Positions 1 to 64,000 of a stretch of DNA of 64,000 bases are shown piece after piece (position 1 is the stretch's first letter; every line of letters starts with the position of its first letter). Origin of the DNA: Rossellomorea sp. y25. Lineage in GTDB: Bacteria; Bacillota; Bacilli; Bacillales; Bacillaceae_B. The position numbers and the translations under genes were made by a program. The notes beneath the pieces are model-generated. The model was not told the origin of the DNA and did no database searches. It was given only the letters and a program-made list of their open reading frames with translations. Location: assembly GCF_038049935.1 (NCBI RefSeq), contig NZ_CP145886.1, forward strand, positions 2,550,501-2,614,500. The letters run 5' to 3'.

Positions 1-396
1 ACGACAGCCTCCTTTGTAGAATCCTCTGCAGGAGTAGCCGTTGGAGGCAGAACGGGATTCACTTCTATAGTGATTGCATTCTGTTTCTCTATTGCTCTCT
101 TCTTTTCTCCTATATTATCTGTTATTACTCCTGAGGTGACAGCTCCAGCATTGATTATTGTCGGTGCTTTAATGGCTACCGAGGTAAGGCATATTAACTG
201 GAGCCGATTGGAAATCGTTATTCCTACATTTGTAACAATCATTATGATGCCCTTAACCTTCAGTGTTGCAACCGGGATTGCCTTAGGATTTGTCCTTTAT
301 CCACTAGCGATGATCTCGTTAAAAAAATGGAAAGACGTTCATCCGATCATGTACATACTTTGTGCATTATTCATTGTTTACTTTGCTTTTTCTTAA
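1..396 (+). CDS. NCS2/AzgA-family purine permease, C-terminal part
   Basis: This open frame enters from the left edge and ends at a TAA, so only the last 131 residues of a membrane transporter are present. The visible part begins with the VESSAGVAVGGRTG segment, which is typical of AzgA-type guanine/hypoxanthine permeases (PbuG/PbuO relatives). Hydrophobic helices follow, with a short basic tail. The family imports purine bases by proton symport at the cytoplasmic membrane; the exact substrate cannot be told from this fragment. An internal ATG at position 70 lies in mid-protein and is not the start. A bidirectional terminator follows. Confidence 0.85.
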   Translation, partial: TTASFVESSAGVAVGGRTGFTSIVIAFCFSIALFFSPILSVITPEVTAPALIIVGALMATEVRHINWSRLEIVIPTFVTIIMMPLTFSVATGIALGFVLYPLAMISLKKWKDVHPIMYILCALFIVYFAFS

Positions 397-401
397 AATT
401 A

Positions 402-447
402 AGAGAGTGATTGCTGGACTATCAACTTTGCAATCACTCTCTATTTT
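402..447. terminator. Bidirectional terminator between convergent genes
   Basis: Thirteen-base complementary arms (402-414 and 430-442) are followed by a T-rich run on the plus strand and preceded by an A-rich stretch. The hairpin lies between the permease end and the convergent MFS gene end, so it probably serves both. Confidence 0.8.
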
Positions 448-451
448 CTTT

Positions 452-1672
452 CTATAGATATTTATGAAAACTCCGTACCGTTTCGTCGGAAGGAAGCAGG
501 AACGTCATCATCCCCAGTAGTGGGAGAAAGCTGCAAAGTATCATGACGAAACGAATGGTGTATAGATCTGCCAATCCCCCGAAAATGACTGCACCTACAG
601 CTCCCATTCCAAAGGCAAGTCCAACGGTTAGTCCTGACACCATTCCAATCTTTTGTGGCAAAAGTTCTTGTGCATAGACAACGATTACACTAAAGCTTGA
701 AGACAAGATAAATCCGATGCAAAAGATAAATGGATAGACAATACTTAAAGATAAGTAAGGTAATGCAAGGGTTAACGGCGCAGCACCTAACATTGAAAAG
801 AAAATGATATTCCTTTTTCCAAAACGGTCTGCAAGCGGCCCTCCCAAAAAGGTTCCCAGTACTCCAGCAAACATAAATACAAAAATGTATGCTTGAGCTT
901 CTTTAATTGAAAGACCGTAATCTTCAATTAAATAAAACTGGTAGTAATTTGATAATCCAGCTCCATACCACGAACGGGCAAACACTAAAAACACAACTAA
1001 TACCATTGCCCATTTAATTCTAGGATGAATCGGGATCTTCTTCGCGCTTTTCTTGTTATGACGTTTCATCTTTTCATTAGAACGTAATTGTTCAGAGTAC
1101 CAATTGGATACATGAAATAAAACGATGACCCCTAAGATTGCTACAACGGAAAACCACAGGGCCCCTTTTTGGCCAAATGGAACAAATATAAATGCCGTAA
1201 TCAATGGAGCAAGTGACTGCCCTGTATTCCCACCAACTTGATAAATCGATTGAGCCAGGCCCCTGCGATTTCCGGCTGCCATATACGCTACCCTGGAACC
1301 TTCAGGATGAAAGATGGCCGAGCCGAACCCGATAAATAACACAGATAGAATAATCCAGATAAAATGACCGGATAATGCAAAGCCCACTAAACCTATTAAG
1401 CTTGACAGCATTCCTAATGGAAGTAAATAAGGTTTTGAACGCATATCCGCATAATAACCGAATACCGGCTGCAACAATGAAGAAGTCATATTGAGTGAAA
1501 ATGCGATCCAGCCAATTTGGGTATAACTCAGCTGTAAGGATTTCTCAATGATCGGAAACATGGCTGGAACAACTGCCTGTAACGTATCATTGATAAAATG
1601 ACCGGAACTGATGGCTAATAGAATACCGTAAATGGTAGGATTCTGCATGGGCTTTACAGCAGGTTGAGTCAA
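452..1672 (-). CDS. MFS transporter, fosmidomycin-resistance (Fsr) type
   Basis: The 406-residue protein is close to the usual length of MFS pumps and has about twelve hydrophobic segments. The N-terminal GHFINDTLQAVVPAMFP and the later GFGSAIFHPEGSR and YQVGGNTGQSLAP motifs are characteristic of the Fsr/YfnC-like subgroup. A basic central loop (around residues 195-215) separates the two six-helix halves. The family exports small toxic compounds; the real substrate here is unknown. It stands alone between terminators, and the start has a purine-rich ribosome site upstream (AAGGAGTG). Confidence 0.85.
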   Translation of the reverse strand: MTQPAVKPMQNPTIYGILLAISSGHFINDTLQAVVPAMFPIIEKSLQLSYTQIGWIAFSLNMTSSLLQPVFGYYADMRSKPYLLPLGMLSSLIGLVGFALSGHFIWIILSVLFIGFGSAIFHPEGSRVAYMAAGNRRGLAQSIYQVGGNTGQSLAPLITAFIFVPFGQKGALWFSVVAILGVIVLFHVSNWYSEQLRSNEKMKRHNKKSAKKIPIHPRIKWAMVLVVFLVFARSWYGAGLSNYYQFYLIEDYGLSIKEAQAYIFVFMFAGVLGTFLGGPLADRFGKRNIIFFSMLGAAPLTLALPYLSLSIVYPFIFCIGFILSSSFSVIVVYAQELLPQKIGMVSGLTVGLAFGMGAVGAVIFGGLADLYTIRFVMILCSFLPLLGMMTFLLPSDETVRSFHKYL

Positions 1673-1747
1673 ATATTGTCACTCCTTCTTATTATTTCGT
1701 TACTCTAAATATTATACTGAATTCCTTTTCCATTTCCTACAGGCAAA

Positions 1748-1778
1748 TAAAAAAAGCCGAAGCAATGTTCGACTTTTA
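1748..1778 (-). terminator. Terminator of the YhcN-like lipoprotein gene
   Basis: An AAAAGTCGAA/TTCGGCTTTT hairpin with a U-run on the minus strand lies just downstream of the lipoprotein stop codon. Confidence 0.7.
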
Positions 1779-1788
1779 ACCATTAGGA

Positions 1789-2322
1789 TTAGCCTCTGTT
1801 CGGAAATACTCGTCTCAGCATTTCTGCAATCTCTTCACCTAGTCCCTCAATGGGTTTCCCATTCTCTGCTTTGTTTGCATAATCTCGCATACGATCAGTG
1901 AAATCAGGATTTGTTGAAATGTAAACATTATTTATATTTCCGTTTTGACTTTTCACTTGATCTGAGATCTTTTTCTCCAAGTCCTTTGAAACTTTTCCAT
2001 TCATATTATCTTCAAGTGCCACTGCTACATACGCGTTTTGATCGGTTGTCATAACATAAGCGCTTTTGACCTCATTAAGACTAGCCACCTTATTCGCCTC
2101 TTTATCGGCCATTGAATAATTCTCTCTCATTGTTCCGTCATTTACATACTCACGATTATTTACATAATCACGATTTGCCTGATCATTTTTGTAGTTCACT
2201 TTTTCCAAATTCCGATTATTCATTTCTTGGCCTTCTTCGTTCATGTTATCCCCCATACCACAACCAGCTGCGGTACCAATGAACATTATTCCCAAAAGGG
2301 AAATCAATAGATATTTTTTCAT
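1789..2322 (-). CDS. YhcN/YlaJ-family sporulation lipoprotein
   Basis: The 177-residue protein starts with a lipoprotein signal peptide ending in a TAAGC lipobox, so it should be membrane-anchored through Cys21. Asn- and Glu-rich low-complexity sequence follows (residues 25-70). The C-terminal half carries the YhcN/YlaJ fold signature, including ADKEANKVASLNEVKSAYVM and DFTDRMRDYA. Characterised family members are spore inner-membrane lipoproteins affecting outgrowth or cortex. The upstream region has a good GGAGG site. A spore role is inferred from the family only. Confidence 0.88.
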   Translation of the reverse strand: MKKYLLISLLGIMFIGTAAGCGMGDNMNEEGQEMNNRNLEKVNYKNDQANRDYVNNREYVNDGTMRENYSMADKEANKVASLNEVKSAYVMTTDQNAYVAVALEDNMNGKVSKDLEKKISDQVKSQNGNINNVYISTNPDFTDRMRDYANKAENGKPIEGLGEEIAEMLRRVFPNRG

Positions 2323-2457
2323 TTTGACTACCTCCTAAATATTATTCAACCTTACTATCCCCACAGCTCATTAAAACTATTCAGTGATGATCCAGTGTTT
2401 AATTCATCACACAATAAGGGAAAACTTGATATGAAGAAGGTTTATGGAGGTGGAGAA

Positions 2458-3186
2458 ATGTTCCAGGCTGCTTTATGGGGAGGGATTGCAAGTTTATCCC
2501 TACTAATCGGGGCTATTATGGGGATTTATTTGCACATATCAAAACGAATCGTCGCCTATATTATGGCATTAGGAACGGGGTTGATCATAGGTTCTGCCAC
2601 CTTTGATCTACTAAGTGAGGCAGAAGGCAAAGCGAACCTTTACCATCTCACATCCATGTTCTTGCTGGGGGCACTCATATTCACTCTTTTCGAAATCTTT
2701 ATTTCCAAAAAAGGTGGAAGTGAAAGGAAGAGGTCAAAGAAGAATCCCCATGGTCATTCTGGATTAGCCATTTATGTGGGAACCATCATGGATGCAATAC
2801 CCGAATCCATCATTATTGGAGTCAGCTTTATAGGAGACCAATCAATACAATGGGTATTTATCATCGCCATTTTCATCAGTAATTTTCCTGAATCACTATC
2901 AAGCAGCATCGGGTTCAGGCTTGATCATTATAGTACTCGTAAAATTCTCACCCTCTGGGGGAGTGTAGTCGTTCTCTCCTCCCTTAGCTCCTTGCTCGGG
3001 TATGTATTTTTACAAGATGCCTCAGAAAGCATCTCTTACATAATAGGCGCTTTTGGTGCAGGCGGATTATTGGCCATGGTTTCTTCTACGATGCTGCCTG
3101 AGGCGTTTGAAGAAGGAGGACCTATTGTCGGATTCCTATCTTCATTTGGTATAATCCTTTCCTATATATTAACCCATATATCGTAG
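2458..3186 (+). CDS. ZIP-family-like metal transporter
   Basis: The preferred start is the ATG at 2458, seven bases after a GGAGG at 2446-2450; the frame extends upstream to 2395 without a comparable site. The 242-residue product has about seven or eight hydrophobic segments and a Lys/Arg/Ser/His-rich loop (about residues 83-105). Acidic residues lie in the helix MDAIPESIIIG and in NFPESLSSS, the positions where ZIP transporters place metal ligands (HxxxE-like, here with the His replaced). Metal uptake or efflux is therefore plausible, but the substrate is unknown. A strong terminator follows. Confidence 0.7.
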   Translation: MFQAALWGGIASLSLLIGAIMGIYLHISKRIVAYIMALGTGLIIGSATFDLLSEAEGKANLYHLTSMFLLGALIFTLFEIFISKKGGSERKRSKKNPHGHSGLAIYVGTIMDAIPESIIIGVSFIGDQSIQWVFIIAIFISNFPESLSSSIGFRLDHYSTRKILTLWGSVVVLSSLSSLLGYVFLQDASESISYIIGAFGAGGLLAMVSSTMLPEAFEEGGPIVGFLSSFGIILSYILTHIS

Positions 3187-3218
3187 ATACTTTGGCCAGC
3201 CTTTTAAGCCAAACTGAA

Positions 3219-3254
3219 AAGACGTACTGGAGCCAGTGCTTCAGTACGTCTTTA
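3219..3254. terminator. Bidirectional terminator
   Basis: An eleven-base perfect stem (AAGACGTACTG and its complement) lies between the ZIP-like gene and the convergent mutS2-like gene. It has T-rich flanks. Confidence 0.8.
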
Positions 3255-3257
3255 TGA

Positions 3258-5192
3258 TCATTCATGATCTATGGTTAATCCTTCAACAAAGCCTTTACTC
3301 ATCTGTTTATCTTTCTTACGATTTTCTTTGCTGTTAAAAATAATATCAAAGTCATAGTCATCGGGATATAATTCCTGGGCTGACACATATAACTCCAATC
3401 GTTTATGATTAAAACTTCTTTTTTCTCCTTTTATTTGAACCATGTAATCCCCCATTTCATCAGGTCCTTCATACACTATCCCGAATTCTCCAATCGGCGA
3501 AATTTTCACATTATCTCCTTTGTGAAATAATCGAACTGAACTGTTTCTCTTTAATGAATTGGGTTTTCTATGAAGCCTTTTTTTGTATTTGTTTACAATA
3601 ACCTGCTTCTCCATTTCCTTCTTCGCATGATAATCAATTTCTCCAAGGCTATAGCTTTTCTTTTCTCTATACGTAATTTCATGTGCTTTTTCAATGATCT
3701 CAGGGTGCATTCCCAGTTTCAACGCAATGGAAAATGCTTGACTTTCGCCTCCTTCCCCTACAATCAATCGATACGTTGGTTGCAATGTGTCGATATTAAA
3801 TTCCATACTTCCATTCATAAATCCCTCGTGTTCTTCTGCAAAATGTTTTATTTCACTATAATGAGTAGTGGCGAGGATCGTTGCGCCCTTCTCATATAAT
3901 TGTTTCAGGATGGCTGTGGCCAGACCCATTCCTTCCAAGGGATCAGTACCTGAACCGAGCTCATCTAACAGAACCAGAGTTCGATCATTTGTACCCTTTA
4001 AAATATCGATAATATTTTTAATATGGGAGCTGAATGTACTTAAATTTTGCTGAAGGCTTTGACCATCCCCTATATCTAAAAGAATATCTTGATAAATACT
4101 GATTGCACTGCCCTTTTCTGCCGGAATATGAAGGCCGCATTGGGTCATGAGTGTAAGAAGGCCCACCGTTTTGATGGCGACCGTCTTACCTCCAGTATTG
4201 GGACCGGTTATGACTAATGCATGAAAGCCCTCACCCATCTGAATGGATAATGGTACTGCCTGTTTTCCAAGCAGGGGATGAACTGCATTTATCAAATGTA
4301 TTTGATGATCTTCATTTACCATGGGGCTCACACCATCAATGGAACGGCTATATTTCGCTTTTGCGAATAATACATCATAATGTACCATTGTTTCAATCGC
4401 CAGTTTTAATTGTGGTTCATATAATTGAACCAATCCTGTTAATGTCCAAAGGATATTCTCGACTTCACGGTCTTCCTCCAGTTTATAAAACAATAGTTGG
4501 TCCTGCTGATTGCATAATTCCTCTGGTTCAATGTATAAGGTTGACCCGGAAGCAGAAGTATCGAGTACCGCACCTTTCATTTTCCCCCTGTATTCTTTCT
4601 TGATCGGGAGGACGTATCTGCCGTTCCTCTGGCTCACAATCGATTCTTGAAGGAACGATTTATACTTGGCCGACTTTACAATCGATTGGATTTTATCCTT
4701 TAAGCGGTCCTCTTGAATCCCAACTTGCTTTCTAATCCGCAGTAACTCTTTACTTGCGTAATCATCTACTCTACCATTTCGGATGCATCGATTGATTTCT
4801 TCCCCAATTTCAGGGATATCTTCAATGGAATAGACATAAGAAGATACCCTCGGTGCCACCCACTGTTTATCCTGCATATATTTTTTCAGCTTTTTACATG
4901 CATCCAGAAAATAATACAGGTTTGTAAGCTGATCCGGCCTTAAAGGTACTCCTTTATTTAGATTAGCTATAATGTTTTCTACTCCGTCCAGTGCATGAAT
5001 CGGGATACTGGCACTCTTCTCCAGGATTCTAACGGCTTCTGTTACTTCATCTAAACGCATATCAATCTGGCGGATGTTTGTTGTGGGAATCATATTGATC
5101 AGTACTGTTTTTCCTTCTTCTGTCAGAGCAAATCGGGTTAGCTCCTCTTTCACTGAGTTAAATTCTAATGTTTGAAACGTTTTTTCGTTCAA
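3258..5192 (-). CDS. MutS2-like ATPase lacking the Smr nuclease domain
   Basis: The best start is a TTG at 5192, eight bases after GGAGG (5201-5205), giving 644 residues. The protein has the MutS2 core: an N-terminal lever region, a coiled clamp region, and a C-terminal ABC ATPase with Walker A GPNTGGKT (about residue 325) and Walker B LVLLDELGSGTDP, followed by TTHYSE. Bacillus MutS2 is near 785 residues and ends in a Smr nuclease domain. Here the tail instead ends in a short KOW-like segment and an acidic end. It is therefore probably a paralogue of MutS2/RqcU, acting on branched DNA or stalled ribosomes. Its function is unproven. Confidence 0.85.
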   Translation of the reverse strand: MNEKTFQTLEFNSVKEELTRFALTEEGKTVLINMIPTTNIRQIDMRLDEVTEAVRILEKSASIPIHALDGVENIIANLNKGVPLRPDQLTNLYYFLDACKKLKKYMQDKQWVAPRVSSYVYSIEDIPEIGEEINRCIRNGRVDDYASKELLRIRKQVGIQEDRLKDKIQSIVKSAKYKSFLQESIVSQRNGRYVLPIKKEYRGKMKGAVLDTSASGSTLYIEPEELCNQQDQLLFYKLEEDREVENILWTLTGLVQLYEPQLKLAIETMVHYDVLFAKAKYSRSIDGVSPMVNEDHQIHLINAVHPLLGKQAVPLSIQMGEGFHALVITGPNTGGKTVAIKTVGLLTLMTQCGLHIPAEKGSAISIYQDILLDIGDGQSLQQNLSTFSSHIKNIIDILKGTNDRTLVLLDELGSGTDPLEGMGLATAILKQLYEKGATILATTHYSEIKHFAEEHEGFMNGSMEFNIDTLQPTYRLIVGEGGESQAFSIALKLGMHPEIIEKAHEITYREKKSYSLGEIDYHAKKEMEKQVIVNKYKKRLHRKPNSLKRNSSVRLFHKGDNVKISPIGEFGIVYEGPDEMGDYMVQIKGEKRSFNHKRLELYVSAQELYPDDYDFDIIFNSKENRKKDKQMSKGFVEGLTIDHE

Positions 5193-5217
5193 TGTTTTCT
5201 CCTCCATATACAAAAAT

Positions 5218-5248
5218 AGACCACAACGAACAATGTCCATTGTGGTCT
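5218..5248 (-). terminator. Terminator-like hairpin directly upstream of the mutS2-like start
   Basis: On the minus strand AGACCACAA and TTGTGGTCT form a stem followed by ATTTTT. It ends about a dozen bases before the GGAGG of the mutS2-like gene. It could be an attenuator in the leader or the end of an upstream transcript. No antiterminator partner is obvious. Confidence 0.55.
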
Positions 5249-5360
5249 TCCTTCACTCGTATACTAATTACCCCGTAATAGCAGCTTGTGCTTAGGCAAA
5301 ACGTGTATCGTTCAAAACTCGAAGTTAGAAACGACTACATTGATTTCCCGCATTGTGCAC

Positions 5361-5578
5361 AAAAAGAGCTGTGCACAAAGACACAGCTCTCCTAATAAAG
5401 GTTTGAGTATGCTATGACCATTGTTCTTAACTACACTTTGAAGGCATAACTAAATAAGCATTAATCAATAGCCTAATTTTAAGGCCACTGCCTACAAAAT
5501 GTCCGTATTCATTTCACGGTTAGTTAAGAACGACACCTAACATATAACATACTCCCTTAATATACAGTAATTAAATTC
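5361..5578 (-). ncRNA. Structured small RNA or leader with its own promoter and terminator
   Basis: On the minus strand a near-consensus promoter (TTGACA, 17-base spacer, TAAACT) precedes a roughly 215-nt segment with no convincing ORF. Two 11-bp stems close it: 5544-5554 with 5405-5415 (one G-U pair) and 5521-5531 with 5423-5433 (perfect). A large asymmetric bubble and an inner stem follow, making a rod of about 150 nt. A strong terminator (5361-5390) ends it. The outline, a long rod with a central bubble, recalls 6S RNA. Because it points towards the mutS2-like gene, a cis-acting leader is also possible. No T-box or known riboswitch motif was recognised. Confidence 0.6.
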
Positions 5579-5584
5579 ATGATT

Positions 5585-5613
5585 AGTTTACGATGTATGG
5601 GATCTATTGTCAA
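5585..5613 (-). promoter_or_regulatory. SigA-type promoter of the structured RNA
   Basis: Reading the minus strand, a perfect TTGACA at 5608-5613 is followed after 17 bases by TAAACT at 5585-5590. It starts just past the DUF4395 stop codon. Confidence 0.6.
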
Positions 5614-5617
5614 TAGG

Positions 5618-6040
5618 CTATTGCATAGACCGTTTATATTGGAACCTTTTCCATTGAAAACGAATAAAGCAACCGATACAGAATCCTGCAAGAGCAATTG
5701 ATGCTGCCAAGAATACCATTCCTGAGAAAATATAAAAGCCTGTACTCCATCCAGCTAGAGTACTAATGATAGCTGCTCCCAGGCAGCTCACGGCAATGAT
5801 ATTATTAAATTGCTGTTGATCAGCGTCTTCAGCTGGGTAGGATGACAATTCTTTCTTTAAGAAATGCCTCCCTGTTTTTATGACAGGATTGAACTTGAAT
5901 AGTACAGACGTCAATCCCACCAGGAATGGAAGTACTAAGAAGAAATCTATTTGAAATACCCATGAAAAGGCAACAGATGTAACGATAAACCATTGATTTA
6001 ATTGAACGAGCGGTTTTGGTATTGAATTGAATGTATCCAC
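5618..6040 (-). CDS. DUF4395-family membrane protein
   Basis: The 140-residue protein begins with a PKPLVQLNQWFIV segment and has four hydrophobic helices in two pairs (roughly residues 17-50 and 80-125), which is the DUF4395 layout. The family has no established function and is sometimes found near thioredoxin-like or quinone-related genes, none of which is next to it here. The end is basic (RFQWKRFQYKR), suggesting a cytoplasmic C terminus. Confidence 0.7.
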   Translation of the reverse strand: MDTFNSIPKPLVQLNQWFIVTSVAFSWVFQIDFFLVLPFLVGLTSVLFKFNPVIKTGRHFLKKELSSYPAEDADQQQFNNIIAVSCLGAAIISTLAGWSTGFYIFSGMVFLAASIALAGFCIGCFIRFQWKRFQYKRSMQ

Positions 6041-6116
6041 TTTTAATCCATACCTTCCTTATTGGAATTATTGTAATTATAGTGTAATGGATACAGCAGT
6101 AAAAATCAAAAGAAAA

Positions 6117-6155
6117 AACCGAAAGCAGCTGCCCATTTTTTGGCTACTTTCGGTT
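6117..6155 (-). terminator. Terminator of the YhjR-like gene
   Basis: AACCGAAAG and CTTTCGGTT arms are followed on the minus strand by a T-rich run. The hairpin lies directly after the ferritin-like gene. Confidence 0.75.
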
Positions 6156-6163
6156 CTTATCAT

Positions 6164-6607
6164 TTATAGGTTCCTTAGTATTTCTGCATGACGCTGTTCA
6201 TCATATGCAGCCCTCATGAATCTACGTTTGGCTCTTGGCTCGGTAAGCCGGTTTGAAATGGATAAATAAAAGGATACCGTTTCACTTTCATCTTTAATGC
6301 TTTCTCTTATTCCTTGCCGGTAATTCGAAGGAAGGTCTCTTGGATTGACTAAATTAATGGAAGGGTAGCGACCGGTCAGTTGTAAATACGATTGTGTAAA
6401 TCCATTAAAATGACGGATCTCATCTTGTCTTATTCCCAGGATCGCTTGTTTGGCTGTATCATTCGGGGCAAGTTCAGCCAGCTGTGTATAGTAAGAAATA
6501 GCTTTGAACTCATCATTAATGGCTTTTTGTATATCCCTTCTCAACTGTCGATCGATTTGACGGTCGTCATGATTTTCAAAGTAATATGGATATTGATTGT
6601 ACATCAT
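6164..6607 (-). CDS. Ferritin-like protein similar to spore protein YhjR
   Basis: The 147-residue protein has a Tyr/Asn/Asp-rich N terminus and two ferritin-like helix pairs. Each pair carries glutamate and histidine ligands: NDEFKAISYY with RQDEIRHF, and KDESETVSFY with YDEQRHAEI. This ExxY...ExxH pattern is the di-iron site of rubrerythrin-type proteins. Length and layout match B. subtilis YhjR, a sporulation-expressed coat-associated protein. Upstream on the minus strand lies an AC-N17-CATAGTCTG sequence resembling a SigK promoter, although this match is loose. The ribosome site is AGGAGGAG. Confidence 0.75.
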   Translation of the reverse strand: MMYNQYPYYFENHDDRQIDRQLRRDIQKAINDEFKAISYYTQLAELAPNDTAKQAILGIRQDEIRHFNGFTQSYLQLTGRYPSINLVNPRDLPSNYRQGIRESIKDESETVSFYLSISNRLTEPRAKRRFMRAAYDEQRHAEILRNL

Positions 6608-6674
6608 ACATCTCCTCCTAAAGCATTGCCTTTTACAGACTATGATAGAAGCCCATCCATAGTGATGCTCTGCG

Positions 6675-6953
6675 TCATTTCTTTAACTCGTATCGATGCT
6701 GTAACTCTTCAGGAGCCATCTTCACGATAAGCTGAAGAACAAACGCAAACACTGCCAAATCATCAACAATACCAAACAAAATAAAAACATCGGGAATCAA
6801 ATCAAACGGAACCCAGAAATATCCCGCCACCAGCCCAATCGAGAATACCTTCTTAAATAACGAAACCTCTTTAGACCGAAAAAAATCAACCAAAAACGGC
6901 ACCGACCTGCGAACATTAAAAAGAAACCTCACCCGCTTCACAAATTTCATCAT
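6675..6953 (-). CDS. DUF1232 (YkvA-like) membrane protein
   Basis: This 92-residue protein contains the DUF1232 core, in which a helix with VPFDLIPDVFILFGIVDDLAV supplies the conserved DxIPD and DD motifs. It is preceded by basic and amphipathic N-terminal sequence. The family is widespread and of unknown function, and is probably membrane associated. It ends 67 bases upstream of the YhjR-like start, in the same direction. Confidence 0.8.
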   Translation of the reverse strand: MMKFVKRVRFLFNVRRSVPFLVDFFRSKEVSLFKKVFSIGLVAGYFWVPFDLIPDVFILFGIVDDLAVFAFVLQLIVKMAPEELQHRYELKK

Positions 6954-7050
6954 TCGCTCTCATCACCTATCTTTTATTATTTTGTTATCATAGCACAACA
7001 AACAATGGAAGGGATTGAGCATTTCAAGAGCATCTGCTAATATATAGCAT

Positions 7051-7123
7051 TGATTTTTGGCTCATTTCAGCTTTGCTGAAAGGCGAGGGAAACATACGTT
7101 TCCCTCGAATGAGCCAAAAATCA
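7051..7123. repeat. Perfect nested inverted repeat forming a three-way junction
   Basis: Sixteen-base perfect arms (7051-7066 and 7108-7123) enclose two further perfect hairpins: a 7-bp stem at 7065-7081 and a 10-bp stem at 7084-7107. The hairpins are separated by only two bases. The rest of the 374-base gap between the DUF1232 gene and the ABC-F gene shows no ORF; its right end holds the ABC-F promoter region. The symmetry suggests a mobile palindromic element or a structured RNA rather than a simple terminator. Confidence 0.85.
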
Positions 7124-7306
7124 TCTCAAACAGAATAACCAACTGCTTCTCCCAATAAATAGTGCTACCACCCACCCCAAACTCAGCTTCCTTCCCTCCA
7201 TTCCAAATCCTTCATCCGCTTATGTAAAAAGCAGGTTAATTTATAACTGTTCAGCCCAATACTCTATCTTTTTAGCATACTAGCGTGTTATAATCTTTTA
7301 GATTGA

Positions 7307-8929
<1,623 letters not shown>

Positions 8930-8940
8930 TGTATACCAGA

Positions 8941-8974
8941 AAAAAGCAGGTAGCCGGATGGCACCTGCTTTTTC
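8941..8974. terminator. Terminator after the ABC-F gene
   Basis: AAAAGCAGGT and ACCTGCTTTTT form a strong stem with a T-run just after the stop codon. It may also serve the convergent recQ. Confidence 0.85.
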
Positions 8975-8990
8975 TATTTAGTCCTTATTC

Positions 8991-11123
8991 TCATAACTGA
9001 TATTGTCCATGTTTTACCAAGTATCCTTTAATCTGAAAATAGCTTATTTTTTTCGGTAATTCTTCTTTAATGGGCTTTAAGAGGCCTGCCCCTACTTTCG
9101 AGACTGCATCCTCAATAAGTTCTTCTTCTTCTTCTGTAAAAAGGATAGACCAGTCTTGCGTGATGCCTTCCTGATAGGAACGGATGATATGATTTTCGAT
9201 CGTTGCCGTACTCATTCCCCGCTCTTTCGCAATTTTCTTTATATCCATGTTATCTTTGAACAATTCATAACTGATTAAATGGGACGCTTTGTCAGACTGA
9301 CTTGTCTTCCGTGATCGCGAAGGCTTGACGACCTCAACTTGATGTTCGGGATTCTCACGTAAAAAAACGGAAATTTCGTTTATGAAAATTTCTCCATACC
9401 GATTCAGCTTGTTTTCACCTACTCCGCTAACCTGCAGAAATTCTTCTGATGTTTTCGGCATCTTCACACACATGTCTTGAAGCGACTTATCGGAGAAAAT
9501 AACGAAAGGTGGTACTCCTTCTGAATCCGCAATCGATTTCCGGAGTGTTCGCAAGGTCTGGAACAATCCATCTTCTTTAAGGTTGATGGCCGAAACAGTA
9601 GGCTGTACCTTTCTAGTTACGCATCTTTCCCCCATTAACACCTCTTTGCCTTTAGATGAAACTTTCAGGATAGGAAAGCTTCCACCCTCGACTTGTATGA
9701 CGCCCTCTGAAATCAAATAATCGATGAACAGACCGACATCCTTCTGAGATTGCTCCTTCATTAATCCATATGTGGAAAGCCGGTCGAATCCCCATTCCAG
9801 GATCTTTTTGTTCTTTGACCCCGTTAGTACACCGCTGATGAGTGAGGTTCCAAATCGTTCATTCATTCGTATCATACAGGATAATACCATTTGTGCCTCT
9901 CTCGTTACATCCTCAGACTCCCTATCATCCAAGCAATTGCTGCAATGACCGCATGCTTCCACTACATGTTCACCAAAATACGCTAAAATGTAGTTCTGCA
10001 GGCATGCTTCTGTATGGACAAAGTCAACCATTTCACGTAATTTCTGCATCTCATTATCATGTAATTCCTCATTTACGATATTCTGGTCAATGATATACCG
10101 CTGAGTCTGGATATCCTGAGGTGAAAATAATAAGACACATTCGCTGTCCACTCCATCACGGCCTGCCCTGCCAGCCTCTTGATAATATCCCTCCATATTC
10201 TTGGGAATTTGATAATGAATCACAAAGCGTACATTTGATTTATTGATCCCCATACCAAATGCATTGGTTGCAATCATGATGGTAATGGAATCATTCAGAA
10301 AGGCTTCCTGCTGTTCCTGCCTAACTGTATCAGACAATCCGCCATGATATTTCCCGACGGAAAATCCCTTTTTCTCAAGATACATATAAAGGTTTTCAAC
10401 TTCCTTCCGGGTGGCGCAATAAATGATGCCGGAATGCTGATGATTCTTTTGTACATACCTTTCTACCCAACGCTTTCGATCTTCACCTTTTACAACTTGG
10501 AAGAACAAATTCGTCCGTTGAAAACCAGTTAATACTTTATATTGATCCGGAATGTGTAAATGATGAAGGATATCAGCTTGTACTTGTGGAGTTGCAGTAG
10601 CGGTCAATGCAAGAATGGTGGGATTTGATTGTAGTTGATTAACAGCGTTATAAATCCCTAAATAGCTTGGTCTGAAATCATGACCCCATTGGGATAAACA
10701 ATGCGCCTCGTCAACAGCTACAAGGGGTATGGGTAATGAATTGAGGAAACGGATAAACCCAAATGATTCTAATCTTTCAGGAGCAATATAAACGAGCTTG
10801 TATTCACCTAAAGAAATCTCTTCCATTCTTGTCTCTACTTCATTATTCGATAATGTACTATTAATATAGGTTGCTGGAATCCCCTGATGAATTAACGAAT
10901 CCACCTGGTCTTTCATTAAAGATATGAGTGGAGAGATAACCAATGTTACTCCATCAAGCATTAAAGCGGGAATTTGGTAACAGAGCGATTTCCCCCCTCC
11001 TGTTGGCATAATTCCTACAGTGTTTTTTCCATCAAGTATGTATTCGATAATACTTGCTTGTCCATCTCTAAATTCATCATAACCAAAGTATTGTTTTAAT
11101 ACTTGTTGTGCTTCTACGATCAC
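8991..11123 (-). CDS. recQ: RecQ-family ATP-dependent DNA helicase
   Basis: The start chosen is a GTG at 11123, five to six bases after GGAGGGG, giving 710 residues and starting just before the FGYDEFRDGQ motif 0. Walker A is MPTGGGKS and the DEAH box is AVDEAHC. Then come motif VI (GRAGRDG) and a zinc-binding RQC region (CLQNY...CGHCSNC). An HRDC domain (around residue 520-590) and a C-terminal helix-turn-helix extension (DIKKIAKERGMSTATIENHI) follow. RecQ unwinds DNA 3'-5' in recombination and fork repair. The HTH extension marks the longer Bacillaceae form. Confidence 0.93.
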   Translation of the reverse strand: MIVEAQQVLKQYFGYDEFRDGQASIIEYILDGKNTVGIMPTGGGKSLCYQIPALMLDGVTLVISPLISLMKDQVDSLIHQGIPATYINSTLSNNEVETRMEEISLGEYKLVYIAPERLESFGFIRFLNSLPIPLVAVDEAHCLSQWGHDFRPSYLGIYNAVNQLQSNPTILALTATATPQVQADILHHLHIPDQYKVLTGFQRTNLFFQVVKGEDRKRWVERYVQKNHQHSGIIYCATRKEVENLYMYLEKKGFSVGKYHGGLSDTVRQEQQEAFLNDSITIMIATNAFGMGINKSNVRFVIHYQIPKNMEGYYQEAGRAGRDGVDSECVLLFSPQDIQTQRYIIDQNIVNEELHDNEMQKLREMVDFVHTEACLQNYILAYFGEHVVEACGHCSNCLDDRESEDVTREAQMVLSCMIRMNERFGTSLISGVLTGSKNKKILEWGFDRLSTYGLMKEQSQKDVGLFIDYLISEGVIQVEGGSFPILKVSSKGKEVLMGERCVTRKVQPTVSAINLKEDGLFQTLRTLRKSIADSEGVPPFVIFSDKSLQDMCVKMPKTSEEFLQVSGVGENKLNRYGEIFINEISVFLRENPEHQVEVVKPSRSRKTSQSDKASHLISYELFKDNMDIKKIAKERGMSTATIENHIIRSYQEGITQDWSILFTEEEEELIEDAVSKVGAGLLKPIKEELPKKISYFQIKGYLVKHGQYQL

Positions 11124-11263
11124 ATTTTTCCCCTCCAAGAAAATTATTCGTATTCCTTTATTGTATTCCAGAACGAGGAACGTGCCAATAGAAAGCTCCG
11201 ATTTTTCAAACAAAAGGCTGTACATTCGTATACATACACGTAATGCACAACCTTGCCATTAAC

Positions 11264-11395
11264 TTAAAACCACTTAACTGTTTTTTCTTCTTTATTTACT
11301 TCAACAGGCTTTGACAGCTTCCAAAAGCTTTCCCATACATTTTCTTTACTCTCAGTAGAAGTACTCTTGACTTCCTTCTCTTTCTTGTTAGACAT
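11264..11395 (-). CDS. Small charged protein, 43 residues
   Basis: An ATG at 11395 preceded by GGAGGGAG opens a 43-codon frame rich in Lys and Glu, with a Trp-containing patch (VWESFWKLSKPVEV) and a final KWF. It has no hydrophobic segment. The strong ribosome site and its position in an otherwise empty gap support translation. I do not recognise the family. It may be cotranscribed with recQ downstream, 141 bases away. Confidence 0.55.
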   Translation of the reverse strand: MSNKKEKEVKSTSTESKENVWESFWKLSKPVEVNKEEKTVKWF

Positions 11396-11510
11396 GGTGC
11401 TCCCTCCTTTAATACATAAATACATTACATACTATTCAAATGTAAAAAAAGAGTTTAATAATTTTTTTAAAAACACTTCATGGGATGAGGTCAGTAAAGC
11501 CCGGTCAAGA

Positions 11511-11540
11511 AAAAAGAACCAATCAAATGATTGGTTCCTT
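11511..11540 (-). terminator. Terminator of the YdjO-like gene
   Basis: GAACCAATCA and TGATTGGTTC pair, followed on the minus strand by a run rich in T (TTTTTTCTT). It is just after the YdjO stop. Confidence 0.8.
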
Positions 11541-11548
11541 ACGATCCA

Positions 11549-11764
11549 TTAGGATGATTTCATTGTAGGATGTGGATTGTCTACAACTTGTAATACCTTG
11601 GTAGATGTCACCATATCTTCTTTACAAAGCGGACACTTAGGTGTATCTTCACTTTTGAAGTTATCTCTCATCCAGCCTTTACAATCTTCAGCGGAACAAG
11701 CCCAAATCTTTGTTTCCTCTGTTTTAATTTCTTCTTCAACTTGATTTCTACGACCAAAAGCCAT
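11549..11764 (-). CDS. ydjO: YdjO-family zinc-ribbon protein
   Basis: The 71-residue protein carries two cysteine pairs, CSAEDC and CPLC, separated by a short loop, which forms a zinc ribbon like that of the cold-inducible YdjO family. The N terminus MAFGRR and acidic linker fit the family. A strong AAAGGAGG site lies seven bases upstream. The biochemical role is unknown; expression in the cold is known only for the B. subtilis relative. Confidence 0.85.
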   Translation of the reverse strand: MAFGRRNQVEEEIKTEETKIWACSAEDCKGWMRDNFKSEDTPKCPLCKEDMVTSTKVLQVVDNPHPTMKSS

Positions 11765-12001
11765 TGAACGTCCTCCTTTAAGGTAAGTAGGATTTCCTTG
11801 CTATGCTTCTAACAGGAAAATAATGATTGTGGTAATTTATGCTGCAGATAGTATGTGGTCAGTTAGGTGTAGCCAGTTTAATCGGAACAATTTCTACGAT
11901 TGTTTCCATTATACCATACTTGACTCCAATTTAATATATGAACTCCTTAGTAAACGGAACAATCGCCTCATATGTAATGAAGGAAGGATAAAGATCCTTC
12001 G

Positions 12002-12133
12002 TCATTTTTTCTTTCTGCTTCTAGAAGAAGGAGCCTTTACTCCACCCGGTAATTCCTGGTTGGTCGTACCTTGTCCCTCCACTTGAGAAGAACCCAGGAC
12101 AGCTTTTGATGGATCTTTTTTCTTGTTGCTCAT
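12002..12133 (-). CDS. YuzL-like small protein, 43 residues
   Basis: The frame starts at an ATG with GGAGGTGAA upstream and encodes a Lys/Ser/Gly-rich peptide, containing DPSKAVLGSSQVEGQGTT and ending in RSRKKK. This composition resembles the small YuzL-like proteins of Bacillus, and is also similar in style to minor small acid-soluble spore proteins. The family call is from memory of the motif and moderate. The 237 bases between this gene and ydjO contain no further supported gene. Confidence 0.6.
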   Translation of the reverse strand: MSNKKKDPSKAVLGSSQVEGQGTTNQELPGGVKAPSSRSRKKK

Positions 12134-12242
12134 CTGCTTCACCTCCACTCCTACCTTGCCCAAATCATTCACGATTTATGTATGGATTTTCCTCATTTCA
12201 TTACATGGATTTTACGCCATCATGTGATTAAGAAAAGGATTC

Positions 12243-13802
12243 ATGGGAAGTCTAATCAATAAATTAAGGTTTAGGGTGTTGAATTCTGTGTTTAGACGGA
12301 GAGAAGTAAAAAAGGATATTGATAACGGGTCCCCCCATAGCTTTGATATAGAAACGTTTCACAAAGAAGTACTCACCTTGGTTAGCAATAGTGAGGATTT
12401 AGTTTTTAGAATCATTACGATCGGCGAACAGAAACTCGCCGTGGTTTACTTTGATGACCTGATCAATACAACATCGATGCAGGATAGTATTATCAGACCA
12501 CTTGAGGAAACTTCTGGAGAGCTTAATTATCATGTCATCCAAGATACGATTAATATTGCGAAACTTACACAGACGAATCAAATTAACGACGTTATAGACA
12601 ACTTAGTAAATGGAACGGCCTATATTTTTAAACAAGGCGATACTCACGGAATTTTAGCGGATGTAGCTGATAAAGGAACAAGGGCCTTGGAAAAAGCTGA
12701 AACAGAATCCCTTGTGTTTGGTCCTAAAATTTCTTTTACAGAATCCATTACGAAGAATTTGAATTTAATTCGTTCTAATATTAACGATCCTAAACTATGC
12801 GTGGAAACCTTCATGATTGGATCAAGAGCGAAGAAAAAAGTTCAAATGGTATACATAAAGGACATTGCGGAAGAAGAGAACGTAAATACGTTTAGACAGC
12901 GTATTACGGAAATTGAAGTCGATAGTATAGTGGATTCCACAGTGCTCGCTCAAATGATAGAAGATAATTCATTTACATTCTTCCCGCAATTTATAACGAC
13001 TGAGCTGCCGGACCGCTGTAGCATCTCACTTCTTCATGGAAAGATCTGTTTACTTGTCGATCGCAGTCCTACAGCGATCATCGGACCATCCACGTTTATG
13101 AATTTCTTTGAATCCACGGAAGACATTTATATGAGATGGAATATGGGTACGTTTTTAAGATTGATTCGCTTTGTCGCCATTTTTTTCTCGATTCTTTTAA
13201 CACCGGCATATGTGGCGGTCTTGACGTTTCATTACGAGGTCATTCCCTCTGCTCTCCTTGTTTCTCTGGGACAGTCAAGATCTAACGTTCCATTTCCTCC
13301 CGTGTTCGAGGCAATTTTATTGGAATTCATCATTGAGCTCCTGAGAGAGGCGGGAGCTAGATTACCAACAAAGGTCGGGCAAACCATGGGGATCGTAGGT
13401 GGTATCGTCATCGGTCAAGCGTCAGTGCAAGCAGGATTCACGAGTAACATTTTGATTATTATCATCGCGATATCCGCTTTGGGTTCGTTCACTGCTCCGA
13501 GTTATGCAATCGGTACAGCCGTGAGAATCATCCGTTTCCCGATCATCATCATGGCGGGGTTATACGGGGGTGTGGGAATCATGTTTTGCTTCTGTTTTAT
13601 TCTCATTCACTTATTGAAAGTGACAACATTGGGCAGACCTTATCTATCACCCATTTACCCATTTAGGTTTGCAGACTTCAAATACAGTCTATTCCGCTTA
13701 CCTTATCAGTATTTAGTCCAACGTCCGATTTCCAACCACCCCATAGATCAGGGAAGAATCCCTGAGAAGAAAGCAAAAGAGAAGAAAGACGTTGATGAGT
13801 AA
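12243..13802 (+). CDS. Spore germination receptor subunit A (GerA family), operon 1
   Basis: This 519-residue protein matches GerAA/GerKA subunits. It has a soluble N-terminal half (residues 1-285) with motifs such as FGPKISFTESITKNLNLIR and LPDRCSISLLHGKI. A membrane half with about five helices and the conserved PFPPVFEAILLEFIIELLREAGARLP loop follows. GerA subunits form an oligomeric channel in the spore inner membrane. It is the first gene of a three-gene operon. The ribosome site is weak (AAAGGA). The basic tail ends three bases before the next start region. Confidence 0.92.
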   Translation: MGSLINKLRFRVLNSVFRRREVKKDIDNGSPHSFDIETFHKEVLTLVSNSEDLVFRIITIGEQKLAVVYFDDLINTTSMQDSIIRPLEETSGELNYHVIQDTINIAKLTQTNQINDVIDNLVNGTAYIFKQGDTHGILADVADKGTRALEKAETESLVFGPKISFTESITKNLNLIRSNINDPKLCVETFMIGSRAKKKVQMVYIKDIAEEENVNTFRQRITEIEVDSIVDSTVLAQMIEDNSFTFFPQFITTELPDRCSISLLHGKICLLVDRSPTAIIGPSTFMNFFESTEDIYMRWNMGTFLRLIRFVAIFFSILLTPAYVAVLTFHYEVIPSALLVSLGQSRSNVPFPPVFEAILLEFIIELLREAGARLPTKVGQTMGIVGGIVIGQASVQAGFTSNILIIIIAISALGSFTAPSYAIGTAVRIIRFPIIIMAGLYGGVGIMFCFCFILIHLLKVTTLGRPYLSPIYPFRFADFKYSLFRLPYQYLVQRPISNHPIDQGRIPEKKAKEKKDVDE

Positions 13803-13814
13803 AGGATGAAATGT

Positions 13815-14927
13815 ATGAATATTAATGTGAATCCAAAGGAACGGTTAATGTTTAATGCCTTCTTGATAATGTTTATCGTACACACAGCCCAAACCGGAGT
13901 CGGAATTGCAGGACTACCCAGGGTCATTTACATGGAGGCAAACAGGGACGCATGGATTTCTGTTCTATTAGCTGGAATTCTCGTTTCGTTCGTTCTATTT
14001 CTCATGGTAAAAACGCTTGAAACATACGACAGTACCGATTTGTACGGTATCCATATGGATATTTATGGTAAATGGATCAGCAAAGGAATTAACGTTCTTT
14101 ATATTGGATATTATCTCAGTGTCACATACGTGATTTTAATGAACTATATCGAGATGGTCCAGGCATGGATATTCCCTAAAATGCCTACATGGCTCTTGAT
14201 GGGGTTATTGATTTTTTTAATGGTTTATAGTGTGTTGGGGGGGATCCGGGTTGTGGTCGGTATTGCCTTTTTAGGGCTCATCTTTGCCTTCTGGTTAATC
14301 TTTATGATCTACACCCCTATTAAATATCTGGACTTCAATCATCTTCTACCTGTTTTAACATCTTCCCCCAAAGAAATAATGATGGGTATATATAAATCAA
14401 GCTTTACCCTTATTGGCTTTGAATTGGTGTTATTTGTGTACCCTTACATCAAGGAAAAGAAAAAAGTACTAAAATATGGCCTGATTGGTGCAGGATATTC
14501 CACTTTTCTCTTTACGATTGTGACCGTTGTCAGTATCGGGTTTTTCTCAGAAGATGCCCTTTTAAAGACCATCTGGCCAGTCCTGTCCATGTTCAAGATA
14601 TTGAGGATCCCAAACTTGGAGCGATTTGAATTCATTGCCGTCTCTTTCTGGATGCTGGTCATCCTTCCAAACATTTGTCTCTATTTTTGGACAGCTTCAA
14701 GAGGAATGAAAAGAGTATTTAATGTTTCTCAAAAAAAATCCATTTACCTTTTCGCCATCCTGCTATGGCTATTATCCCTATGCGTGCAGGATCGTCTCAC
14801 GATGAATGTCATTACAGACAAAGTTGGGACCTCCAGTTTTATTCTTTCCCTTGTCTATCCCTGCCTCTTATTCATACTGGTTAAATTGAAATACATTAGT
14901 AAGAAAGAAAAGGGTGTAGATGTATGA
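13815..14927 (+). CDS. Spore germination receptor subunit B (GerB permease family), operon 1
   Basis: The preferred start is the ATG at 13815, nine bases after AAAGG; an in-frame ATG at 13806 has almost no spacing. The 370-residue protein has about ten hydrophobic helices and the GerB/APC-type opening MIVHTAQTGVGIAGLPR. GerB subunits bind the germinant, usually an amino acid or related nutrient. It sits 12 bases after gerA and overlaps gerC by four bases, so translation is coupled. The specific germinant cannot be deduced. Confidence 0.9.
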   Translation: MNINVNPKERLMFNAFLIMFIVHTAQTGVGIAGLPRVIYMEANRDAWISVLLAGILVSFVLFLMVKTLETYDSTDLYGIHMDIYGKWISKGINVLYIGYYLSVTYVILMNYIEMVQAWIFPKMPTWLLMGLLIFLMVYSVLGGIRVVVGIAFLGLIFAFWLIFMIYTPIKYLDFNHLLPVLTSSPKEIMMGIYKSSFTLIGFELVLFVYPYIKEKKKVLKYGLIGAGYSTFLFTIVTVVSIGFFSEDALLKTIWPVLSMFKILRIPNLERFEFIAVSFWMLVILPNICLYFWTASRGMKRVFNVSQKKSIYLFAILLWLLSLCVQDRLTMNVITDKVGTSSFILSLVYPCLLFILVKLKYISKKEKGVDV

Positions 14928-16063
14928 TTAAAACCATCATGCTTCTTCTGCTTTGTCTTTGTACTTGTTTCTTAAGCAGCTGTGTGGAGTCAAAATATTT
15001 AGAAAAGCTGGGATTGATTACAGCCGTTGGATATGATCAGGCTGAAGACGAGAAAATAACCGGCACAATGGTCCTGTATCAGTTTAACCCGGCAATGCAG
15101 GACGTTGAAAAGGTACTGATTAGTAAATCTAAGACCAGTAAAGGAATCCGTCTGTCGCAGAATTTAGAAACCGATCATAAGCTTGTTTCCGGTCAGTTAA
15201 GGATTACTGTTTACGGAAGGGAGCTTGCGGAAAAAGGGATTTCCCACTTAGTTGATACGTTGGAAAGGGATTCTTCCATTGGGAATATGGTGTACTTAAC
15301 AATTGCTGATACGACTGCCGAACAAATCCTGAATTATCAAATGACGGAAAGACCTTCGAATATGGGGACGTACTTATATAACTTGGTCAGGCAAAATGTT
15401 GAATCGGAGACACTTGTTTCACCGACACTTCAAGAATTCGTCACTGATTACGGCAGTGTTGGCAAAGACCCCATGCTGCCATTGCTAAAGGCATCAGACG
15501 GGAAGGTTGGAATAGATGGCTTCGCATTATTTACACGGGATAAATTCATTAAAGAGATAAAAAAAGACAAGATTTTTTTTATTCGATCTCTTATGGAAGA
15601 TTACGATGCCGGTAGCGTCGAAGTGGATCTGCCATTAGAAAAGTTCAAACCTTACTTGACAAGTCCTCATCTTGGACAAGAAAAAGATAAGGTTTATATT
15701 ATGATTGATAGTATCGAATCATCCCATAAGATAAAAACAAAGAAAAAAGCAACACCAACCTTTGAAGTGAAATTGAATATCGAATCACGTTTACTTGAAA
15801 TGTCTGAAGAAATGAAGTTGTCAGACCCAAAAGCGTTAAGCTTACTTGAAGATGAGATTGGGGATTATATCGAAAAGAACATTAAAGAAATTATCTTGAT
15901 GCTTCAAGAGGAAGGCACTGATCCGATTGGATTTGGTATGGAGTATAAAAGTATAAGGGGGAACGAAGATTTATCGAGGGAAAAGTGGGATAAGCTGTAC
16001 AAGGATGCTTCTTTTCATGTGAAAGTAGAAAATAAAATCATACGAACAGGAGTGATTGATTAA
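14924..16063 (+). CDS. Spore germination receptor subunit C (Ger(x)C lipoprotein), operon 1
   Basis: The ATG overlaps the gerB stop (ATGA) and is preceded by AAGGGTG. The 379-residue protein has a signal peptide with an LSSC lipobox (Cys20), followed by EKLGLITAVGYD as in GerC lipoproteins, and a long mixed alpha/beta outer domain. Family GerC proteins are attached to the outer face of the spore inner membrane and are required for receptor function. The residue after the lipid Cys (CVES) differs from the CWD seen in operon 2. Confidence 0.9.
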   Translation: MIKTIMLLLLCLCTCFLSSCVESKYLEKLGLITAVGYDQAEDEKITGTMVLYQFNPAMQDVEKVLISKSKTSKGIRLSQNLETDHKLVSGQLRITVYGRELAEKGISHLVDTLERDSSIGNMVYLTIADTTAEQILNYQMTERPSNMGTYLYNLVRQNVESETLVSPTLQEFVTDYGSVGKDPMLPLLKASDGKVGIDGFALFTRDKFIKEIKKDKIFFIRSLMEDYDAGSVEVDLPLEKFKPYLTSPHLGQEKDKVYIMIDSIESSHKIKTKKKATPTFEVKLNIESRLLEMSEEMKLSDPKALSLLEDEIGDYIEKNIKEIILMLQEEGTDPIGFGMEYKSIRGNEDLSREKWDKLYKDASFHVKVENKIIRTGVID

Positions 16064-16100
16064 ACCTTAGGGTCCATCCAATAAAGATGGACCTATTATT

Positions 16101-16451
16101 TTATTCCTCTGTAACTCGATCTGTAATTTCGTTGATGACGGACTCACTCTTGATTTCCATCGGTTGGCCATTCTCGAAAATAATCAATCCGTAATAGACC
16201 TGCAGATCATCGTCACACGCTTCACAAAAAAACATTTCACCTGGGTCCCAAAACGCAATTGAGTGCATCCTCTTACTTTTTGACTTACGATGGCTTTTAC
16301 TAAGGCTTCTCATTTCCTCAAGAAACCTTTCGATTGCTTCATCCCTGTTATTAAACGTCCACTCTTGAACAATATCTTTTTCCCAGCCTTCAAAAAACCA
16401 CCAAGGCTCTGCATCACTTTTTGTTGTCATGACTCTCCATATATTATTCAA
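16101..16451 (-). CDS. DUF1033-family protein
   Basis: The 116-residue protein contains the DUF1033 signature: an N-terminal WRVMTTKSDAEPWWFFEGWE, a basic middle region with the HRKSKSKRMHSIAFWDPGE stretch, and a cysteine pair CEAC. It is soluble and acidic at the end. The family occurs widely in Bacillales and Lactobacillales and has no assigned function. It converges on gerC of operon 1, with only 37 bases between the stops. Confidence 0.75.
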   Translation of the reverse strand: MNNIWRVMTTKSDAEPWWFFEGWEKDIVQEWTFNNRDEAIERFLEEMRSLSKSHRKSKSKRMHSIAFWDPGEMFFCEACDDDLQVYYGLIIFENGQPMEIKSESVINEITDRVTEE

Positions 16452-16622
16452 TGCTTCACCCTCCTTTTTTCCATGACCAAATTGTACATAAAATATGAAC
16501 GAAAGAAAAATATTTAAATCATGCTACTCTAAATTATTGACAAGTCCCCCCATGTACAAGCATACGATTATTAGAAAAGACCTATGTTGATCAAAGCAAG
16601 TTATAAAAGGGAGGAAAAACAT

Positions 16623-17078
16623 TTGAATTTTATTGTTTTGAAGAAAGGCTCCATCATCGCCGTGTTGGTTACAATTATGATCATTACAGTCGGAACGATA
16701 TGGACATTATCCTCTAAAAACTCCTATCCTACCGTTTCATTATCAGATAATACGGGTGAGAAACAAGTCATTCAGCTTGTCACAGGGGAATTCAAATCAG
16801 AAACACCTGGGGGAAAAGAAATAGAAGCTTATCGATGGGATCCGGGTACGATTGTAGTTGAAAAAGATCATCCTGTGGAATTGCGCATTTATGGTGTTAA
16901 CGGTATGGAACACCCGTTCTATATCGAGGGAACCGATATTAAAGGTACAGTGAAAAAAGGGGAAGAAACCGTTGTAAATGTGTCGTTTTCAAAAGAGGGG
17001 ACGTATAGACTGATTTGTGAAACACATGATACCATTGATCTTAACGGTCCAATGATCGCGTATATAGTAGTTGATTAA
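16623..17078 (+). CDS. Membrane-anchored cupredoxin-like protein
   Basis: The best start is a TTG at 16623, eight bases after GGGAGG (16609-16614); an upstream ATG at 16584 has no ribosome site. The 151-residue product has one N-terminal membrane helix (about 10-30) and an outer beta domain. Its likely copper ligands are His in GMEHPF, then Cys and His in LICETH, and Met in NGPM, the order seen in type-1 copper proteins. It may handle copper or electron transfer outside the membrane. No oxidase gene is nearby. Confidence 0.7.
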   Translation: MNFIVLKKGSIIAVLVTIMIITVGTIWTLSSKNSYPTVSLSDNTGEKQVIQLVTGEFKSETPGGKEIEAYRWDPGTIVVEKDHPVELRIYGVNGMEHPFYIEGTDIKGTVKKGEETVVNVSFSKEGTYRLICETHDTIDLNGPMIAYIVVD

Positions 17079-17128
17079 TGTATGAATTGTGGGTACTCTA
17101 ACATGGAAGTTAGCCACTTGGGGATCTT

Positions 17129-17159
17129 GGGCATGGCATCCTATTACAATGCCATGCCC
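17129..17159. terminator. Hairpin over the end of crcB
   Basis: Eleven-base perfect arms (GGGCATGGCAT and complement) enclose the crcB stop codon in the loop. There is no U-run, so it may act as an mRNA 3' stabilising structure for the convergent genes rather than a classical terminator. Confidence 0.5.
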
Positions 17160-17503
17160 ATTGCATACCCTGCCGCTCCCAATACGACCCCAATGAGATA
17201 ACTTGCGAAAAAATAAAACAGACCCATTTTTGTATTTTCCTGGAGAAGTCTCAATATCTCCCAGTTTAAGGTTGAAAAGGTAGTAAATGCTCCACACACT
17301 CCGATCCCGAAAAAAAACATAACATTCTCTTCAGCACCTCTTCCAACCAGAAGTCCCAAAAGTAAAGAGCCAACTCCATTAACCAACAGAGTCGCTTTCG
17401 GAAATCGCGAACTACTGCATCGCTTAACGACGTTCGCAACTATAAACCGTCCGATTGCCCCAACACTCCCCCCTAATGCGATCAACAAAATGCTAACTCC
17501 CAT
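17144..17503 (-). CDS. crcB: Fluoride channel subunit CrcB (second copy)
   Basis: The 119-residue protein has four hydrophobic helices and the Fluc signatures GGSVGAIGRFI near the start and CGAFTTFSTLNWE in the middle. Fluc channels are dual-topology dimers that expel fluoride. Two adjacent genes, as here, usually encode a heterodimer of opposite orientation. It overlaps the upstream crcB by 11 bases, so translation is coupled. The gene pair lies downstream of no recognisable fluoride riboswitch. Confidence 0.92.
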   Translation of the reverse strand: MGVSILLIALGGSVGAIGRFIVANVVKRCSSSRFPKATLLVNGVGSLLLGLLVGRGAEENVMFFFGIGVCGAFTTFSTLNWEILRLLQENTKMGLFYFFASYLIGVVLGAAGYAMGMAL

Positions 17504-17870
17504 GACCGATCACCCTCCCTTTCCTTCCAGAGACAAAGCCCAAACATGCAAAAAGCATCCCTCCAAAAGAAGTAATGGTCATATATAAGAAAATCATGCC
17601 CCATTGCTCTTGCAAGAAAAAGGTGACCAACTCGATACTAAGTGTCGAAAAAGTTGTAAAAGAGCCCAGGAACCCTGTTGCAATAAGTAAATACGATTTT
17701 TCATATTTAGAAGACCATCGACAATAGAAAAAGGCTAATAGAAAGCTTCCCAGGAGATTCGCCGTTAGTGTCGCGAACGGCAGCCCATTTTGAATGGTCC
17801 AAAGATAACTGATTCCCCACCTGCAAAAACTTCCCAACGCTCCACCGATCCCCACTAGTAAATATTTCAT
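17493..17870 (-). CDS. crcB: Fluoride channel subunit CrcB (first copy)
   Basis: The start at 17870 gives 125 residues; an ATG at 17882 is also in frame but sits directly on its AGGG. The protein carries GGALGSFCRWG and GFLGSFTTFSTLSIE, the conserved channel motifs, on four helices. It should pair with the overlapping second CrcB as one fluoride channel in the cytoplasmic membrane. The upstream leader on the minus strand (17871-17960) lacks the conserved GGNGATGG core of the crcB riboswitch. Confidence 0.9.
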   Translation of the reverse strand: MKYLLVGIGGALGSFCRWGISYLWTIQNGLPFATLTANLLGSFLLAFFYCRWSSKYEKSYLLIATGFLGSFTTFSTLSIELVTFFLQEQWGMIFLYMTITSFGGMLFACLGFVSGRKGRVIGHGS

Positions 17871-18041
17871 TCTGTATAACATCCCTATTTTTTATGATTA
17901 TTTTTTGGTGAAACCTATTGTTCACAATTTCGTATATACAATTACCATAGTTTCTTTTTCCATTTGGGAGTATACTTTAACTGGAACAGAGTTAATGCTT
18001 TAACAATTATATTGATCAGTAAATTAAAGGAGTCTTCTCCA

Positions 18042-18323
18042 TTGACATTTATCATTATACAAGACTTATTAGATTTTTACTTAAGTCCATTACATTTTAG
18101 TATAGTATTACTATTTATCTTCGCTTTGATTTGGGAGCACTTACCTGGCACATTTCATCTTTACGTACGACCCTATGATAAGAAAGTTGAAGGACAAAAT
18201 TTTATCGCAAAGTGCGTTGCAGCTAATGAAATTATTCCTATCGGGATCCGGTTCATTACATGCATGAAATTTCAATTCTACCATACCGATAATGACGAAG
18301 AATCCTCTTCTGTTTGCTTATAA
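18042..18323 (+). CDS. mifM: MifM-like sensor/arrest peptide upstream of yidC2
   Basis: A TTG start at 18042, eight bases after AAAGGAG (18027-18033), gives 93 residues. One membrane helix (about residues 17-34) is followed by a basic HLYVRPYDKK segment and a C-terminal tail with GIRFITCM (68-75) and an acidic DNDEE (83-87). MifM of B. subtilis is about the same length and has the same order: membrane segment, Arg/Ile-containing arrest region, acidic cluster, placed directly before yidC2. There it stalls ribosomes when SpoIIIJ is inactive and opens a hairpin over the yidC2 ribosome site. The identity rests on layout and position, since no alignment could be run. The hairpin itself is listed separately. 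Confidence 0.72.
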   Translation: MTFIIIQDLLDFYLSPLHFSIVLLFIFALIWEHLPGTFHLYVRPYDKKVEGQNFIAKCVAANEIIPIGIRFITCMKFQFYHTDNDEESSSVCL

Positions 18324-18352
18324 CCAGCAAGCATTTATACAGAGGAGGAATT
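18301..18352 (+). promoter_or_regulatory. Hairpin hiding the yidC ribosome-binding site
   Basis: Bases 18304-18312 (CCTCTTCTG, inside the last codons of the mifM-like ORF) pair with 18340-18348 (CAGAGGAGG), the Shine-Dalgarno of yidC, with one G-U pair. The stem extends by T18303-A18349 and, past a bulged A, by two more pairs. An inner 5-bp stem joins 18315-18319 with 18329-18333. A ribosome halted at the acidic codons (about 18288-18302) would cover the left arm and free GAGGAGG. Confidence 0.75.
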
Positions 18353-18356
18353 ATCA

Positions 18357-19118
18357 TTGAGAAAAATTTCATTCATCATGCTCTTGTCACTATTCACTCT
18401 AACAGGGTGTCAAAGTGCAACAACTGAAGGAGCGTTCTTTCACGACTATCTTGTTAACCCATTTTCGTTTCTCATCCATGAAATAGGTACCTTCCTGGGT
18501 GGAAACTTTGGTCTTGCGATCATTGTCATTACCCTTCTTATTCGTCTCGTTCTTCTTCCTTTTATGCTTAAAACGTATAAGAATCAACAGGATATGAAAG
18601 GAAAAATGGCATTAATCAAACCGGAGATGACGCAAATCCAAAAGAACATAAAAGAAGCGAAAAATAAAGATGAACAGAAGAAGCTTCAGCAAGAAATGAT
18701 GTTGCTTTACCAAAAACATGGAGTGAATCCTCTTAATATGGGATGTTTACCCTTATTCATTCAAACCCCCATATTGATTGGGTTATACTATGCGATTCGG
18801 TCATCATCTGAAATTGCAAGCCACTCCTTTCTATGGTTTAATTTGGGACAGCCGGACTATATAATGGCCATCATCGCTGGTGTTGTGTATTTAGCCCAAG
18901 CTCGGGTATCCTTGATGAATGTTCCTGCAGAACAGCTTGCCCAAATGAAAATAATGAGTTACCTTTCACCCATTATGATCTTTATTTTTTCAGTTAATGC
19001 GCCGGCTGCCTTACCACTGTATTGGACTATAGGAGGGGCATTCCTCATATTACAAACGCTGATTGGTAAGACTCTTTATCATCATCAACCATCTTTAGAA
19101 AAACAAGAAAGTCAATGA
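18357..19118 (+). CDS. yidC2: Membrane protein insertase YidC/OxaI family (YidC2-type)
   Basis: Translation starts at a TTG with GAGGAGG eight bases upstream. The 253-residue protein has a lipoprotein signal (LTGC, Cys18) and then the YidC core: ITLLIRLVLLPFML with the conserved Arg in the groove, a charged hairpin loop (KNQQDMKGKM to KKLQQEMMLLYQKHGVNP), and further helices. It inserts and folds membrane proteins with or without SecYEG. The MifM-like ORF in front suggests it is the inducible, second insertase, like B. subtilis YidC2 (YqjG). Confidence 0.9.
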   Translation: MRKISFIMLLSLFTLTGCQSATTEGAFFHDYLVNPFSFLIHEIGTFLGGNFGLAIIVITLLIRLVLLPFMLKTYKNQQDMKGKMALIKPEMTQIQKNIKEAKNKDEQKKLQQEMMLLYQKHGVNPLNMGCLPLFIQTPILIGLYYAIRSSSEIASHSFLWFNLGQPDYIMAIIAGVVYLAQARVSLMNVPAEQLAQMKIMSYLSPIMIFIFSVNAPAALPLYWTIGGAFLILQTLIGKTLYHHQPSLEKQESQ

Positions 19119-19148
19119 AAAAAGGGAGCCCTCAAGCTCCCTTTTTTA
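19119..19148. terminator. Bidirectional terminator
   Basis: A symmetric AAAAAAGGGAGC/GCTCCCTTTTTT stem follows yidC2 immediately and faces the convergent carboxypeptidase gene. Confidence 0.85.
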
Positions 19149-19170
19149 CAATTATAAATGATGGATAGGA

Positions 19171-20349
19171 TTATTTTTTGACAGATCCTTTTCTGAAAAT
19201 GGATATTCCCACAATGAACAGCAGGATCATGTAAATAAATAACGGATAAAACAGAGTTTGTTGACGTAATTCATCTCCGTAAAACACTCCTGTACTTTCT
19301 GTTGAAGCAACTGCGTTTTTGTGTTTTACAGAAGAGTTCATCACAGGATTCAGCTTGGTTGAAACTATTTTTTCTTTATCTTCGTTATAAAGGGTTAAAA
19401 CGCCATTACGATCCAGGGCCTCAGTAAATTTTCCATTCGCAGGCTGAGTATATTGGAAATTCTCTTTAAGCAGAAAGGATGTATCCTCATATTGAAAGGC
19501 TGTTTCCTTTGGAATATAGCTTCGAATGAAGTTACTTAGTCCATAATCAAGTAGCTTTGTGGTATCTGAATAAATGGCTCTTTTTGACTGAGCCTTCATC
19601 GTAACAACTACTATAGAAAGGTCTTCATTTTCAGCTGAAGTAACAAGGGTATGCTGGGATTCATTGATAAACCCGTTCTTCCCTCCGGTCACTTCAGGAT
19701 AGAGAAGCTCTCCTTTCACCATTTTGTGATGATTATAAAGAGTTGTATTCCACCCCTCAGTCGACCAATCGATGGACTTTAAACTAAATAACTCTTGAAA
19801 TTGTTTGTTCTTTAAGGCGTAGCTTGTAATCAAGGCCATGTCATATGCCGTGGTATAGTGATTCTCCCCGTACAGTCCATGAGGATTCTCAAAGTGTGTA
19901 TTCTCTACACCTGCCTCCTCCTTTAAATAGACGTTTAATTTATTCGCAAACTGCTGTACGGACCCTTCCGTATGCTCAGCGATGGCCACCGCTGCATCAT
20001 TTCCGGAGTTAACCATCAGTCCTTGAAGCAGCTGCTTCAAGGACACTTTCTCTCCGGCTTCCAAATACACTGTGGATCCTTCCGTATTACTTGCCTTCTC
20101 ACTGATTTCGACTTGATCATTGAGATTCGCATGCTCAATGGCATAAATAGCTGTTGCTATTTTGGTGATACTTGCAGGATTCATTCGTTTATTGGAGTTT
20201 TCAGAATACAAAACACTCTTTGTTTTAGAATCTATAATAATAGCCGAATCGCTAAATAAATCTTTAGGTTTTTTTACATTATTTTCTTGAGCTGATACGA
20301 TAGATGTAGAAAAGCAGAAGAAGATCAGCACAATGAACCATTTTTTCAT
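19171..20349 (-). CDS. D-alanyl-D-alanine carboxypeptidase (class A-type LMW PBP)
   Basis: The start at 20349 gives 392 residues beginning with a Sec signal peptide ending in VSA-QE; the longer frame adds 40 residues without a signal. Catalytic motifs are SITK (in MNPASITK, SxxK), SGN (MVNSGNDAAVA) and KNG in place of KTG (TGGKNGF). The C terminus is a single membrane helix (LFIYMILLFIVGISIF) with a basic tail, unlike the amphipathic anchor of DacA. It trims the terminal D-Ala of peptidoglycan stem peptides outside the membrane. The exact paralogue is not assigned. Confidence 0.85.
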   Translation of the reverse strand: MKKWFIVLIFFCFSTSIVSAQENNVKKPKDLFSDSAIIIDSKTKSVLYSENSNKRMNPASITKIATAIYAIEHANLNDQVEISEKASNTEGSTVYLEAGEKVSLKQLLQGLMVNSGNDAAVAIAEHTEGSVQQFANKLNVYLKEEAGVENTHFENPHGLYGENHYTTAYDMALITSYALKNKQFQELFSLKSIDWSTEGWNTTLYNHHKMVKGELLYPEVTGGKNGFINESQHTLVTSAENEDLSIVVVTMKAQSKRAIYSDTTKLLDYGLSNFIRSYIPKETAFQYEDTSFLLKENFQYTQPANGKFTEALDRNGVLTLYNEDKEKIVSTKLNPVMNSSVKHKNAVASTESTGVFYGDELRQQTLFYPLFIYMILLFIVGISIFRKGSVKK

Positions 20350-20604
20350 ATATCCACACACCTGTCTTGTCAATGTACTAACCCATTCTACCAAAAATAT
20401 ATTTCTTTTAATCATGAATGTGAGAAATGTTAAGAAATTGAAAGAATGATGTAAATTCCTGTCATCCATTTCGGCCTGTATAGATAAAAAGGGGACAAAA
20501 TTTCCATTTCACCTTCAATTACAATAAAATAAGAGTATGATATGAAACCTTTTTGCACATTTAATCGTATTTAAACTAAGCATCTTTATTAAGGGGTAGA
20601 TGAA

Positions 20605-21234
20605 ATGAATACATTTCTTCAATTTTTAGTACGAACCGTCATCTCATTCAGTATAGGGACCAGTAGTTTTATCGCCTACTTACTCCTATTTGACTTAGGA
20701 TTCCCTCTAACATTCTTATCAAGCCTCGGTACAGGGATTCTCTTTTTCTTTGTTGTAAAGGGGCTGCAAAAGAGATGGTGGCTAAATAAAAATGGCCTTT
20801 CCTCACAGGAATTTCGATATATTAACAAGAATTTAAAAGAGGCGAAAGAAAAAGTTAACCGCCTTCAAAAACAACAATTGAAGGTCAGATCTCTGGGAGC
20901 CTTCAAACAAATTCTGGAACTGAACCGATTGAGCAGAAGAATTTATCAACTCGTAAAGAAAGAGCCAAAAAGATTCTTTTCAGCTGAATCATTTTTCTTC
21001 TATCACCTGGATTCCGTTGTTGAAATCACCGAAAAATATACGTTTCTTGCTGCTCAACCCGGCAAAAACAAAGAAACATTCTTATCACTACAACAAACAC
21101 GTACGACTCTGGATGATTTGACAGGGTCATTGGAAAAAGACCTGCAAAATGTATTGGCTAATGATATGGATACATTAAAGTTTGAACTAAACTTTGCCAA
21201 TCAACATCTATCTAATAAAAAAGAATTAAAATAA
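20605..21234 (+). CDS. xpaC: XpaC-family protein
   Basis: The 209-residue protein starts with two membrane helices (residues 5-55). A long helical, charged cytoplasmic part follows, with [19 protein letters not shown] and [31 protein letters not shown]. This is the signature of XpaC, annotated as 5-bromo-4-chloroindolyl phosphate hydrolysis protein. It lies 14 bases ahead of a telA gene, the xpaC-yaaN arrangement known in Bacillus. The true role is unclear, probably envelope stress or toxic anion resistance. Confidence 0.85.
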
Positions 21235-21248
21235 ATTTCGGAGGTTTT

Positions 21249-22385
21249 ATGATGGAGCATCGAAATGAACAATCTGAACTGGATTTGCTGCTTTCCAACC
21301 CGTTTGGGGAGGAAGTTCAGGCCGTCAAAGAGCAATCTCCTTTGCTACTTGACCGATTACCTAAAGAACAACAGGAAAAAGCAAAGCAACTGGCCGCTCA
21401 GATCGACTATAAAGACTATGAAGCCATTCTAAAATACGGAACAGCCGCTCAATCACAATTATCGAATTTTTCTCACTCAATGCTTGATCATGTCCAGAAA
21501 CGGGATATTGGGCCGATCGGGGATGTCTTAAGTGATTTAATGAAGAAGCTCGAGCAAATGAATCCTGATGAGCTGAATACTAAACAAAAAGGTGTGTTTA
21601 AGAAACTATTTCGAAAGGTTTCTTCTTCTCTGCAGGAGGTTCTTTCTAAGTATCAAAAGATTGGATCCCAAATTGATCGGATTTCAGTCAGACTTGAGCA
21701 CTCCAAAAAAACCTTACTCGATGATAACCGGTTGTTGGAAACTTTGTATGAAAAAAATAAAGACTATTTCCAAGCACTGAATATGTACATTGCAGCAGCT
21801 GAAATTAAACGTGAAGAGATTCAACATACACTGCTTCCTTCATTACGCAAGAAAGCGGAAGAAACGGATGACGAGTTGATTTATCAGGAAGTCAATGATA
21901 CGATGCAGTTTCTAGATCGATTGGATAAGCGTATTCATGATTTAAAGCTGAGTAGACAAATGACCATTCAGTCTGCCCCTCAAATACGCTTAATTCAAAA
22001 TACGAACCAGGCACTGGCAGAAAAAATACAGGCATCAGTACTCACAGCCATTCCTCTTTGGAAGAATCAAATTGCCATAGCCCTGACTCTTTTGAATCAG
22101 CAAAAGGCTGTAGCCGCTCAGAAACAGGTTTCACGTACGACCAATGAACTTCTTCTAAAAAACTCAGAGATGCTTAAAACGAATAGCATTGAAACAGCAA
22201 AAGAAAATGAACGAGGAATCATTGATATTGAAACGTTAAAGAAAACACAAGAAAACCTTATTTCCACCATTGAAGAAACCTTGGCCATACAAGCAGAAGG
22301 ACGCCAGAAACGTCAGCAGGCAGAGCAGGAAATGGTCTCGATGGAACACGACTTAAAACAAAAACTTATTGAAATCAGAAAGTGA
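21249..22385 (+). CDS. yaaN: Toxic anion resistance protein, TelA/YaaN family
   Basis: The 378-residue protein is soluble and almost fully helical with long coiled coils. It carries the TelA signatures [24 protein letters not shown] near residue 80 and [24 protein letters not shown] near 155. TelA-family proteins are linked to tellurite, nisin and other envelope-stress resistance, with unknown mechanism. It is cotranscribed with xpaC. GGAGG lies just upstream, and a terminator follows its stop. Confidence 0.9.
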
Positions 22386-22420
22386 AAGAGGAGCCGATTT
22401 GGCCCCTCTTTTACTTTTTT
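22385..22420 (+). terminator. Terminator after yaaN
   Basis: An AAAGAGG-AGCC/GGCC-CCTCTTT stem with one mismatch is followed by a T-rich run. Confidence 0.7.
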
Positions 22421-22455
22421 ATTTATATATTATGAGCCCAAACCAACACCTTCTG

Positions 22456-24036
22456 CTATTTCTCCTCATTGTGAACAATGCTATCCGTTATTGCATCATA
22501 CTCCTTTTCCGCGATGGAGCTTGTGATGATTTCTTCTTTTTCCAGTTTCGCAACCGCCTCATATTCGGCGTATAGCGCGTGTTTTCTCAGTGTCGTTAGC
22601 TGATCTGCTTTTATTACTGGATTTCTTTTGAATAAATCATCCAATTGAGCTTTTAACATGTCAATTCTTTTGGTATACATATCGATAAGCTCATTTGATA
22701 CAGGGTCTGTAATATAAAGCTTTTGTTTAACGCGATGGATTTCTCCAATGGCTGTTTCATATCTGTGGAGCTGGCTGAGCAATTTTTCAAATTCCACATG
22801 TCCCTCTTCTTTCGGTTTAATCCCTAATACATTGATCAATGGTTTGATTGTTAATCCTTGGATGACAAGGCTGAATAATACCACACTAAATCCAAGAATT
22901 AAGACGTCTTCTCTTCCTGGAAAATCTCTCGGAAGGCTGAGGACCAAGGCGATTGATAACGATCCTTTCAAGCCACCCCAATTCAAAATATGCTTCCATT
23001 TGTGAGGGAAGTTCCCGATGAGAGATAAACTTGTATAGACTGCAATACTTCGTGCCACGAGTACTAATACAATGGCTGCAAAAATATACGGCCATTTCTC
23101 AACTAGGTCAATCCTTGTTATTTCAAGGCCGACCATTAAGAACACGAGGGAATTGGCCAATAACGCGGCTACATCCCAAAAACTATTAATGTTCAATTTG
23201 GTTGTAGGGCTCATACCGATTTTCCCGCCATAATTACCGAAAATAAGAGCTGCAATTACGACAGCGATAACACCTGAAGCATGGACGCTCTCTGCAAGGA
23301 GAAATGAACCATAAAACAAAATCACACTAAATATAATTTCCAACGGATAGTCATCGAAGTACTTCGTTAAAACGGAAAATGCATAACCGAGGGAACTTCC
23401 AATAATGACACCCAGGGATACTACCCGGATGAACTCCCAGACACCACTCCCAAGTCCGGCCCAGCCAGCATCAATATAGGATAGTAAATAATAAGCCGAT
23501 ATATTGAACAATACAACGGCTAAACCGTCATTAAATAAACTTTCGCCTTCAATGACAACCGCCAACCTCTTCTTAACTCCTACACTCTTGAATATGGATA
23601 GTACACTGACAGGGTCTGTCGCACTCATCAATGCCCCAAAAACAAATGCTGCCGGAATGGGAAAGTCAAAGAAGTAATACGCTGAAAAGCCGATAATTAA
23701 GAACGAAATGAATGTTCCTCCAAAAGCCAAGGCAATAATCGGCTCCTTGTTCGCACGCAGATGGGTGAAAGGCAGCTTCAAAGCTGCTTCACCCAAGAGC
23801 GCTGGTAGAAATAATGTGATAATGACAAAATTAAATACTTCTCCTTCAGTGATAAAATCCTTGAGGGGCTCCAGTACCGGTATATTGAATAACCCGATAA
23901 GGGCACCTACAATGACAAGGGCAATTGGATATGGCTGTTTGAATTTCTTGGCAATCGCCGTGATGCCTGCTGCGATCATCACTAAAATAAGTCCCAGTTC
24001 AAAAATATGGTGCATATCTAACTCATGCATAATCAC
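22456..24036 (-). CDS. Na+/H+ (cation/proton) antiporter, CPA1 family
   Basis: The GTG start at 24036 follows GGGAGG by five bases and gives 526 residues. About twelve hydrophobic helices carry the CPA1 motifs ATDPVSVLS and GESLFNDGLAV, which hold the acidic residues of the ion-binding site. A cytoplasmic tail of about 130 residues, rich in charged helices, follows helix twelve and may regulate transport. The protein is of NhaP/NhaG/YvgP type and contributes to Na+, K+ and pH homeostasis. Which cation is moved cannot be read from the sequence. Confidence 0.88.
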   Translation of the reverse strand: MIMHELDMHHIFELGLILVMIAAGITAIAKKFKQPYPIALVIVGALIGLFNIPVLEPLKDFITEGEVFNFVIITLFLPALLGEAALKLPFTHLRANKEPIIALAFGGTFISFLIIGFSAYYFFDFPIPAAFVFGALMSATDPVSVLSIFKSVGVKKRLAVVIEGESLFNDGLAVVLFNISAYYLLSYIDAGWAGLGSGVWEFIRVVSLGVIIGSSLGYAFSVLTKYFDDYPLEIIFSVILFYGSFLLAESVHASGVIAVVIAALIFGNYGGKIGMSPTTKLNINSFWDVAALLANSLVFLMVGLEITRIDLVEKWPYIFAAIVLVLVARSIAVYTSLSLIGNFPHKWKHILNWGGLKGSLSIALVLSLPRDFPGREDVLILGFSVVLFSLVIQGLTIKPLINVLGIKPKEEGHVEFEKLLSQLHRYETAIGEIHRVKQKLYITDPVSNELIDMYTKRIDMLKAQLDDLFKRNPVIKADQLTTLRKHALYAEYEAVAKLEKEEIITSSIAEKEYDAITDSIVHNEEK

Positions 24037-24139
24037 CGTGACCTCCCTTTCTTTATCATTTTTTCCTCATCTCTTTATTTGTAATCTTCCCTTCGGCATG
24101 AATATGACTCACAATTGTATGCTTTTTTACCCAATAAAA

Positions 24140-24180
24140 AAGAATGACCATCTACGCTAAAGTAAGCATGGTCATTCTTC
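24140..24180. terminator. Hairpin between the antiporter and a small gene
   Basis: AAGAATGACCAT and ATGGTCATTCTT arms with a 16-base loop are flanked by A-rich and T-rich runs. On the minus strand it would terminate the 45-residue gene upstream of it. Confidence 0.65.
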
Positions 24181-24229
24181 TATTATACATTTTTTTCCTC
24201 TTTTTTTTGAAATTAACGCATTTTTTCAT

Positions 24230-24367
24230 TTACAGATTCTTTCTAAACCATGGAGGGGTATATTGTTTCGTGGTGTTTTTTCCTTGCTTCCATCCTTTTA
24301 GATTCAAAATGTGATTTATCCTGTGGTAATCATGGATCGCGGCATTCATATCAGAAATATTGTTCAT
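24230..24367 (-). CDS. Small protein, 45 residues
   Basis: An ATG with AAAGGGGTGG upstream opens a 45-codon frame. The peptide is polar with His/Tyr in the first half (AAIHDYHRINHILNLKGW) and a Pro/Trp motif near the end (YTPPWFRKNL). It has no membrane segment. Its own ribosome site and downstream hairpin support it as a gene. I do not recognise the family. Confidence 0.5.
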   Translation of the reverse strand: MNNISDMNAAIHDYHRINHILNLKGWKQGKNTTKQYTPPWFRKNL

Positions 24368-24529
24368 CTTATCCACCCCTTTAATTTTATTACTTTCAGT
24401 ATATTGCAGGTAAAGGGAATTCGAATGAGATGGATGATTGATTTTGTTTCAGCCTCAGGACTGATTTGAATTCCTCCGCACCAAAAAAAGACGACTACAT
24501 GTTTTACCATACAATCGTCTTCTTTTCAT

Positions 24530-26449
24530 CTAAATACTTTTGTACAGAAGCTTTCGCAATAAAGGAAATAACACTTCAGGGAGTTCTTCTACATCTGAAA
24601 CAAGAATGCTGTAATTCCCATATATGTTCTGAATGGTTTTTCTTTGCCCCTCATCTATCTCACCGTTCGCTAAAAAGACGTTGATGACTTCAATCCCTTG
24701 CTTTCTTGCATCTAAAACAGCTTCATGAGTATCAACGATCCCGTTCTGCTCATAATCCATCGCTGCCGGCTCACCATCTGAAAAGACAAGAAGGAATTTC
24801 TGTTTTTCGTTCCGTTTCAGAATCCGTTCTGTCATTAAACGGATGGCAAAGCCATCCCTATTATCTTCTTCAGGCTGTAGCTGCATGATCTCTGAACCAC
24901 TGTTAGGTTTTAAGGATGAATAGAAATCCAGTACAGGATTCATATAATTTGGTTGACTGGTCTTTGTCGCCCTGTTCGTATCTTCCCAGAAGCCGACTAC
25001 CTCATGTGGTACACGAACCGATTTTAATGATTCATGAAATAACGTAATCCCCTGCTTCGTTTGATCCATTTTGTCATACATCGAACCTGAACAATCTACC
25101 AATAATGAGAAAACAGCATCTATTTCAGATGAAGGGTTTTGCTTTTTATAGAAAAGTCTTGGGTTATCGTCTGTGATAAAGCGCAATAACTTTTTGTTCA
25201 GCCTGCCGAAGTGCAAATCACTTCTAGGCTGGATCCGCTTATGCTCCAATGTTTTCTCGATCATTTTCTGAAGCTTCTTTTGATAAGGAGCAATTATCCC
25301 TTTGTTAAGGTTATACAAGTGCTTGTCTTCAGGAGTAGGAATGGTTGGTGAAATAAAGTGAGGTACAGCAAAGCGATTGTCCTTTCCATACTCAGCTTTT
25401 CCACCTCCAAGTTCATCTCTTTCTTGCTCCTGCGCTTTCACATTTTGGTACTGCTCCTGCTCCGTTTCTTTAGCTGAGCCCTGTACCATAGCCATTGCCT
25501 GGTCTCCATCATCTCCTTCACGGACACCTTCGCCCATAAGATCGGATTGAGACCCTTGATCTAAGTCAAACTGAAGGAATGACTCCCCTTTGTCACTCGT
25601 TTCCCGGTGCCAAGTTCGGAATTCTTCATCTATCACTTCTTCCTCCCCTGTGCTCTCTTCTTCCAACACATCCTGATTAGCAAGGGGATCTTTTCTTTTT
25701 AAATCGTCAAATGTTTCAGTAATCAATTCCTCCGAGTTATACACATCTTCAGGCAAATGGAAGTATTCATTTAACATATCTTTTTTAACAATCTCATCTA
25801 TTACTTCTACCATTTCCAAGCAAATTCTTACCACATCTTTGGTGTTACGGGTTTCAAAGAAGCGGGTGATTTGCCGGTGCAAAAAGGGCATTGCTAAATC
25901 AATATCCTCATTTATCCTAACAGGTGCCTCTAATGGAGATTGTGCATGGAGAAGAAGGAATATTGAATTAAATAATGCATCTGTAAAAACACTTTTCGTA
26001 ATGTTTACTTTAAGCTGTGCTTCGAAGTGCTGGCGATATAATTTTCTTCTCGTCTCAAAAGACTTCTTAGTTCCTGGACGCTTTGATTTACAGATTTCCT
26101 CTAAGCGTGCTTCTTCACCAATGACAAATAACTGCTTGGCAAACCGGGGAACAGAAGTTGCTTTCACCTTCTCAATATAATCGATAACATCATCGTTTGT
26201 GGTTTCATGAAGATTACCGATTGTCCTTAAATAAATATCACTTTTCAATCCATGTACTTCTTCTTCTTTTTTTCGGTGATCCCAAAAATGACTGACATAA
26301 ACCGTTCCTTCTTTATAATCCAGATAAGAAAACGGTCCGTATTTCAAGTTCATATCGGCATTTTTGGAAAGTGTTTTCGTCAAATCAGCCATTTCCATTA
26401 CTAAAAAAGAGTCTATGGTTTCATCATTAAATTGAATAAATCGATGCAT
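24530..26449 (-). CDS. VWA-domain protein partnered with MoxR ATPase (YojO/CobT-like)
   Basis: The chosen ATG at 26449 follows GAGGGA by six bases and gives 639 residues. A helical N-terminal region (1-235) leads to an acidic, low-complexity linker (about 240-350, many Glu, Asp and Gln). A C-terminal VWA domain follows, with MIDAS motif DCSGSMYD (about residue 450) and FSDGEP. Such proteins act with a MoxR AAA+ ATPase to insert metals or remodel protein complexes; CobT and NorD are examples. The partner ATPase lies just upstream. B. subtilis yojO-yojN has the same pair. The target is unknown. Confidence 0.85.
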   Translation of the reverse strand: MHRFIQFNDETIDSFLVMEMADLTKTLSKNADMNLKYGPFSYLDYKEGTVYVSHFWDHRKKEEEVHGLKSDIYLRTIGNLHETTNDDVIDYIEKVKATSVPRFAKQLFVIGEEARLEEICKSKRPGTKKSFETRRKLYRQHFEAQLKVNITKSVFTDALFNSIFLLLHAQSPLEAPVRINEDIDLAMPFLHRQITRFFETRNTKDVVRICLEMVEVIDEIVKKDMLNEYFHLPEDVYNSEELITETFDDLKRKDPLANQDVLEEESTGEEEVIDEEFRTWHRETSDKGESFLQFDLDQGSQSDLMGEGVREGDDGDQAMAMVQGSAKETEQEQYQNVKAQEQERDELGGGKAEYGKDNRFAVPHFISPTIPTPEDKHLYNLNKGIIAPYQKKLQKMIEKTLEHKRIQPRSDLHFGRLNKKLLRFITDDNPRLFYKKQNPSSEIDAVFSLLVDCSGSMYDKMDQTKQGITLFHESLKSVRVPHEVVGFWEDTNRATKTSQPNYMNPVLDFYSSLKPNSGSEIMQLQPEEDNRDGFAIRLMTERILKRNEKQKFLLVFSDGEPAAMDYEQNGIVDTHEAVLDARKQGIEVINVFLANGEIDEGQRKTIQNIYGNYSILVSDVEELPEVLFPLLRKLLYKSI

Positions 26450-26459
26450 TACAAGTCCC

Positions 26460-27341
26460 TCATTCAAATAAGGTTTCAGCTATATTTTGAATAGCCGCTT
26501 TTTCTCGTTCATCTTCCAGTTTATCAACGATTCCGCGTTGTATAGCCCTTTTTGCAGGCAAGTACACGGCTAAATCACAGGCATCCAATAGGGCACGTAT
26601 GGAAGCCGCTTCCTCTGAAATTTGGCCGTTTTTCACTTGAACCAATAAATCCGAAGACAAGTCTACAAATTGAGTAATAAGCTTAGAATCGGACAGCTTG
26701 CTTTGACTTTCAATCACAGTCTTTAATGTTTCCCCTTCTATATATGGCACATCGACTACGACAAAGCGATTTTTTAACGCTTCATTCAACGGGACTGTAC
26801 CTACATATCCTTCATTAATGGCTGCTATTACACCGAATGAAGGGGCGGCTTTAACGACCTCTCCTGTAAATGGATTTGTTATACTTCTGCGGTAATCCAA
26901 CACACCATTTAAGATCGGCAGCGTTTCAGGCTTGGCCATATTAATTTCATCAATATAGAGGAGATGACCATTTTTCATCGCTTGAATAACAGGTCCCTCG
27001 ATGAATTCAATGGCGCTTCTCCCATCTTGTTCGCTGATTGTTTTATAACCTAATAACGCTTCTGCATCTAAATCAACCGAGCAGTTTATACTGTGCATCG
27101 GTTGAGAGAAGATGGAAGACAAGGTATCAGATAGCTTCGTTTTCCCTGAACCAGTGGGTCCCTTAAGGAGAAGATTTTTCCCTAATGACAGAGAGATGAT
27201 ACTATCTTCAATAATATAGTCTTCACTAGCTGTATATCCACCTTCTCCGATCAAAGGAGAATGCTCAGTAGAAGAGAATAATTGTTTCCTCTCATTTATT
27301 ATATGTGTAACCGATTCTGGTAATAAACGTTCAACATTCAT
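26460..27341 (-). CDS. MoxR/NorQ-family AAA+ ATPase (YojN-like)
   Basis: The start at 27341, after AAAGGAAG, gives 293 residues. Walker A is GPTGSGKT (about residue 62) and Walker B is LLYIDEIN, with the MoxR feature of an acidic sensor region ([19 protein letters not shown]). The protein should form a ring that works with the downstream VWA protein, which begins 10 bases after this stop. The pair is likely one operon. The complex it activates is not visible in the neighbourhood. Confidence 0.9.
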
Positions 27342-27479
27342 TTTATGACTTCCTTTCCATTTCACATACTAGACATTCTACATGTAATAACGCTTACACT
27401 GCAAAGGCTCTGCCTAATTTTGTTTTCAAAGCTTTTATCTTAGTTCTGGTTAAGTAACCAATTAATATTCCAAAATAAA

Positions 27480-27506
27480 AAAAACACCCTTAACCGGGTG
27501 TTTTTC
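27480..27506 (-). terminator. Terminator of the tandem GNAT gene
   Basis: AAAAACACCC/GGGTGTTTTT with a five-base loop and U-run on the minus strand lies just past the stop. Confidence 0.85.
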
Positions 27507-27511
27507 AGCTT

Positions 27512-28417
27512 CTAAACTTCTAGATCATATCGAGTAAACCCCCGATATACGTACATTCCAGCTTTTTGATAAACGATGGTTGCATCTGTATAGCTATCAC
27601 TGTCGACTGAAAGAGCTACAGTTGTCATTCCCTTCTCTTTCAATTTTGAAAAAACATAATAGAGCAAATAGTGGGCGAGCCCTTTGCGACGCCACTTTTT
27701 GCGAATCCCTAAATGGGTGATTTCACCTAATTTTGTTTCAGCGTTAACCGTGCAAAAGGCAAAACCTACAAGGTTGTTTTCTTCTCTTAGTACAAACCAG
27801 AGAGTGGGATCAAATGAAGGACGAAGAAAACGCTTCTTAAATTCATCCAGGCTGGAGGGGTGATAATCAAAATGGTCTGAGAAGACCTCTTCAAACATTT
27901 TATAAAGACTCTCAGCTTCGGTATCGGGATTGAAACCAGAAATACAATAAGGTGGAGAAACTGTTGCAGCAGATAGATCTTCAAGGTCTTTTTTCATCTG
28001 AAACCAGTAACGAGTTGGTGTAAAGCCAGATTTCTCAAAGGCCTTTTTCTCTTTCTCAAGATTCGCAGATAGGATAATGGTTTTTGAGTCTGAATTCGTT
28101 TCTTTCTTTCTCCTGGCTGATGTAAAAAGCTCTTCTGCCAACTCACCTATATAAAGCTCCATATGATCGTTAGGAAGGGCAAGGATTAACGAAGGTAAAC
28201 GGTGATCTTTTTCAGTAAGAATAGAGATAGCTACTAAATCTCCTCCATCCCAAAGCCCTCTTCGGTCAGCTTCAGGAATGGATTCTATCATTTCTTGAAT
28301 ATCAGCTTCACTCGTTTGAACCTCTCCATATACTTCCCTTTCATAACTCTTGAATAGGTTAATGAGAGATGGTTGGTCCTCCATAGAAATGATTCGCTTA
28401 CTAAATGAGTGTTTCAT
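27512..28417 (-). CDS. GNAT-family N-acetyltransferase, two-domain
   Basis: The 301-residue protein has a degenerate N-terminal GNAT-like half. The C-terminal GNAT domain is complete, with motif A LGIRKKWRRKGLAHYLLYYVFSKL (acetyl-CoA binding RxxGxA type), then VDSDSYTDATIVYQKAGMYVYRGF. Tandem arrangement recalls MshD-like enzymes. Substrate is unknown. It is a single gene with its own terminator. Confidence 0.8.
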   Translation of the reverse strand: MKHSFSKRIISMEDQPSLINLFKSYEREVYGEVQTSEADIQEMIESIPEADRRGLWDGGDLVAISILTEKDHRLPSLILALPNDHMELYIGELAEELFTSARRKKETNSDSKTIILSANLEKEKKAFEKSGFTPTRYWFQMKKDLEDLSAATVSPPYCISGFNPDTEAESLYKMFEEVFSDHFDYHPSSLDEFKKRFLRPSFDPTLWFVLREENNLVGFAFCTVNAETKLGEITHLGIRKKWRRKGLAHYLLYYVFSKLKEKGMTTVALSVDSDSYTDATIVYQKAGMYVYRGFTRYDLEV

Positions 28418-28455
28418 TCTCTTATCCCCATTTGCACCATATTTTAATAGCCATC

Positions 28456-28495
28456 AAAAAAGCCGGTTTCTCCACATTAAAAAGAAACCAGCCAG
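28456..28495 (-). terminator. Terminator of the DUF6501 gene
   Basis: GGCTGGTTTC and GAAACCGGCT arms with a T-run on the minus strand are just downstream of the stop at 28507. Confidence 0.75.
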
Positions 28496-28506
28496 AAAGA
28501 AGTGGC

Positions 28507-28710
28507 TTACACCTCTTCAAAGTACTCTTTGTAGAAGCCTCCCATTTTCCCACTTTCATCGATGACGAAATAATACTCTTCAGATTCGTTTTTCACATCG
28601 TATTCTTTACCAATGGTTAAAACATTTTCAACTGTATATTTCTTCGCATCCGTATGTACACATTTTACCTTTTTTCCGGTATTATTTTCCGTCCAGGTTT
28701 TGTGAATCAA
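28507..28710 (-). CDS. DUF6501-family small protein
   Basis: The 67-residue protein reads MIHKTWTENNTGKKVKCVH and then YTVENVLTIGKEYDVKNESEEYYFVID, ending GGFYKEYFEEV. That pattern matches the conserved Bacillus small-protein family DUF6501. It has a KxKCVH cysteine and a predicted all-beta fold. There is AAGGAGGT upstream. Function is unknown. Confidence 0.7.
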   Translation of the reverse strand: MIHKTWTENNTGKKVKCVHTDAKKYTVENVLTIGKEYDVKNESEEYYFVIDESGKMGGFYKEYFEEV

Positions 28711-28872
28711 TACAATAACCTCCTTTTTGAAATGTACTATGCTAATAGTATATTCTTACAGAGCTATAAGTTCAACTACTATCTCATTTATCAGTTTTTA
28801 TGTGAGACTATTACTTTCAACAAGAAAATATGGTATATTATAGGAGGAATTTGCAGGAGAGGTTCGATTAAG

Positions 28873-29208
28873 ATGGTGAAAAGCGGATTAAAAAGAATGG
28901 GTATTTTTGCTTTTGTTTTGATGGTTTTTTACATGAGCACCAACCGGCCTAATGAAGAACAATTTTATTTATGGCTTCTAGATGAATACAATATTGAATG
29001 TCATGAATCTATAACTTGTACAAAGAAACTTGAGGGGAATACTTATTCAACTTTGATAGAAACAGGCTCAAATATTAAAAACGGTTACTTGCTATTTAAC
29101 ACAATCGGGAAAATATACGAGGATGAAAATGGCTCAAGAACCACAATTAAGGCATTGGGTGTATTTGGGAAGTATTTTACTATTATTAAGGATGAACAAG
29201 ATAAATAG
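28873..29208 (+). CDS. Small protein with N-terminal membrane segment, function unknown
   Basis: The start at 28873 follows GGAGAGG by ten bases; the open frame extends upstream to 28654 but lacks support there. The 111-residue product has a hydrophobic N-terminal helix (8-25), likely a signal anchor, then a polar outer domain with a cysteine pair (ECHESITC). It may be an exported small protein. No family is confidently recognised. A terminator follows. Confidence 0.6.
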   Translation: MVKSGLKRMGIFAFVLMVFYMSTNRPNEEQFYLWLLDEYNIECHESITCTKKLEGNTYSTLIETGSNIKNGYLLFNTIGKIYEDENGSRTTIKALGVFGKYFTIIKDEQDK

Positions 29209-29252
29209 ACTGATTAAAGGAGATGTCATCTTTGATCAGTCTTTTCTTATTT
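29209..29252 (+). terminator. Terminator
   Basis: GACTGATTAAAGGA and TCTTTGATCAGTC pair with a small internal mismatch, followed by TTTTCTTATTTT. Confidence 0.7.
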
Positions 29253-29873
29253 TCGATAACGTACCTTTTTCCATTTCGAGGTATCAGGGGTTTTTTTCAA
29301 GGTAAAGACAATACTGTACACGATCACCCCGATGAATAACATGGAAAAAACGATTCCTGCCTTCACGCTCACTTCTTCCAGTAATCCCTGAAAACTTTTT
29401 GGAAAATACCTCCCAATCTGAAAATACACAAATCCCCAAACGAATGCAGACGGAAGAGCATATAAGAGAAACTTCATGAAAGAAATCCCTTTGGACGTTC
29501 CGGCAATATAAGGCATGAATAATCGGATGCCTGGTATGAAATAGCTAAACGAAATGGCAAAGGGACCATACTTATTTATCCATTTTTCACCATTGTCAAT
29601 GAGTTTCCTTGATTTATCTCCCTTCATAAATCGAGAAATTAATTTTGTTCCGAAATATCGGCCGTTTAAAAAGGCGAAGATTCCATAAGAGATCAATCCA
29701 CTATACATAAAGAAAAAGGAGGTATAAGGGTTGAAATTTCTCCATTCAGATAAATATCCCGATAGTGCAGCAGCGAGTTCGTTGGGTACCGGTAATCCTA
29801 AAAAAACAATCCAGCTAAAAAGAAACATGGCGATATATCCAAATTGATCGACCAATTGAAGTAAAACATCCAT
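29247..29873 (-). CDS. DedA-family membrane protein
   Basis: The chosen ATG at 29873 after GGGGTGG gives 208 residues. The protein shows the DedA/VTT motifs: VPNELAAALSGYLSEW in the first half and FAISFSYFIPGIRLFMPYIAGTS in the second, with re-entrant loops. Families of this kind act in lipid carrier recycling (undecaprenyl phosphate or phosphatidylethanolamine flipping) and membrane homeostasis. It lies 28 bases after the GNAT gene, in the same direction. Confidence 0.88.
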   Translation of the reverse strand: MDVLLQLVDQFGYIAMFLFSWIVFLGLPVPNELAAALSGYLSEWRNFNPYTSFFFMYSGLISYGIFAFLNGRYFGTKLISRFMKGDKSRKLIDNGEKWINKYGPFAISFSYFIPGIRLFMPYIAGTSKGISFMKFLLYALPSAFVWGFVYFQIGRYFPKSFQGLLEEVSVKAGIVFSMLFIGVIVYSIVFTLKKTPDTSKWKKVRYRK

Positions 29874-29900
29874 CGTACCACCCCATTTCACACAAAGCGA

Positions 29901-30731
29901 TTATTTTTTCTCACTTATCAAATCTGCCTGCGCTTTTCTATTCACTACCCAATATTGATAGGTTGAAAACGCTTGAAAGCCCAACCTCTTGAGAATGGGG
30001 GCAGAGTGACCGACTCTCGCCTGACAGGTTACAAACCGACATTGCGCTCGTTTTGCCATTTCCAATCGATGGGCGACTAATGAAGAATAAACGCCTCCAT
30101 GCCTTGCTTCTTGGAGCACCCCTCCTCCATTGAGGTAAAGGACTTCATGATCACGGCTGAACCGATAATTTCCGTATCCAACAGGATGCCCCTTCTTATT
30201 GTAAGCTAATGTGAACCCACCATCCGGTCCCCATTTGCTCATAAACTCTTTTCTTTGTTTAAAGATGACCGGCTTGTCTTCTTCCCGATAACCCCATATG
30301 GAGGAACTGATTTCGACAAGATCATGAATGTGAAGGTCACTTTCAACAGTAATGACTTTATGAGCAGGTGAAGGGATGAAATGACCCTGTTTTAGATTAA
30401 ATATCAACCCCTCATAACGCTCTTCCAGAAGACCATCGTGTGATAGGAGGAATTCCTCTTCCTGATCGATAAGTGGTTCCCTGATCCACATACTAAAGGA
30501 TTCCTTACCATAAAACTCTTCAATCACCTTCCATTTCACCTGAAGTTCATTCATATTATTCACAATGAATTTAGGTACCTTATTAGCAAATACATTTTTC
30601 AACTGTTTATTTTTAATTGCAACGATTCCATCACTGTGTAAACTATCCACTTCACTCGGTATCAATCGATCTGGATAGTCCCAGTGATGGGATTCTATTG
30701 CTGTAAATAATAGATCATCACTTATCTTCAT
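29901..30731 (-). CDS. GNAT-family N-acetyltransferase
   Basis: Start at 30731 follows GGGAGGTGA and gives 277 residues. The last third holds the GNAT core, LNGGGVLQEARHGGVYSSLVAHRLEMAKR, with the substrate region before it. The N-terminal two thirds are not recognised. The stop of the upstream ykqA-like gene lies 30 bases before this start, so both are probably in one operon together with dedA. Confidence 0.75.
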   Translation of the reverse strand: MKISDDLLFTAIESHHWDYPDRLIPSEVDSLHSDGIVAIKNKQLKNVFANKVPKFIVNNMNELQVKWKVIEEFYGKESFSMWIREPLIDQEEEFLLSHDGLLEERYEGLIFNLKQGHFIPSPAHKVITVESDLHIHDLVEISSSIWGYREEDKPVIFKQRKEFMSKWGPDGGFTLAYNKKGHPVGYGNYRFSRDHEVLYLNGGGVLQEARHGGVYSSLVAHRLEMAKRAQCRFVTCQARVGHSAPILKRLGFQAFSTYQYWVVNRKAQADLISEKK

Positions 30732-30761
30732 GACTTCACCTCCCGAAACTCTTTCGTGCAT

Positions 30762-31640
30762 CTATTCTTCTTCGTTAAGAAGATTCTGCACCTGCTCTTC
30801 TGTCATCCCTATTCCAACTAATTGCTGCTGTAACTTTTCATGATAAGACTTGCTTACATGTGGCCTGCTGCCACGTAGAATCTCTTTTGCATAATGATCT
30901 GGGGGACAGGCTTCCTGACACTTATCTTTGACAATAAAGGTTAATACATCCTTGTAAAGCCTCCCACCAATTTGTATGTCGATGAAAGCTGCTCTATACC
31001 ATCCAGGTGCTACCCCTTCTCTAGTGAACAAGTATTCCACTGCTTGTTGAGGGAGCTCATATACTACCCCTTCCATCGTCCCTCCATCCTCAATGATGTC
31101 TCCCCGGCCACCATCATGTACTCTAAAGAGATACTTCATAGAATATCCTTCTAGAACCCCTGCACCCAGACAGTCTTTAAAATGGTGATCTACCTGCGCT
31201 AATTTAAACCGCTCATCATCCATGCACGAACCATAGGCAAAATAAAGGATCCTATCAGGCTTTTCATTTAGAAACTGATGTACTTTCCAATCTCCTGAAG
31301 GAATTTCTTCTTGGAACAATTCTTCATTTTCAGAATAATAAACAAAAGCTTCCTGCGGTCCATTATCCGATTGTACAAGTTTAAGCTTACGTATATAAAG
31401 GTTGTCTTCTCGTTCTTCGATGAAATCCTCCAATTCATCCAACGGTGATAATATACTGGAGTCGATTTTATATAATTCGCCATAAGTGTTCCCGTTGCCT
31501 TCTTTCAGTGCGGGATATCCTCTTTTAGTATCGTAAAGAACACCTTCCACCCAAGCTTGTTCCCTAATCAATATGGCTTCCTTTAATAGAAAATGATTGA
31601 TTTCGTGTTTTCTTAACGTCCCATAAACAAAAACGTACAC
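30762..31640 (-). CDS. ykqA: Double gamma-glutamylcyclotransferase, YkqA-like
   Basis: The 292-residue protein has two GGCT-like domains. The first (residues 1-115) opens with VFVYGTLRKHE and the second (130-250) with LYFAYGSCMDD. The second has PHVSKSYHEKL near the end, as in ChaC-like proteins. This fused arrangement is that of B. subtilis YkqA. The enzymes release 5-oxoproline from gamma-glutamyl compounds; here the substrate is undefined. An acidic tail (LLNEEE) ends the protein. Confidence 0.85.
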   Translation of the reverse strand: MYVFVYGTLRKHEINHFLLKEAILIREQAWVEGVLYDTKRGYPALKEGNGNTYGELYKIDSSILSPLDELEDFIEEREDNLYIRKLKLVQSDNGPQEAFVYYSENEELFQEEIPSGDWKVHQFLNEKPDRILYFAYGSCMDDERFKLAQVDHHFKDCLGAGVLEGYSMKYLFRVHDGGRGDIIEDGGTMEGVVYELPQQAVEYLFTREGVAPGWYRAAFIDIQIGGRLYKDVLTFIVKDKCQEACPPDHYAKEILRGSRPHVSKSYHEKLQQQLVGIGMTEEQVQNLLNEEE

Positions 31641-31769
31641 AGATGACCCTCCAATTGTTTACATAATCATATTATTGTTAATATATTTATGAGTCTCTTC
31701 TTTTATTTTAGCAAAGAGTCTCTGAAATTTCAGTTATCTGATACTCTATTATACTTTTTATTTCCGCAT

Positions 31770-31808
31770 GAAAAGGACATTCCCGAAGAATTGGGAATGT
31801 CCTTTTCG
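31770..31808 (-). terminator. Terminator of the acyl-CoA ligase gene
   Basis: A long perfect stem, GAAAAGGACATTCCC and its complement, lies just past the stop with a T-rich tail on the minus strand. Confidence 0.85.
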
Positions 31809-31827
31809 AGGAAGCGTTTTCAATTTG

Positions 31828-33474
31828 TTAATTACTTTTAGGCAGGGCTGCTTCTTTCGCCTGCTCTCTTAAGCGAAACTTTTGAATTTTCCCTGAAGCT
31901 GTCATTGGGTAGGAATCAGTGAACTCGATGTACCTTGGAATTTTATGACGGGATATCTTCCCTCTACAATATTCTCTGATCTCTTCTGGTGTTGCGGTTT
32001 GTCCTTCCTTCAAAATAATCCAGGCCATAACTTCTTCACCATAGACTTCATCAGGAATTCCAATGACTTGAACATCCAATACCTTTGGATGGGAATAAAG
32101 AAATTCTTCAATTTCTCTCGGATAAATATTCTCACCGCCTCGAATGATCATGTCTTTTAATCTTCCTGTAATCCTACAATAGCCGTGTTCATCCATGACC
32201 GCTAAGTCACCAGTATGCAGCCAACCTTCATGATCTATTGCAAGCCTTGTAGCCTCTTCATTCTTATAGTACCCTTTCATGACATGATACCCACGCGTAC
32301 ATAACTCCCCCTGAACACCATGGGGAACTTCCCGGCTCGATCCAGGCTCAACAATCTTCACCTCTACATTTGGCAAGGCTTTTCCAACCGTTTCCACCTT
32401 TAATTCAATCGGGTCATGGGTGCGCGTCTGCGTAATGACAGGGGAAGATTCGGTCTGACCATAGGCGATGGTTATCTCATCTGCCCCCATTTTGTCCATG
32501 ACGCCCTTCATTACTTCAATCGGACAGTTACTACCGGCCATAATTCCAGTACGCAAATGGGAAAGATCGTATTGACCAAAGTCTGGGAGGTTTAACTCGG
32601 AAATAAACATGGTTGGCACCCCATGAAGGCCTGTACATTTTTCATCCTGCACCGTTTGGAGAACCTGCTTCGGATCGAATTCCTGAAGTGGAACCATAGT
32701 AGCCCCAACAGATACACATGCAAGTGTACCCAATACACATCCGAAGCAATGGAAAAATGGAACAGGAATACATAAACGGTCTTTGTTCGTCAATCTCATG
32801 CACCCGGCAATATTATAACCATTGTTTACGATATTAGAATGGGTAAGCATGACTCCTTTAGGAAATCCTGTCGTTCCTGACGTGTATTGCATATTGATGG
32901 CATCATCGGGGGAAAGGCTTGAAAGTCTTTCATCCAACTCACCTTCCTCAACATCATTCCCTCTATCCATAATATCCTGCCAGCTATATGTACCTGGATA
33001 TGCATTCTCCCCTAAGACAATAACATTTTTCAAATAAGGAAGTTTTGAGCTCTCTAATTCTCCGGGCTTAGACGTTTTCAACTCAGGACAAATCTCATAC
33101 AACATATCTATATAGGAAGCACCTCTGAACTCTTCCATCAAAATAATCGTTTTACTGTCAGATTGCTTTAATAAATATTCTAATTCAGCAGTACGATAAT
33201 TAGTATTTACGGTTACTAGTACAGCTCCCATTTTCCCCGTCGAAAACTGACTTACTAACCACTCAGGAGTGTTAGAAGCCCATATCGCGATATGATCTCC
33301 TTTATTGATACCAAGATTCATAAACCCTTTTGCAGCTTGCCTGCACTGTTGGTTAAATTCATGATAGGACCATCTTAATCCTCTGTCTGCGTAGACAACC
33401 GCTTCAACCTCAGGCTGTAAACGAGCTTTTTCTTCGAGTAATTCACCTACAGTTGCATGTAAAATCTCCGACAA
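31828..33474 (-). CDS. AMP-binding acyl-CoA synthetase, YngI-like
   Basis: The 548-residue enzyme has the adenylation signature YTSGTTGFPKGVMLTH (about residue 198), then the GWLHTGDL and GRLKDMIIRGGENIYPREIE motifs. The catalytic Lys is in MTASGKIQK near the end. It activates fatty acids to acyl-CoA through an acyl-AMP. Overall spacing resembles B. subtilis YngI and medium-chain ligases. AAAGGGGGA precedes the ATG. No other fatty-acid gene is adjacent. Confidence 0.9.
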   Translation of the reverse strand: MSEILHATVGELLEEKARLQPEVEAVVYADRGLRWSYHEFNQQCRQAAKGFMNLGINKGDHIAIWASNTPEWLVSQFSTGKMGAVLVTVNTNYRTAELEYLLKQSDSKTIILMEEFRGASYIDMLYEICPELKTSKPGELESSKLPYLKNVIVLGENAYPGTYSWQDIMDRGNDVEEGELDERLSSLSPDDAINMQYTSGTTGFPKGVMLTHSNIVNNGYNIAGCMRLTNKDRLCIPVPFFHCFGCVLGTLACVSVGATMVPLQEFDPKQVLQTVQDEKCTGLHGVPTMFISELNLPDFGQYDLSHLRTGIMAGSNCPIEVMKGVMDKMGADEITIAYGQTESSPVITQTRTHDPIELKVETVGKALPNVEVKIVEPGSSREVPHGVQGELCTRGYHVMKGYYKNEEATRLAIDHEGWLHTGDLAVMDEHGYCRITGRLKDMIIRGGENIYPREIEEFLYSHPKVLDVQVIGIPDEVYGEEVMAWIILKEGQTATPEEIREYCRGKISRHKIPRYIEFTDSYPMTASGKIQKFRLREQAKEAALPKSN

Positions 33475-33787
33475 ATGAATATCCCCCTTTATCTGTATTC
33501 ATGTTAAGCCTGGAACATTTCAGTATATGTAGTCAAAGAGGTTAAAATTTCAGTTCCTTATGCGTGTAATATTATCACAAAAATTAAAATTTTCAAACTA
33601 ATTAATCGTGATTTTCTTCTGACTTTTAATACTTAAAGGTAAATAGCCAATGGAGATAGTTAGATGACAAGTTTCAACAAGAACTGAAATGTCCAACCAC
33701 TTTATATAGACAAAAAACATCTTCTCTAAACCTTTTTCTACATAATAACTAAAAATACTACTTTAGACGTAAATTATGAAAAAACCC

Positions 33788-33816
33788 TTTTCAAATGAGT
33801 ATTTTCTATGTAGAAT
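33788..33816 (+). promoter_or_regulatory. Candidate promoter of the sda-like gene
   Basis: TTTTCA (33788-33793), a 17-base spacer and TAGAAT (33811-33816) make a plausible SigA promoter. The predicted start falls on the palindrome beginning at 33823. The match to the -35 consensus is only four of six. Confidence 0.45.
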
Positions 33817-33822
33817 AAATAG

Positions 33823-33846
33823 AAAATATAGAAAATTCTATATTTT
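33823..33846 (+). promoter_or_regulatory. Perfect 24-bp palindrome before the sda-like gene
   Basis: AAAATATAGAA, AA, TTCTATATTTT form two perfect 11-base arms with a two-base centre. It sits between the predicted promoter and the ribosome site of the sda-like gene, the position of an operator or of an mRNA hairpin. The 394-base gap before it holds no supported gene. Confidence 0.6.
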
Positions 33847-33868
33847 ACACATTCCTGGGAGGTTGGTC

Positions 33869-34003
33869 ATGAAAATCTTAAGTAATGAACAGTTGGTTGC
33901 AGCTTATCGTGATGCTGAGAAGCAAGGGAATGATCAAGACTGGATTTTACTTCTTAAGAAAGAAATTCGTAACCGAGGATTGAAACCTTTTAGGAAATCT
34001 TGA
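33869..34003 (+). CDS. sda: Sda-like checkpoint inhibitor of sporulation kinases
   Basis: An ATG after GGGAGG gives 44 residues: MKILSNEQLVAAYRDAEKQ followed by a second helix, DWILLLKKEIRNRGL. This matches the Sda hairpin of two helices, whose B. subtilis form is 46 residues and starts MRKLSDELL. Sda binds the DHp domain of KinA and blocks sporulation when replication is perturbed. No DnaA box was seen in the upstream region. The longer open frame from 33776 has no ribosome site and is discarded. Confidence 0.75.
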   Translation: MKILSNEQLVAAYRDAEKQGNDQDWILLLKKEIRNRGLKPFRKS

Positions 34004-34060
34004 CAATGAGAATAAAAAAAGAATACTAGCTTATCTCACCCCCTGAGATGCGATTATTAC

Positions 34061-34094
34061 GACAGACTCATCTTCACTTGAGTCTGTCTTTTTT
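34061..34094 (+). terminator. Terminator of the sda-like gene
   Basis: GACAGACTCA/TGAGTCTGTC with an eight-base loop and a TTTTTT tail. Confidence 0.85.
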
Positions 34095-34111
34095 CATTTT
34101 TGAAACAGACA

Positions 34112-34240
34112 TTAACTGTGCTTCTTATACTTGGATCCATGGTATTCCTCAATTTGTTTGAATTGTTCATTATCCAACAATCCCAATTTATGAAAAAGAT
34201 ACGAATACTGAATCACTTTTTTTGAATTGAAGTTCTTCAT
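34112..34240 (-). CDS. Small protein, 42 residues
   Basis: The frame starts with GGAGGGAAGG upstream of its ATG. The peptide is basic, MKNFNSKKVIQYSYLFHKL, then GLLDNEQFKQIEEYHGSKYKK, and probably helical. It is not recognised. It lies between the sda-like gene and odhB. Confidence 0.5.
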   Translation of the reverse strand: MKNFNSKKVIQYSYLFHKLGLLDNEQFKQIEEYHGSKYKKHS

Positions 34241-34334
34241 CGTTACACCTTCCCTCCTTATTCATGTCCCAGAGTTTCCTTTAGGAAACTTTATTTTAGT
34301 TATCCATATTTTATTCTCTTAGTAAAAAAAGGTG

Positions 34335-34380
34335 AAAAAAAAGCTGATCCACAACCCATTAATGGATATATGAATCAGCA
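34335..34380 (-). terminator. Terminator after odhB
   Basis: On the minus strand, GCTGAT and ATCAGC arms around a loop are followed by a long T-run (TTTTTTTTC). Confidence 0.6.
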
Positions 34381-34414
34381 AAACATTCATCTATTCTTAT
34401 TCAATCAGGACTAC

Positions 34415-35650
34415 TTAACCTTCAAGCAGTAAGTCTTCTGGATTCTCAAGTAAATCTTTCACCATTGCAAGGAATCCAACCGCTTCTTTTCCATCAATGA
34501 TTCTATGATCATATGATAAAGCAATGTACATCATCGGACGATTTTCCATTGTATCTTTATCAATGGCCACTGGGCGAAGTTGAATCTTATGCATCCCTAA
34601 AATACCAACTTGCGGTCCATTTAAAATTGGAGTAGATAGTAATGAACCGAATACCCCACCATTTGTAATCGTGAATGAACCACCTTGCAGATCCCCAAGA
34701 GATAATTTGTTGTTTCTGGCCTTAGTAGCCAGTTCCATAATTTCCCCTTCGATTTCTGCAAAGTTCTTTCGCTCACAATCGCGTACGACCGGGACAACCA
34801 ATCCATCATCCGTAGACACGGCTACGCCGACATCATAGAATTTCTTAAGAACGATTTCATCCCCATCAATTTCAGCGTTCACGTATGGGAATTTCTTAAG
34901 GGCTGCTACGACTGCTTTTGTAAAGAAACTCATGAAACCGAGCCTTACATCATGGTCATCAAAGAATTTATCCTTTTTACGTTTACGTAATTCCATTACT
35001 TTACTCATATCAATTTCATTAAACGTTGTAAGCATTGCAGCTGTTTGCTGAACCTCTACCAAGCGTTTCGCAATTGTTTGACGACGGCGGGACATCTTCT
35101 CACGAACCACTGGCTTTCCATCATCTTTCTTAGAAGGTGCCTTCTTCTCTTCCGCAGCAGGTTTAGAAGGAGCAGCAGCAGGTTTGTTGCTATAGGCTTC
35201 AATGTCCTGCTTACGAACACGTCCTAATGGATCTGTTGGCACATCGGAAAGGTCGATGCCTTTTTCACGTGCCAATTTGCGAGCCGCAGGAGAAGCGATT
35301 GGACGATTCTTCTTGTCCTCTTTGGCTGGCGCAACTTCAGTTTTCTTCTCTTCTTTCTCTTCTTGCTTAGGAGCAGATGCATTTTCCTGAGTTTCAGGAG
35401 TTGCTGGAGCTTCCCCTCCTGCACCAACAATGGCAATAACTTGACCGACTTCAACCGTATCGCCTTCATCAGCTTTCAGTTCTTGTATCGTACCTGCTTC
35501 TTCTGAAATGACTTCAACATTTACTTTATCTGTTTCCAGCTCAACGATGTACTCACCCTTTTCCACATAATCCCCTGGTTGTTTCAACCATTGAGCAATT
35601 GTACCTTCTGTAATTGATTCTGCTAATTCTGGAACTTTAATTTCTGCCAC
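34415..35650 (-). CDS. odhB: 2-oxoglutarate dehydrogenase E2 (dihydrolipoyl succinyltransferase)
   Basis: The 411-residue protein has a lipoyl domain with the lysine in [11 protein letters not shown] (Lys42-43 region), an Ala/Glu/Lys/Pro-rich linker, a peripheral E1/E3-binding domain ([21 protein letters not shown]), and a catalytic acyltransferase domain ending in SYDHRIIDG. It transfers the succinyl group to CoA in the TCA cycle. It follows odhA by 19 bases and starts with GAGGA upstream. The E3 gene is not in this window. Confidence 0.95.
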
Positions 35651-35669
35651 TGTGATGTCCTCCTCTTTC

Positions 35670-38516
35670 TTATCGAGTTAACGCTTCATTTATAATTCGT
35701 GATTGCTCTTTTTTGTGTACTGTTGGTTCACCTTCTGATGGACTTGAACGTCTGCGACGGCCGACATAATGCACCTCAACACCCTCAGGTGCAATGTCAC
35801 GGAGCCGTGATTCTGCAAATGTCCATGCTCCCATATTCTTAGGTTCTTCTTGAATCCATACAATTTCTTTAAGGTTTGAATATCTTTCCAGAATGGCTGA
35901 TATATCACCTTTAGGGAAAGGATAAATTTCTTCTACTCTAAGAATGTGTAACCAATCTTTATCATCGATATCTTGAAGCTTCTCTTCTAAATCAATCGCA
36001 ATTTTCCCGCTGCACAGTACAACCCGTTCAACAGTATCCTGGTTCTCTCCAAGACCCTTTTGTTCCAGGACTGAATGGAATTCTCCATGGGCTAATTCCT
36101 CGGCTGTGACAGCTGCGAATTGATTTCGGAGCAAACTTTTCGGCGTCATGATTACTAGTGGCCTTACTTCGTCTTTTTGTAAAATGGCAGCCTGACGTCT
36201 AAGAATATGGAAGTATTGACCAGCTGTAGAACAGTTGGCAACCGTCCAGTTATATTCTCCACCCAGTTGCAGGAATCGTTCTAGGCGAGCACTTGAGTGT
36301 TCTGGACCTTGACCTTCATATCCATGAGGCAGGAGCATGACCAGGCCGGTTTTTTGACCCCATTTTGCACGACCGGCTGAAATGAATTGATCGAACATCA
36401 CCTGTGCCATATTGGAGAAGTCTCCAAATTGTGCCTCCCAAAGAACCAACGTCTCAGGTGCAAACACATTGTACCCATACTCATATCCAACAACAGCCGT
36501 TTCAGTAAGAGGACTATTAAGAACAACAAACGAAGCATGACTGTCATTCAGATTGTGTAAAGGAATGTATTCTTCACCGGATTTTTCATCATGAAGAACA
36601 AGGTGGCGTTGAGCAAATGTACCACGCTCTGAATCCTGTCCCGTTAATCGAATCGGCGTACCATCCTTCAAGATAGAGGCAAACGCCAACGTCTCAGCAT
36701 GGGCCCAGTCAATTTTCCCTTTCCCTTCAAACACCTGACTTCGTCTCTTTAGGATGCGCTCTAATTTCTTGAACACATTAAATCCTTCTGGCCATTGAAG
36801 CAGTTCACTGTTTAAACCTTCAAGCTTATTAAAATCGACACTCGTATTAATATCCGGTAAGCCATTTGCTACATATTCAGGTGGGGCAAGGACGGTATCA
36901 GGATCATCGTCTTTAGCCGGCACTTTATCGTAAGCCGCTTTTAATGCTTCTTCGATGTCGTTATCCATTTTCTCTACATCTGCTTCTGTAAGGATTCCTT
37001 CTGAGATTAATTTTTCAGCATAAAGCTTCTTGACGTTAGGATGGTTTTGAATGACAGAGTACATTAATGGATTCGTCACCATCGGTTCATCCATTTCGTT
37101 ATGACCAAAACGACGGTAGCCGATCAAATCAATGACAAAGTCTTTTCCAAAGGTTTTACGATATTCATAGGCGAGCACCGCTGCCGCAAGACAAGCTTCA
37201 GGATCATCTGCATTGACATGGACAATCGGCACTTCAAAGCCTTTGGCAGTATCAGATGCATATTTAGTAGAACGTGAATCACGGCTTTCAGTCGTGAAAC
37301 CGATCATATTGTTCGCAATGAGGTGAATGGATCCACCCGTATTATATCCTCGTAATTGGCTCATATTTAATGTTTCAGCTACAACACCTTGTCCAGGGAA
37401 GGCAGCATCTCCGTGAATCATGATAGCATAGGAAGATTCCGGTGATTGTTCTGGATAACCTCTATCTTCACGAACTTCTTGTGCAGCACGTGTGTAACCA
37501 GCAACAATGGGGCTCACAACCTCTAAGTGACTTGGGTTATTCGCCAGAGTGACACGTGCTCTCGCTGTTGACGACTGTAGAGGTGAGATTTCACGATCAG
37601 CACCTAAATGATACTTAACATCACCTGTCCATCCGAATGTAATTCCAATCGAGCCTTCTGAAGGAATCAGATCCTTACTTGGAGCATGTTGGAATTCCGC
37701 AAAAATCATTTCATACGGTTTACCGATGACATGGGCCAGCACGTTTAAGCGACCTCGGTGTGCCATACCGATATTGACTGTTTTAGCACCTGATTCAACT
37801 GAATAACGAACCATTTCATCCAGTAAAGGTACCATAGAATCCAGTCCTTCAATGGAGAAACGCTTCTGACCAACAAACGTACGGTGAACATATTTTTCAA
37901 ATCCATCCACTTCGGCAAGTCGTTTTAATAACGCAAGTTTCTTATCCTTTGAAAGTGGAGTGAAATAGGATTCTGATTCAATCTTTTCTCTTAACCAATT
38001 CTTTTCTTCAAGCTCATGAACATGAGCATATTCAAATGCCAATTTTTTAGTATAGACCTGTCTTAAGTGATTGATTGCCTGCAAACCATCCTTTATGTGA
38101 GAAGGTGCATTCGGGCATAAGAAATCAACAGGTATCTGCTTTAAATCCTCTTCAGATAAATTAAATTCAGCCAGTTCAATTCTTCTTGTGTCTTTGTTTC
38201 GGTCATTAAGGGGATTAATATCCGCAGCTAAATGACCATATGTACGAATATTATCTGCCAATTTAACTGCAGCTACCATTTTGCTTAACGCAGTAGGTTG
38301 TGCTGGTAAAGTGAATGATGTATCCCCATGCTGAGCGCTTGCGATTACTTGTACGTCTTCAGCTGTAGGAGGGCCCCATTGTTCGAATAATTCTTTCAAT
38401 TCAGGATCCACGTCAGATGGATCCTCCAAGAATTGTTCATAAACCTCCATTACATAGCCCAGGTTCGGTCCGTAAAACGATTGCCACGGTTCCCCTTTTG
38501 CCGATTGTTTTTTCAT
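35670..38516 (-). CDS. odhA: 2-oxoglutarate dehydrogenase E1
   Basis: The 948-residue protein is a thiamine-diphosphate dehydrogenase. It has the N-terminal [22 protein letters not shown] segment, [11 protein letters not shown], the ThDP/Mg motif region [27 protein letters not shown] and the C-terminal [12 protein letters not shown]. It decarboxylates 2-oxoglutarate and succinylates the E2 lipoyl group. The order odhA-odhB is that of Bacillus. AGGTTTTTC lies upstream, and a CRE-like element sits about 110 bases before the start. Confidence 0.96.
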
Positions 38517-38623
38517 TGTGAAAAACCTCCAACTATTTTGCCAGTTAGTATAATTTGGGTATCATGTATTCTTACAATTTTTAAGCTGTGTTTCATTATG
38601 CAAGAATAGTAATTTTTAACACA

Positions 38624-38637
38624 TTAAAACGCTTACA
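38624..38637 (-). promoter_or_regulatory. Candidate CcpA binding site (cre) upstream of odhAB
   Basis: Reading the minus strand, TGTAAGCGTTTTAA agrees with the cre consensus at all but one of the defined positions. Carbon repression of the TCA-cycle genes would be consistent. A second, weaker match (GAGAAAGCGCTTAA) lies near 38795-38812. The rest of the 573-base gap before the Hsp20-like gene is AT-rich and without a supported gene. Confidence 0.5.
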
Positions 38638-39013
38638 AGGACATTTTATCACTGTGCAGTAGTAAGATAAAGTCTTAATGACAAATTTCTCAAAATTTTG
38701 TTTTCCCCTTCATTTTTAAGGTTATTACTTATATTCCCATAATAAATTGCACGAAAACCTTTTTGATAATCGACTATTCTGAAATAATATTTTATTAAGC
38801 GCTTTCTCTTTCACCTTCTTGTATCCCTGTTATGAGGGTACTTTTTTCATAAACCATCTTACTACTGTTACTAAAAAAAACCAAATATTTTTTGTTATTT
38901 TTCATTAATTTTTATATATTATAAGTTTTTCAGAATGATAGATAGATCTTATGAGTTGAAAATTCATCCCAGGGCTTTATTACTTTTTCCATTCTTCTCC
39001 TTCAAGCAGAGGA

Positions 39014-39041
39014 ACTTTTCGCCTATGCATTGCATAGAATA
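39014..39041 (+). promoter_or_regulatory. SigK-like promoter of the Hsp20-like gene
   Basis: AC (39014-39015), 17 bases, then CATAGAATA (39033-39041) fits the SigK pattern AC-N16/17-CATANNNTA. It is 49 bases before the start codon. Confidence 0.5.
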
Positions 39042-39089
39042 TAACAATCATGGCGGTTGGCCTATATAGATTAAAGCGAGGTGGTTCAC

Positions 39090-39602
39090 ATGTTCCCGTG
39101 GAGTTTATTCCCTTTCAATAAAGAAATGAAAGATCAAATGAACCAGATGAATCCGAAAGAAATGGATTCCTATATACAAGGTATGATGAAAAAGATGTTC
39201 CCGGGCGGATGGGAGAGTATGATGAATCCGAATGATTTGATGAACGGGGCGCAATCCTTTATGAATCCGATTGGTAATCAAGGGCAGAAATCTCAGGGGG
39301 GGCAGGCTTCTCCTTCTTCTACTTCAATACCTGCAAATGTTTTTGAATCCTTTGAGGATATTTACATCCGCTTTCACGTTCCAAATGAAGAGTGGATGAA
39401 GCAATTGAAAATATACCATACGTCGAATCAGGCCATTATCGAGAACATCCCGGAGAATGGGGAAAGACAGGTCATCACACTCCCTTGTCTAGTGAAGAAA
39501 AAAGGCGCAGTGGCTCAATTCAAGGACGGCATATTAGAACTGAAAATACCTAAAAGCATCGACATGCAATATACAGAAATAGACGTCTCAGATAAATATT
39601 GA
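39090..39602 (+). CDS. Hsp20/alpha-crystallin-like spore protein, GerT/CotP-like
   Basis: The ATG at 39090 follows GCGAGGTGG and gives 170 residues. A Met/Pro/Asn-rich, disordered N-terminal half (1-85) with repeats such as MNPNDLMNG and SFMNP leads to a crystallin-like beta sandwich, ending in the AQFKDGILELKIPKS motif typical of Hsp20. Bacillus GerT and CotM/CotP proteins have this form and are made in the mother cell late in sporulation. A SigK-like promoter precedes it, which agrees. The exact orthologue is unsure. Confidence 0.75.
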   Translation: MFPWSLFPFNKEMKDQMNQMNPKEMDSYIQGMMKKMFPGGWESMMNPNDLMNGAQSFMNPIGNQGQKSQGGQASPSSTSIPANVFESFEDIYIRFHVPNEEWMKQLKIYHTSNQAIIENIPENGERQVITLPCLVKKKGAVAQFKDGILELKIPKSIDMQYTEIDVSDKY

Positions 39603-39610
39603 GACGTCTT
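39581..39610. terminator. Hairpin over the end of the Hsp20-like gene
   Basis: AGACGTCTCA/TGAGACGTCT arms enclose the end of the gene, including its stop. The T-run is short. It may serve the convergent histidine kinase gene too. Confidence 0.6.
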
Positions 39611-39626
39611 GACATGTAGAATACAT

Positions 39627-41036
39627 TTAATTAGCGTACTTAAGAGACAGTCGCACAATGGTACCTGCAGGTTCGTTCCTTAAGGCTTTAATTTCACCGT
39701 CGTAATTTTGAATAAGCTTTGATGCAATCGCTAACCCCAAGCCATACCCGCCTTTTTCACGACTTCTAGCCTTATCCACACGGTAGAACCGGTCAAAGAT
39801 TTTTGGAAGATCTTCTTCTGGAATACCGATCCCTTCGTCTTTCACCTCGATCATCACTTCTTCTTCACGATCCATTAATTTTATCTCAATGTTTGAATCC
39901 ATCTCAGAGTATTTCACGGCATTATCTAACAGGATGATCATGATTTGTTCAAGATGCCTTGGCATAATAGATACCGCAGCGTCGTTATCCAACTCATACA
40001 AGCAGGAAAAAGTGTGTTCTTGATGTAAAAATTTAAAATCTCTAATTGTCTTTTCAACTACTTTTTGTGCATTGGCCCGAGCGTTTTGCAGATCGAATTT
40101 CTCCCGATCCGCCCTGGAAAGTTCTAATAGTTCACCTATAAGCCTTTTCACTCTTTCAAGTTCTTCCAATGACACCTGTAAAGATTCTTCCAGTATCGTT
40201 GGATCTTTTTTTCCCCACCTGTTCAAAAGAGCCAGGTGTCCTTCTAATACCTGAATGGGCGTTCTTAATTCATGCGATGCATCTTCAACAAATTGCTGTT
40301 GCTGCTGAAACGATTTCTCAATTTGGCTCATCATCTTATTGAAAATTTGCGATAGGTCACTGATTTCATCATGGGCCTTTACAATCTCCACTCTTTCATG
40401 AAATCCTTTCCTTTCAATCGATCTCATTGTTTCAGAAAGCTTATTTAGTGGACGTACAAAGCTTCTAGCCATGAAATAGCCGATAATTGCACTGATCAAG
40501 AGCGCTAATACCCCGGTGATGGTCATCATCCAGAACAGGTTCTTCATGATCTTTTCATACCGGTTTAAAGGCTGGATGATTTCAATATATCCGTTGAATT
40601 GACTAGATCTTATCGGAGATCTCCCAATAAGCATTTGTTTTCCCTCAGATTCAATAAGTGTAACTGTCTTCTCTCTGACGGGTTGAAAAGGAACGTAAAA
40701 AGCCCATTCATTTTCACCTTGAATTTCCGATACTTGATTCCCCTGACGATCTAAAATACGAATAGTCTGGTCTTTTTCAGCTATTTGCTTCATCAAATCC
40801 CTGCTATCATAAATGTCCTGCAGCTGTATATTTGGCCCTTTTTGTTTAAAAAACACCGTAATTTCATCCAGCACACGACTAAAGTTATTTTCTTCTTCAT
40901 CCACCATCCATTTATTGATTGCATGATATTGAAAAAAACTAAATAAGAAAAAGGCAAGGAATATGGCTGAACCAGCGGCTAATGCCCACTTCACTTTAAG
41001 AGAAGAGGGCTTAAATCGATTCATGAATGTATTCAT
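39627..41036 (-). CDS. Membrane sensor histidine kinase
   Basis: The 469-residue protein has two membrane helices (about 18-38 and 170-190) flanking an extracytoplasmic sensor domain. It then has a HAMP domain and an H box with the phospho-His in SHELRTPIQVLEGH (about 253). Catalytic motifs are DNAVKYS, DEGIGIPEEDLPKIFDRFYR and GYGLGLAIA. It should phosphorylate the response regulator encoded just upstream, with which it overlaps by four bases. The stimulus is unknown. The architecture is of the ArlS/YkoH type. Confidence 0.92.
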   Translation of the reverse strand: MNTFMNRFKPSSLKVKWALAAGSAIFLAFFLFSFFQYHAINKWMVDEEENNFSRVLDEITVFFKQKGPNIQLQDIYDSRDLMKQIAEKDQTIRILDRQGNQVSEIQGENEWAFYVPFQPVREKTVTLIESEGKQMLIGRSPIRSSQFNGYIEIIQPLNRYEKIMKNLFWMMTITGVLALLISAIIGYFMARSFVRPLNKLSETMRSIERKGFHERVEIVKAHDEISDLSQIFNKMMSQIEKSFQQQQQFVEDASHELRTPIQVLEGHLALLNRWGKKDPTILEESLQVSLEELERVKRLIGELLELSRADREKFDLQNARANAQKVVEKTIRDFKFLHQEHTFSCLYELDNDAAVSIMPRHLEQIMIILLDNAVKYSEMDSNIEIKLMDREEEVMIEVKDEGIGIPEEDLPKIFDRFYRVDKARSREKGGYGLGLAIASKLIQNYDGEIKALRNEPAGTIVRLSLKYAN

Positions 41037-41713
41037 GTCCTCATCACATACCCGGTACCACGTACAGTTTGGATATAGCTATCTTCGTCAGGCGAATCAA
41101 TTTTATTTCGTAGGTATCTTACATAAACATCCACTACGTTCGTTTCAACCTCGGTATCATACCCCCACACTTTATTGAGAAGGACTTCACGGGTCAAAAC
41201 AATATTTTTATTTTCCAAAAAGGCGAGTAAAAGGTCATACTCCCTTTTCGTAACCTCGATTTCATGTTCAAGCTTAAATACTTGCCGTGACTCCTTTTGA
41301 ACGGTGATATCACGGTAATGATACGTTGTTTGAGCTGAAGCTGCTTCTTCATTTCCTGCTCGTCTAAATACGGCCCTCAATCTCGCTAACAGTTCTTCAA
41401 TAGCAAAAGGCTTTACGATATAATCATCGGCACCACTGTCCAATCCTGATACACGATCCATTACACTATCCCTTGCCGTGATCATGAGGATCGGAATAGC
41501 TTTCACTTGCCGTATTCTTCTGCAAACCTCAAGTCCGTTTAAATTCGGCAGCATTAGATCTAATAAAATGATGTCCCAATCCTCGTTTATACCTTTCTCT
41601 AACCCCCCTCTTCCATCATAGGCAAGCCCCACTTCATATCCTTCATATTTAAGTTCCAGTTCAATGAACCGAGAGAGATTTTTTTCATCTTCTATGACTA
41701 AAATTCTTTTCAC
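41033..41713 (-). CDS. OmpR/PhoB-type response regulator
   Basis: The GTG at 41713 follows AGGTGA by five bases; the longer frame to 41722 has no good site. The 226-residue protein has a receiver domain with Asp in DIILLDLMLPN (about residue 52) and Lys in VKPFAIEEL. A winged-helix DNA-binding domain ends in YIQTVRGTGYVMRT. It is cotranscribed with the kinase. Targets are unknown; the form is close to ArlR and YkoG. Confidence 0.92.
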   Translation of the reverse strand: MKRILVIEDEKNLSRFIELELKYEGYEVGLAYDGRGGLEKGINEDWDIILLDLMLPNLNGLEVCRRIRQVKAIPILMITARDSVMDRVSGLDSGADDYIVKPFAIEELLARLRAVFRRAGNEEAASAQTTYHYRDITVQKESRQVFKLEHEIEVTKREYDLLLAFLENKNIVLTREVLLNKVWGYDTEVETNVVDVYVRYLRNKIDSPDEDSYIQTVRGTGYVMRT

Positions 41714-41745
41714 ATAAATCACCTGCTCTAAATGCTTAATATCAC

Positions 41746-41871
41746 TTATTTTATTTTACTTTTGCTAAAAATATAATCATTAAGCGCTTGAAAGATTTCA
41801 ATACCTTGATACGTCATTAAAGTAATGGCAGTAAAACTGAAAAATAAAATAGGAATTATTCGAATCCACAT
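41746..41871 (-). CDS. Small membrane peptide upstream of the two-component genes
   Basis: The ATG at 41871 follows GGAGGTAAG. The 41-residue peptide has one membrane helix (IIPILFFSFTAITLMTY) and a polar, Lys-rich tail ending FSKSKIK. It ends 32 bases before the response regulator start, on the same strand, so it may be the first gene of the operon. It is too small to call by homology. Single-helix peptides next to kinases often modulate them, but that is only a suggestion. Confidence 0.55.
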   Translation of the reverse strand: MWIRIIPILFFSFTAITLMTYQGIEIFQALNDYIFSKSKIK

Positions 41872-42070
41872 GGTTCTTACCTCCCTTTTATCAATACTGC
41901 CATTTTCCTCCTCTTTCATTAAAATTGAGTGAGAAAAAGGTAAGTTTTTAGTTAGAGAAAAAAAGACGCAATCAGTTTACATAATATTATTATAATGAAA
42001 TAAATAGGTAGTATGAAAATGCTCTTGTTGAAGAAAATAAACGTGTATAAATAAGAATGAGGTGCACGAA

Positions 42071-43291
42071 ATGGAAAGCAAGAAAAAATTAGATCTACTG
42101 GCGTTATCCTCTATTCCTTTAGTTATGACACTCGGGAATTCCATGTTGATCCCTGTCCTTCCTCAATTAGAAAAGGAGCTAAACATTACGGGGTTTCAAT
42201 CAAGCTTAATCATTACCGTTTACTCTATTATAGCCATTCTTTGTATTCCAATTGCCGGTTACTTATCCGATCGTTTCGGAAGGAAAAATATTCTGATACC
42301 CAGCTTGATCATTGCAGGAATCGGTGGCCTCATTTGTGGATTTGCTTCAATTTACGGTTCGAACGCCTATATTTTTGTTATTGTAGGAAGGATTGTTCAA
42401 GGAATTGGAGCAGCCGGAGCCTTCCCAGTCGTCATTCCTACAGTAGGAGACCTGTATGAGGATGATGATCAAATCACCAAGGGATTGGGTTTAATCGAAA
42501 CATCCAATACTTTCGGCAAGGTGCTAAGCCCGATACTCGGAGCGTTATTTGCTGCATGGATCTGGTTTATCCCATTCTTTTCCATACCTGTATTTTCAAT
42601 TCTTTCGATTCTTCTGATTGTCGTATTTGTGAAAGTTCCACCAAAAAAAGGAGAAGAAGCGGAACAATCGATTAAGGAATTTGTTCATGCGGTGGTAATC
42701 GTCCTTGGGAAGGAAAAGAAATGGATTTTCGGCATCTTCATCATTGGAATCATTTCCATGTTTACCTTATTTGGCTTTTTATATTATTTATCAACCAGAT
42801 TAGAGCAAGCTTATGGAATAAACGGAGTGATGAAGGGACTATATTTAGCGGTTCCACTCCTTTTCTTATGTCTTACCTCCTACATAACTGGGAAAGTGAT
42901 TGGTAAGAGTAAAGAGAAGATGAAGTGGGTCATCGTCTTTGGTTCCCTTATGACTTCGGTTGCATTCCTTCCATTAATCTTCACTGAAGGAAAATGGGTT
43001 ATATTGAGTATTTTTTCGATTGCGGGAATTGGAATGGGCGCAGCCCTTCCTTGTTTGGATGCACTTATTACAGAAGGAATTGAAAAAGAGCATCGTGGAA
43101 CCATCACCTCTATTTACAGTTCAATGAGGTTTACAGGTGTCGCTTTAGGGCCTCCTATAGTAGCATTGATTGAACCTTTGAGTACCTTTATCATTTTCAT
43201 AGTTCTAAGTCTATTTTCCAGCCTGGTTGGAATGCTTTTCATTAAGGTTCCGGAAACTCCCCCGCAAGCTGTCTCAACTAAAAAGGCTTAA
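42071..43291 (+). CDS. MFS drug-type exporter
   Basis: The ATG at 42071 after GAGGTG gives 406 residues with twelve hydrophobic helices. Loop 2-3 has the MFS motif GYLSDRFGRKNILIP, and the fifth helix region has GLIETSNTFGKVLSPILGA, typical of drug:H+ antiporters (DHA1). It is similar in style to YmfD, YitG and Bmr-type pumps, but no substrate can be named. A clear terminator follows. Confidence 0.85.
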   Translation: MESKKKLDLLALSSIPLVMTLGNSMLIPVLPQLEKELNITGFQSSLIITVYSIIAILCIPIAGYLSDRFGRKNILIPSLIIAGIGGLICGFASIYGSNAYIFVIVGRIVQGIGAAGAFPVVIPTVGDLYEDDDQITKGLGLIETSNTFGKVLSPILGALFAAWIWFIPFFSIPVFSILSILLIVVFVKVPPKKGEEAEQSIKEFVHAVVIVLGKEKKWIFGIFIIGIISMFTLFGFLYYLSTRLEQAYGINGVMKGLYLAVPLLFLCLTSYITGKVIGKSKEKMKWVIVFGSLMTSVAFLPLIFTEGKWVILSIFSIAGIGMGAALPCLDALITEGIEKEHRGTITSIYSSMRFTGVALGPPIVALIEPLSTFIIFIVLSLFSSLVGMLFIKVPETPPQAVSTKKA

Positions 43292-43318
43292 GGGTTCATT
43301 CCTTGATGGATGAAAGAA

Positions 43319-43352
43319 AAAACGGAGCTGAATGCAGGCTCCGTTTTTTTCA
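43319..43352 (+). terminator. Terminator after the MFS gene
   Basis: AACGGAGC/GCTCCGTT with a nine-base loop and a long T-run. Confidence 0.85.
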
Positions 43353-43480
43353 ATTGCATTCCTACATCTGCTGAGTAGAATAAAGAAAGCTCGTTCTTTA
43401 CGACCCAACATGTTTATTACGATTCATAATGTGGTAGATATATCCATAAACATGAAAGGGATAGTAAGGGAGGAATATAT

Positions 43481-43657
43481 ATGACTTGGATAATCGTGAT
43501 TGTTTCTCTTTTTGTACTTCTCATTCTGGCTGAAGAAGGCATTAATTATTTTCTACGTACAAAAGTAATTGATCATCACCCCAATGCGAAAAAAAGCGAA
43601 GGAAAGATGAAATCGTTGTTTCATAAAGTAAAGTTAAAACTGACTCATTCACAGTAA
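43481..43657 (+). CDS. Small single-helix membrane protein, 58 residues
   Basis: The ATG follows AAGGGAGG by seven bases. The peptide has an N-terminal membrane helix (MTWIIVIVSLFVLLILAEE) and a basic tail (residues 36-58 rich in Lys and His). It is a plausible gene with a strong ribosome site. No family recognised. Confidence 0.6.
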   Translation: MTWIIVIVSLFVLLILAEEGINYFLRTKVIDHHPNAKKSEGKMKSLFHKVKLKLTHSQ

Positions 43658-43711
43658 GTAGTACTACATAGTCTAAAGGGTGGAGAAGTTCTTCTCTGCC
43701 TTCCACTTAAT

Positions 43712-44176
43712 TCACTTCTTTGACACAATATGGATTGTTTCATTTGGTTGATGTAATAACATATCTTTAACCTCTTGAGGATATAATTGTACTTCAGAAA
43801 GTTCTTCAATTGGAATCCACTTGTATAATAAACGCTCCCCTTCCAGCCCATGAAAGGGATCCTTTTGAAAAATTGCCCTGTCTTTAGCTTTCACTTTATA
43901 GTAAAATCCAATTTCATGGAAATCCCATTCTTTATATGGAAAGAAATTTTCGTTCACCATGATCAATTGTTCTATAATAATTTCAACTCCTAGTTCCTCT
44001 TGCATTTCCCTCTTTAAACTTTCCTGTGATGCTTCTCCCATGACGACTCTTCCACCGGGCAACGACCAGTAATTGTCTTCCACTTGCTTATGTAATAAAA
44101 TATGGTCCTGTTCTACCCAGATGGCCACTACCCTGTAATTAAAAACGTTTTGGTTTTGTTTAAATACAAGATCCAT
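43712..44176 (-). CDS. Nudix hydrolase
   Basis: The 154-residue enzyme has a complete Nudix box, GRVVMGEASQESLKREMQEELGV (about residues 43-65), within a fold that starts with VFNYRVVAIWVE. It hydrolyses a nucleoside diphosphate linked to another group; the substrate is unknown. GGAGGGG lies upstream. Its promoter region holds a 26-base tandem duplication. Confidence 0.9.
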   Translation of the reverse strand: MDLVFKQNQNVFNYRVVAIWVEQDHILLHKQVEDNYWSLPGGRVVMGEASQESLKREMQEELGVEIIIEQLIMVNENFFPYKEWDFHEIGFYYKVKAKDRAIFQKDPFHGLEGERLLYKWIPIEELSEVQLYPQEVKDMLLHQPNETIHIVSKK

Positions 44177-44188
44177 TTGACCCCTCCT

Positions 44189-44239
44189 TCCCCTTCATTA
44201 TAACCATTGTCTATTCCCCTTCATTATAACCATTGTCTA
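44189..44239. repeat. 26-bp tandem duplication in the Nudix promoter region
   Basis: A 25-base unit beginning TCCCCTTCATTATAACC recurs exactly with a period of 26 bases at 44189 and 44215. On the minus strand each copy carries a TATAAT sequence, so the -10 element is duplicated. Confidence 0.85.
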
Positions 44240-44250
44240 AAAATACACAA
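44223..44250 (-). promoter_or_regulatory. Candidate promoter of the Nudix gene
   Basis: Minus strand TTGTGT (44245-44250), 16 bases, then TATAAT (44223-44228). The TATAAT lies in the distal copy of the duplication. Confidence 0.5.
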
Positions 44251-44255
44251 AAAGA

Positions 44256-44364
44256 AGACAAAAGCTTCAGCAAAACTTTTGTCTCCAAAGGAAAGAAATT
44301 AGAATGGGTCTTACATAATAAAGATTTAAACAAAAAGAAAGCTACCCCACTTTCTTTTTGTTTA
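44256..44364. other. Two adjacent perfect hairpins in a gene-free gap
   Basis: The first hairpin has 9-base arms at 44256-44264 and 44276-44284, with a U-rich tail on the minus strand, like a terminator. The second has perfect 15-base arms at 44327-44341 and 44350-44364. The 399-base gap between the Nudix and pxpA starts otherwise shows no supported gene; a 60-codon frame on the minus strand has no ribosome site and runs through both hairpins. Confidence 0.6.
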
Positions 44365-44575
44365 GGGAGTGATAAATCCTTATTCATAAGCAAGATTCAT
44401 TGTATCGGGTGAAAAAGTGAAATCTATTAGAACAAGATTAAAATTTGATGAGAAAATCATTTTCTCCCTTAATCCTCCTCTACTCTATCAGAAAAGCATC
44501 CAGATTAAATTTATGGTATGATAGATAAGAATTCAGAATGTTACAATTCATTCTAAAGGATGAAAGGATGGAAAA

Positions 44576-45301
44576 ATGAAAATCGATTTAAACTGTGATT
44601 TAGGAGAAAGTTTTGGTACATATACAATAGGACAAGATGAAGAAATGATGAAATTCGTTTCCTCCGTCAATGTCGCATGCGGATTCCATGCAGGGGATCC
44701 CCTCGTAATGAAACAAACCGTTACAAATGCATTAAATCACAACCTAAAGATTGGTGCTCACCCTGGATTACCTGACCTTCAAGGGTTTGGAAGAAGAATG
44801 ATGCATGTAACCCCTGAAGAAGCATATGCCCTTGTACAATATCAGATTGGCGCCCTCCTCGCTTTCGTCAAGGCACAGGGAGGCATGTTATCTCACGTAA
44901 AGCCTCATGGTGCACTTTATAATATGGCAGCGAAGGATTCCGATCTGGCAACCTCGATTGCTAAAGCCGTATACGACCTTGACCCCGGATTAACTTTATT
45001 CGGCCTTTCCCAAAGTGAGCTGACAAAAGCAGGAGAAGAAATAGGGTTGCGTGTCGCTCATGAAGTATTTGCCGATCGAACCTATCAATCTGACGGTTCA
45101 CTTACTCCACGATCACTTCCCAATGCCGTACTGCATGATGAAAACGAAGTGGAGAAGCAAGTATTACGAATGGTGGAGAAACAAGAGGTAGTTTCCACAG
45201 ATGGTGAGGTATTGTCAATTAAAGCAGATACCATTTGTCTTCATGGTGACAACACAGCTGCGTTAAACCTTGCTAAAAGGTTATATAAAAAGTTAAGTTG
45301 A
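44576..45301 (+). CDS. pxpA: 5-oxoprolinase subunit A (LamB/YcsF family)
   Basis: The 241-residue protein has the LamB/YcsF motifs: [14 protein letters not shown] at the start, [28 protein letters not shown] and [11 protein letters not shown]. With PxpB and PxpC it cleaves 5-oxoproline to glutamate using ATP. Neither partner is in this neighbourhood, which is unusual because they are generally adjacent. Start has AAAGGATGG upstream. Confidence 0.9.
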
Positions 45302-45376
45302 ATTCTAAAAGGGCTGTACTGCCCTTTTTCATTCCTTAAGTCGAATATATGCTTTAGAAGATAGGAGTATTTTCTG

Positions 45377-45667
45377 ATGAATAAGACGTTACTACTGGAA
45401 GGATTCCGCTGGATGTTCATCTTACTTGTTGCTTGCGTTATTATTCTATATGGCTATCAGCGGTTCCTTTTGCATTCAAGCATTGAAACATCTCTACAAA
45501 CTGTAGCTCCCGATTCTACCATCATTGGCATCATTCAAACTCATACAACAGATAATAAAGAAAAAGTGTATAAAGCTCTATACAAGACAAAAGACGGAAA
45601 GTGCTACAGAGCTTCTTTCGAGCGTAAAAAGCACATATTCATAAGAGATCAAGAAGAATCCTGTTAA
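45377..45667 (+). CDS. Single-helix membrane protein of unknown function
   Basis: The 96-residue protein has one N-terminal helix (FRWMFILLVACVIILYGYQRF) and an outer domain with a Cys pair distant in sequence (KCYRAS and a C-terminal Cys). The lysine-rich C-terminal half may be a beta sheet domain. The ribosome site is weak (ATAGGAG). It lies four bases before the next frame, so probably one operon with the RNA ligase-like gene. Confidence 0.55.
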   Translation: MNKTLLLEGFRWMFILLVACVIILYGYQRFLLHSSIETSLQTVAPDSTIIGIIQTHTTDNKEKVYKALYKTKDGKCYRASFERKKHIFIRDQEESC

Positions 45668-45686
45668 CAAAATGGAGGATTATGTG

Positions 45687-46229
45687 ATGAAACGAGCCAT
45701 TCATATTTTCCCACAACTTGAATCAGTAGAAGAAATCCAAAGGATCAGAACAACACACGACCCATTATGGGATAAAATCCCTCCCCACATTACACTCGTT
45801 TTCCCTTTCACTTCAAATTTATCTAACAGTGAAATCATATCACATGTACAAAGCATTGCTAATCGATTGCAACCATTCAGCCTGCTATTAAAAGAAATAA
45901 CAGGGTCCTCTGGTGAATATTTATGTCTTAATGTAAAAAGAGGGAATGATTCCATCATTCATTCACATGATGAACTGTATAAAGGAGTACTAACACCTTT
46001 TCGTAACCCCTCTTTTACGTACATTCCTCATATCACATTGGGGAGGATTGATTTAAAAGAAGAATTCCATCGCGCCTTAAAAGAATATAGAAATTGGAGT
46101 GAAAGTTTCCATACAGAAGTAAAAGAAATCGTTATCGAGGAAATAAATGAACAGGATGTTTCCAATGTAATCAGTGTAATACCACTTTATAGCCAGCACC
46201 ATATTGATAAAGAGAACGGCTGGTTTTGA
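45687..46229 (+). CDS. 2'-5' RNA ligase family protein
   Basis: The ATG at 45687 follows GGAGG by eight bases; an in-frame ATG at 45672 is less likely. The 180-residue protein has the two HxT motifs, PHITLVF (about residue 37) and PHITLGR (about 112), that place two histidines in the 2H phosphoesterase active site. It should act on cyclic phosphate or 2'-5' RNA ends; the true substrate is unknown. It is similar to YjcG-type proteins. Confidence 0.85.
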
Positions 46230-46284
46230 ACAAGCCATTTGGTGGAATGTAGAGAATAAGACTTACATAGAAAGGGTCATTGTT

Positions 46285-46692
46285 ATGATAAAAACTCTTA
46301 CAATCGATACAAAAAAGCGCGATGAAATGATTGATATTACCACATATGTCCAAGACATCATCACCAACGCAGAAATGAAGGAAGGTCTTGTGGTGGTTCA
46401 ATCCTTGCACACAACAGCCGGAATCACGGTGAATGAAAATGCCGATCCTGATGTAAAAACAGATTTTCTACGTCGATTAGATGAGGTATATCCATGGGAA
46501 CATACTCTGGATCTTCATGGAGAAGGAAACACAGCCGCCCATTTAAAGACGAGTACGGTCGGCCACTCTCAAACAATCATCGTCACTAATGGTGAACTTC
46601 TTCTGGGAACCTGGCAAGGTATTTACCTTTGTGAATTTGATGGACCGCGTTCAAGAAGAAAAGTTTCGGTTAAAACGATTCAAAGTCAATAA
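46285..46692 (+). CDS. YjbQ/UPF0047-family protein (secondary thiamine-phosphate synthase)
   Basis: The ATG at 46285 after GAAAGGG gives 135 residues. It has the family core: [40 protein letters not shown] and [17 protein letters not shown]. The E. coli protein YjbQ has weak thiamine-phosphate synthase activity. The open frame extends upstream to 46204 without a ribosome site. Confidence 0.85.
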
Positions 46693-46788
46693 TCATACTA
46701 AAGCGAATCGGCTTGAAAAATAGCGATAAGCATAGGGCTCTAACCTCCAAGCATGATGACGACATTAATGATAAATCCTATAGAACGA

Positions 46789-46820
46789 AAAGACTCGAGG
46801 ACGTTTCCTCGAGTCTTTCT
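46789..46820. terminator. Bidirectional terminator
   Basis: AAAGACTCGAGG/CCTCGAGTCTTT arms with a six-base loop lie between the YjbQ-like gene and the convergent DCC-family gene. Confidence 0.85.
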
Positions 46821-47208
46821 ATTCTATAAAACGGTCTTTCATGTTTTGCGAAGGCAGCATACAGGATTCTTGTTTTCCGAACCATTTGTATCTATTTGCG
46901 GCAATCCACCTGTATACCCTGTCCCTTAGGGGCTTGGGAATGATCTTAAACACGCCGAAAAGCTTCCATGGCCATGTTAAATGAGAGCACACCTTTAAAG
47001 CGGCAGTTGATTCAACATACGATTTATGATCGTCGATTAAAACGAAGCTATCTGTCGTTTGAGGAATCTTATGCTTCTTTAATAATTCTTGACCAATTTC
47101 ACTTTGTAAGGAAGCAAATTGAAAGAGTCCCTTTGGATCACGATTTATAATAAACTGTACGCTACTATTACAGAAATTACATATACCATCAAACAAAATA
47201 ATCGCCAT
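46819..47208 (-). CDS. DCC-family thiol-disulfide oxidoreductase (DUF393, YuxK-like)
   Basis: The 129-residue protein carries ILFDGICNFCNSSVQFIINRD near the start, the DxxCxxC-like motif of the DCC family, and LKVCSHLTWPWKLFGVFKIIPKPLRDRVYRWIAANRY near the end. The family is related to thioredoxin-fold enzymes; its substrates are unknown. B. subtilis YuxK is similar. Start at an ATG with TGGTGTGATC, weak. Confidence 0.85.
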   Translation of the reverse strand: MAIILFDGICNFCNSSVQFIINRDPKGLFQFASLQSEIGQELLKKHKIPQTTDSFVLIDDHKSYVESTAALKVCSHLTWPWKLFGVFKIIPKPLRDRVYRWIAANRYKWFGKQESCMLPSQNMKDRFIE

Positions 47209-47292
47209 TAGATCACACCATTCACATCTAATTATAGTAGAATTCTTTACATCACTCTGAGGAGGTAAACGCTCCCGTTCTCACTCACATCT

Positions 47293-47871
47293 TTATTCAT
47301 GCTCCGATAAATGACCTACTTCATTATAAGAATGGACATTCCATCGTTTATTTGTGAAATGGAGATTGGTCAGGCAGCCGTTAAATAGTTTCACGTGGTT
47401 CACACCTACCTCCTCTTTATGAAACTCTCGCAATATTGCACTGATGACCGCACCGTGAGCAACCAGCAATACATTCTGGTCAGGAAACTGATCATGAATC
47501 TCTCTCAGTCCCTCCTGGATCCTATCGATCAACACTTCGTACGATTCCATATTCGGAAAGATAAAATCAGGATATTGCTTTTCTCTTTCTTCACGGGACA
47601 TCCCCTCCCCATCTCCAAAATAACGTTCTTTGAAATGGTCCATCTCAACAATCGGCAATTCCAAGGCTTCATTAATAATGTCTGCCGTTTTCCTGGCTCT
47701 CACCAAAGAAGTAGTAATCAGAACATCCCAATGTGATTTCTCTAGAAATTCTCTGCATTCTTCTGCTTGAAGCTTTCCTGTTTCATTTAATGGAATATCC
47801 GTCTGACCTTGTAATTTCCCATTAAGATTCCAATCAGTTTGACCATGGCGTACTAAACATATATGAGTCAT
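47293..47871 (-). CDS. Histidine phosphatase (phosphoglycerate mutase-like)
   Basis: The 192-residue enzyme opens with ICLVRHGQTDWN, containing the catalytic His in the RHG motif. It has the second conserved His in VAHGAVI (about 140). PhoE/YhfR or CobC-like activity is possible. Substrate unknown. A GGAGT site lies upstream. Confidence 0.88.
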   Translation of the reverse strand: MTHICLVRHGQTDWNLNGKLQGQTDIPLNETGKLQAEECREFLEKSHWDVLITTSLVRARKTADIINEALELPIVEMDHFKERYFGDGEGMSREEREKQYPDFIFPNMESYEVLIDRIQEGLREIHDQFPDQNVLLVAHGAVISAILREFHKEEVGVNHVKLFNGCLTNLHFTNKRWNVHSYNEVGHLSEHE

Positions 47872-47996
47872 TTCATTTACTCCTTCTATTGAAAGCTATA
47901 ATTCTAATAGAATTTATGATATACTATATTACCATTAATAGAGACTATTTCGAAAGTTTTAAATAAATAAGCAGTATAAGGAGTTGGCTGAGGAGA

Positions 47997-48851
47997 ATGA
48001 GAGATGAATTAGTGTATCTAGGACAAGAAATTGTTTCACATAAATCCGATATTGCTCAGGGCGTAATTGAATATCAGGAAAAACGGTATTCTGAACAACT
48101 TAAGTTTTCTGGAGTGAAAATGGAGCAAGTCACGGAATGGAGAATTGAATTAATTCAAATGCTGGGAGAATCTTTACAAGAAGAGCAAAAAGATTCTCTC
48201 ATTAAGATAAGCGAGTGGACACAGAAGGTAGGAAAAATAGCACTTGAAAAAGGCATTCCACTAAATGAATCGCTAAAAACACTATCAGCATTCCGGACTA
48301 CTATTTGGGATATTTTCACTAAACAGATCAGCGATAATCAAATAACAGCCTCTCTTATGCTGCAAGTAAACAAAAAGATTAACCCATTACTGGATGAAAT
48401 TGCTTATCTTTTAAATGAGTTATTTGTAAAGCAGCAAAAAGATCAGCTAGCTCTTATTCATACTGCTATGGATGAACTTTCGGCACCGATTGTGCCGATT
48501 GCAGATAAAATTGCGATTCTTCCTCTCATTGGGGAAATTGACACTCATAGAGCCACGTCTATTATGGAAACGGCTCTAAAGAAAAGCTCTGAACTAGAAT
48601 TGGACTATTTATTTATTGACATATCCGGTGTGGCAATCATGGACACCATGGTTTCTCATAATATTTACCAAATCATCAACGCTTTAAAGATGATGGGAGT
48701 ACAATCGGTATTGACAGGTATCCGACCTGAATTTGCCCATACTTTAGGGAACCTCGGCATTACCTTCGACGACTTAAAAACAAGCTCAAGCTTAAAACAA
48801 GCCCTTGAAGACATCGGATTCACTCAATATGAAGTGGTTCTTCCTCTTTAA
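47997..48851 (+). CDS. RsbR-family STAS protein (stressosome component)
   Basis: The 284-residue protein has an N-terminal globin-like, all-helical region (1-155). The C-terminal STAS domain starts SAPIVPIADKIAILPLIGEID, with the Thr-containing segments DTHRATSIME and DISGVAIMDTMVSHN that match the phosphorylation sites of RsbR and RsbS. RsbR paralogues build the stressosome and regulate SigB. The partners RsbS and RsbT are not next to it, as for RsbRB/RC/RD paralogues in B. subtilis. The ATG is close to its GAGGAGA. Confidence 0.85.
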   Translation: MRDELVYLGQEIVSHKSDIAQGVIEYQEKRYSEQLKFSGVKMEQVTEWRIELIQMLGESLQEEQKDSLIKISEWTQKVGKIALEKGIPLNESLKTLSAFRTTIWDIFTKQISDNQITASLMLQVNKKINPLLDEIAYLLNELFVKQQKDQLALIHTAMDELSAPIVPIADKIAILPLIGEIDTHRATSIMETALKKSSELELDYLFIDISGVAIMDTMVSHNIYQIINALKMMGVQSVLTGIRPEFAHTLGNLGITFDDLKTSSSLKQALEDIGFTQYEVVLPL

Positions 48852-48900
48852 TATAAGACCAGAAGCCATTTGCAGCATGGTTTCTGGTTTTTTGTTACTT

Positions 48901-49395
48901 CTATCCATTCGTTACCCTCTTTATTCTATGGTGAAATAATAGTTGAATACTTTGAACCGCCATGTATATTGGAATGGACCAATACATTTCATATCCTTTA
49001 TCGAAATGAAAAAAGCCAATCTTTAACGTGAACCATTCCATCAAAAGAGAAAAAGATGTCCAAACCAATAAATAAGCAAGATTCATGACCCCTCTTATCT
49101 TTAATTTCTTATAGATGTATATAAAAAAATAACTGTAAGGACCATACATGATATAACTAATAAAATCGATCGCCTGGTAAGCTGAACTATCATTCACATC
49201 GTAAAAATCCCAAGGTGGAATACTGATCGTATGGTCATAAAACATCCCTATTGCTATGCCATAAATAAAGTAACTTAGCCCTTCCAGGAATGGGAATATT
49301 TTTGGAGTAATCCATATTACTATAAGGAGAGCAAGTAGACTAATGATGATAAACCACTCGTTTAAATCAAATGATCTTTCATATATTCTGTCCAC
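48901..49395 (-). CDS. Multi-helix membrane protein, CBO0543-like
   Basis: The GTG start at 49395 follows GGAGGGG by seven bases. The 164-residue protein has four or five hydrophobic helices with the motifs IPPWDFYDVNDSSAYQ and FDFISY-like YDHTI, resembling CBO0543-type proteins. It overlaps the previous gene by 17 bases. Function is unknown. Confidence 0.6.
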   Translation of the reverse strand: MDRIYERSFDLNEWFIIISLLALLIVIWITPKIFPFLEGLSYFIYGIAIGMFYDHTISIPPWDFYDVNDSSAYQAIDFISYIMYGPYSYFFIYIYKKLKIRGVMNLAYLLVWTSFSLLMEWFTLKIGFFHFDKGYEMYWSIPIYMAVQSIQLLFHHRIKRVTNG

Positions 49396-49864
49396 TATTT
49401 TTCCCCTCCTTCTTCTGCATATGATAAAGCCCCTTTCCTATCCCAATACAAATGAATAAATATATTATGTTAATGATGGTTGTATTTAATAGGCTCCATT
49501 GAGGATAATCAAGCGTTTTAAAGTGAATATGAAGGACATCCAAAATAGTGATAAAAAATAAAAGGCTTAAGAAGAATATGATTTTATGAGTTCTTGATCT
49601 GTAATTCAAGTAGCCATTTATCATGATAATTCCAATCAATGGGAAAATACATTCTCGGTTTATCAGTAAGCTAATGAATTGAGTGACATCCTCTGAAGCC
49701 CTAATCCATTCCAGCTTGTTAGTCATAATCGTAATATAATTCGTTGAAACAATCGATAACAACATGAACTGTATGGAATTTGCGGTGAATGAAAGCTTTT
49801 TTTGCATGAAGATCACAATATAAATCAGGATGATTAATATGGAAATAAAGAGAGGAAGCGACAT
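49379..49864 (-). CDS. Multi-helix membrane protein, unknown function
   Basis: The preferred ATG at 49864 follows AAAGGAG by six bases, giving 161 residues with five hydrophobic helices. The sequence has no recognised motif except a size and hydropathy similar to its overlapping partner. The 17-base overlap suggests a translationally coupled two-gene unit encoding a heteromeric membrane complex. Confidence 0.6.
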   Translation of the reverse strand: MSLPLFISILIILIYIVIFMQKKLSFTANSIQFMLLSIVSTNYITIMTNKLEWIRASEDVTQFISLLINRECIFPLIGIIMINGYLNYRSRTHKIIFFLSLLFFITILDVLHIHFKTLDYPQWSLLNTTIINIIYLFICIGIGKGLYHMQKKEGKNSGQNI

Positions 49865-50003
49865 TGATTTCTCCTTTATCTTTTCTCTATATCCTTTCCT
49901 TAACCGCGTCATTACATAACCATTTTTTCCCGATCAGAGAGTTTAGATGTTTGGATTAATTTGCACGGGGAAAATGTAAAAGAAGTATGAAGGAGGTATT
50001 TCG

Positions 50004-50201
50004 ATGAGACATGAACCTATCAATCCACAATATGGTCAAGACGAAATAAAAGAAGTATTTGTTGACGGTTTACAGCGAGACTTATCGCCTGAAGAAGATA
50101 TGCTAATTTCAGGTTGGACTCAAACATTTAACAAAAGCGAACGTGCTACCATCATTAATCTGCTAAAAGAATTACTAAACAAACACAAGAGACATGACTA
50201 A
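50004..50201 (+). CDS. Small soluble protein, 65 residues
   Basis: GAAGGAGGT lies nine bases ahead of the ATG. The acidic, helical protein contains SPEEDMLISGWTQTF and RATIINLLKELLNKH. No family is recognised. Repeats begin immediately after its stop. Confidence 0.6.
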   Translation: MRHEPINPQYGQDEIKEVFVDGLQRDLSPEEDMLISGWTQTFNKSERATIINLLKELLNKHKRHD

Positions 50202-50494
50202 ACCAAAAGCGGAGGCGGCTTGACCAGAGGCGACAAGCATAAGACGGGACTACCGGAAAGGCGTTCTTTGCCTTTTTGGTAGTCCTGGCTTATGACCTCG
50301 AGCCTCTAGCCGCCGGAGCTGGATGAAACCAAAAGCGGAGGCGGCTTGACCAGAGGCGACAAGCATAAGACGGGACTACCGGAAAGGCGTTCTTTGCCTT
50401 TTTGGTAGTCCTGGCTTATGACCTCGAGCCTCTAGCCGCCGGAGCTGGATGAAACCAAAAGCGGAGGCGGCTTGACCAGAGGCGACAAGCATAA
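50201..50494. repeat. 126-bp palindromic repeat, 2.3 tandem copies
   Basis: A unit beginning AACCAAAAGCGGAGG occurs at 50201, 50327 and 50453, an exact period of 126 bases; the third copy is cut after about 42 bases. Each full unit is an imperfect hairpin with stems GGACTACC/GGTAGTCC, CATAAG/CTTATG, AGAGGC/GCCTCT and GCGGC/GCCGC. It is GC-richer than its surroundings. It looks like a mobile palindromic intergenic element known in style from Bacillus genomes. Confidence 0.9.
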
Positions 50495-50521
50495 GCATTC
50501 TATTATTAATGCGAGCATAAT

Positions 50522-50553
50522 GAAAAGGCAAGCCCAAGGGCTTGCCTTTTCAT
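50522..50553 (-). terminator. Terminator hairpin
   Basis: GAAAAGGCAAGCCC/GGGCTTGCCTTTTC forms a perfect stem with a T-rich tail. It follows the 37-residue gene on the minus strand and also fits as a plus-strand terminator. Confidence 0.75.
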
Positions 50554-50571
50554 TTTATAGTAAAGTGTTTC

Positions 50572-50685
50572 TTACATATCACTCGTCAAATCTAGAATTT
50601 TATCAATGTCAACGCGATAGATTGGGCGATTTATATCCTCTTGTCCAAGTTCTACGGTATCTTCTAGTACATCATCAATATTCAT
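50572..50685 (-). CDS. Small acidic protein, 37 residues
   Basis: The ATG at 50685 has GGGGGGT nine bases before it. The product, MNIDDVLEDTVELGQEDI to RVDIDKILDLTSDM, is acidic and helix-forming. A terminator lies just downstream. The family is unknown. The 263 bases beyond its start hold no other gene. Confidence 0.5.
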   Translation of the reverse strand: MNIDDVLEDTVELGQEDINRPIYRVDIDKILDLTSDM

Positions 50686-50948
50686 ACTTTTAAATACCCC
50701 CCAAGTTGTGTTTTAGATCAGAATGTCAATAATTCTCATTACCATTCTTACCATAGAATACGAATGAATGATTTAATTTTTGGGGGTTCTCTTAAATATT
50801 TTTATATCAACATAAACTTTATTAAATTGTATATAATAATCAGAAAGTTGAATAAAATGATGCACTATGTTATGGTTAAAAAACTATTGATTCTACTTAA
50901 ATAATAATAGATAGGTAGAATAGCTTTCTCCTTAAAGGAGGCATTCCA

Positions 50949-51140
50949 ATGAAACGATTTTCTATGCTTCACGTACCTAAGGATTTCAGGCATAGAGGGC
51001 GTCCAGCTGTTACCGTTCACGTTCTACCTGTTCATAAAGAATTTTTCGCAATAGGTAAATCTTTAAAGGGTAACGGTAAAGCTGCCAACAACAATGAAAA
51101 ACTAGCCGCATACTATGCGTATCTAGATACTTTAAAATAA
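50949..51140 (+). CDS. Small basic protein, 63 residues
   Basis: The ATG follows AAAGGAGG by eight bases. The protein is basic with His in the first half (MKRFSMLHVPKDFRHRGRP) and ends in a tyrosine-rich helix (LAAYYAYLDTLK). No known family. A strong terminator follows, so it is a single-gene unit. Confidence 0.6.
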   Translation: MKRFSMLHVPKDFRHRGRPAVTVHVLPVHKEFFAIGKSLKGNGKAANNNEKLAAYYAYLDTLK

Positions 51141-51169
51141 ACGCTTATCTCTATAGAATAAATCATTTA

Positions 51170-51207
51170 AAAAAGCTGATCAGATAGTGTCTGACCAGCT
51201 TTTTTTC
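51170..51207 (+). terminator. Terminator
   Basis: AAAAAGCTG-TCAGA/TCTGA-CAGCTTTTT with one mismatch and a T-run. Confidence 0.8.
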
Positions 51208-51321
51208 CATCTTGAAATGTTCTAATATCCACCAAGCCTTTTTTAAATTAACTGTTATCTAAGTCATTGTTACTATTGATTTAAAGCGAGTGCTGTCCCA
51301 CTGTTCAATTAGAATACTGCT

Positions 51322-51438
51322 TGATTGGAAGGGAATCCGCTCCCTTTCCGCGGATGAACGACCAAGCCTCCTCGCTTCTCTGCGGGCTATTTTCTCACCC
51401 GTTTTTCCGCAGGAGTCTTGCAAATCCCCTTCCAATCA
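51322..51438. repeat. 117-bp inverted-repeat element (MITE-like)
   Basis: Twelve-base perfect termini (TGATTGGAAGGG and complement) bound a 117-base non-coding element with inner GC-rich palindromic parts (CCGCGG, GCGGG, CCCGT, CCGCAGG). It has no ORF. It is unlike the 126-bp repeat. The rest of the 373-base gap between small genes holds only this element. Confidence 0.8.
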
Positions 51439-51513
51439 TTATGAAGAGGAGTTATCAGAGCTGAAATTATAATTGTCCTAAAATAATAATCCATCAGAAA
51501 ACACCCTACACCT

Positions 51514-52059
51514 TTATTTAATTTTATTGAAACATGTTAAATGTTCTTCGGTCAATTTCTCTATGTTTAATTCATTGTTTTTAATTCGATGGATCAATTG
51601 ATGAAACTCAGACTTTGCCAACCTATAATCCTTTTCACAGATTATTTTATTAAGATACGCCTCTTCTAATTCTTGTTGATCTTTTTCTATCAGTTTCCCT
51701 CCTGGAAGAATAATAAGATCCAAAAACAAATCATCCATCCAGGGTCCCCTAGTTGAATCATATCCATTTTCTTTCGTTATATCGATATACCACTGAATAA
51801 CTGATTGATCTTCTTTTAACATAGTAGTAATAGAAAAATGCCGGTGATCAGGAAAGAATTGAAGCCATGAATAGCCATCATCTACAATACATATGGAGTC
51901 ACCCTCATATTGTACATATAGAGGGTGAGCTACCCTGTCGAATTTTATAAGGGAGAGATATCCTTCCAGTTCACCAGTAGATGTGTACTTAACAGAAACC
52001 TCTCTTTCCACTATACGAGACCATCCCTCTCGTGTGCCATATTTCCTTTTTAACAACAC
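51514..52059 (-). CDS. DUF402-family protein
   Basis: The 181-residue protein has the DUF402 pattern: a beta-rich core with ICIVDDGYSWLQFFPDH, then WYIDITKENGY and WMDDLFLDLIILPGG, whose acidic residues bind metal in the nucleoside diphosphatase (Ntdp/FomD) group. A helical C-terminal part follows. It overlaps the Nudix gene by 10 bases, so they are cotranslated, possibly acting on related phosphates. Confidence 0.8.
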   Translation of the reverse strand: MLLKRKYGTREGWSRIVEREVSVKYTSTGELEGYLSLIKFDRVAHPLYVQYEGDSICIVDDGYSWLQFFPDHRHFSITTMLKEDQSVIQWYIDITKENGYDSTRGPWMDDLFLDLIILPGGKLIEKDQQELEEAYLNKIICEKDYRLAKSEFHQLIHRIKNNELNIEKLTEEHLTCFNKIK

Positions 52060-52529
52060 TTCTCACCCTTGGCTATGCATTCATGTTGTTGGAAGTCATT
52101 AAGCATACGCAGATGACTTCTCACCATCGTTGAAGGTAATTCTTCTAGATTATAAAACTTTAGTTGAATGGATTCAGAGTGTTCTGTTTTCATTTCTCCA
52201 TCGTAATCATTTGAAAAGTAGGCTGTGGTGACTACATAAAACTCATCTCCATTTTCAGCTTTAATGTATTGATCCGCACCTGAATATACGTTTAACAAAT
52301 TCAACTTACCTAATGTCAGATTCGTCTCTTCCTTCACTTCTCTTCTCGCCGTCTCTTCCGTTGATTCTGCCAATTCCATCAATCCACCAGGCAGTCCCCA
52401 TGAGCCATTCGGAAATCTCCTTTGCTGCAGAAGCACTTCCTTTCTGTCATTCAAAATAATGACCACCGATCCGACTAAAATAAGAGGGCGCGTACCAACC
52501 ATTGCTCTTAATTCTTCTATGTAACCCAT
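52050..52529 (-). CDS. Nudix hydrolase
   Basis: The 159-residue enzyme has a Nudix box GGLMELAESTEETARREVKEETNL (about residues 46-69). The start follows GAGGAG and the stop overlaps the DUF402 start. Substrate is unknown. Confidence 0.9.
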   Translation of the reverse strand: MGYIEELRAMVGTRPLILVGSVVIILNDRKEVLLQQRRFPNGSWGLPGGLMELAESTEETARREVKEETNLTLGKLNLLNVYSGADQYIKAENGDEFYVVTTAYFSNDYDGEMKTEHSESIQLKFYNLEELPSTMVRSHLRMLNDFQQHECIAKGEKCC

Positions 52530-52580
52530 TGATCAATCTCCTCACTGAAATGAATCTGCTAACGTGAAACACAGACCGAA

Positions 52581-52925
52581 TTAGTCCGTTATATACTGAC
52601 AAGCCTCAAAACCATTTCCATCTAAATCCCAGAACTCAAAAAACGTAACCTCTCCAGCTTCTTTTATCTCTCCAACCTTGACGTCCCTTTCCACAAGCTT
52701 TAACCTAGTCTCTTCCAACGCATCAGAAAAGAGAATCGGCTTGACGGATGAGGGACGTACCTCTCCCTCTTGAACCGTTAGAGTAGAGCCTCCTTGACCT
52801 ATTTGGAACACAACATACTTTCCCGAATCAAAAACTTGCTCAAACCCCAACACCTCTACATACCATTGGGTAGACTTTTTTAAATCTTTTATACATATAT
52901 GGACTGTATCCACTTTAGAAAACAA
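52581..52925 (-). CDS. VOC (glyoxalase-like) protein
   Basis: The 114-residue protein has a paired beta-alpha-beta fold with HICIKDLKKSTQWYVEVLGFEQVF and ends in DLDGNGFEACQYI, the metal-binding motif. Enzyme or antibiotic-binding function cannot be named. GGAGGTATTTC precedes the start. Confidence 0.85.
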   Translation of the reverse strand: MFSKVDTVHICIKDLKKSTQWYVEVLGFEQVFDSGKYVVFQIGQGGSTLTVQEGEVRPSSVKPILFSDALEETRLKLVERDVKVGEIKEAGEVTFFEFWDLDGNGFEACQYITD

Positions 52926-52947
52926 TGAAATACCTCCTTCTTCAACT

Positions 52948-53313
52948 CTAGTTTTTTAATAGTGTTAAGTGCCCGACAATCTCTTTTGCTTCAAACTTTT
53001 CCATTGGCGGGAGTGCCACTACTGTTAAAGATCCCTCTTTAATTTCAGTTAACCCGCTATCGTGAATACTGAAATATCCATCAGCCTCTAATTTCTCCAG
53101 CTCTCCGGCTTTTCCCTTTAGAACAATTTTTTTCATACCTGTTTGCACCCATTCTACAAAGTCTGCTTGTCGATTTTGAAAAGGTGAATCAGATGACATC
53201 ATCGTCAGTGTACTAAGAGTAGCAGCATGGGCCACTTGCGCTGCCGTTTTTCCTTTAGACATATTCAGTTCCTTATTAACAATGAAATATTGAACGAGAT
53301 CACGCTTATTCAT
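52948..53313 (-). CDS. Pth2-type peptidyl-tRNA hydrolase family protein
   Basis: The ATG at 53313 gives 121 residues, with AAGGGA about 11 bases upstream; an in-frame ATG at 53325 is directly on that site. The sequence holds the Pth2 motif MSKGKTAAQVAHAA (about residue 18) and the family segment GLTEIKEGSLTVVALPPMEK. Members release amino acids from stalled peptidyl-tRNA. A Pth2 protein is uncommon in bacteria; some Bacillus have it in addition to PthA. Confidence 0.8.
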   Translation of the reverse strand: MNKRDLVQYFIVNKELNMSKGKTAAQVAHAATLSTLTMMSSDSPFQNRQADFVEWVQTGMKKIVLKGKAGELEKLEADGYFSIHDSGLTEIKEGSLTVVALPPMEKFEAKEIVGHLTLLKN

Positions 53314-53386
53314 TTGTCTAATCATCCCTTTTTATCATTTAATTACCTGTTATTTTACCATGCGAAGGAAAGTACCTCAGTAATAT

Positions 53387-53716
53387 TTACTTCCTTCTTA
53401 GTTTCACATAATCATTTTCAACAGAAACTATTTTAACCTTCTCTCCTATTTTAAAATCTAAATATTGATCACAATCCAGCTTATAGGTGTGCCCGTTATC
53501 AAATTTCATCGAGCATGACGGATCGCTGCTGTTTACATCTATAACCTCACCTGATTTAATTCCTTCCGCTCCTTTTCTATTATTCACCGGAAAATACTTT
53601 TCCTCAATCATTACCCAATCTTCGAGACTGATAACCACCAGCTTCAGAGTAAAGAGCCCCAACAGAAGAACAAGTAACATAATGAGTATTACAAATTTAG
53701 CCCTTAAGCCCATCAT
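53387..53716 (-). CDS. Single-helix membrane protein, unknown function
   Basis: The ATG at 53716 follows AAGGGA by five bases. The 109-residue protein has one N-terminal helix (FVILIMLLVLLLGLFTLKLVV), then a beta-rich outer domain with two cysteines. It resembles small SH3-like membrane proteins. No family named. Confidence 0.55.
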   Translation of the reverse strand: MMGLRAKFVILIMLLVLLLGLFTLKLVVISLEDWVMIEEKYFPVNNRKGAEGIKSGEVIDVNSSDPSCSMKFDNGHTYKLDCDQYLDFKIGEKVKIVSVENDYVKLRRK

Positions 53717-53817
53717 GAGTATCCCTTTCCTTCCATATAAAATCAACAGATGATTATATGTAAGGAATCTGACATACATTCGATCGTTTTGAAGAAAAGT
53801 GGATTATTTTTCCCTTC

Positions 53818-53846
53818 TTGCATTTATTTAAAAATGGTTATAGAAT
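53818..53846 (+). promoter_or_regulatory. Promoter of the tetR-SMR operon
   Basis: TTGCAT (53818-53823), 17 bases, TAGAAT (53841-53846). The operator follows immediately. Confidence 0.6.
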
Positions 53847-53848
53847 AA

Positions 53849-53866
53849 AACTAACGACCGTTAGTT
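53849..53866 (+). promoter_or_regulatory. TetR-family operator palindrome
   Basis: AACTAACG-AC-CGTTAGTT is a perfect 18-bp palindrome lying just after the -10 box and before the tetR ribosome site. This is the expected place for autoregulation by the TetR protein encoded next. Confidence 0.7.
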
Positions 53867-53890
53867 AGTTAAAAAAGAAGGTGAATGAAT

Positions 53891-54487
53891 TTGAAGAATG
53901 ACAATAAACAACTCATCAAAGATGTGGCATTGGATTTATTTGGTCAAAAAGGGTATGAGGATACCTCGTTAACGGAAATTGCAACTGCGGTGGGCATTAA
54001 AAAACCATCTATCTACAACCATTTCCGAAGCAAAGAGGATTTATTTATGGAAGTAATTGAGGATTTAAGTGTGTCGGAAGTAACGGCCTATAAGAGCGCA
54101 GAAGAAAAAATGGATCCTCAAGAACCGCTAACGAATATAAGAACACTCTTTGACTTATTTTGTCAACGATTAGTGACAACTAAAGAAGCACTATTATGGA
54201 AAAGAGTCACATTCTTTCCCCCAGAAGTTTTTAAAGATCTTATTCAAAAACAATTCATTTATTTTGAACAGGTGACAACAGCAATTTTGGTATCAATTTA
54301 CCAGGAAGGCCAAAAACAAAAACTGTTCAGTGAAATCAAGGAAGATGAATTCATTGCCTCCTTTTTATGTTTAGTAGATGGTGTTTTTTTAGAGCATCAT
54401 TATTATACTGAAGAAATTTTCAGACAACGAATTGAATCGGCTTGGAAGGTTTATGAATTAGGTATTTCAAGTCGTAAAGGAGTGTAG
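53891..54487 (+). CDS. TetR-family regulator of the SMR exporter operon (YvdT-like)
   Basis: The TTG at 53891 follows GAAGGTG by seven bases; ATG at 53885 is too close to it. The 198-residue protein has a classic TetR HTH, GYEDTSLTEIATAVGIKKPSIYNHFRSKEDLF, and a helical ligand domain. It is followed by two SMR genes, the yvdT-yvdS-yvdR order of B. subtilis, so the likely role is ligand-responsive repression of the exporter through the palindrome upstream. Confidence 0.85.
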   Translation: MKNDNKQLIKDVALDLFGQKGYEDTSLTEIATAVGIKKPSIYNHFRSKEDLFMEVIEDLSVSEVTAYKSAEEKMDPQEPLTNIRTLFDLFCQRLVTTKEALLWKRVTFFPPEVFKDLIQKQFIYFEQVTTAILVSIYQEGQKQKLFSEIKEDEFIASFLCLVDGVFLEHHYYTEEIFRQRIESAWKVYELGISSRKGV

Positions 54488-54491
54488 CATC

Positions 54492-54836
54492 ATGGGTTGG
54501 ATATACGTTATTATTGGTGGAATACTGGAGATTGGCTGGGCTACTGGGTTATCCCTTTCAGAGGGATTTACAAAACCTGTCCCAAGTATTGTCACTGCTG
54601 TTCTAATTTTAATCAGTTTTTATTTTTTCTCTAATTCCATGAAATTATTGCCGATTGGAACTGCATATGCGGTCTTCACCGGTATTGGGGCAGCAGGTAC
54701 TGCTGTAGTTGGAATGGTGTTTCTAAATGATGGGATTAGCATCATGAAAGTTGCTTTTATCACACTACTCATTTTCGGAGTGATCGGTCTAAAAATGAGT
54801 GATAAAGAGGAGCAACATACAGGGAGGTCATACTGA
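54492..54836 (+). CDS. Small multidrug resistance (SMR) subunit, YvdS-like
   Basis: The 114-residue protein has four helices with the conserved Glu in GGILEIGWATGLSLSEGF (Glu13). YAVFTGIGAAGTAVVGMVFLNDG is the SMR loop. It ends in a longer polar tail than its partner. Paired SMR proteins assemble in opposite orientation and export cations such as guanidinium or dyes. The stop overlaps the next start by one base (TGATG). Confidence 0.88.
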   Translation: MGWIYVIIGGILEIGWATGLSLSEGFTKPVPSIVTAVLILISFYFFSNSMKLLPIGTAYAVFTGIGAAGTAVVGMVFLNDGISIMKVAFITLLIFGVIGLKMSDKEEQHTGRSY

Positions 54837-55150
54837 TGGCATGGATATTTCTCATATTTGCAGGATTTTCGGAGGTTGTCATGGTAACGTTTATGAAGCT
54901 CTCTGAAGGTTACAAGAAACTGGCCCCTTCCATCATAAGTTTTGCTGCAGGAGCTCTGAGCTTTTATTTATTGTCTCTTTCTCTACTTGACATTCCTGTG
55001 AGTACGGGATATGGAATTTGGACCGGGATTGGTTCTGCAGGAGCGGTTATCATCGGGATGATCTTTTTCAAGGAAACAAAGGATTTGAAGAGGTTGTTTT
55101 TTATAACATGCATTATTGGAAGTATTATTGGATTAAAGATTGTTTCATGA
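54836..55150 (+). CDS. Small multidrug resistance (SMR) subunit, YvdR-like
   Basis: The 104-residue protein has four helices with Glu in AGFSEVVMVTFMKLSEGY and YGIWTGIGSAGAVIIGMIFFKE. It completes the heterodimer with the previous gene. A strong bidirectional terminator follows. Confidence 0.88.
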   Translation: MAWIFLIFAGFSEVVMVTFMKLSEGYKKLAPSIISFAAGALSFYLLSLSLLDIPVSTGYGIWTGIGSAGAVIIGMIFFKETKDLKRLFFITCIIGSIIGLKIVS

Positions 55151-55157
55151 CCGAACT

Positions 55158-55208
55158 AAAAGTGTCCAGCCTTTGAGGAAAAGAGCTCTCAAAGGCTGGA
55201 CACTTTTT
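55158..55208. terminator. Strong bidirectional terminator
   Basis: A perfect 20-base stem beginning AAAAGTGTCCAGCC pairs with CTCAAAGGCTGGACACTTTT. It separates the SMR operon from the convergent ger operon 2. Confidence 0.9.
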
Positions 55209-55227
55209 AATTAATGAAAGGTACTGG

Positions 55228-56334
55228 TTAATTAATAATCCCGTGTCCTACAATATCCACTTTTATAGTCGGGACAATGGTAATGGAGGGGTATGTTTCT
55301 TCCCAATTAATTTTTTCCCATGTCTTTGGATGAAAAGCAATCAACTCTCTTCCGATTCCAAATAAATCTGAGTTGGCAATTTGAATTTTTTCAATCATTT
55401 TTTGAGCATCTTTTGTTAAATGCTTTGATATTTCTTTATTCAGTCTTTTGAGTTCACTCTTATTAGTTAATTTGTCCTGAGGGTACTCTGCGATTGAAAT
55501 ATCCATTTTCATGTCGATTTCCACCTGAATATTTTCAGGTGTGTCAGATACAATTTTAAGCTTTGATTTAGATTTAGAAACATTGTACGTAATATAATTG
55601 TCAATGCTCATTTTTTTATCATTATCTATTTTTGAAACAAACCGAGTTGATTTTGCTTTTTGATTATTCATAAGCAGATATAGAGATGATTCTTTAAATG
55701 ATAGAGTACCCGTAAGTGAATTCTTATGAAAAATACCTATTCCATCTAAAACAACTTCTCCATTTTTCATTTTAATGAGAGGAAGTGCGAAATCTTTTCC
55801 TTCATCAAACATAATGGTACAGACGGTTTGTAAATTCTGTTTAGGAACTCCTGTAGTGACTTCTGCGCTTGTTAGTAATTCAATAATAAATTCAGATATC
55901 AACACATTTTTCTCACTCAACTTAGTGAGGATCTCTCCCCCATTTCCTTCCACCACGGCCAATTTAGCAGAAATGGAGCTATTGGGATCACGATAGAATA
56001 TATCTAAAAATTTATAGATATCTTTTTTAGCTAATTCTTCCCCCAATAAAAACACCCGGTTTTTTGAAGGTTCAAACACTCCGGAAATTTTCCTATCCAT
56101 ACTCATTCTTGTTTCACGAATCGTTTTCCCCTCACCTTGTACCACCACATTAGTAGGGGTTCGATCCTTAAAGTCACGAATGATGGCAGTCGCTCTTATG
56201 GTATCCTCATCAACCATATCAAAAGAAGAGGAGAAAACGAGCCTTCCGTTTTTCAGTAATCTTTGATCCCAACACCCTGTCAAACAAAGGTTAATGATAA
56301 GTAGGACGGATACTAAAATGCCCTTTTTCCTCAT
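55228..56334 (-). CDS. Spore germination receptor subunit C (Ger(x)C lipoprotein), operon 2
   Basis: The 368-residue lipoprotein has a signal with an LTGC box followed by WDQR, the classic GerC opening. It has the long outer domain ending in a C-terminal helix-rich region. The ATG overlaps the gerB stop (ATGA) after GAGGAGAG. It completes the second receptor. This operon differs in sequence from operon 1, which points to a different germinant. Confidence 0.92.
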   Translation of the reverse strand: MRKKGILVSVLLIINLCLTGCWDQRLLKNGRLVFSSSFDMVDEDTIRATAIIRDFKDRTPTNVVVQGEGKTIRETRMSMDRKISGVFEPSKNRVFLLGEELAKKDIYKFLDIFYRDPNSSISAKLAVVEGNGGEILTKLSEKNVLISEFIIELLTSAEVTTGVPKQNLQTVCTIMFDEGKDFALPLIKMKNGEVVLDGIGIFHKNSLTGTLSFKESSLYLLMNNQKAKSTRFVSKIDNDKKMSIDNYITYNVSKSKSKLKIVSDTPENIQVEIDMKMDISIAEYPQDKLTNKSELKRLNKEISKHLTKDAQKMIEKIQIANSDLFGIGRELIAFHPKTWEKINWEETYPSITIVPTIKVDIVGHGIIN

Positions 56335-57443
56335 GCGTTCTCTCCTCTTTCCTTTTTCTTGAAAACAAAAGAAATTCCTAATAAAAGAAATGGAATGACA
56401 AGTATGAAGAGATAGGAGGTATTAATCACCCATTTGTTGTACAACTCCATTTCTGCTTCTTTATTGGGAATTAAGGCAATGATAAAAGATAAACTGCCAA
56501 AGAAAATGGTTATGACAGAACGTTTGATGCGCTTGATTCGCATGAAAGAATGGGTTATTCCCTCCGTCGATAAGAAAAGATAACTGGTTAAAGAAGTAAT
56601 AACACTTACTACCCAAAGTGAAACAAACACCAAATCAATTCTTTCGACAACTTGCAAATACAGGGATTTCACATAGTATAGAACCGGCTGAGGAACAATG
56701 ACTAATTCCTCTGGACTGAACGTTATTAGGCTGACAATGGTAAGAAAGGTATAGATCAATGTCACAGAGAGATTGGCCATTGATGCTGAGAATAAGACGG
56801 ACCGTTCCCCATTATGCTGAAAATAAGGAAAAAGAAACAAAAGCAATTCAAAACCAAGCATTGAAAAATAGGCTTCTTTTATCCCTTTGAGAATATTGAT
56901 CCTACCTGATTGTCCGATTGGAAGCAAATACCTCCAATCAACAGGGTAAATGATCAATACAACGATGGATATCAAGATCAGAAAGAAAATCAGCACTGAA
57001 ACAACAACATACACATTGCAAATGTCAGGTAGTAATTCCTTCCCTAAATAGATGGCTGTTCCCATTAATAGAAACATTATAATCCATTTGGGTGTCAGGG
57101 TAAGTACCCACGTTTTAATGATGGCAGTTGAATACATTAAAATAAGGCTGGTTACAAGCAATCCATAAAACACATAGGAAACATTAATGAATGTCCCTCC
57201 TGCTTTTCCTACCAGCTGTATTGAGTATTGGAAAAGTGACTTAGCGGGGAATCTTCTGCCCAAGACCCACAAAGTCGTTATTAGCAATTGAACAACAATA
57301 CCGGCCAGTAATACTGAAATCCAAGCATCACCTTTAGAAATGGAGAATACGCTGAATGGAAGGCCAAGAACCCCTACACCAATTTGAGTTTGAATAATGA
57401 ATAACATCAATTGTATGGACGAGAGATTAGTCTGATTCTTCAT
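56331..57443 (-). CDS. Spore germination receptor subunit B (GerB permease family), operon 2
   Basis: The 370-residue protein has ten hydrophobic helices with the opening MLFIIQTQIGVGVLGLPFSVF, then GKAGGTFINVSYVFYG and a later RIDLVFVSLWV. It overlaps gerA by 17 bases and gerC by four, so the three are translationally coupled. It is the likely germinant-binding subunit. Confidence 0.92.
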   Translation of the reverse strand: MKNQTNLSSIQLMLFIIQTQIGVGVLGLPFSVFSISKGDAWISVLLAGIVVQLLITTLWVLGRRFPAKSLFQYSIQLVGKAGGTFINVSYVFYGLLVTSLILMYSTAIIKTWVLTLTPKWIIMFLLMGTAIYLGKELLPDICNVYVVVSVLIFFLILISIVVLIIYPVDWRYLLPIGQSGRINILKGIKEAYFSMLGFELLLFLFPYFQHNGERSVLFSASMANLSVTLIYTFLTIVSLITFSPEELVIVPQPVLYYVKSLYLQVVERIDLVFVSLWVVSVITSLTSYLFLSTEGITHSFMRIKRIKRSVITIFFGSLSFIIALIPNKEAEMELYNKWVINTSYLFILVIPFLLLGISFVFKKKERGENA

Positions 57444-58950
57444 TTTTTTCCCATCCTCGGGGATCCGTCGTCTTCCACTTATACTGCGGCTTCAAATCCT
57501 TTGGTCTTTCTTTCATCAGCCAAATGGGTACACGGATAAAGGTGTCTTTAAGTGACTTGAAATCCAAAGGTGCAACAGGATATAAATAATATTGACCTAA
57601 TGATTTGAGCGTCGACATATGTATTAACAGCAACATCAACCCGATTACGATTCCGAGAACTCCGAATAATGCAGCAAAAATCATTAGCGGAAATCCTAAT
57701 ATTCTAACGGAAGTACTCATTTCATTAGATGGAATAACAAAGGAAGATATAGCTGTAATCGCAACTACGATAACCATCGTATTTGAAACCAAATTTGCTT
57801 CAACAACTGCCGTCCCAATTACAAGTCCCCCTACTACCCCAATGGTTTGAGCGATGGGATTCGGTAATCGTATCGCAGCTTCACGAAGTAATTCCAAGGT
57901 CAATTGCATAATGGCTGCTTCAATCAATGGAGGAAATGGAACATATTCAAGGGAGCTTTTAATCGAAAAAATAATTTCGACTGGAATGATTTCATAATTA
58001 TACGAAATGACGGCAATATAAAATGCGGGTAAACAAAGGGTTGCAATAAAACTGATTAATCGAATGAATCGTATAAATGAACCGATAAATGCCCGATTAT
58101 TATAGTCCTCCGATGTTTGAAAGAAGGAAAAAAAATTCACAGGCAAGAGTAAAACGGTAGGGCTTCCTTCCATTACCAGTGCAATTCTGCCTTCCATTAG
58201 ATTTCCGACTACACGATCCGGTCTTTCCGTATTTAAAAACTGAGGAAATGGAGAATAAGAATGATCTTCTAAAAATTCCTCAAAGTATCCGGGGGACTGA
58301 ATCGAATCTGTTTGAACAAAATTGATCCGGTTCTCAATCGTTTTCAACAATTCAGGATTTGTTAAATGAGATAAAAAAACTAAAGCGTACTTTGTTCTCG
58401 TTGTTTTTCCTATGCTTGAGTATTTCACAGTCAATTTCGGATTTGAAACTCTCTCTCTTATGAGATGCACATTTTCTGTGATATTTTCACTGAATCCTTG
58501 ATGTGATCCCCTAATCACCTTTTCATTTACTGGTTCATATCGATTATTAAGAATCTTAGGCATACTGATAAAGGTCAGGATTTCACTGTCTTCCGCAAGT
58601 AAAAGACAGTGTCCATCCACCATTGCACTGAGTGCCTCATCTAAATACAATGTTTCTTTAATACTATTAGTACTTACGACATCACATATATCGCCGGAAC
58701 CTTTTTCTAATATAGGCTTGATAATATACGTCTGTAAGCTCCTATTATCAATGACAGAATCAATAAACATAATGGTCAATATTTTACTATTGAAGGTTAA
58801 TTCTCTTATTTTCAGATCATCTGTATTAAATAGACCGTTTCGAAAATAAGTGATTTTCTCTTCTAAAGTGAGAAATTCAGGCACTACTTCTTCTTTTTCT
58901 GAAAGCAGCTGTTTTGGTATTCTTCTTTTCCTTTTATTAAACGAACTCAT
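57427..58950 (-). CDS. Spore germination receptor subunit A (GerA family), operon 2
   Basis: The preferred ATG at 58950 follows GAAGGTG by five bases, giving 507 residues; the frame extends to 59004. The soluble half has RGSHQGFSENITENVHLIRE and TERPDRVVGNLMEGRIALVMEG. The membrane half carries the PFPPLIEAAIMQLTLELLREAAIRLP loop. It is the first gene of the second gerABC operon, and lies just 75 bases after the nucleotidyltransferase stop. Confidence 0.92.
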   Translation of the reverse strand: MSSFNKRKRRIPKQLLSEKEEVVPEFLTLEEKITYFRNGLFNTDDLKIRELTFNSKILTIMFIDSVIDNRSLQTYIIKPILEKGSGDICDVVSTNSIKETLYLDEALSAMVDGHCLLLAEDSEILTFISMPKILNNRYEPVNEKVIRGSHQGFSENITENVHLIRERVSNPKLTVKYSSIGKTTRTKYALVFLSHLTNPELLKTIENRINFVQTDSIQSPGYFEEFLEDHSYSPFPQFLNTERPDRVVGNLMEGRIALVMEGSPTVLLLPVNFFSFFQTSEDYNNRAFIGSFIRFIRLISFIATLCLPAFYIAVISYNYEIIPVEIIFSIKSSLEYVPFPPLIEAAIMQLTLELLREAAIRLPNPIAQTIGVVGGLVIGTAVVEANLVSNTMVIVVAITAISSFVIPSNEMSTSVRILGFPLMIFAALFGVLGIVIGLMLLLIHMSTLKSLGQYYLYPVAPLDFKSLKDTFIRVPIWLMKERPKDLKPQYKWKTTDPRGWEKNEESD

Positions 58951-59025
58951 ATTAGCACCTTCAGTAAGAATCTTTTTTTCTATGCTTCCCAAAGAAGGTG
59001 CCATTATGCATGCCCATGGCTCGTA

Positions 59026-59808
59026 TTAACGTTTCTTCCCGTCTAATTGCATACCCCATACCTCTTCTAATATGGATATGAATGTTTCATTTATACCTCC
59101 CCATTGATAGGAGTGATCGCTATGTAAATTCTCCAGAGCTCGGTCCATTTTTAGTAAATCTTCTTTTAGATACTCTTCCATATGCTTTAGGTGATGGGCC
59201 TCTTTCCCTTTAACTCTTGAGGTCACCATGGAAATAATCGTATTCTTTATATCTTCATACATATTAAGGTGGTCAATCATTTGGTTGATCCCATTTGGTG
59301 GAAACGTTTGATACTTCATAATCCACTTACAAGCAAGCCACGGCCTGATGATGGTCATCCATTTCTTCGTACCGTTTGGATCATCCTTCAAACATTTCTC
59401 CATATTGCGTTTTGTCATGTGATAGTAATGAATTAAACAGCGGTCTGGAGAAAAAGTCTGATCTCGCAGCTTCCTGATTTTTTCTATGGTCGGGTGCTCA
59501 ATATACACATTTTCATCTGTTAACCACTCCAATAGAGATGGGTTTGATTTACGAAGAAGTTTGAGAGCTTTACTCAGGTCCCATCCCCCGAATTCAATGG
59601 CATGGTGTGTAGATTTTACAATTACGTCCTTTGTCTGTTGAAGATTTAGATACGCGGTTGTCTCTCGTATATATATAAACCGGACATCATAATCGCTGTC
59701 ATCTATATGATACCCCCATGCTCGACTTCCAGCTTCGACAGCATACAATATCTTAATCTCCTCTTCTCTTTCTATACACCTAAGATCGTCTAATATGATC
59801 CTTCTCAA
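59026..59808 (-). CDS. ycgL: Nucleotidyltransferase, YcgL-like (RlaP-like)
   Basis: The 260-residue protein has the minimal nucleotidyltransferase motif AGSRAWGYHIDDSDYDVRFIY (about residue 27-47), with the two acidic residues, and then a helical C-terminal domain. The B. subtilis YcgL protein and bacterial RlaP-type proteins share it; they were proposed to act in RNA repair. Function not proven. The start is an ATG after AGGAGAATT. Confidence 0.85.
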   Translation of the reverse strand: MRRIILDDLRCIEREEEIKILYAVEAGSRAWGYHIDDSDYDVRFIYIRETTAYLNLQQTKDVIVKSTHHAIEFGGWDLSKALKLLRKSNPSLLEWLTDENVYIEHPTIEKIRKLRDQTFSPDRCLIHYYHMTKRNMEKCLKDDPNGTKKWMTIIRPWLACKWIMKYQTFPPNGINQMIDHLNMYEDIKNTIISMVTSRVKGKEAHHLKHMEEYLKEDLLKMDRALENLHSDHSYQWGGINETFISILEEVWGMQLDGKKR

Positions 59809-59905
59809 AAATAATTCTCCTTCCCTTTATATATTAGTAGGGTTTTCCTTTCTGTTTTTGATATACTTATTCACACAAACAAGTCGATAGGTAGAGGTGA
59901 ATAGC

Positions 59906-60997
59906 TTGACCAAGAAAAAGATGTATTCGTGGAGCTTACAAATTCTTATTATTCTTACCATTATTTATGTTTCAACTAAGATTTCATTTTTATTTGAACC
60001 GATTGTCGTATTTGCTTCAACATTATTTTTCCCCATTATCATTTCAGGATTTCTGTATTTTTTATTAAATCCATTAGTCAATCTCCTGGAGAAAGCAAGA
60101 CTGCCGAGAACCATCGCCATTATCGTGCTTTACGCTGCTATCGTTGGTGTGATGGTGTTAATTATAGGAAATATCGCTCCTATTCTCTCAAAGCAAATAA
60201 CAGGGCTGTTCAATGAACTTCCTGAGTATGCAAGACAAACGAGGAATTTTATCGAATACTTATCTGAAACTCAACAATTCAAATGGATGATGAGTCAAGA
60301 TTACGTATCACTTAAAGATGTGGAAAATCAGTTAGTGGATTTCGCCAATACATTACCGGATAATATCACCACTGCACTTAAAGGATTAGTAAGTGTTCTG
60401 ACCAGTATTACGATACTGATTGTAACCGTACCTTTTCTACTATTCTTTATGTTTAAAGACGGCCATAAATTTCCTAAGGCCATATCAAAATTCCTTCCTC
60501 CTGCCTACCGGGAAGAAGGAATCAACACGTTAAAGGATACGAGTGATACACTTGCTGCCTACATACAAGGACAATTAACGGTTGCTTCATTTGTAGGGAC
60601 CCTTACTTTTATCGGGTATTTGATCATTGGTCTGCCATATGCTTTGGTTATGGCATTAATAGGTGCAGTCACCAATATCATTCCTTTTATCGGACCGTTT
60701 ATCGGTGCTGCGCCGGCTATTATAGTAGCCTTGTTCGATTCCCCGACTAAGGCCATATTGGTCGTGGTGGTTGTAACAATCGCTCAGCAAATAGAAGGGA
60801 ACCTCCTTTCACCCCTTATTTTAGGAAAGCGTCTGGATACTCATCCAGCGACGATTATCATTCTATTGCTGGTGGCAGGAAACTTAGCGGGTATTCTTGG
60901 AATGATCTTAGCCGTTCCTTTTTACGCTGTAACAAAAACCATAGTATTAAATTTAGTGAAGTTCATTAAACTGAGAAGATCTGCGATTCAAGAATGA
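59906..60997 (+). CDS. AI-2E family transporter
   Basis: The TTG at 59906 follows AGAGGTG by six bases and gives 363 residues; a GTG at 59897 is the other possibility. The protein has about seven or eight helices and the AI-2E family core, ITNIIPFIGPFIGAAPAIIVALFDSP, near the end. It has an amphipathic central region (residues 95-150). B. subtilis YueF, YtvI, YubA and YdbI are relatives. Substrates are various; export of AI-2 is not general. Confidence 0.85.
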   Translation: MTKKKMYSWSLQILIILTIIYVSTKISFLFEPIVVFASTLFFPIIISGFLYFLLNPLVNLLEKARLPRTIAIIVLYAAIVGVMVLIIGNIAPILSKQITGLFNELPEYARQTRNFIEYLSETQQFKWMMSQDYVSLKDVENQLVDFANTLPDNITTALKGLVSVLTSITILIVTVPFLLFFMFKDGHKFPKAISKFLPPAYREEGINTLKDTSDTLAAYIQGQLTVASFVGTLTFIGYLIIGLPYALVMALIGAVTNIIPFIGPFIGAAPAIIVALFDSPTKAILVVVVVTIAQQIEGNLLSPLILGKRLDTHPATIIILLLVAGNLAGILGMILAVPFYAVTKTIVLNLVKFIKLRRSAIQE

Positions 60998-61007
60998 AAA
61001 TAAAGAG

Positions 61008-61037
61008 ACAACCGGGCTTGCCCGGTTGTTTATTTTT
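61008..61037 (+). terminator. Terminator after the AI-2E family gene
   Basis: ACAACCGGG/CCCGGTTGT with a four-base loop followed by TTATTTTT. Confidence 0.85.
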
Positions 61038-61101
61038 GAAGTGATTTAAACGTGGTTGTTGAATCGGAAGAATCTGAAAGTGCAGTTATGTCATTTTCCA
61101 T
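61030..61101 (-). CDS. Possible 23-residue peptide
   Basis: An ATG after GGAGTAGGGA opens a 23-codon, Ser/Thr/Asp-rich frame that ends inside the terminator of the convergent gene. It lies 18 bases after the GNAT stop. It is short enough to be chance. Only the ribosome site supports it. Confidence 0.3.
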   Translation of the reverse strand: MENDITALSDSSDSTTTFKSLQK

Positions 61102-61119
61102 GTTTCCCTACTCCAACGA

Positions 61120-61560
61120 TCACATCTGTTTATACATAATCACATGAGGCCCGATTGGTTCTATTTCAAATACTTCCCCCAATTGAGTTAAGCCCAATTT
61201 CTCATAATATGGACCAGCTGAAATTCTGGCATTGCACCACCACATTTCACACCCTTTTCCTTTTAGAACATCTTCACTGTATGCAATGAGCTCCTTTCCA
61301 ACGCCTTTCCCTCTATAATCTGGAAGGGTGGCCATTCCTCTTAAACGGTAAGGCAGATTTCCGTTCAAATCCTTTAGTGCTTCCTGATAATAGGAAGCAA
61401 TACTGATCAGTACGTCTTCATCGAAAGCACCTATGTGAAAGGAACTTTGGGCTAAATCCCCTTCATACTGACACTCCTCTATCGATTGAGTTGGCCTTAA
61501 GATCTGTTGTCTGATCCTATATGTATCAGTAGCTGAAATAAAACGAATGTGAATCATCAT
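61120..61560 (-). CDS. GNAT-family N-acetyltransferase
   Basis: The 146-residue protein has the GNAT motif A LRGMATLPDYRGKGVGKELIAYSEDVL, followed by CEMWWCNARISAGPYYEKLGL. GGAGGGG lies upstream of the paired ATG codons. The substrate is unknown; it is similar to YjdJ-like enzymes. It is the second gene after peptidase S51 in the same direction. Confidence 0.85.
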   Translation of the reverse strand: MMIHIRFISATDTYRIRQQILRPTQSIEECQYEGDLAQSSFHIGAFDEDVLISIASYYQEALKDLNGNLPYRLRGMATLPDYRGKGVGKELIAYSEDVLKGKGCEMWWCNARISAGPYYEKLGLTQLGEVFEIEPIGPHVIMYKQM

Positions 61561-61590
61561 TTTTCCCCTCCATTTTAAACCCGGTTTTTT

Positions 61591-62301
61591 TTATAATCTT
61601 TTCAGATATTCTGTCGATAAAACCGTTTCATACATATCACCCTCTCTCTTTTCAACCCAATAGGCGGAAGCTTGGACTCTTGAACTCACTACTTTGTAAA
61701 GACTTTCATCCTTAAAATGCAAAGCGGCACCATCATCCACTCCATAGCCGGCTTGTAGTTTCCCCTTATCAATAAACGAATGATAAAGGGGACGCCGTTT
61801 TTCTTCACCATCATAATGCGGGGAATGACTTCCCTTTACGAAACCCAATCCTTTAATCGTTTCTAAGTCTTCTCCATAGGAATCAGTAATTCCTTCTTCA
61901 AACCAACAAATCGAGCCTGCGCTCAAACCTGCAAGAACCGTCCCTGATTCCCAAGCTTTCTTGAGGATCGAATCAATCTTCCACTCTCTCCATAGAGCAA
62001 GCATACTCTTTGTATTGCCTCCACCCACATAGATAATGTCCTTATCAAGAAAGAATCTCTCTAAATCTTTGGTTGGCAATTTGAATAGTGATAAATGGGA
62101 AGGCTCACACGGAAGCGAGTGAAAAGCATTGTAAAATCGCTCTATATACCCTTCAGCATCTCCACTGGCCGTAGGCAAAAAACAAACCTTTGGATTTGAT
62201 TCCCCAGCCTGATTTAAAATATATTGATCTAAAAGCAGGTTCTCAGGCTCCATCGAAAATCCTCCTCCACCCATTGCGATAATCTGTTTCATTGAATTCA
62301 C
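61591..62301 (-). CDS. Peptidase S51-family protein (YgaJ-like)
   Basis: The GTG start follows GAGGG by five bases, giving 236 residues; an ATG four codons later is possible. The catalytic Ser is in AGLSAGSICW (about residue 120). IYVGGGNTKSMLALW and SPHYDGE supply the other family motifs. Members are peptidase E (aspartyl dipeptidase) or cyanophycinase-like. The B. subtilis relative is YgaJ. Confidence 0.85.
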   Translation of the reverse strand: MNSMKQIIAMGGGGFSMEPENLLLDQYILNQAGESNPKVCFLPTASGDAEGYIERFYNAFHSLPCEPSHLSLFKLPTKDLERFFLDKDIIYVGGGNTKSMLALWREWKIDSILKKAWESGTVLAGLSAGSICWFEEGITDSYGEDLETIKGLGFVKGSHSPHYDGEEKRRPLYHSFIDKGKLQAGYGVDDGAALHFKDESLYKVVSSRVQASAYWVEKREGDMYETVLSTEYLKRL

Positions 62302-62400
62302 ACTCTCCCTCTATTCAAAATTTTTCGATAAGTAACTTAATCCTATCAAAATCATTGAACTTAGCGTACATTTTTTTAAATCAAGAAAAAAATCCTATAG

Positions 62401-62432
62401 AAAGACCCTCTATACGAAATAGAGGGTCTTCG
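62401..62432 (-). terminator. Terminator after the BCCT gene
   Basis: AAGACCCTCTAT/ATAGAGGGTCTT with a U-rich tail on the minus strand. Confidence 0.85.
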
Positions 62433-62457
62433 CTTACTTCTTATCCTGTTAATAAAA

Positions 62458-63963
62458 TCACTTACCAGCACCTGACGTTTTTTTCTTTTTCATTTTCATT
62501 TCTTTTTGGAATGAAAGAATTAATCCATATGTCATGACAAATAAGATAATGCCTAATGGTAAGGCTGTGATGATGGTGGCGGCTTGCAATCCGCTGATGC
62601 CGCCAGTCCCCATCAAGATTGCCGCAATGGCAGCTAGTACGATCCCCCAGCTGAACTTCACAAAAAATGGAGGGTTCAAACTTCCATTAGACGTTTGCAT
62701 CCCCAGTACAAATGTTGCGGAGTCGGCGGACGTCACAAAGAAAGTAATGATCAAGATTAGGGAAATAATCGATAGCACACCACTTAGAGGCATTTGATCA
62801 TACACATAGAATAGTGCCGTCTCCAAACTTTGACCCGCTACATCTACACCTTGAACAAAGTCGTAATATAAACCTGTTCCACCGAATACACCAAACCATA
62901 GAGAACATACGATTGTAGGCACAATGATGACGGCGATTATGAACTCCCGCACAGTCCTTCCTTTTGACACCCTCGCAATGAAAGTTCCCACGAACGGTGT
63001 CCATGAGATCCACCATGCCCAATAAAAAATCGTCCAATCCTTCACCCATTGATTATTCTCCACATTAAAGGGTGAAAAGCGTAACCCCATACTAGGCAGA
63101 TTTTGAACGTAGCTCCCAAAAGTGGTCAAAAACAATTCCAGGACAAATTGCGTAGGACCTGCGATGAGAAAGACAATGAATAACAAGACCGCCAATACCA
63201 TATTGGCATTGCTCAAATATTTAATTCCTTTTGATAAACCAGAAGCAGCAGAAGTAATAAATAGCACCGTTGCTACTCCCATGATGATCAACTGGACTTT
63301 AAAGTCAATCGGGGTTCCCATTAGGTAATTGAGTCCACTGTTAATTTGTTGTGCACCAATCCCAAGTGAAATCGCCACACCGAAAATCGTGGCAAACACA
63401 GCGACAATATCAACAAAATACCCTATGGGACCTTTCACTCTATCTCCAATGACAGGATATAACGTGGCACTCATAAGTCCTGGCATGTCCTTCCTGAATT
63501 TATAATAGGCAAGGGCCAATGCTACGACCGCATAAATGGCCCAGGCATGGAATCCCCAATGAAGATATGTATAGCGTAATCCGATTTTAGCGGATTCAAT
63601 GGTCCCACCTTCCCCATATGGTGGCGTGGAATAATGAGAAACTGGTTCCGAGACCCCATAAAAAAGCAATCCGATTCCCATTCCTGCACTAAAGAGCATA
63701 GCAAACCATGTCAATGTGGAATATTCTGGCCTGTCAGTGTCCCTCCCTAATCGAATCTTTCCATATTTACTAAATGCAAAGAAGATCGCGATGAGGAAAA
63801 AGAATGAAGCTGAAAATTGATAAAACCAGCCAAATTTGTCTAGAAGAACTCCTTGAGTATTGGTCATGATATCAATCAATGCCTGAGGAAAAATAACCCC
63901 CCAAGCCACAAAAATGATGCCGATTGTAATCGCAATCCAAAACATTGGTGTGAAATTTTTCAA
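62458..63963 (-). CDS. BCCT-family betaine/carnitine/choline transporter (OpuD-like)
   Basis: The 501-residue protein has twelve hydrophobic helices and the BCCT signatures GMGIGLLFYGVSEP and FYWAWWISWTPFVGTFIARVSKGRT, in which Trp residues form the aromatic substrate box. It imports compatible solutes with Na+ under osmotic stress. The short C-terminal Lys-rich tail may sense ionic strength. GGGGGAAGT lies upstream of the ATG. B. subtilis OpuD is similar. Confidence 0.92.
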   Translation of the reverse strand: MKNFTPMFWIAITIGIIFVAWGVIFPQALIDIMTNTQGVLLDKFGWFYQFSASFFFLIAIFFAFSKYGKIRLGRDTDRPEYSTLTWFAMLFSAGMGIGLLFYGVSEPVSHYSTPPYGEGGTIESAKIGLRYTYLHWGFHAWAIYAVVALALAYYKFRKDMPGLMSATLYPVIGDRVKGPIGYFVDIVAVFATIFGVAISLGIGAQQINSGLNYLMGTPIDFKVQLIIMGVATVLFITSAASGLSKGIKYLSNANMVLAVLLFIVFLIAGPTQFVLELFLTTFGSYVQNLPSMGLRFSPFNVENNQWVKDWTIFYWAWWISWTPFVGTFIARVSKGRTVREFIIAVIIVPTIVCSLWFGVFGGTGLYYDFVQGVDVAGQSLETALFYVYDQMPLSGVLSIISLILIITFFVTSADSATFVLGMQTSNGSLNPPFFVKFSWGIVLAAIAAILMGTGGISGLQAATIITALPLGIILFVMTYGLILSFQKEMKMKKKKTSGAGK

Positions 63964-64000
63964 ATGACTTCCCCCTTAATTCGTAGATGTAGCTCTAGCA

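Follow-up and report, generated by a model that had tools for sequence, protein, structure and literature searches.

The 93-codon open reading frame (uORF) directly before yidC2 in Rossellomorea sp. y25 is very probably the MifM ortholog of this genus, joined with yidC2 in a two-gene switch whose arrest, arrest site, release and induction are modelled on B. subtilis MifM. Positions refer to the window, the whole 64,000-nucleotide stretch of DNA that was analysed (Table 1). A MifM-like reading of the pair had been put forward in the initial annotation, and it is supported here by anatomy (gene order, helix, spacing and acidic tail), conservation, a predicted hairpin that buries the yidC2 Shine-Dalgarno (SD) sequence and has its left arm in the uORF, co-occurrence with yidC2, and transitive homology, all of them computed.

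In the proposed switch, as long as no ribosome is held at the uORF end, the hairpin (18303-18349) would hide the yidC2 SD and little YidC2 would be made. When the helix is inserted slowly by YidC1 (or YidC2), the tail CMKFQFYHTDNDEE in the exit tunnel would arrest the ribosome near codons 84-89; the arrested ribosome would cover the left arm, so that the SD is exposed and synthesis of YidC2 can proceed. Helix insertion would pull the nascent chain and release the arrest. The published MifM model likewise has the SD hidden, arrest mainly at codons 89-92 and release on insertion (PMC6037786 and PMC13183943).

Table 1. Annotated and predicted features of the uORF-yidC2 locus, in window coordinates.
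Feature	Position	Strand	Basis and remarks
uORF SD AAAGGAG	18026..18032	+	sequence; kept in relatives
uORF, putative MifM ortholog	18042..18323	+	93 codons, TTG start, TAA stop
Predicted membrane helix, codons 12-30	18075..18131	+	hydropathy; putative topology
Conserved tail RFITCMKFQFYHTDNDEE, codons 70-87, putative arrest segment	18249..18302	+	pN/pS 0.085; profile alignment
Acidic cluster DNDEE, codons 83-87	18288..18302	+	would lie at the peptidyl transferase centre during arrest
Outer anti-SD stem, left arm (uORF codons 88-91)	18303..18313	+	RNA folding
Inner 5-bp stem (18314-18318 with 18326-18330) and loop	18314..18330	+	RNA folding
Outer stem, right arm, holds yidC2 SD	18339..18349	+	RNA folding
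yidC2 SD AGGAGG	18343..18348	+	sequence, SD pairing analysis
yidC2, secondary YidC insertase	18357..19118	+	TTG start, lipoprotein-type signal; PF02096 E 4.9e-44
Terminator-like hairpin after yidC2	19118..19147	unassigned (.)	terminator scan and sequence

Anatomy of the uORF and yidC2

The uORF had been described as a TTG-started frame of 93 codons with one membrane helix, ending in a particular tail before yidC, and this is what the sequence holds: the SD lies ahead of the frame, a single hydrophobic helix spans residues 12-30 (mean hydropathy 2.2), and the tail GIRFITCMKFQFYHTDNDEE is present. No lysine or arginine occurs in residues 1-17 and three occur in residues 34-55, so an N-out/C-in topology is expected; in 20 genus sequences none precede the helix and 0-3 follow it (0 in two sequences). 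The uORF stop is separated by 33 nt from the start of yidC2, which has the same orientation. No family for the uORF was present in Pfam or NCBIfam, PDB searches with it returned chance matches only, and Rfam gave only sub-threshold chance matches.

A longer form of 119 amino acids starting at 17964, taken from a mechanical list of open frames, was set aside for the 93-codon form. The entire stop-to-stop frame is just 98-101 residues in 17 of the 24 genus matches to profile A1, which argues against the longer form, and the genus SD sits ahead of the 93-codon TTG or GTG.

Weak starts are kept in both genes: the uORF begins with TTG or GTG in all 20 core genus sequences (ATG in none), and yidC2 with TTG in 26 of 26 scored genus loci. 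The uORF SD may itself be held in a small hairpin, GGAG-TCTT-CTCC (18029-18040), just before the TTG. Judged by eye, this stem is kept in most genus sequences with a varying loop (TCTA, TTAT, TCAT or CCAAC), is shorter in L016, is broken in L070 and is not seen in L017, L093 and L099. It might damp uORF initiation.

The genome (4.63 Mb, single contig) carries two yidC genes, the other one at 4,630,820, near the contig end. It contains a single uORF match, before the second yidC, and none elsewhere. The lipoprotein signal of YidC2 is a sub-threshold lipoprotein match; the YidC proteins of the nearest loci (L003-L015) are 85-93% identical to it. The hairpin after yidC2 was listed by the terminator scan for the minus strand only, though on the plus strand, too, it is followed by a run of T, and the scan listed none between uORF and yidC2. 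The two genes are therefore probably co-transcribed. Further upstream lie two small membrane proteins on the minus strand (17144-17882), which we take to resemble a CrcB-type pair, and two plus-strand genes (13806-16063) that presumably resemble germination receptor subunits.

Co-occurrence with yidC2

Profile A2 detected the uORF in 27 of 36 Rossellomorea genomes, adding G014, G015 and G028 to the 24 found with the narrower profile A1. A PF02096 search, read off by hand, placed a yidC2-type gene in the same 27 genomes. None of the nine genomes without one has the uORF. The 36 genomes are related and do not count as independent observations. Eight of those nine have one yidC only, and the second copy in G020 scores like yidC1 (182.9 bits).

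Across the order, A2 matched 75 of 199 sampled genomes. Outside the genus, 65 of 70 matches stood directly before a yidC: the yidC match overlapped the uORF or began no more than 101 nt downstream of its stop. The five exceptions (L151, L160, L162, L165 and L170) all have E values above 1e-4. Exactly two yidC genes were present in each of ten uORF-bearing genomes checked.

Homology to MifM through intermediates

The initial annotation had envisaged an alignment with MifM, which does not hold by direct comparison and does hold by way of intermediates. BLASTP of B. mojavensis P0035 ('Regulator of OxaAB translation') against the window uORF gave an E value of 38. Bacillus profile A4 was built from 15 of 23 search matches, which include proteins named MifM or its synonyms from B. 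pumilus, B. mojavensis and B. subtilis. Compared with Rossellomorea profile A1 it returned 0.4% probability and a score of 12.9, within the range obtained with column-shuffled A1 (mean 11.2, up to 19.3).

The intermediates are 64 uORFs of the order, compiled into a profile without any Rossellomorea sequence and without L167. This profile scored the window uORF at 20.5 bits (E 2.6e-5 for 1000 sequences); the best of 2933 decoys (233 open frames of the window and 2700 shuffled uORFs), the uORF's own frame aside, reached 12.5 bits. The test is not wholly independent, because the 64 uORFs had been found with A2, which has five Rossellomorea rows among 26. The other genus uORFs scored 10.0-52.2 bits: the nearest kin of the window (L003-L005, L010 and L068) 13.7-17.2, L016 17.1, the remaining core sequences 23.9-32.6, and the divergent L017, L093 and L099, which are nearer the common form, 42-52; L072-L074, at 10.0-12.4 bits, did no better than decoys. 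All 15 Bacillus homologs in A4 were matched at 19.9-39.5 bits. In profile comparisons the 64-uORF profile matched A4 with 97% probability (E 3e-11) and A1 with 89% (score 32.7, against a maximum of 19.6 in 100 column shuffles). These scores argue that the window uORF is homologous to MifM, a link that passes through intermediates only, and most likely its ortholog.

The family itself has been described across Firmicutes, with 572 MifM-like proteins from 592 genomes (PMC10987492), and the window uORF appears as an added member and not a new system. The set of that survey was drawn from annotated genes. Since some uORFs of the present set carry a hypothetical-protein annotation, the 572 may already include some of them. 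No paper pairing Rossellomorea with MifM or with YidC was found among open-licence papers.

A predicted hairpin hides the yidC2 SD

A 9-bp stem between 18304-18312 and 18340-18348, noted in the initial annotation, is right; the predicted fold is larger, with 11 outer pairs, one of them G.U, and five inner ones. The segment 18303-18359 folds with a minimum free energy of -18.9 kcal/mol (z -4.93; none of 200 dinucleotide shuffles as stable), and a longer piece around the hairpin gives z -3.22. The SD is predicted to pair with uORF codons 88-90. Its pairing value of 1.00 was matched by none of 200 shuffles, though SD pairing alone discriminates weakly, since shuffled controls often pair the SD (mean 0.75). 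Removing the sequence up to 18315, to mimic a stalled ribosome, leaves a remainder that folds at only -2 kcal/mol. When the left arm was masked by a modelled stalled ribosome, its P-site set anywhere between two codons upstream and three codons downstream of the last acidic one, the pairing probability of the window SD fell to 0.19-0.25; in L069, one of the four masked models, the SD stayed partly paired (0.08-0.59).

SD pairing of at least 0.8 was predicted in 23 of 26 scored genus yidC2 loci and exceeded 95% of shuffles in 19; three loci fell below 0.8 and seven were not above 95% of shuffles. In the order, 16 of 61 loci were below 0.8 and 29 of 61 not above 95% of shuffles. Among yidC1 controls, taken from 20 of the 36 genus genomes, pairing reached 0.8 in 2 of 20 and exceeded 95% of shuffles in 0 of 20. 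Each yidC2 locus was compared with 200 shuffles and each yidC1 control with 100. Scoring left out L133, L161, L166 and L074, where the SD rule found none, and L167.

Counted in a fixed register, every one of the 11 outer pairs forms in 16-20 of the 20 core sequences of the genus. Together with the rarity of synonymous change in the codons of the stem, this speaks against a chance fold. Pairing is kept by one-sided changes (C-G to U-G, G-C to G-U and U-G to C-G), and pairs are broken in L010, L011, L013 and L068-L071. The SD side hardly varies, and for that reason these 20 sequences offer no clear case of two compensating changes in the outer stem. By the folding models, the yidC2 SD is sequestered in a hairpin which a ribosome located at the end of the uORF would unfold, as in MifM.

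A different layout occurs at L140, L145, L147, L148, L153-L155, L158, L163 and L168, where the uORF extends 37-67 nt past the yidC start. This places the yidC SD within the uORF, where it forms Gly-Gly codons; the acidic cluster is found about 30-42 codons before the uORF stop. In L020, too, the uORF overlaps yidC.

Selection changes from peptide to RNA at codon 87/88

The 44 genus loci hold 27 distinct uORF sequences. Codon-level selection was measured on the 20 that share the 93-codon frame and a C-M-K-x-Q-x-Y tail, leaving out seven more divergent ones (L016, L017, L072-L074, L093 and L099). By codon block, pN/pS was 0.192 for codons 2-35, 0.515 for codons 36-69 and 0.085 for codons 70-87, the last block combining a pS of 0.78 with a pN of 0.067. 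In codons 88-91, the stem arm, pS dropped to 0.131, compared with 0.562 for codons 2-93. Such suppression of synonymous change is as expected of an RNA arm, and the two patterns together point to selection that acts on the protein through codon 87 and on the RNA thereafter. So sharp a change gives a prediction of the stall site.

A lineage-specific tail

Tails were aligned on the W column for 59 uORFs of other genera, 15 Bacillus sequences and 20 Rossellomorea sequences; five alkaliphile uORFs, in which the acids begin at about W+14, were kept apart. Aspartate occupies W+13 in 44 of the 59 other uORFs and in all 15 Bacillus and 20 Rossellomorea sequences. Ahead of the acids the 59 mostly read W-[IL]-x-[KR]-x-[IV]-[RK]-R-K-[ED], with W+3 basic in 44, W+7 basic in 51 and W+8 K in 38. 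The Bacillus sequences have K at W+3, M at W+7 and K or N at W+8. The Rossellomorea sequences have T at W+3 (17), F at W+7 (17) and Q at W+8 (20), and five further positions are invariant: C (W+4), M (W+5), K (W+6), Y (W+10) and N (W+14). At the W position itself 12 sequences have W and the other 8, that of the window included, have R. The Rossellomorea tail, FxxCMKFQFYHxDNDEE, appears to be a re-wired, lineage-specific form of a putative stalling tail.

The residues that matter in B. subtilis MifM are R69, I70, W73, I74, M80, N81 and the acidic cluster (PMC7897499, PMC4423224), and acidic residues play a part in the arrest (PMC13183943). The window tail does not match the motif RIxxWIxxxxxMNxxxxDEED: R69 is replaced by P, W73 by R, I74 by F, R79 by K, M80 by F and N81 by Q, and the acidic run is broken by N (DNDEE). 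What fits is an isoleucine at the place of I70, the first D and the acidic character. A basic residue is kept at R79 and an amide at N81, where the latter could take the N81 contact to L4. The suspicion voiced in the initial annotation, that the arrest motif had diverged, is thus confirmed by the replaced positions. With W73, I74, M80 and N81 changed, arrest on the window tail, and on which ribosomes, is not assured. Nor does the B. subtilis motif define the family, since W+7 and W+8 are mostly R and K in the 59 other-genus uORFs. As a DNA pattern, the exact motif occurs in 0 of 398 class genomes, a count that says little because one or two residue changes defeat such a pattern and the sample may lack B. 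subtilis.

In a MifM protein the acidic cluster is expected within residues 70-100, some 54 residues beyond the helix, and DNDEE stands at 83-87. The distance from helix to last acidic residue is 57 in the window (by hydropathy window), with a median of 55 in the order; the published median for MifM, obtained by another method, is 54 (PMC10987492).

The position of the SD-pairing arm was compared over 23 genus loci with coding-arm pairing of at least 0.8. Measured from the first base of the last acidic codon, its centre lies 6.0-6.6 nt downstream in 18 of these loci and 9.5-13 nt downstream in the other five, compared with a median of 14 nt (range 8-22) in 44 order loci. In these models the distance between the anti-SD arm and the acidic codons would be shorter in Rossellomorea by about 7 nt than elsewhere in the family. 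Counted from the first base of its P-site codon, a ribosome covers about 15 nt of mRNA ahead. Both arm spacings are compatible with this cover, and the Rossellomorea arrangement would allow stalls up to about two codons earlier.

A bolder reading, which we hold possible and on balance doubtful, is that the Rossellomorea form places an aromatic/amide F-x-x-C-M-K-F-Q-F-Y-H where other MifM proteins have a basic RRK or RMN/RMK at the tunnel constriction, stalls about two codons earlier than they do, and has a strong hairpin, beginning right after the last acidic codon, that not only hides the SD but also contributes to the stall. More generally, the comparison suggests that homologous arrest peptides can retain the position of the gene, the spacing and the acidic end, and yet differ between lineages in the residues that should contact the tunnel. 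Three natural variants, the MifM of Bacillus and the RRK and Rossellomorea forms, could serve to identify the tunnel contacts that are required and to see if each variant is fitted to the ribosome of its own host.

Alternative explanations

Plain translational coupling would make the peptide a mere vehicle: any ribosome reading the uORF end would open the hairpin, and no arrest would be needed. Passing ribosomes must indeed open it, as the left arm is uORF coding sequence, and the weak TTG or GTG start of the 20 core sequences is also in keeping with coupling. However, coupling gives no reason for the constraint on residues 70-87, those that would fill the tunnel, and this tail is the most constrained part at the amino-acid level (0.085, compared with 0.515 for codons 36-69); we judge coupling without arrest improbable. 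A small protein with a membrane job of its own, as partner or substrate adaptor of YidC2, would account for the constraint on the helix region (0.192) and for the co-occurrence with yidC2. The hairpin would then be incidental, whereas synonymous change is rare in codons 88-91 (pS 0.131), 23 of 26 genus yidC2 loci have a buried SD against 2 of 20 yidC1 loci, and the acidic cluster holds a distance from the W column common with Bacillus MifM, which leaves this explanation hardly probable at all.

A third alternative is convergence: an arrest peptide that works like MifM but has an origin of its own before yidC2, as is the case for ApcA and CliM. The failed direct comparison with Bacillus MifM and a tail that differs at most positions would fit this. 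Yet a profile free of Rossellomorea finds both the Bacillus MifM and the Rossellomorea peptides, the genus itself includes L017, L093 and L099 nearer the common form (42-52 bits), and gene position, length and spacing are the same as in MifM, so an independent origin seems very improbable.

Relation to known systems

The preferred reading, a MifM ortholog that controls yidC2, sets the window beside B. subtilis MifM-YidC2 (YqjG), which likewise has a uORF of about 95 codons with one N-terminal helix before the secondary yidC and a hairpin hiding the yidC2 SD (PMC6037786), the latter predicted in the window. The acidic cluster is equally far from the W column in both; besides its tail, the window uORF differs in its TTG start. 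MifM-like uORFs of other Firmicutes share the gene position, the helix and an acidic region at residues 75-95 (PMC10987492), whereas the anti-SD arm of the other-genus uORFs compared here is further from the acids than in Rossellomorea. CliM (uC_KYxIW) of Clostridia is also a helix-bearing uORF before yidC2, an arrest peptide with an SD-hiding hairpin; its KYxIW motif has been contrasted with MifM's need for acidic residues, and the two are reported to lack sequence similarity (PMC13183943). No KYxIW-like motif was seen by eye in the translated window uORF. ApcA of actinobacteria resembles the window in having a uORF before the secondary yidC (PMC7897499) and carries a RAPG motif (PMC10987492); inspection of the translated window uORF by eye found no RAPG or RAPP-like motif (ApcA / RQH family).

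In alkaliphilic genera (L036-L040, L112-L114, L137 and L139), the uORF has a YRPKIP tail with an acidic end and no W..IRRK. The yidC genes of the six placed in the tree (L036-L040 and L137) group with yidC1, in a tree on which the main reading of the window does not depend, and two yidC genes were present in each of five YRPKIP-tail genomes checked. This type may represent a MifM-like form of its own, associated with a duplicated yidC1.
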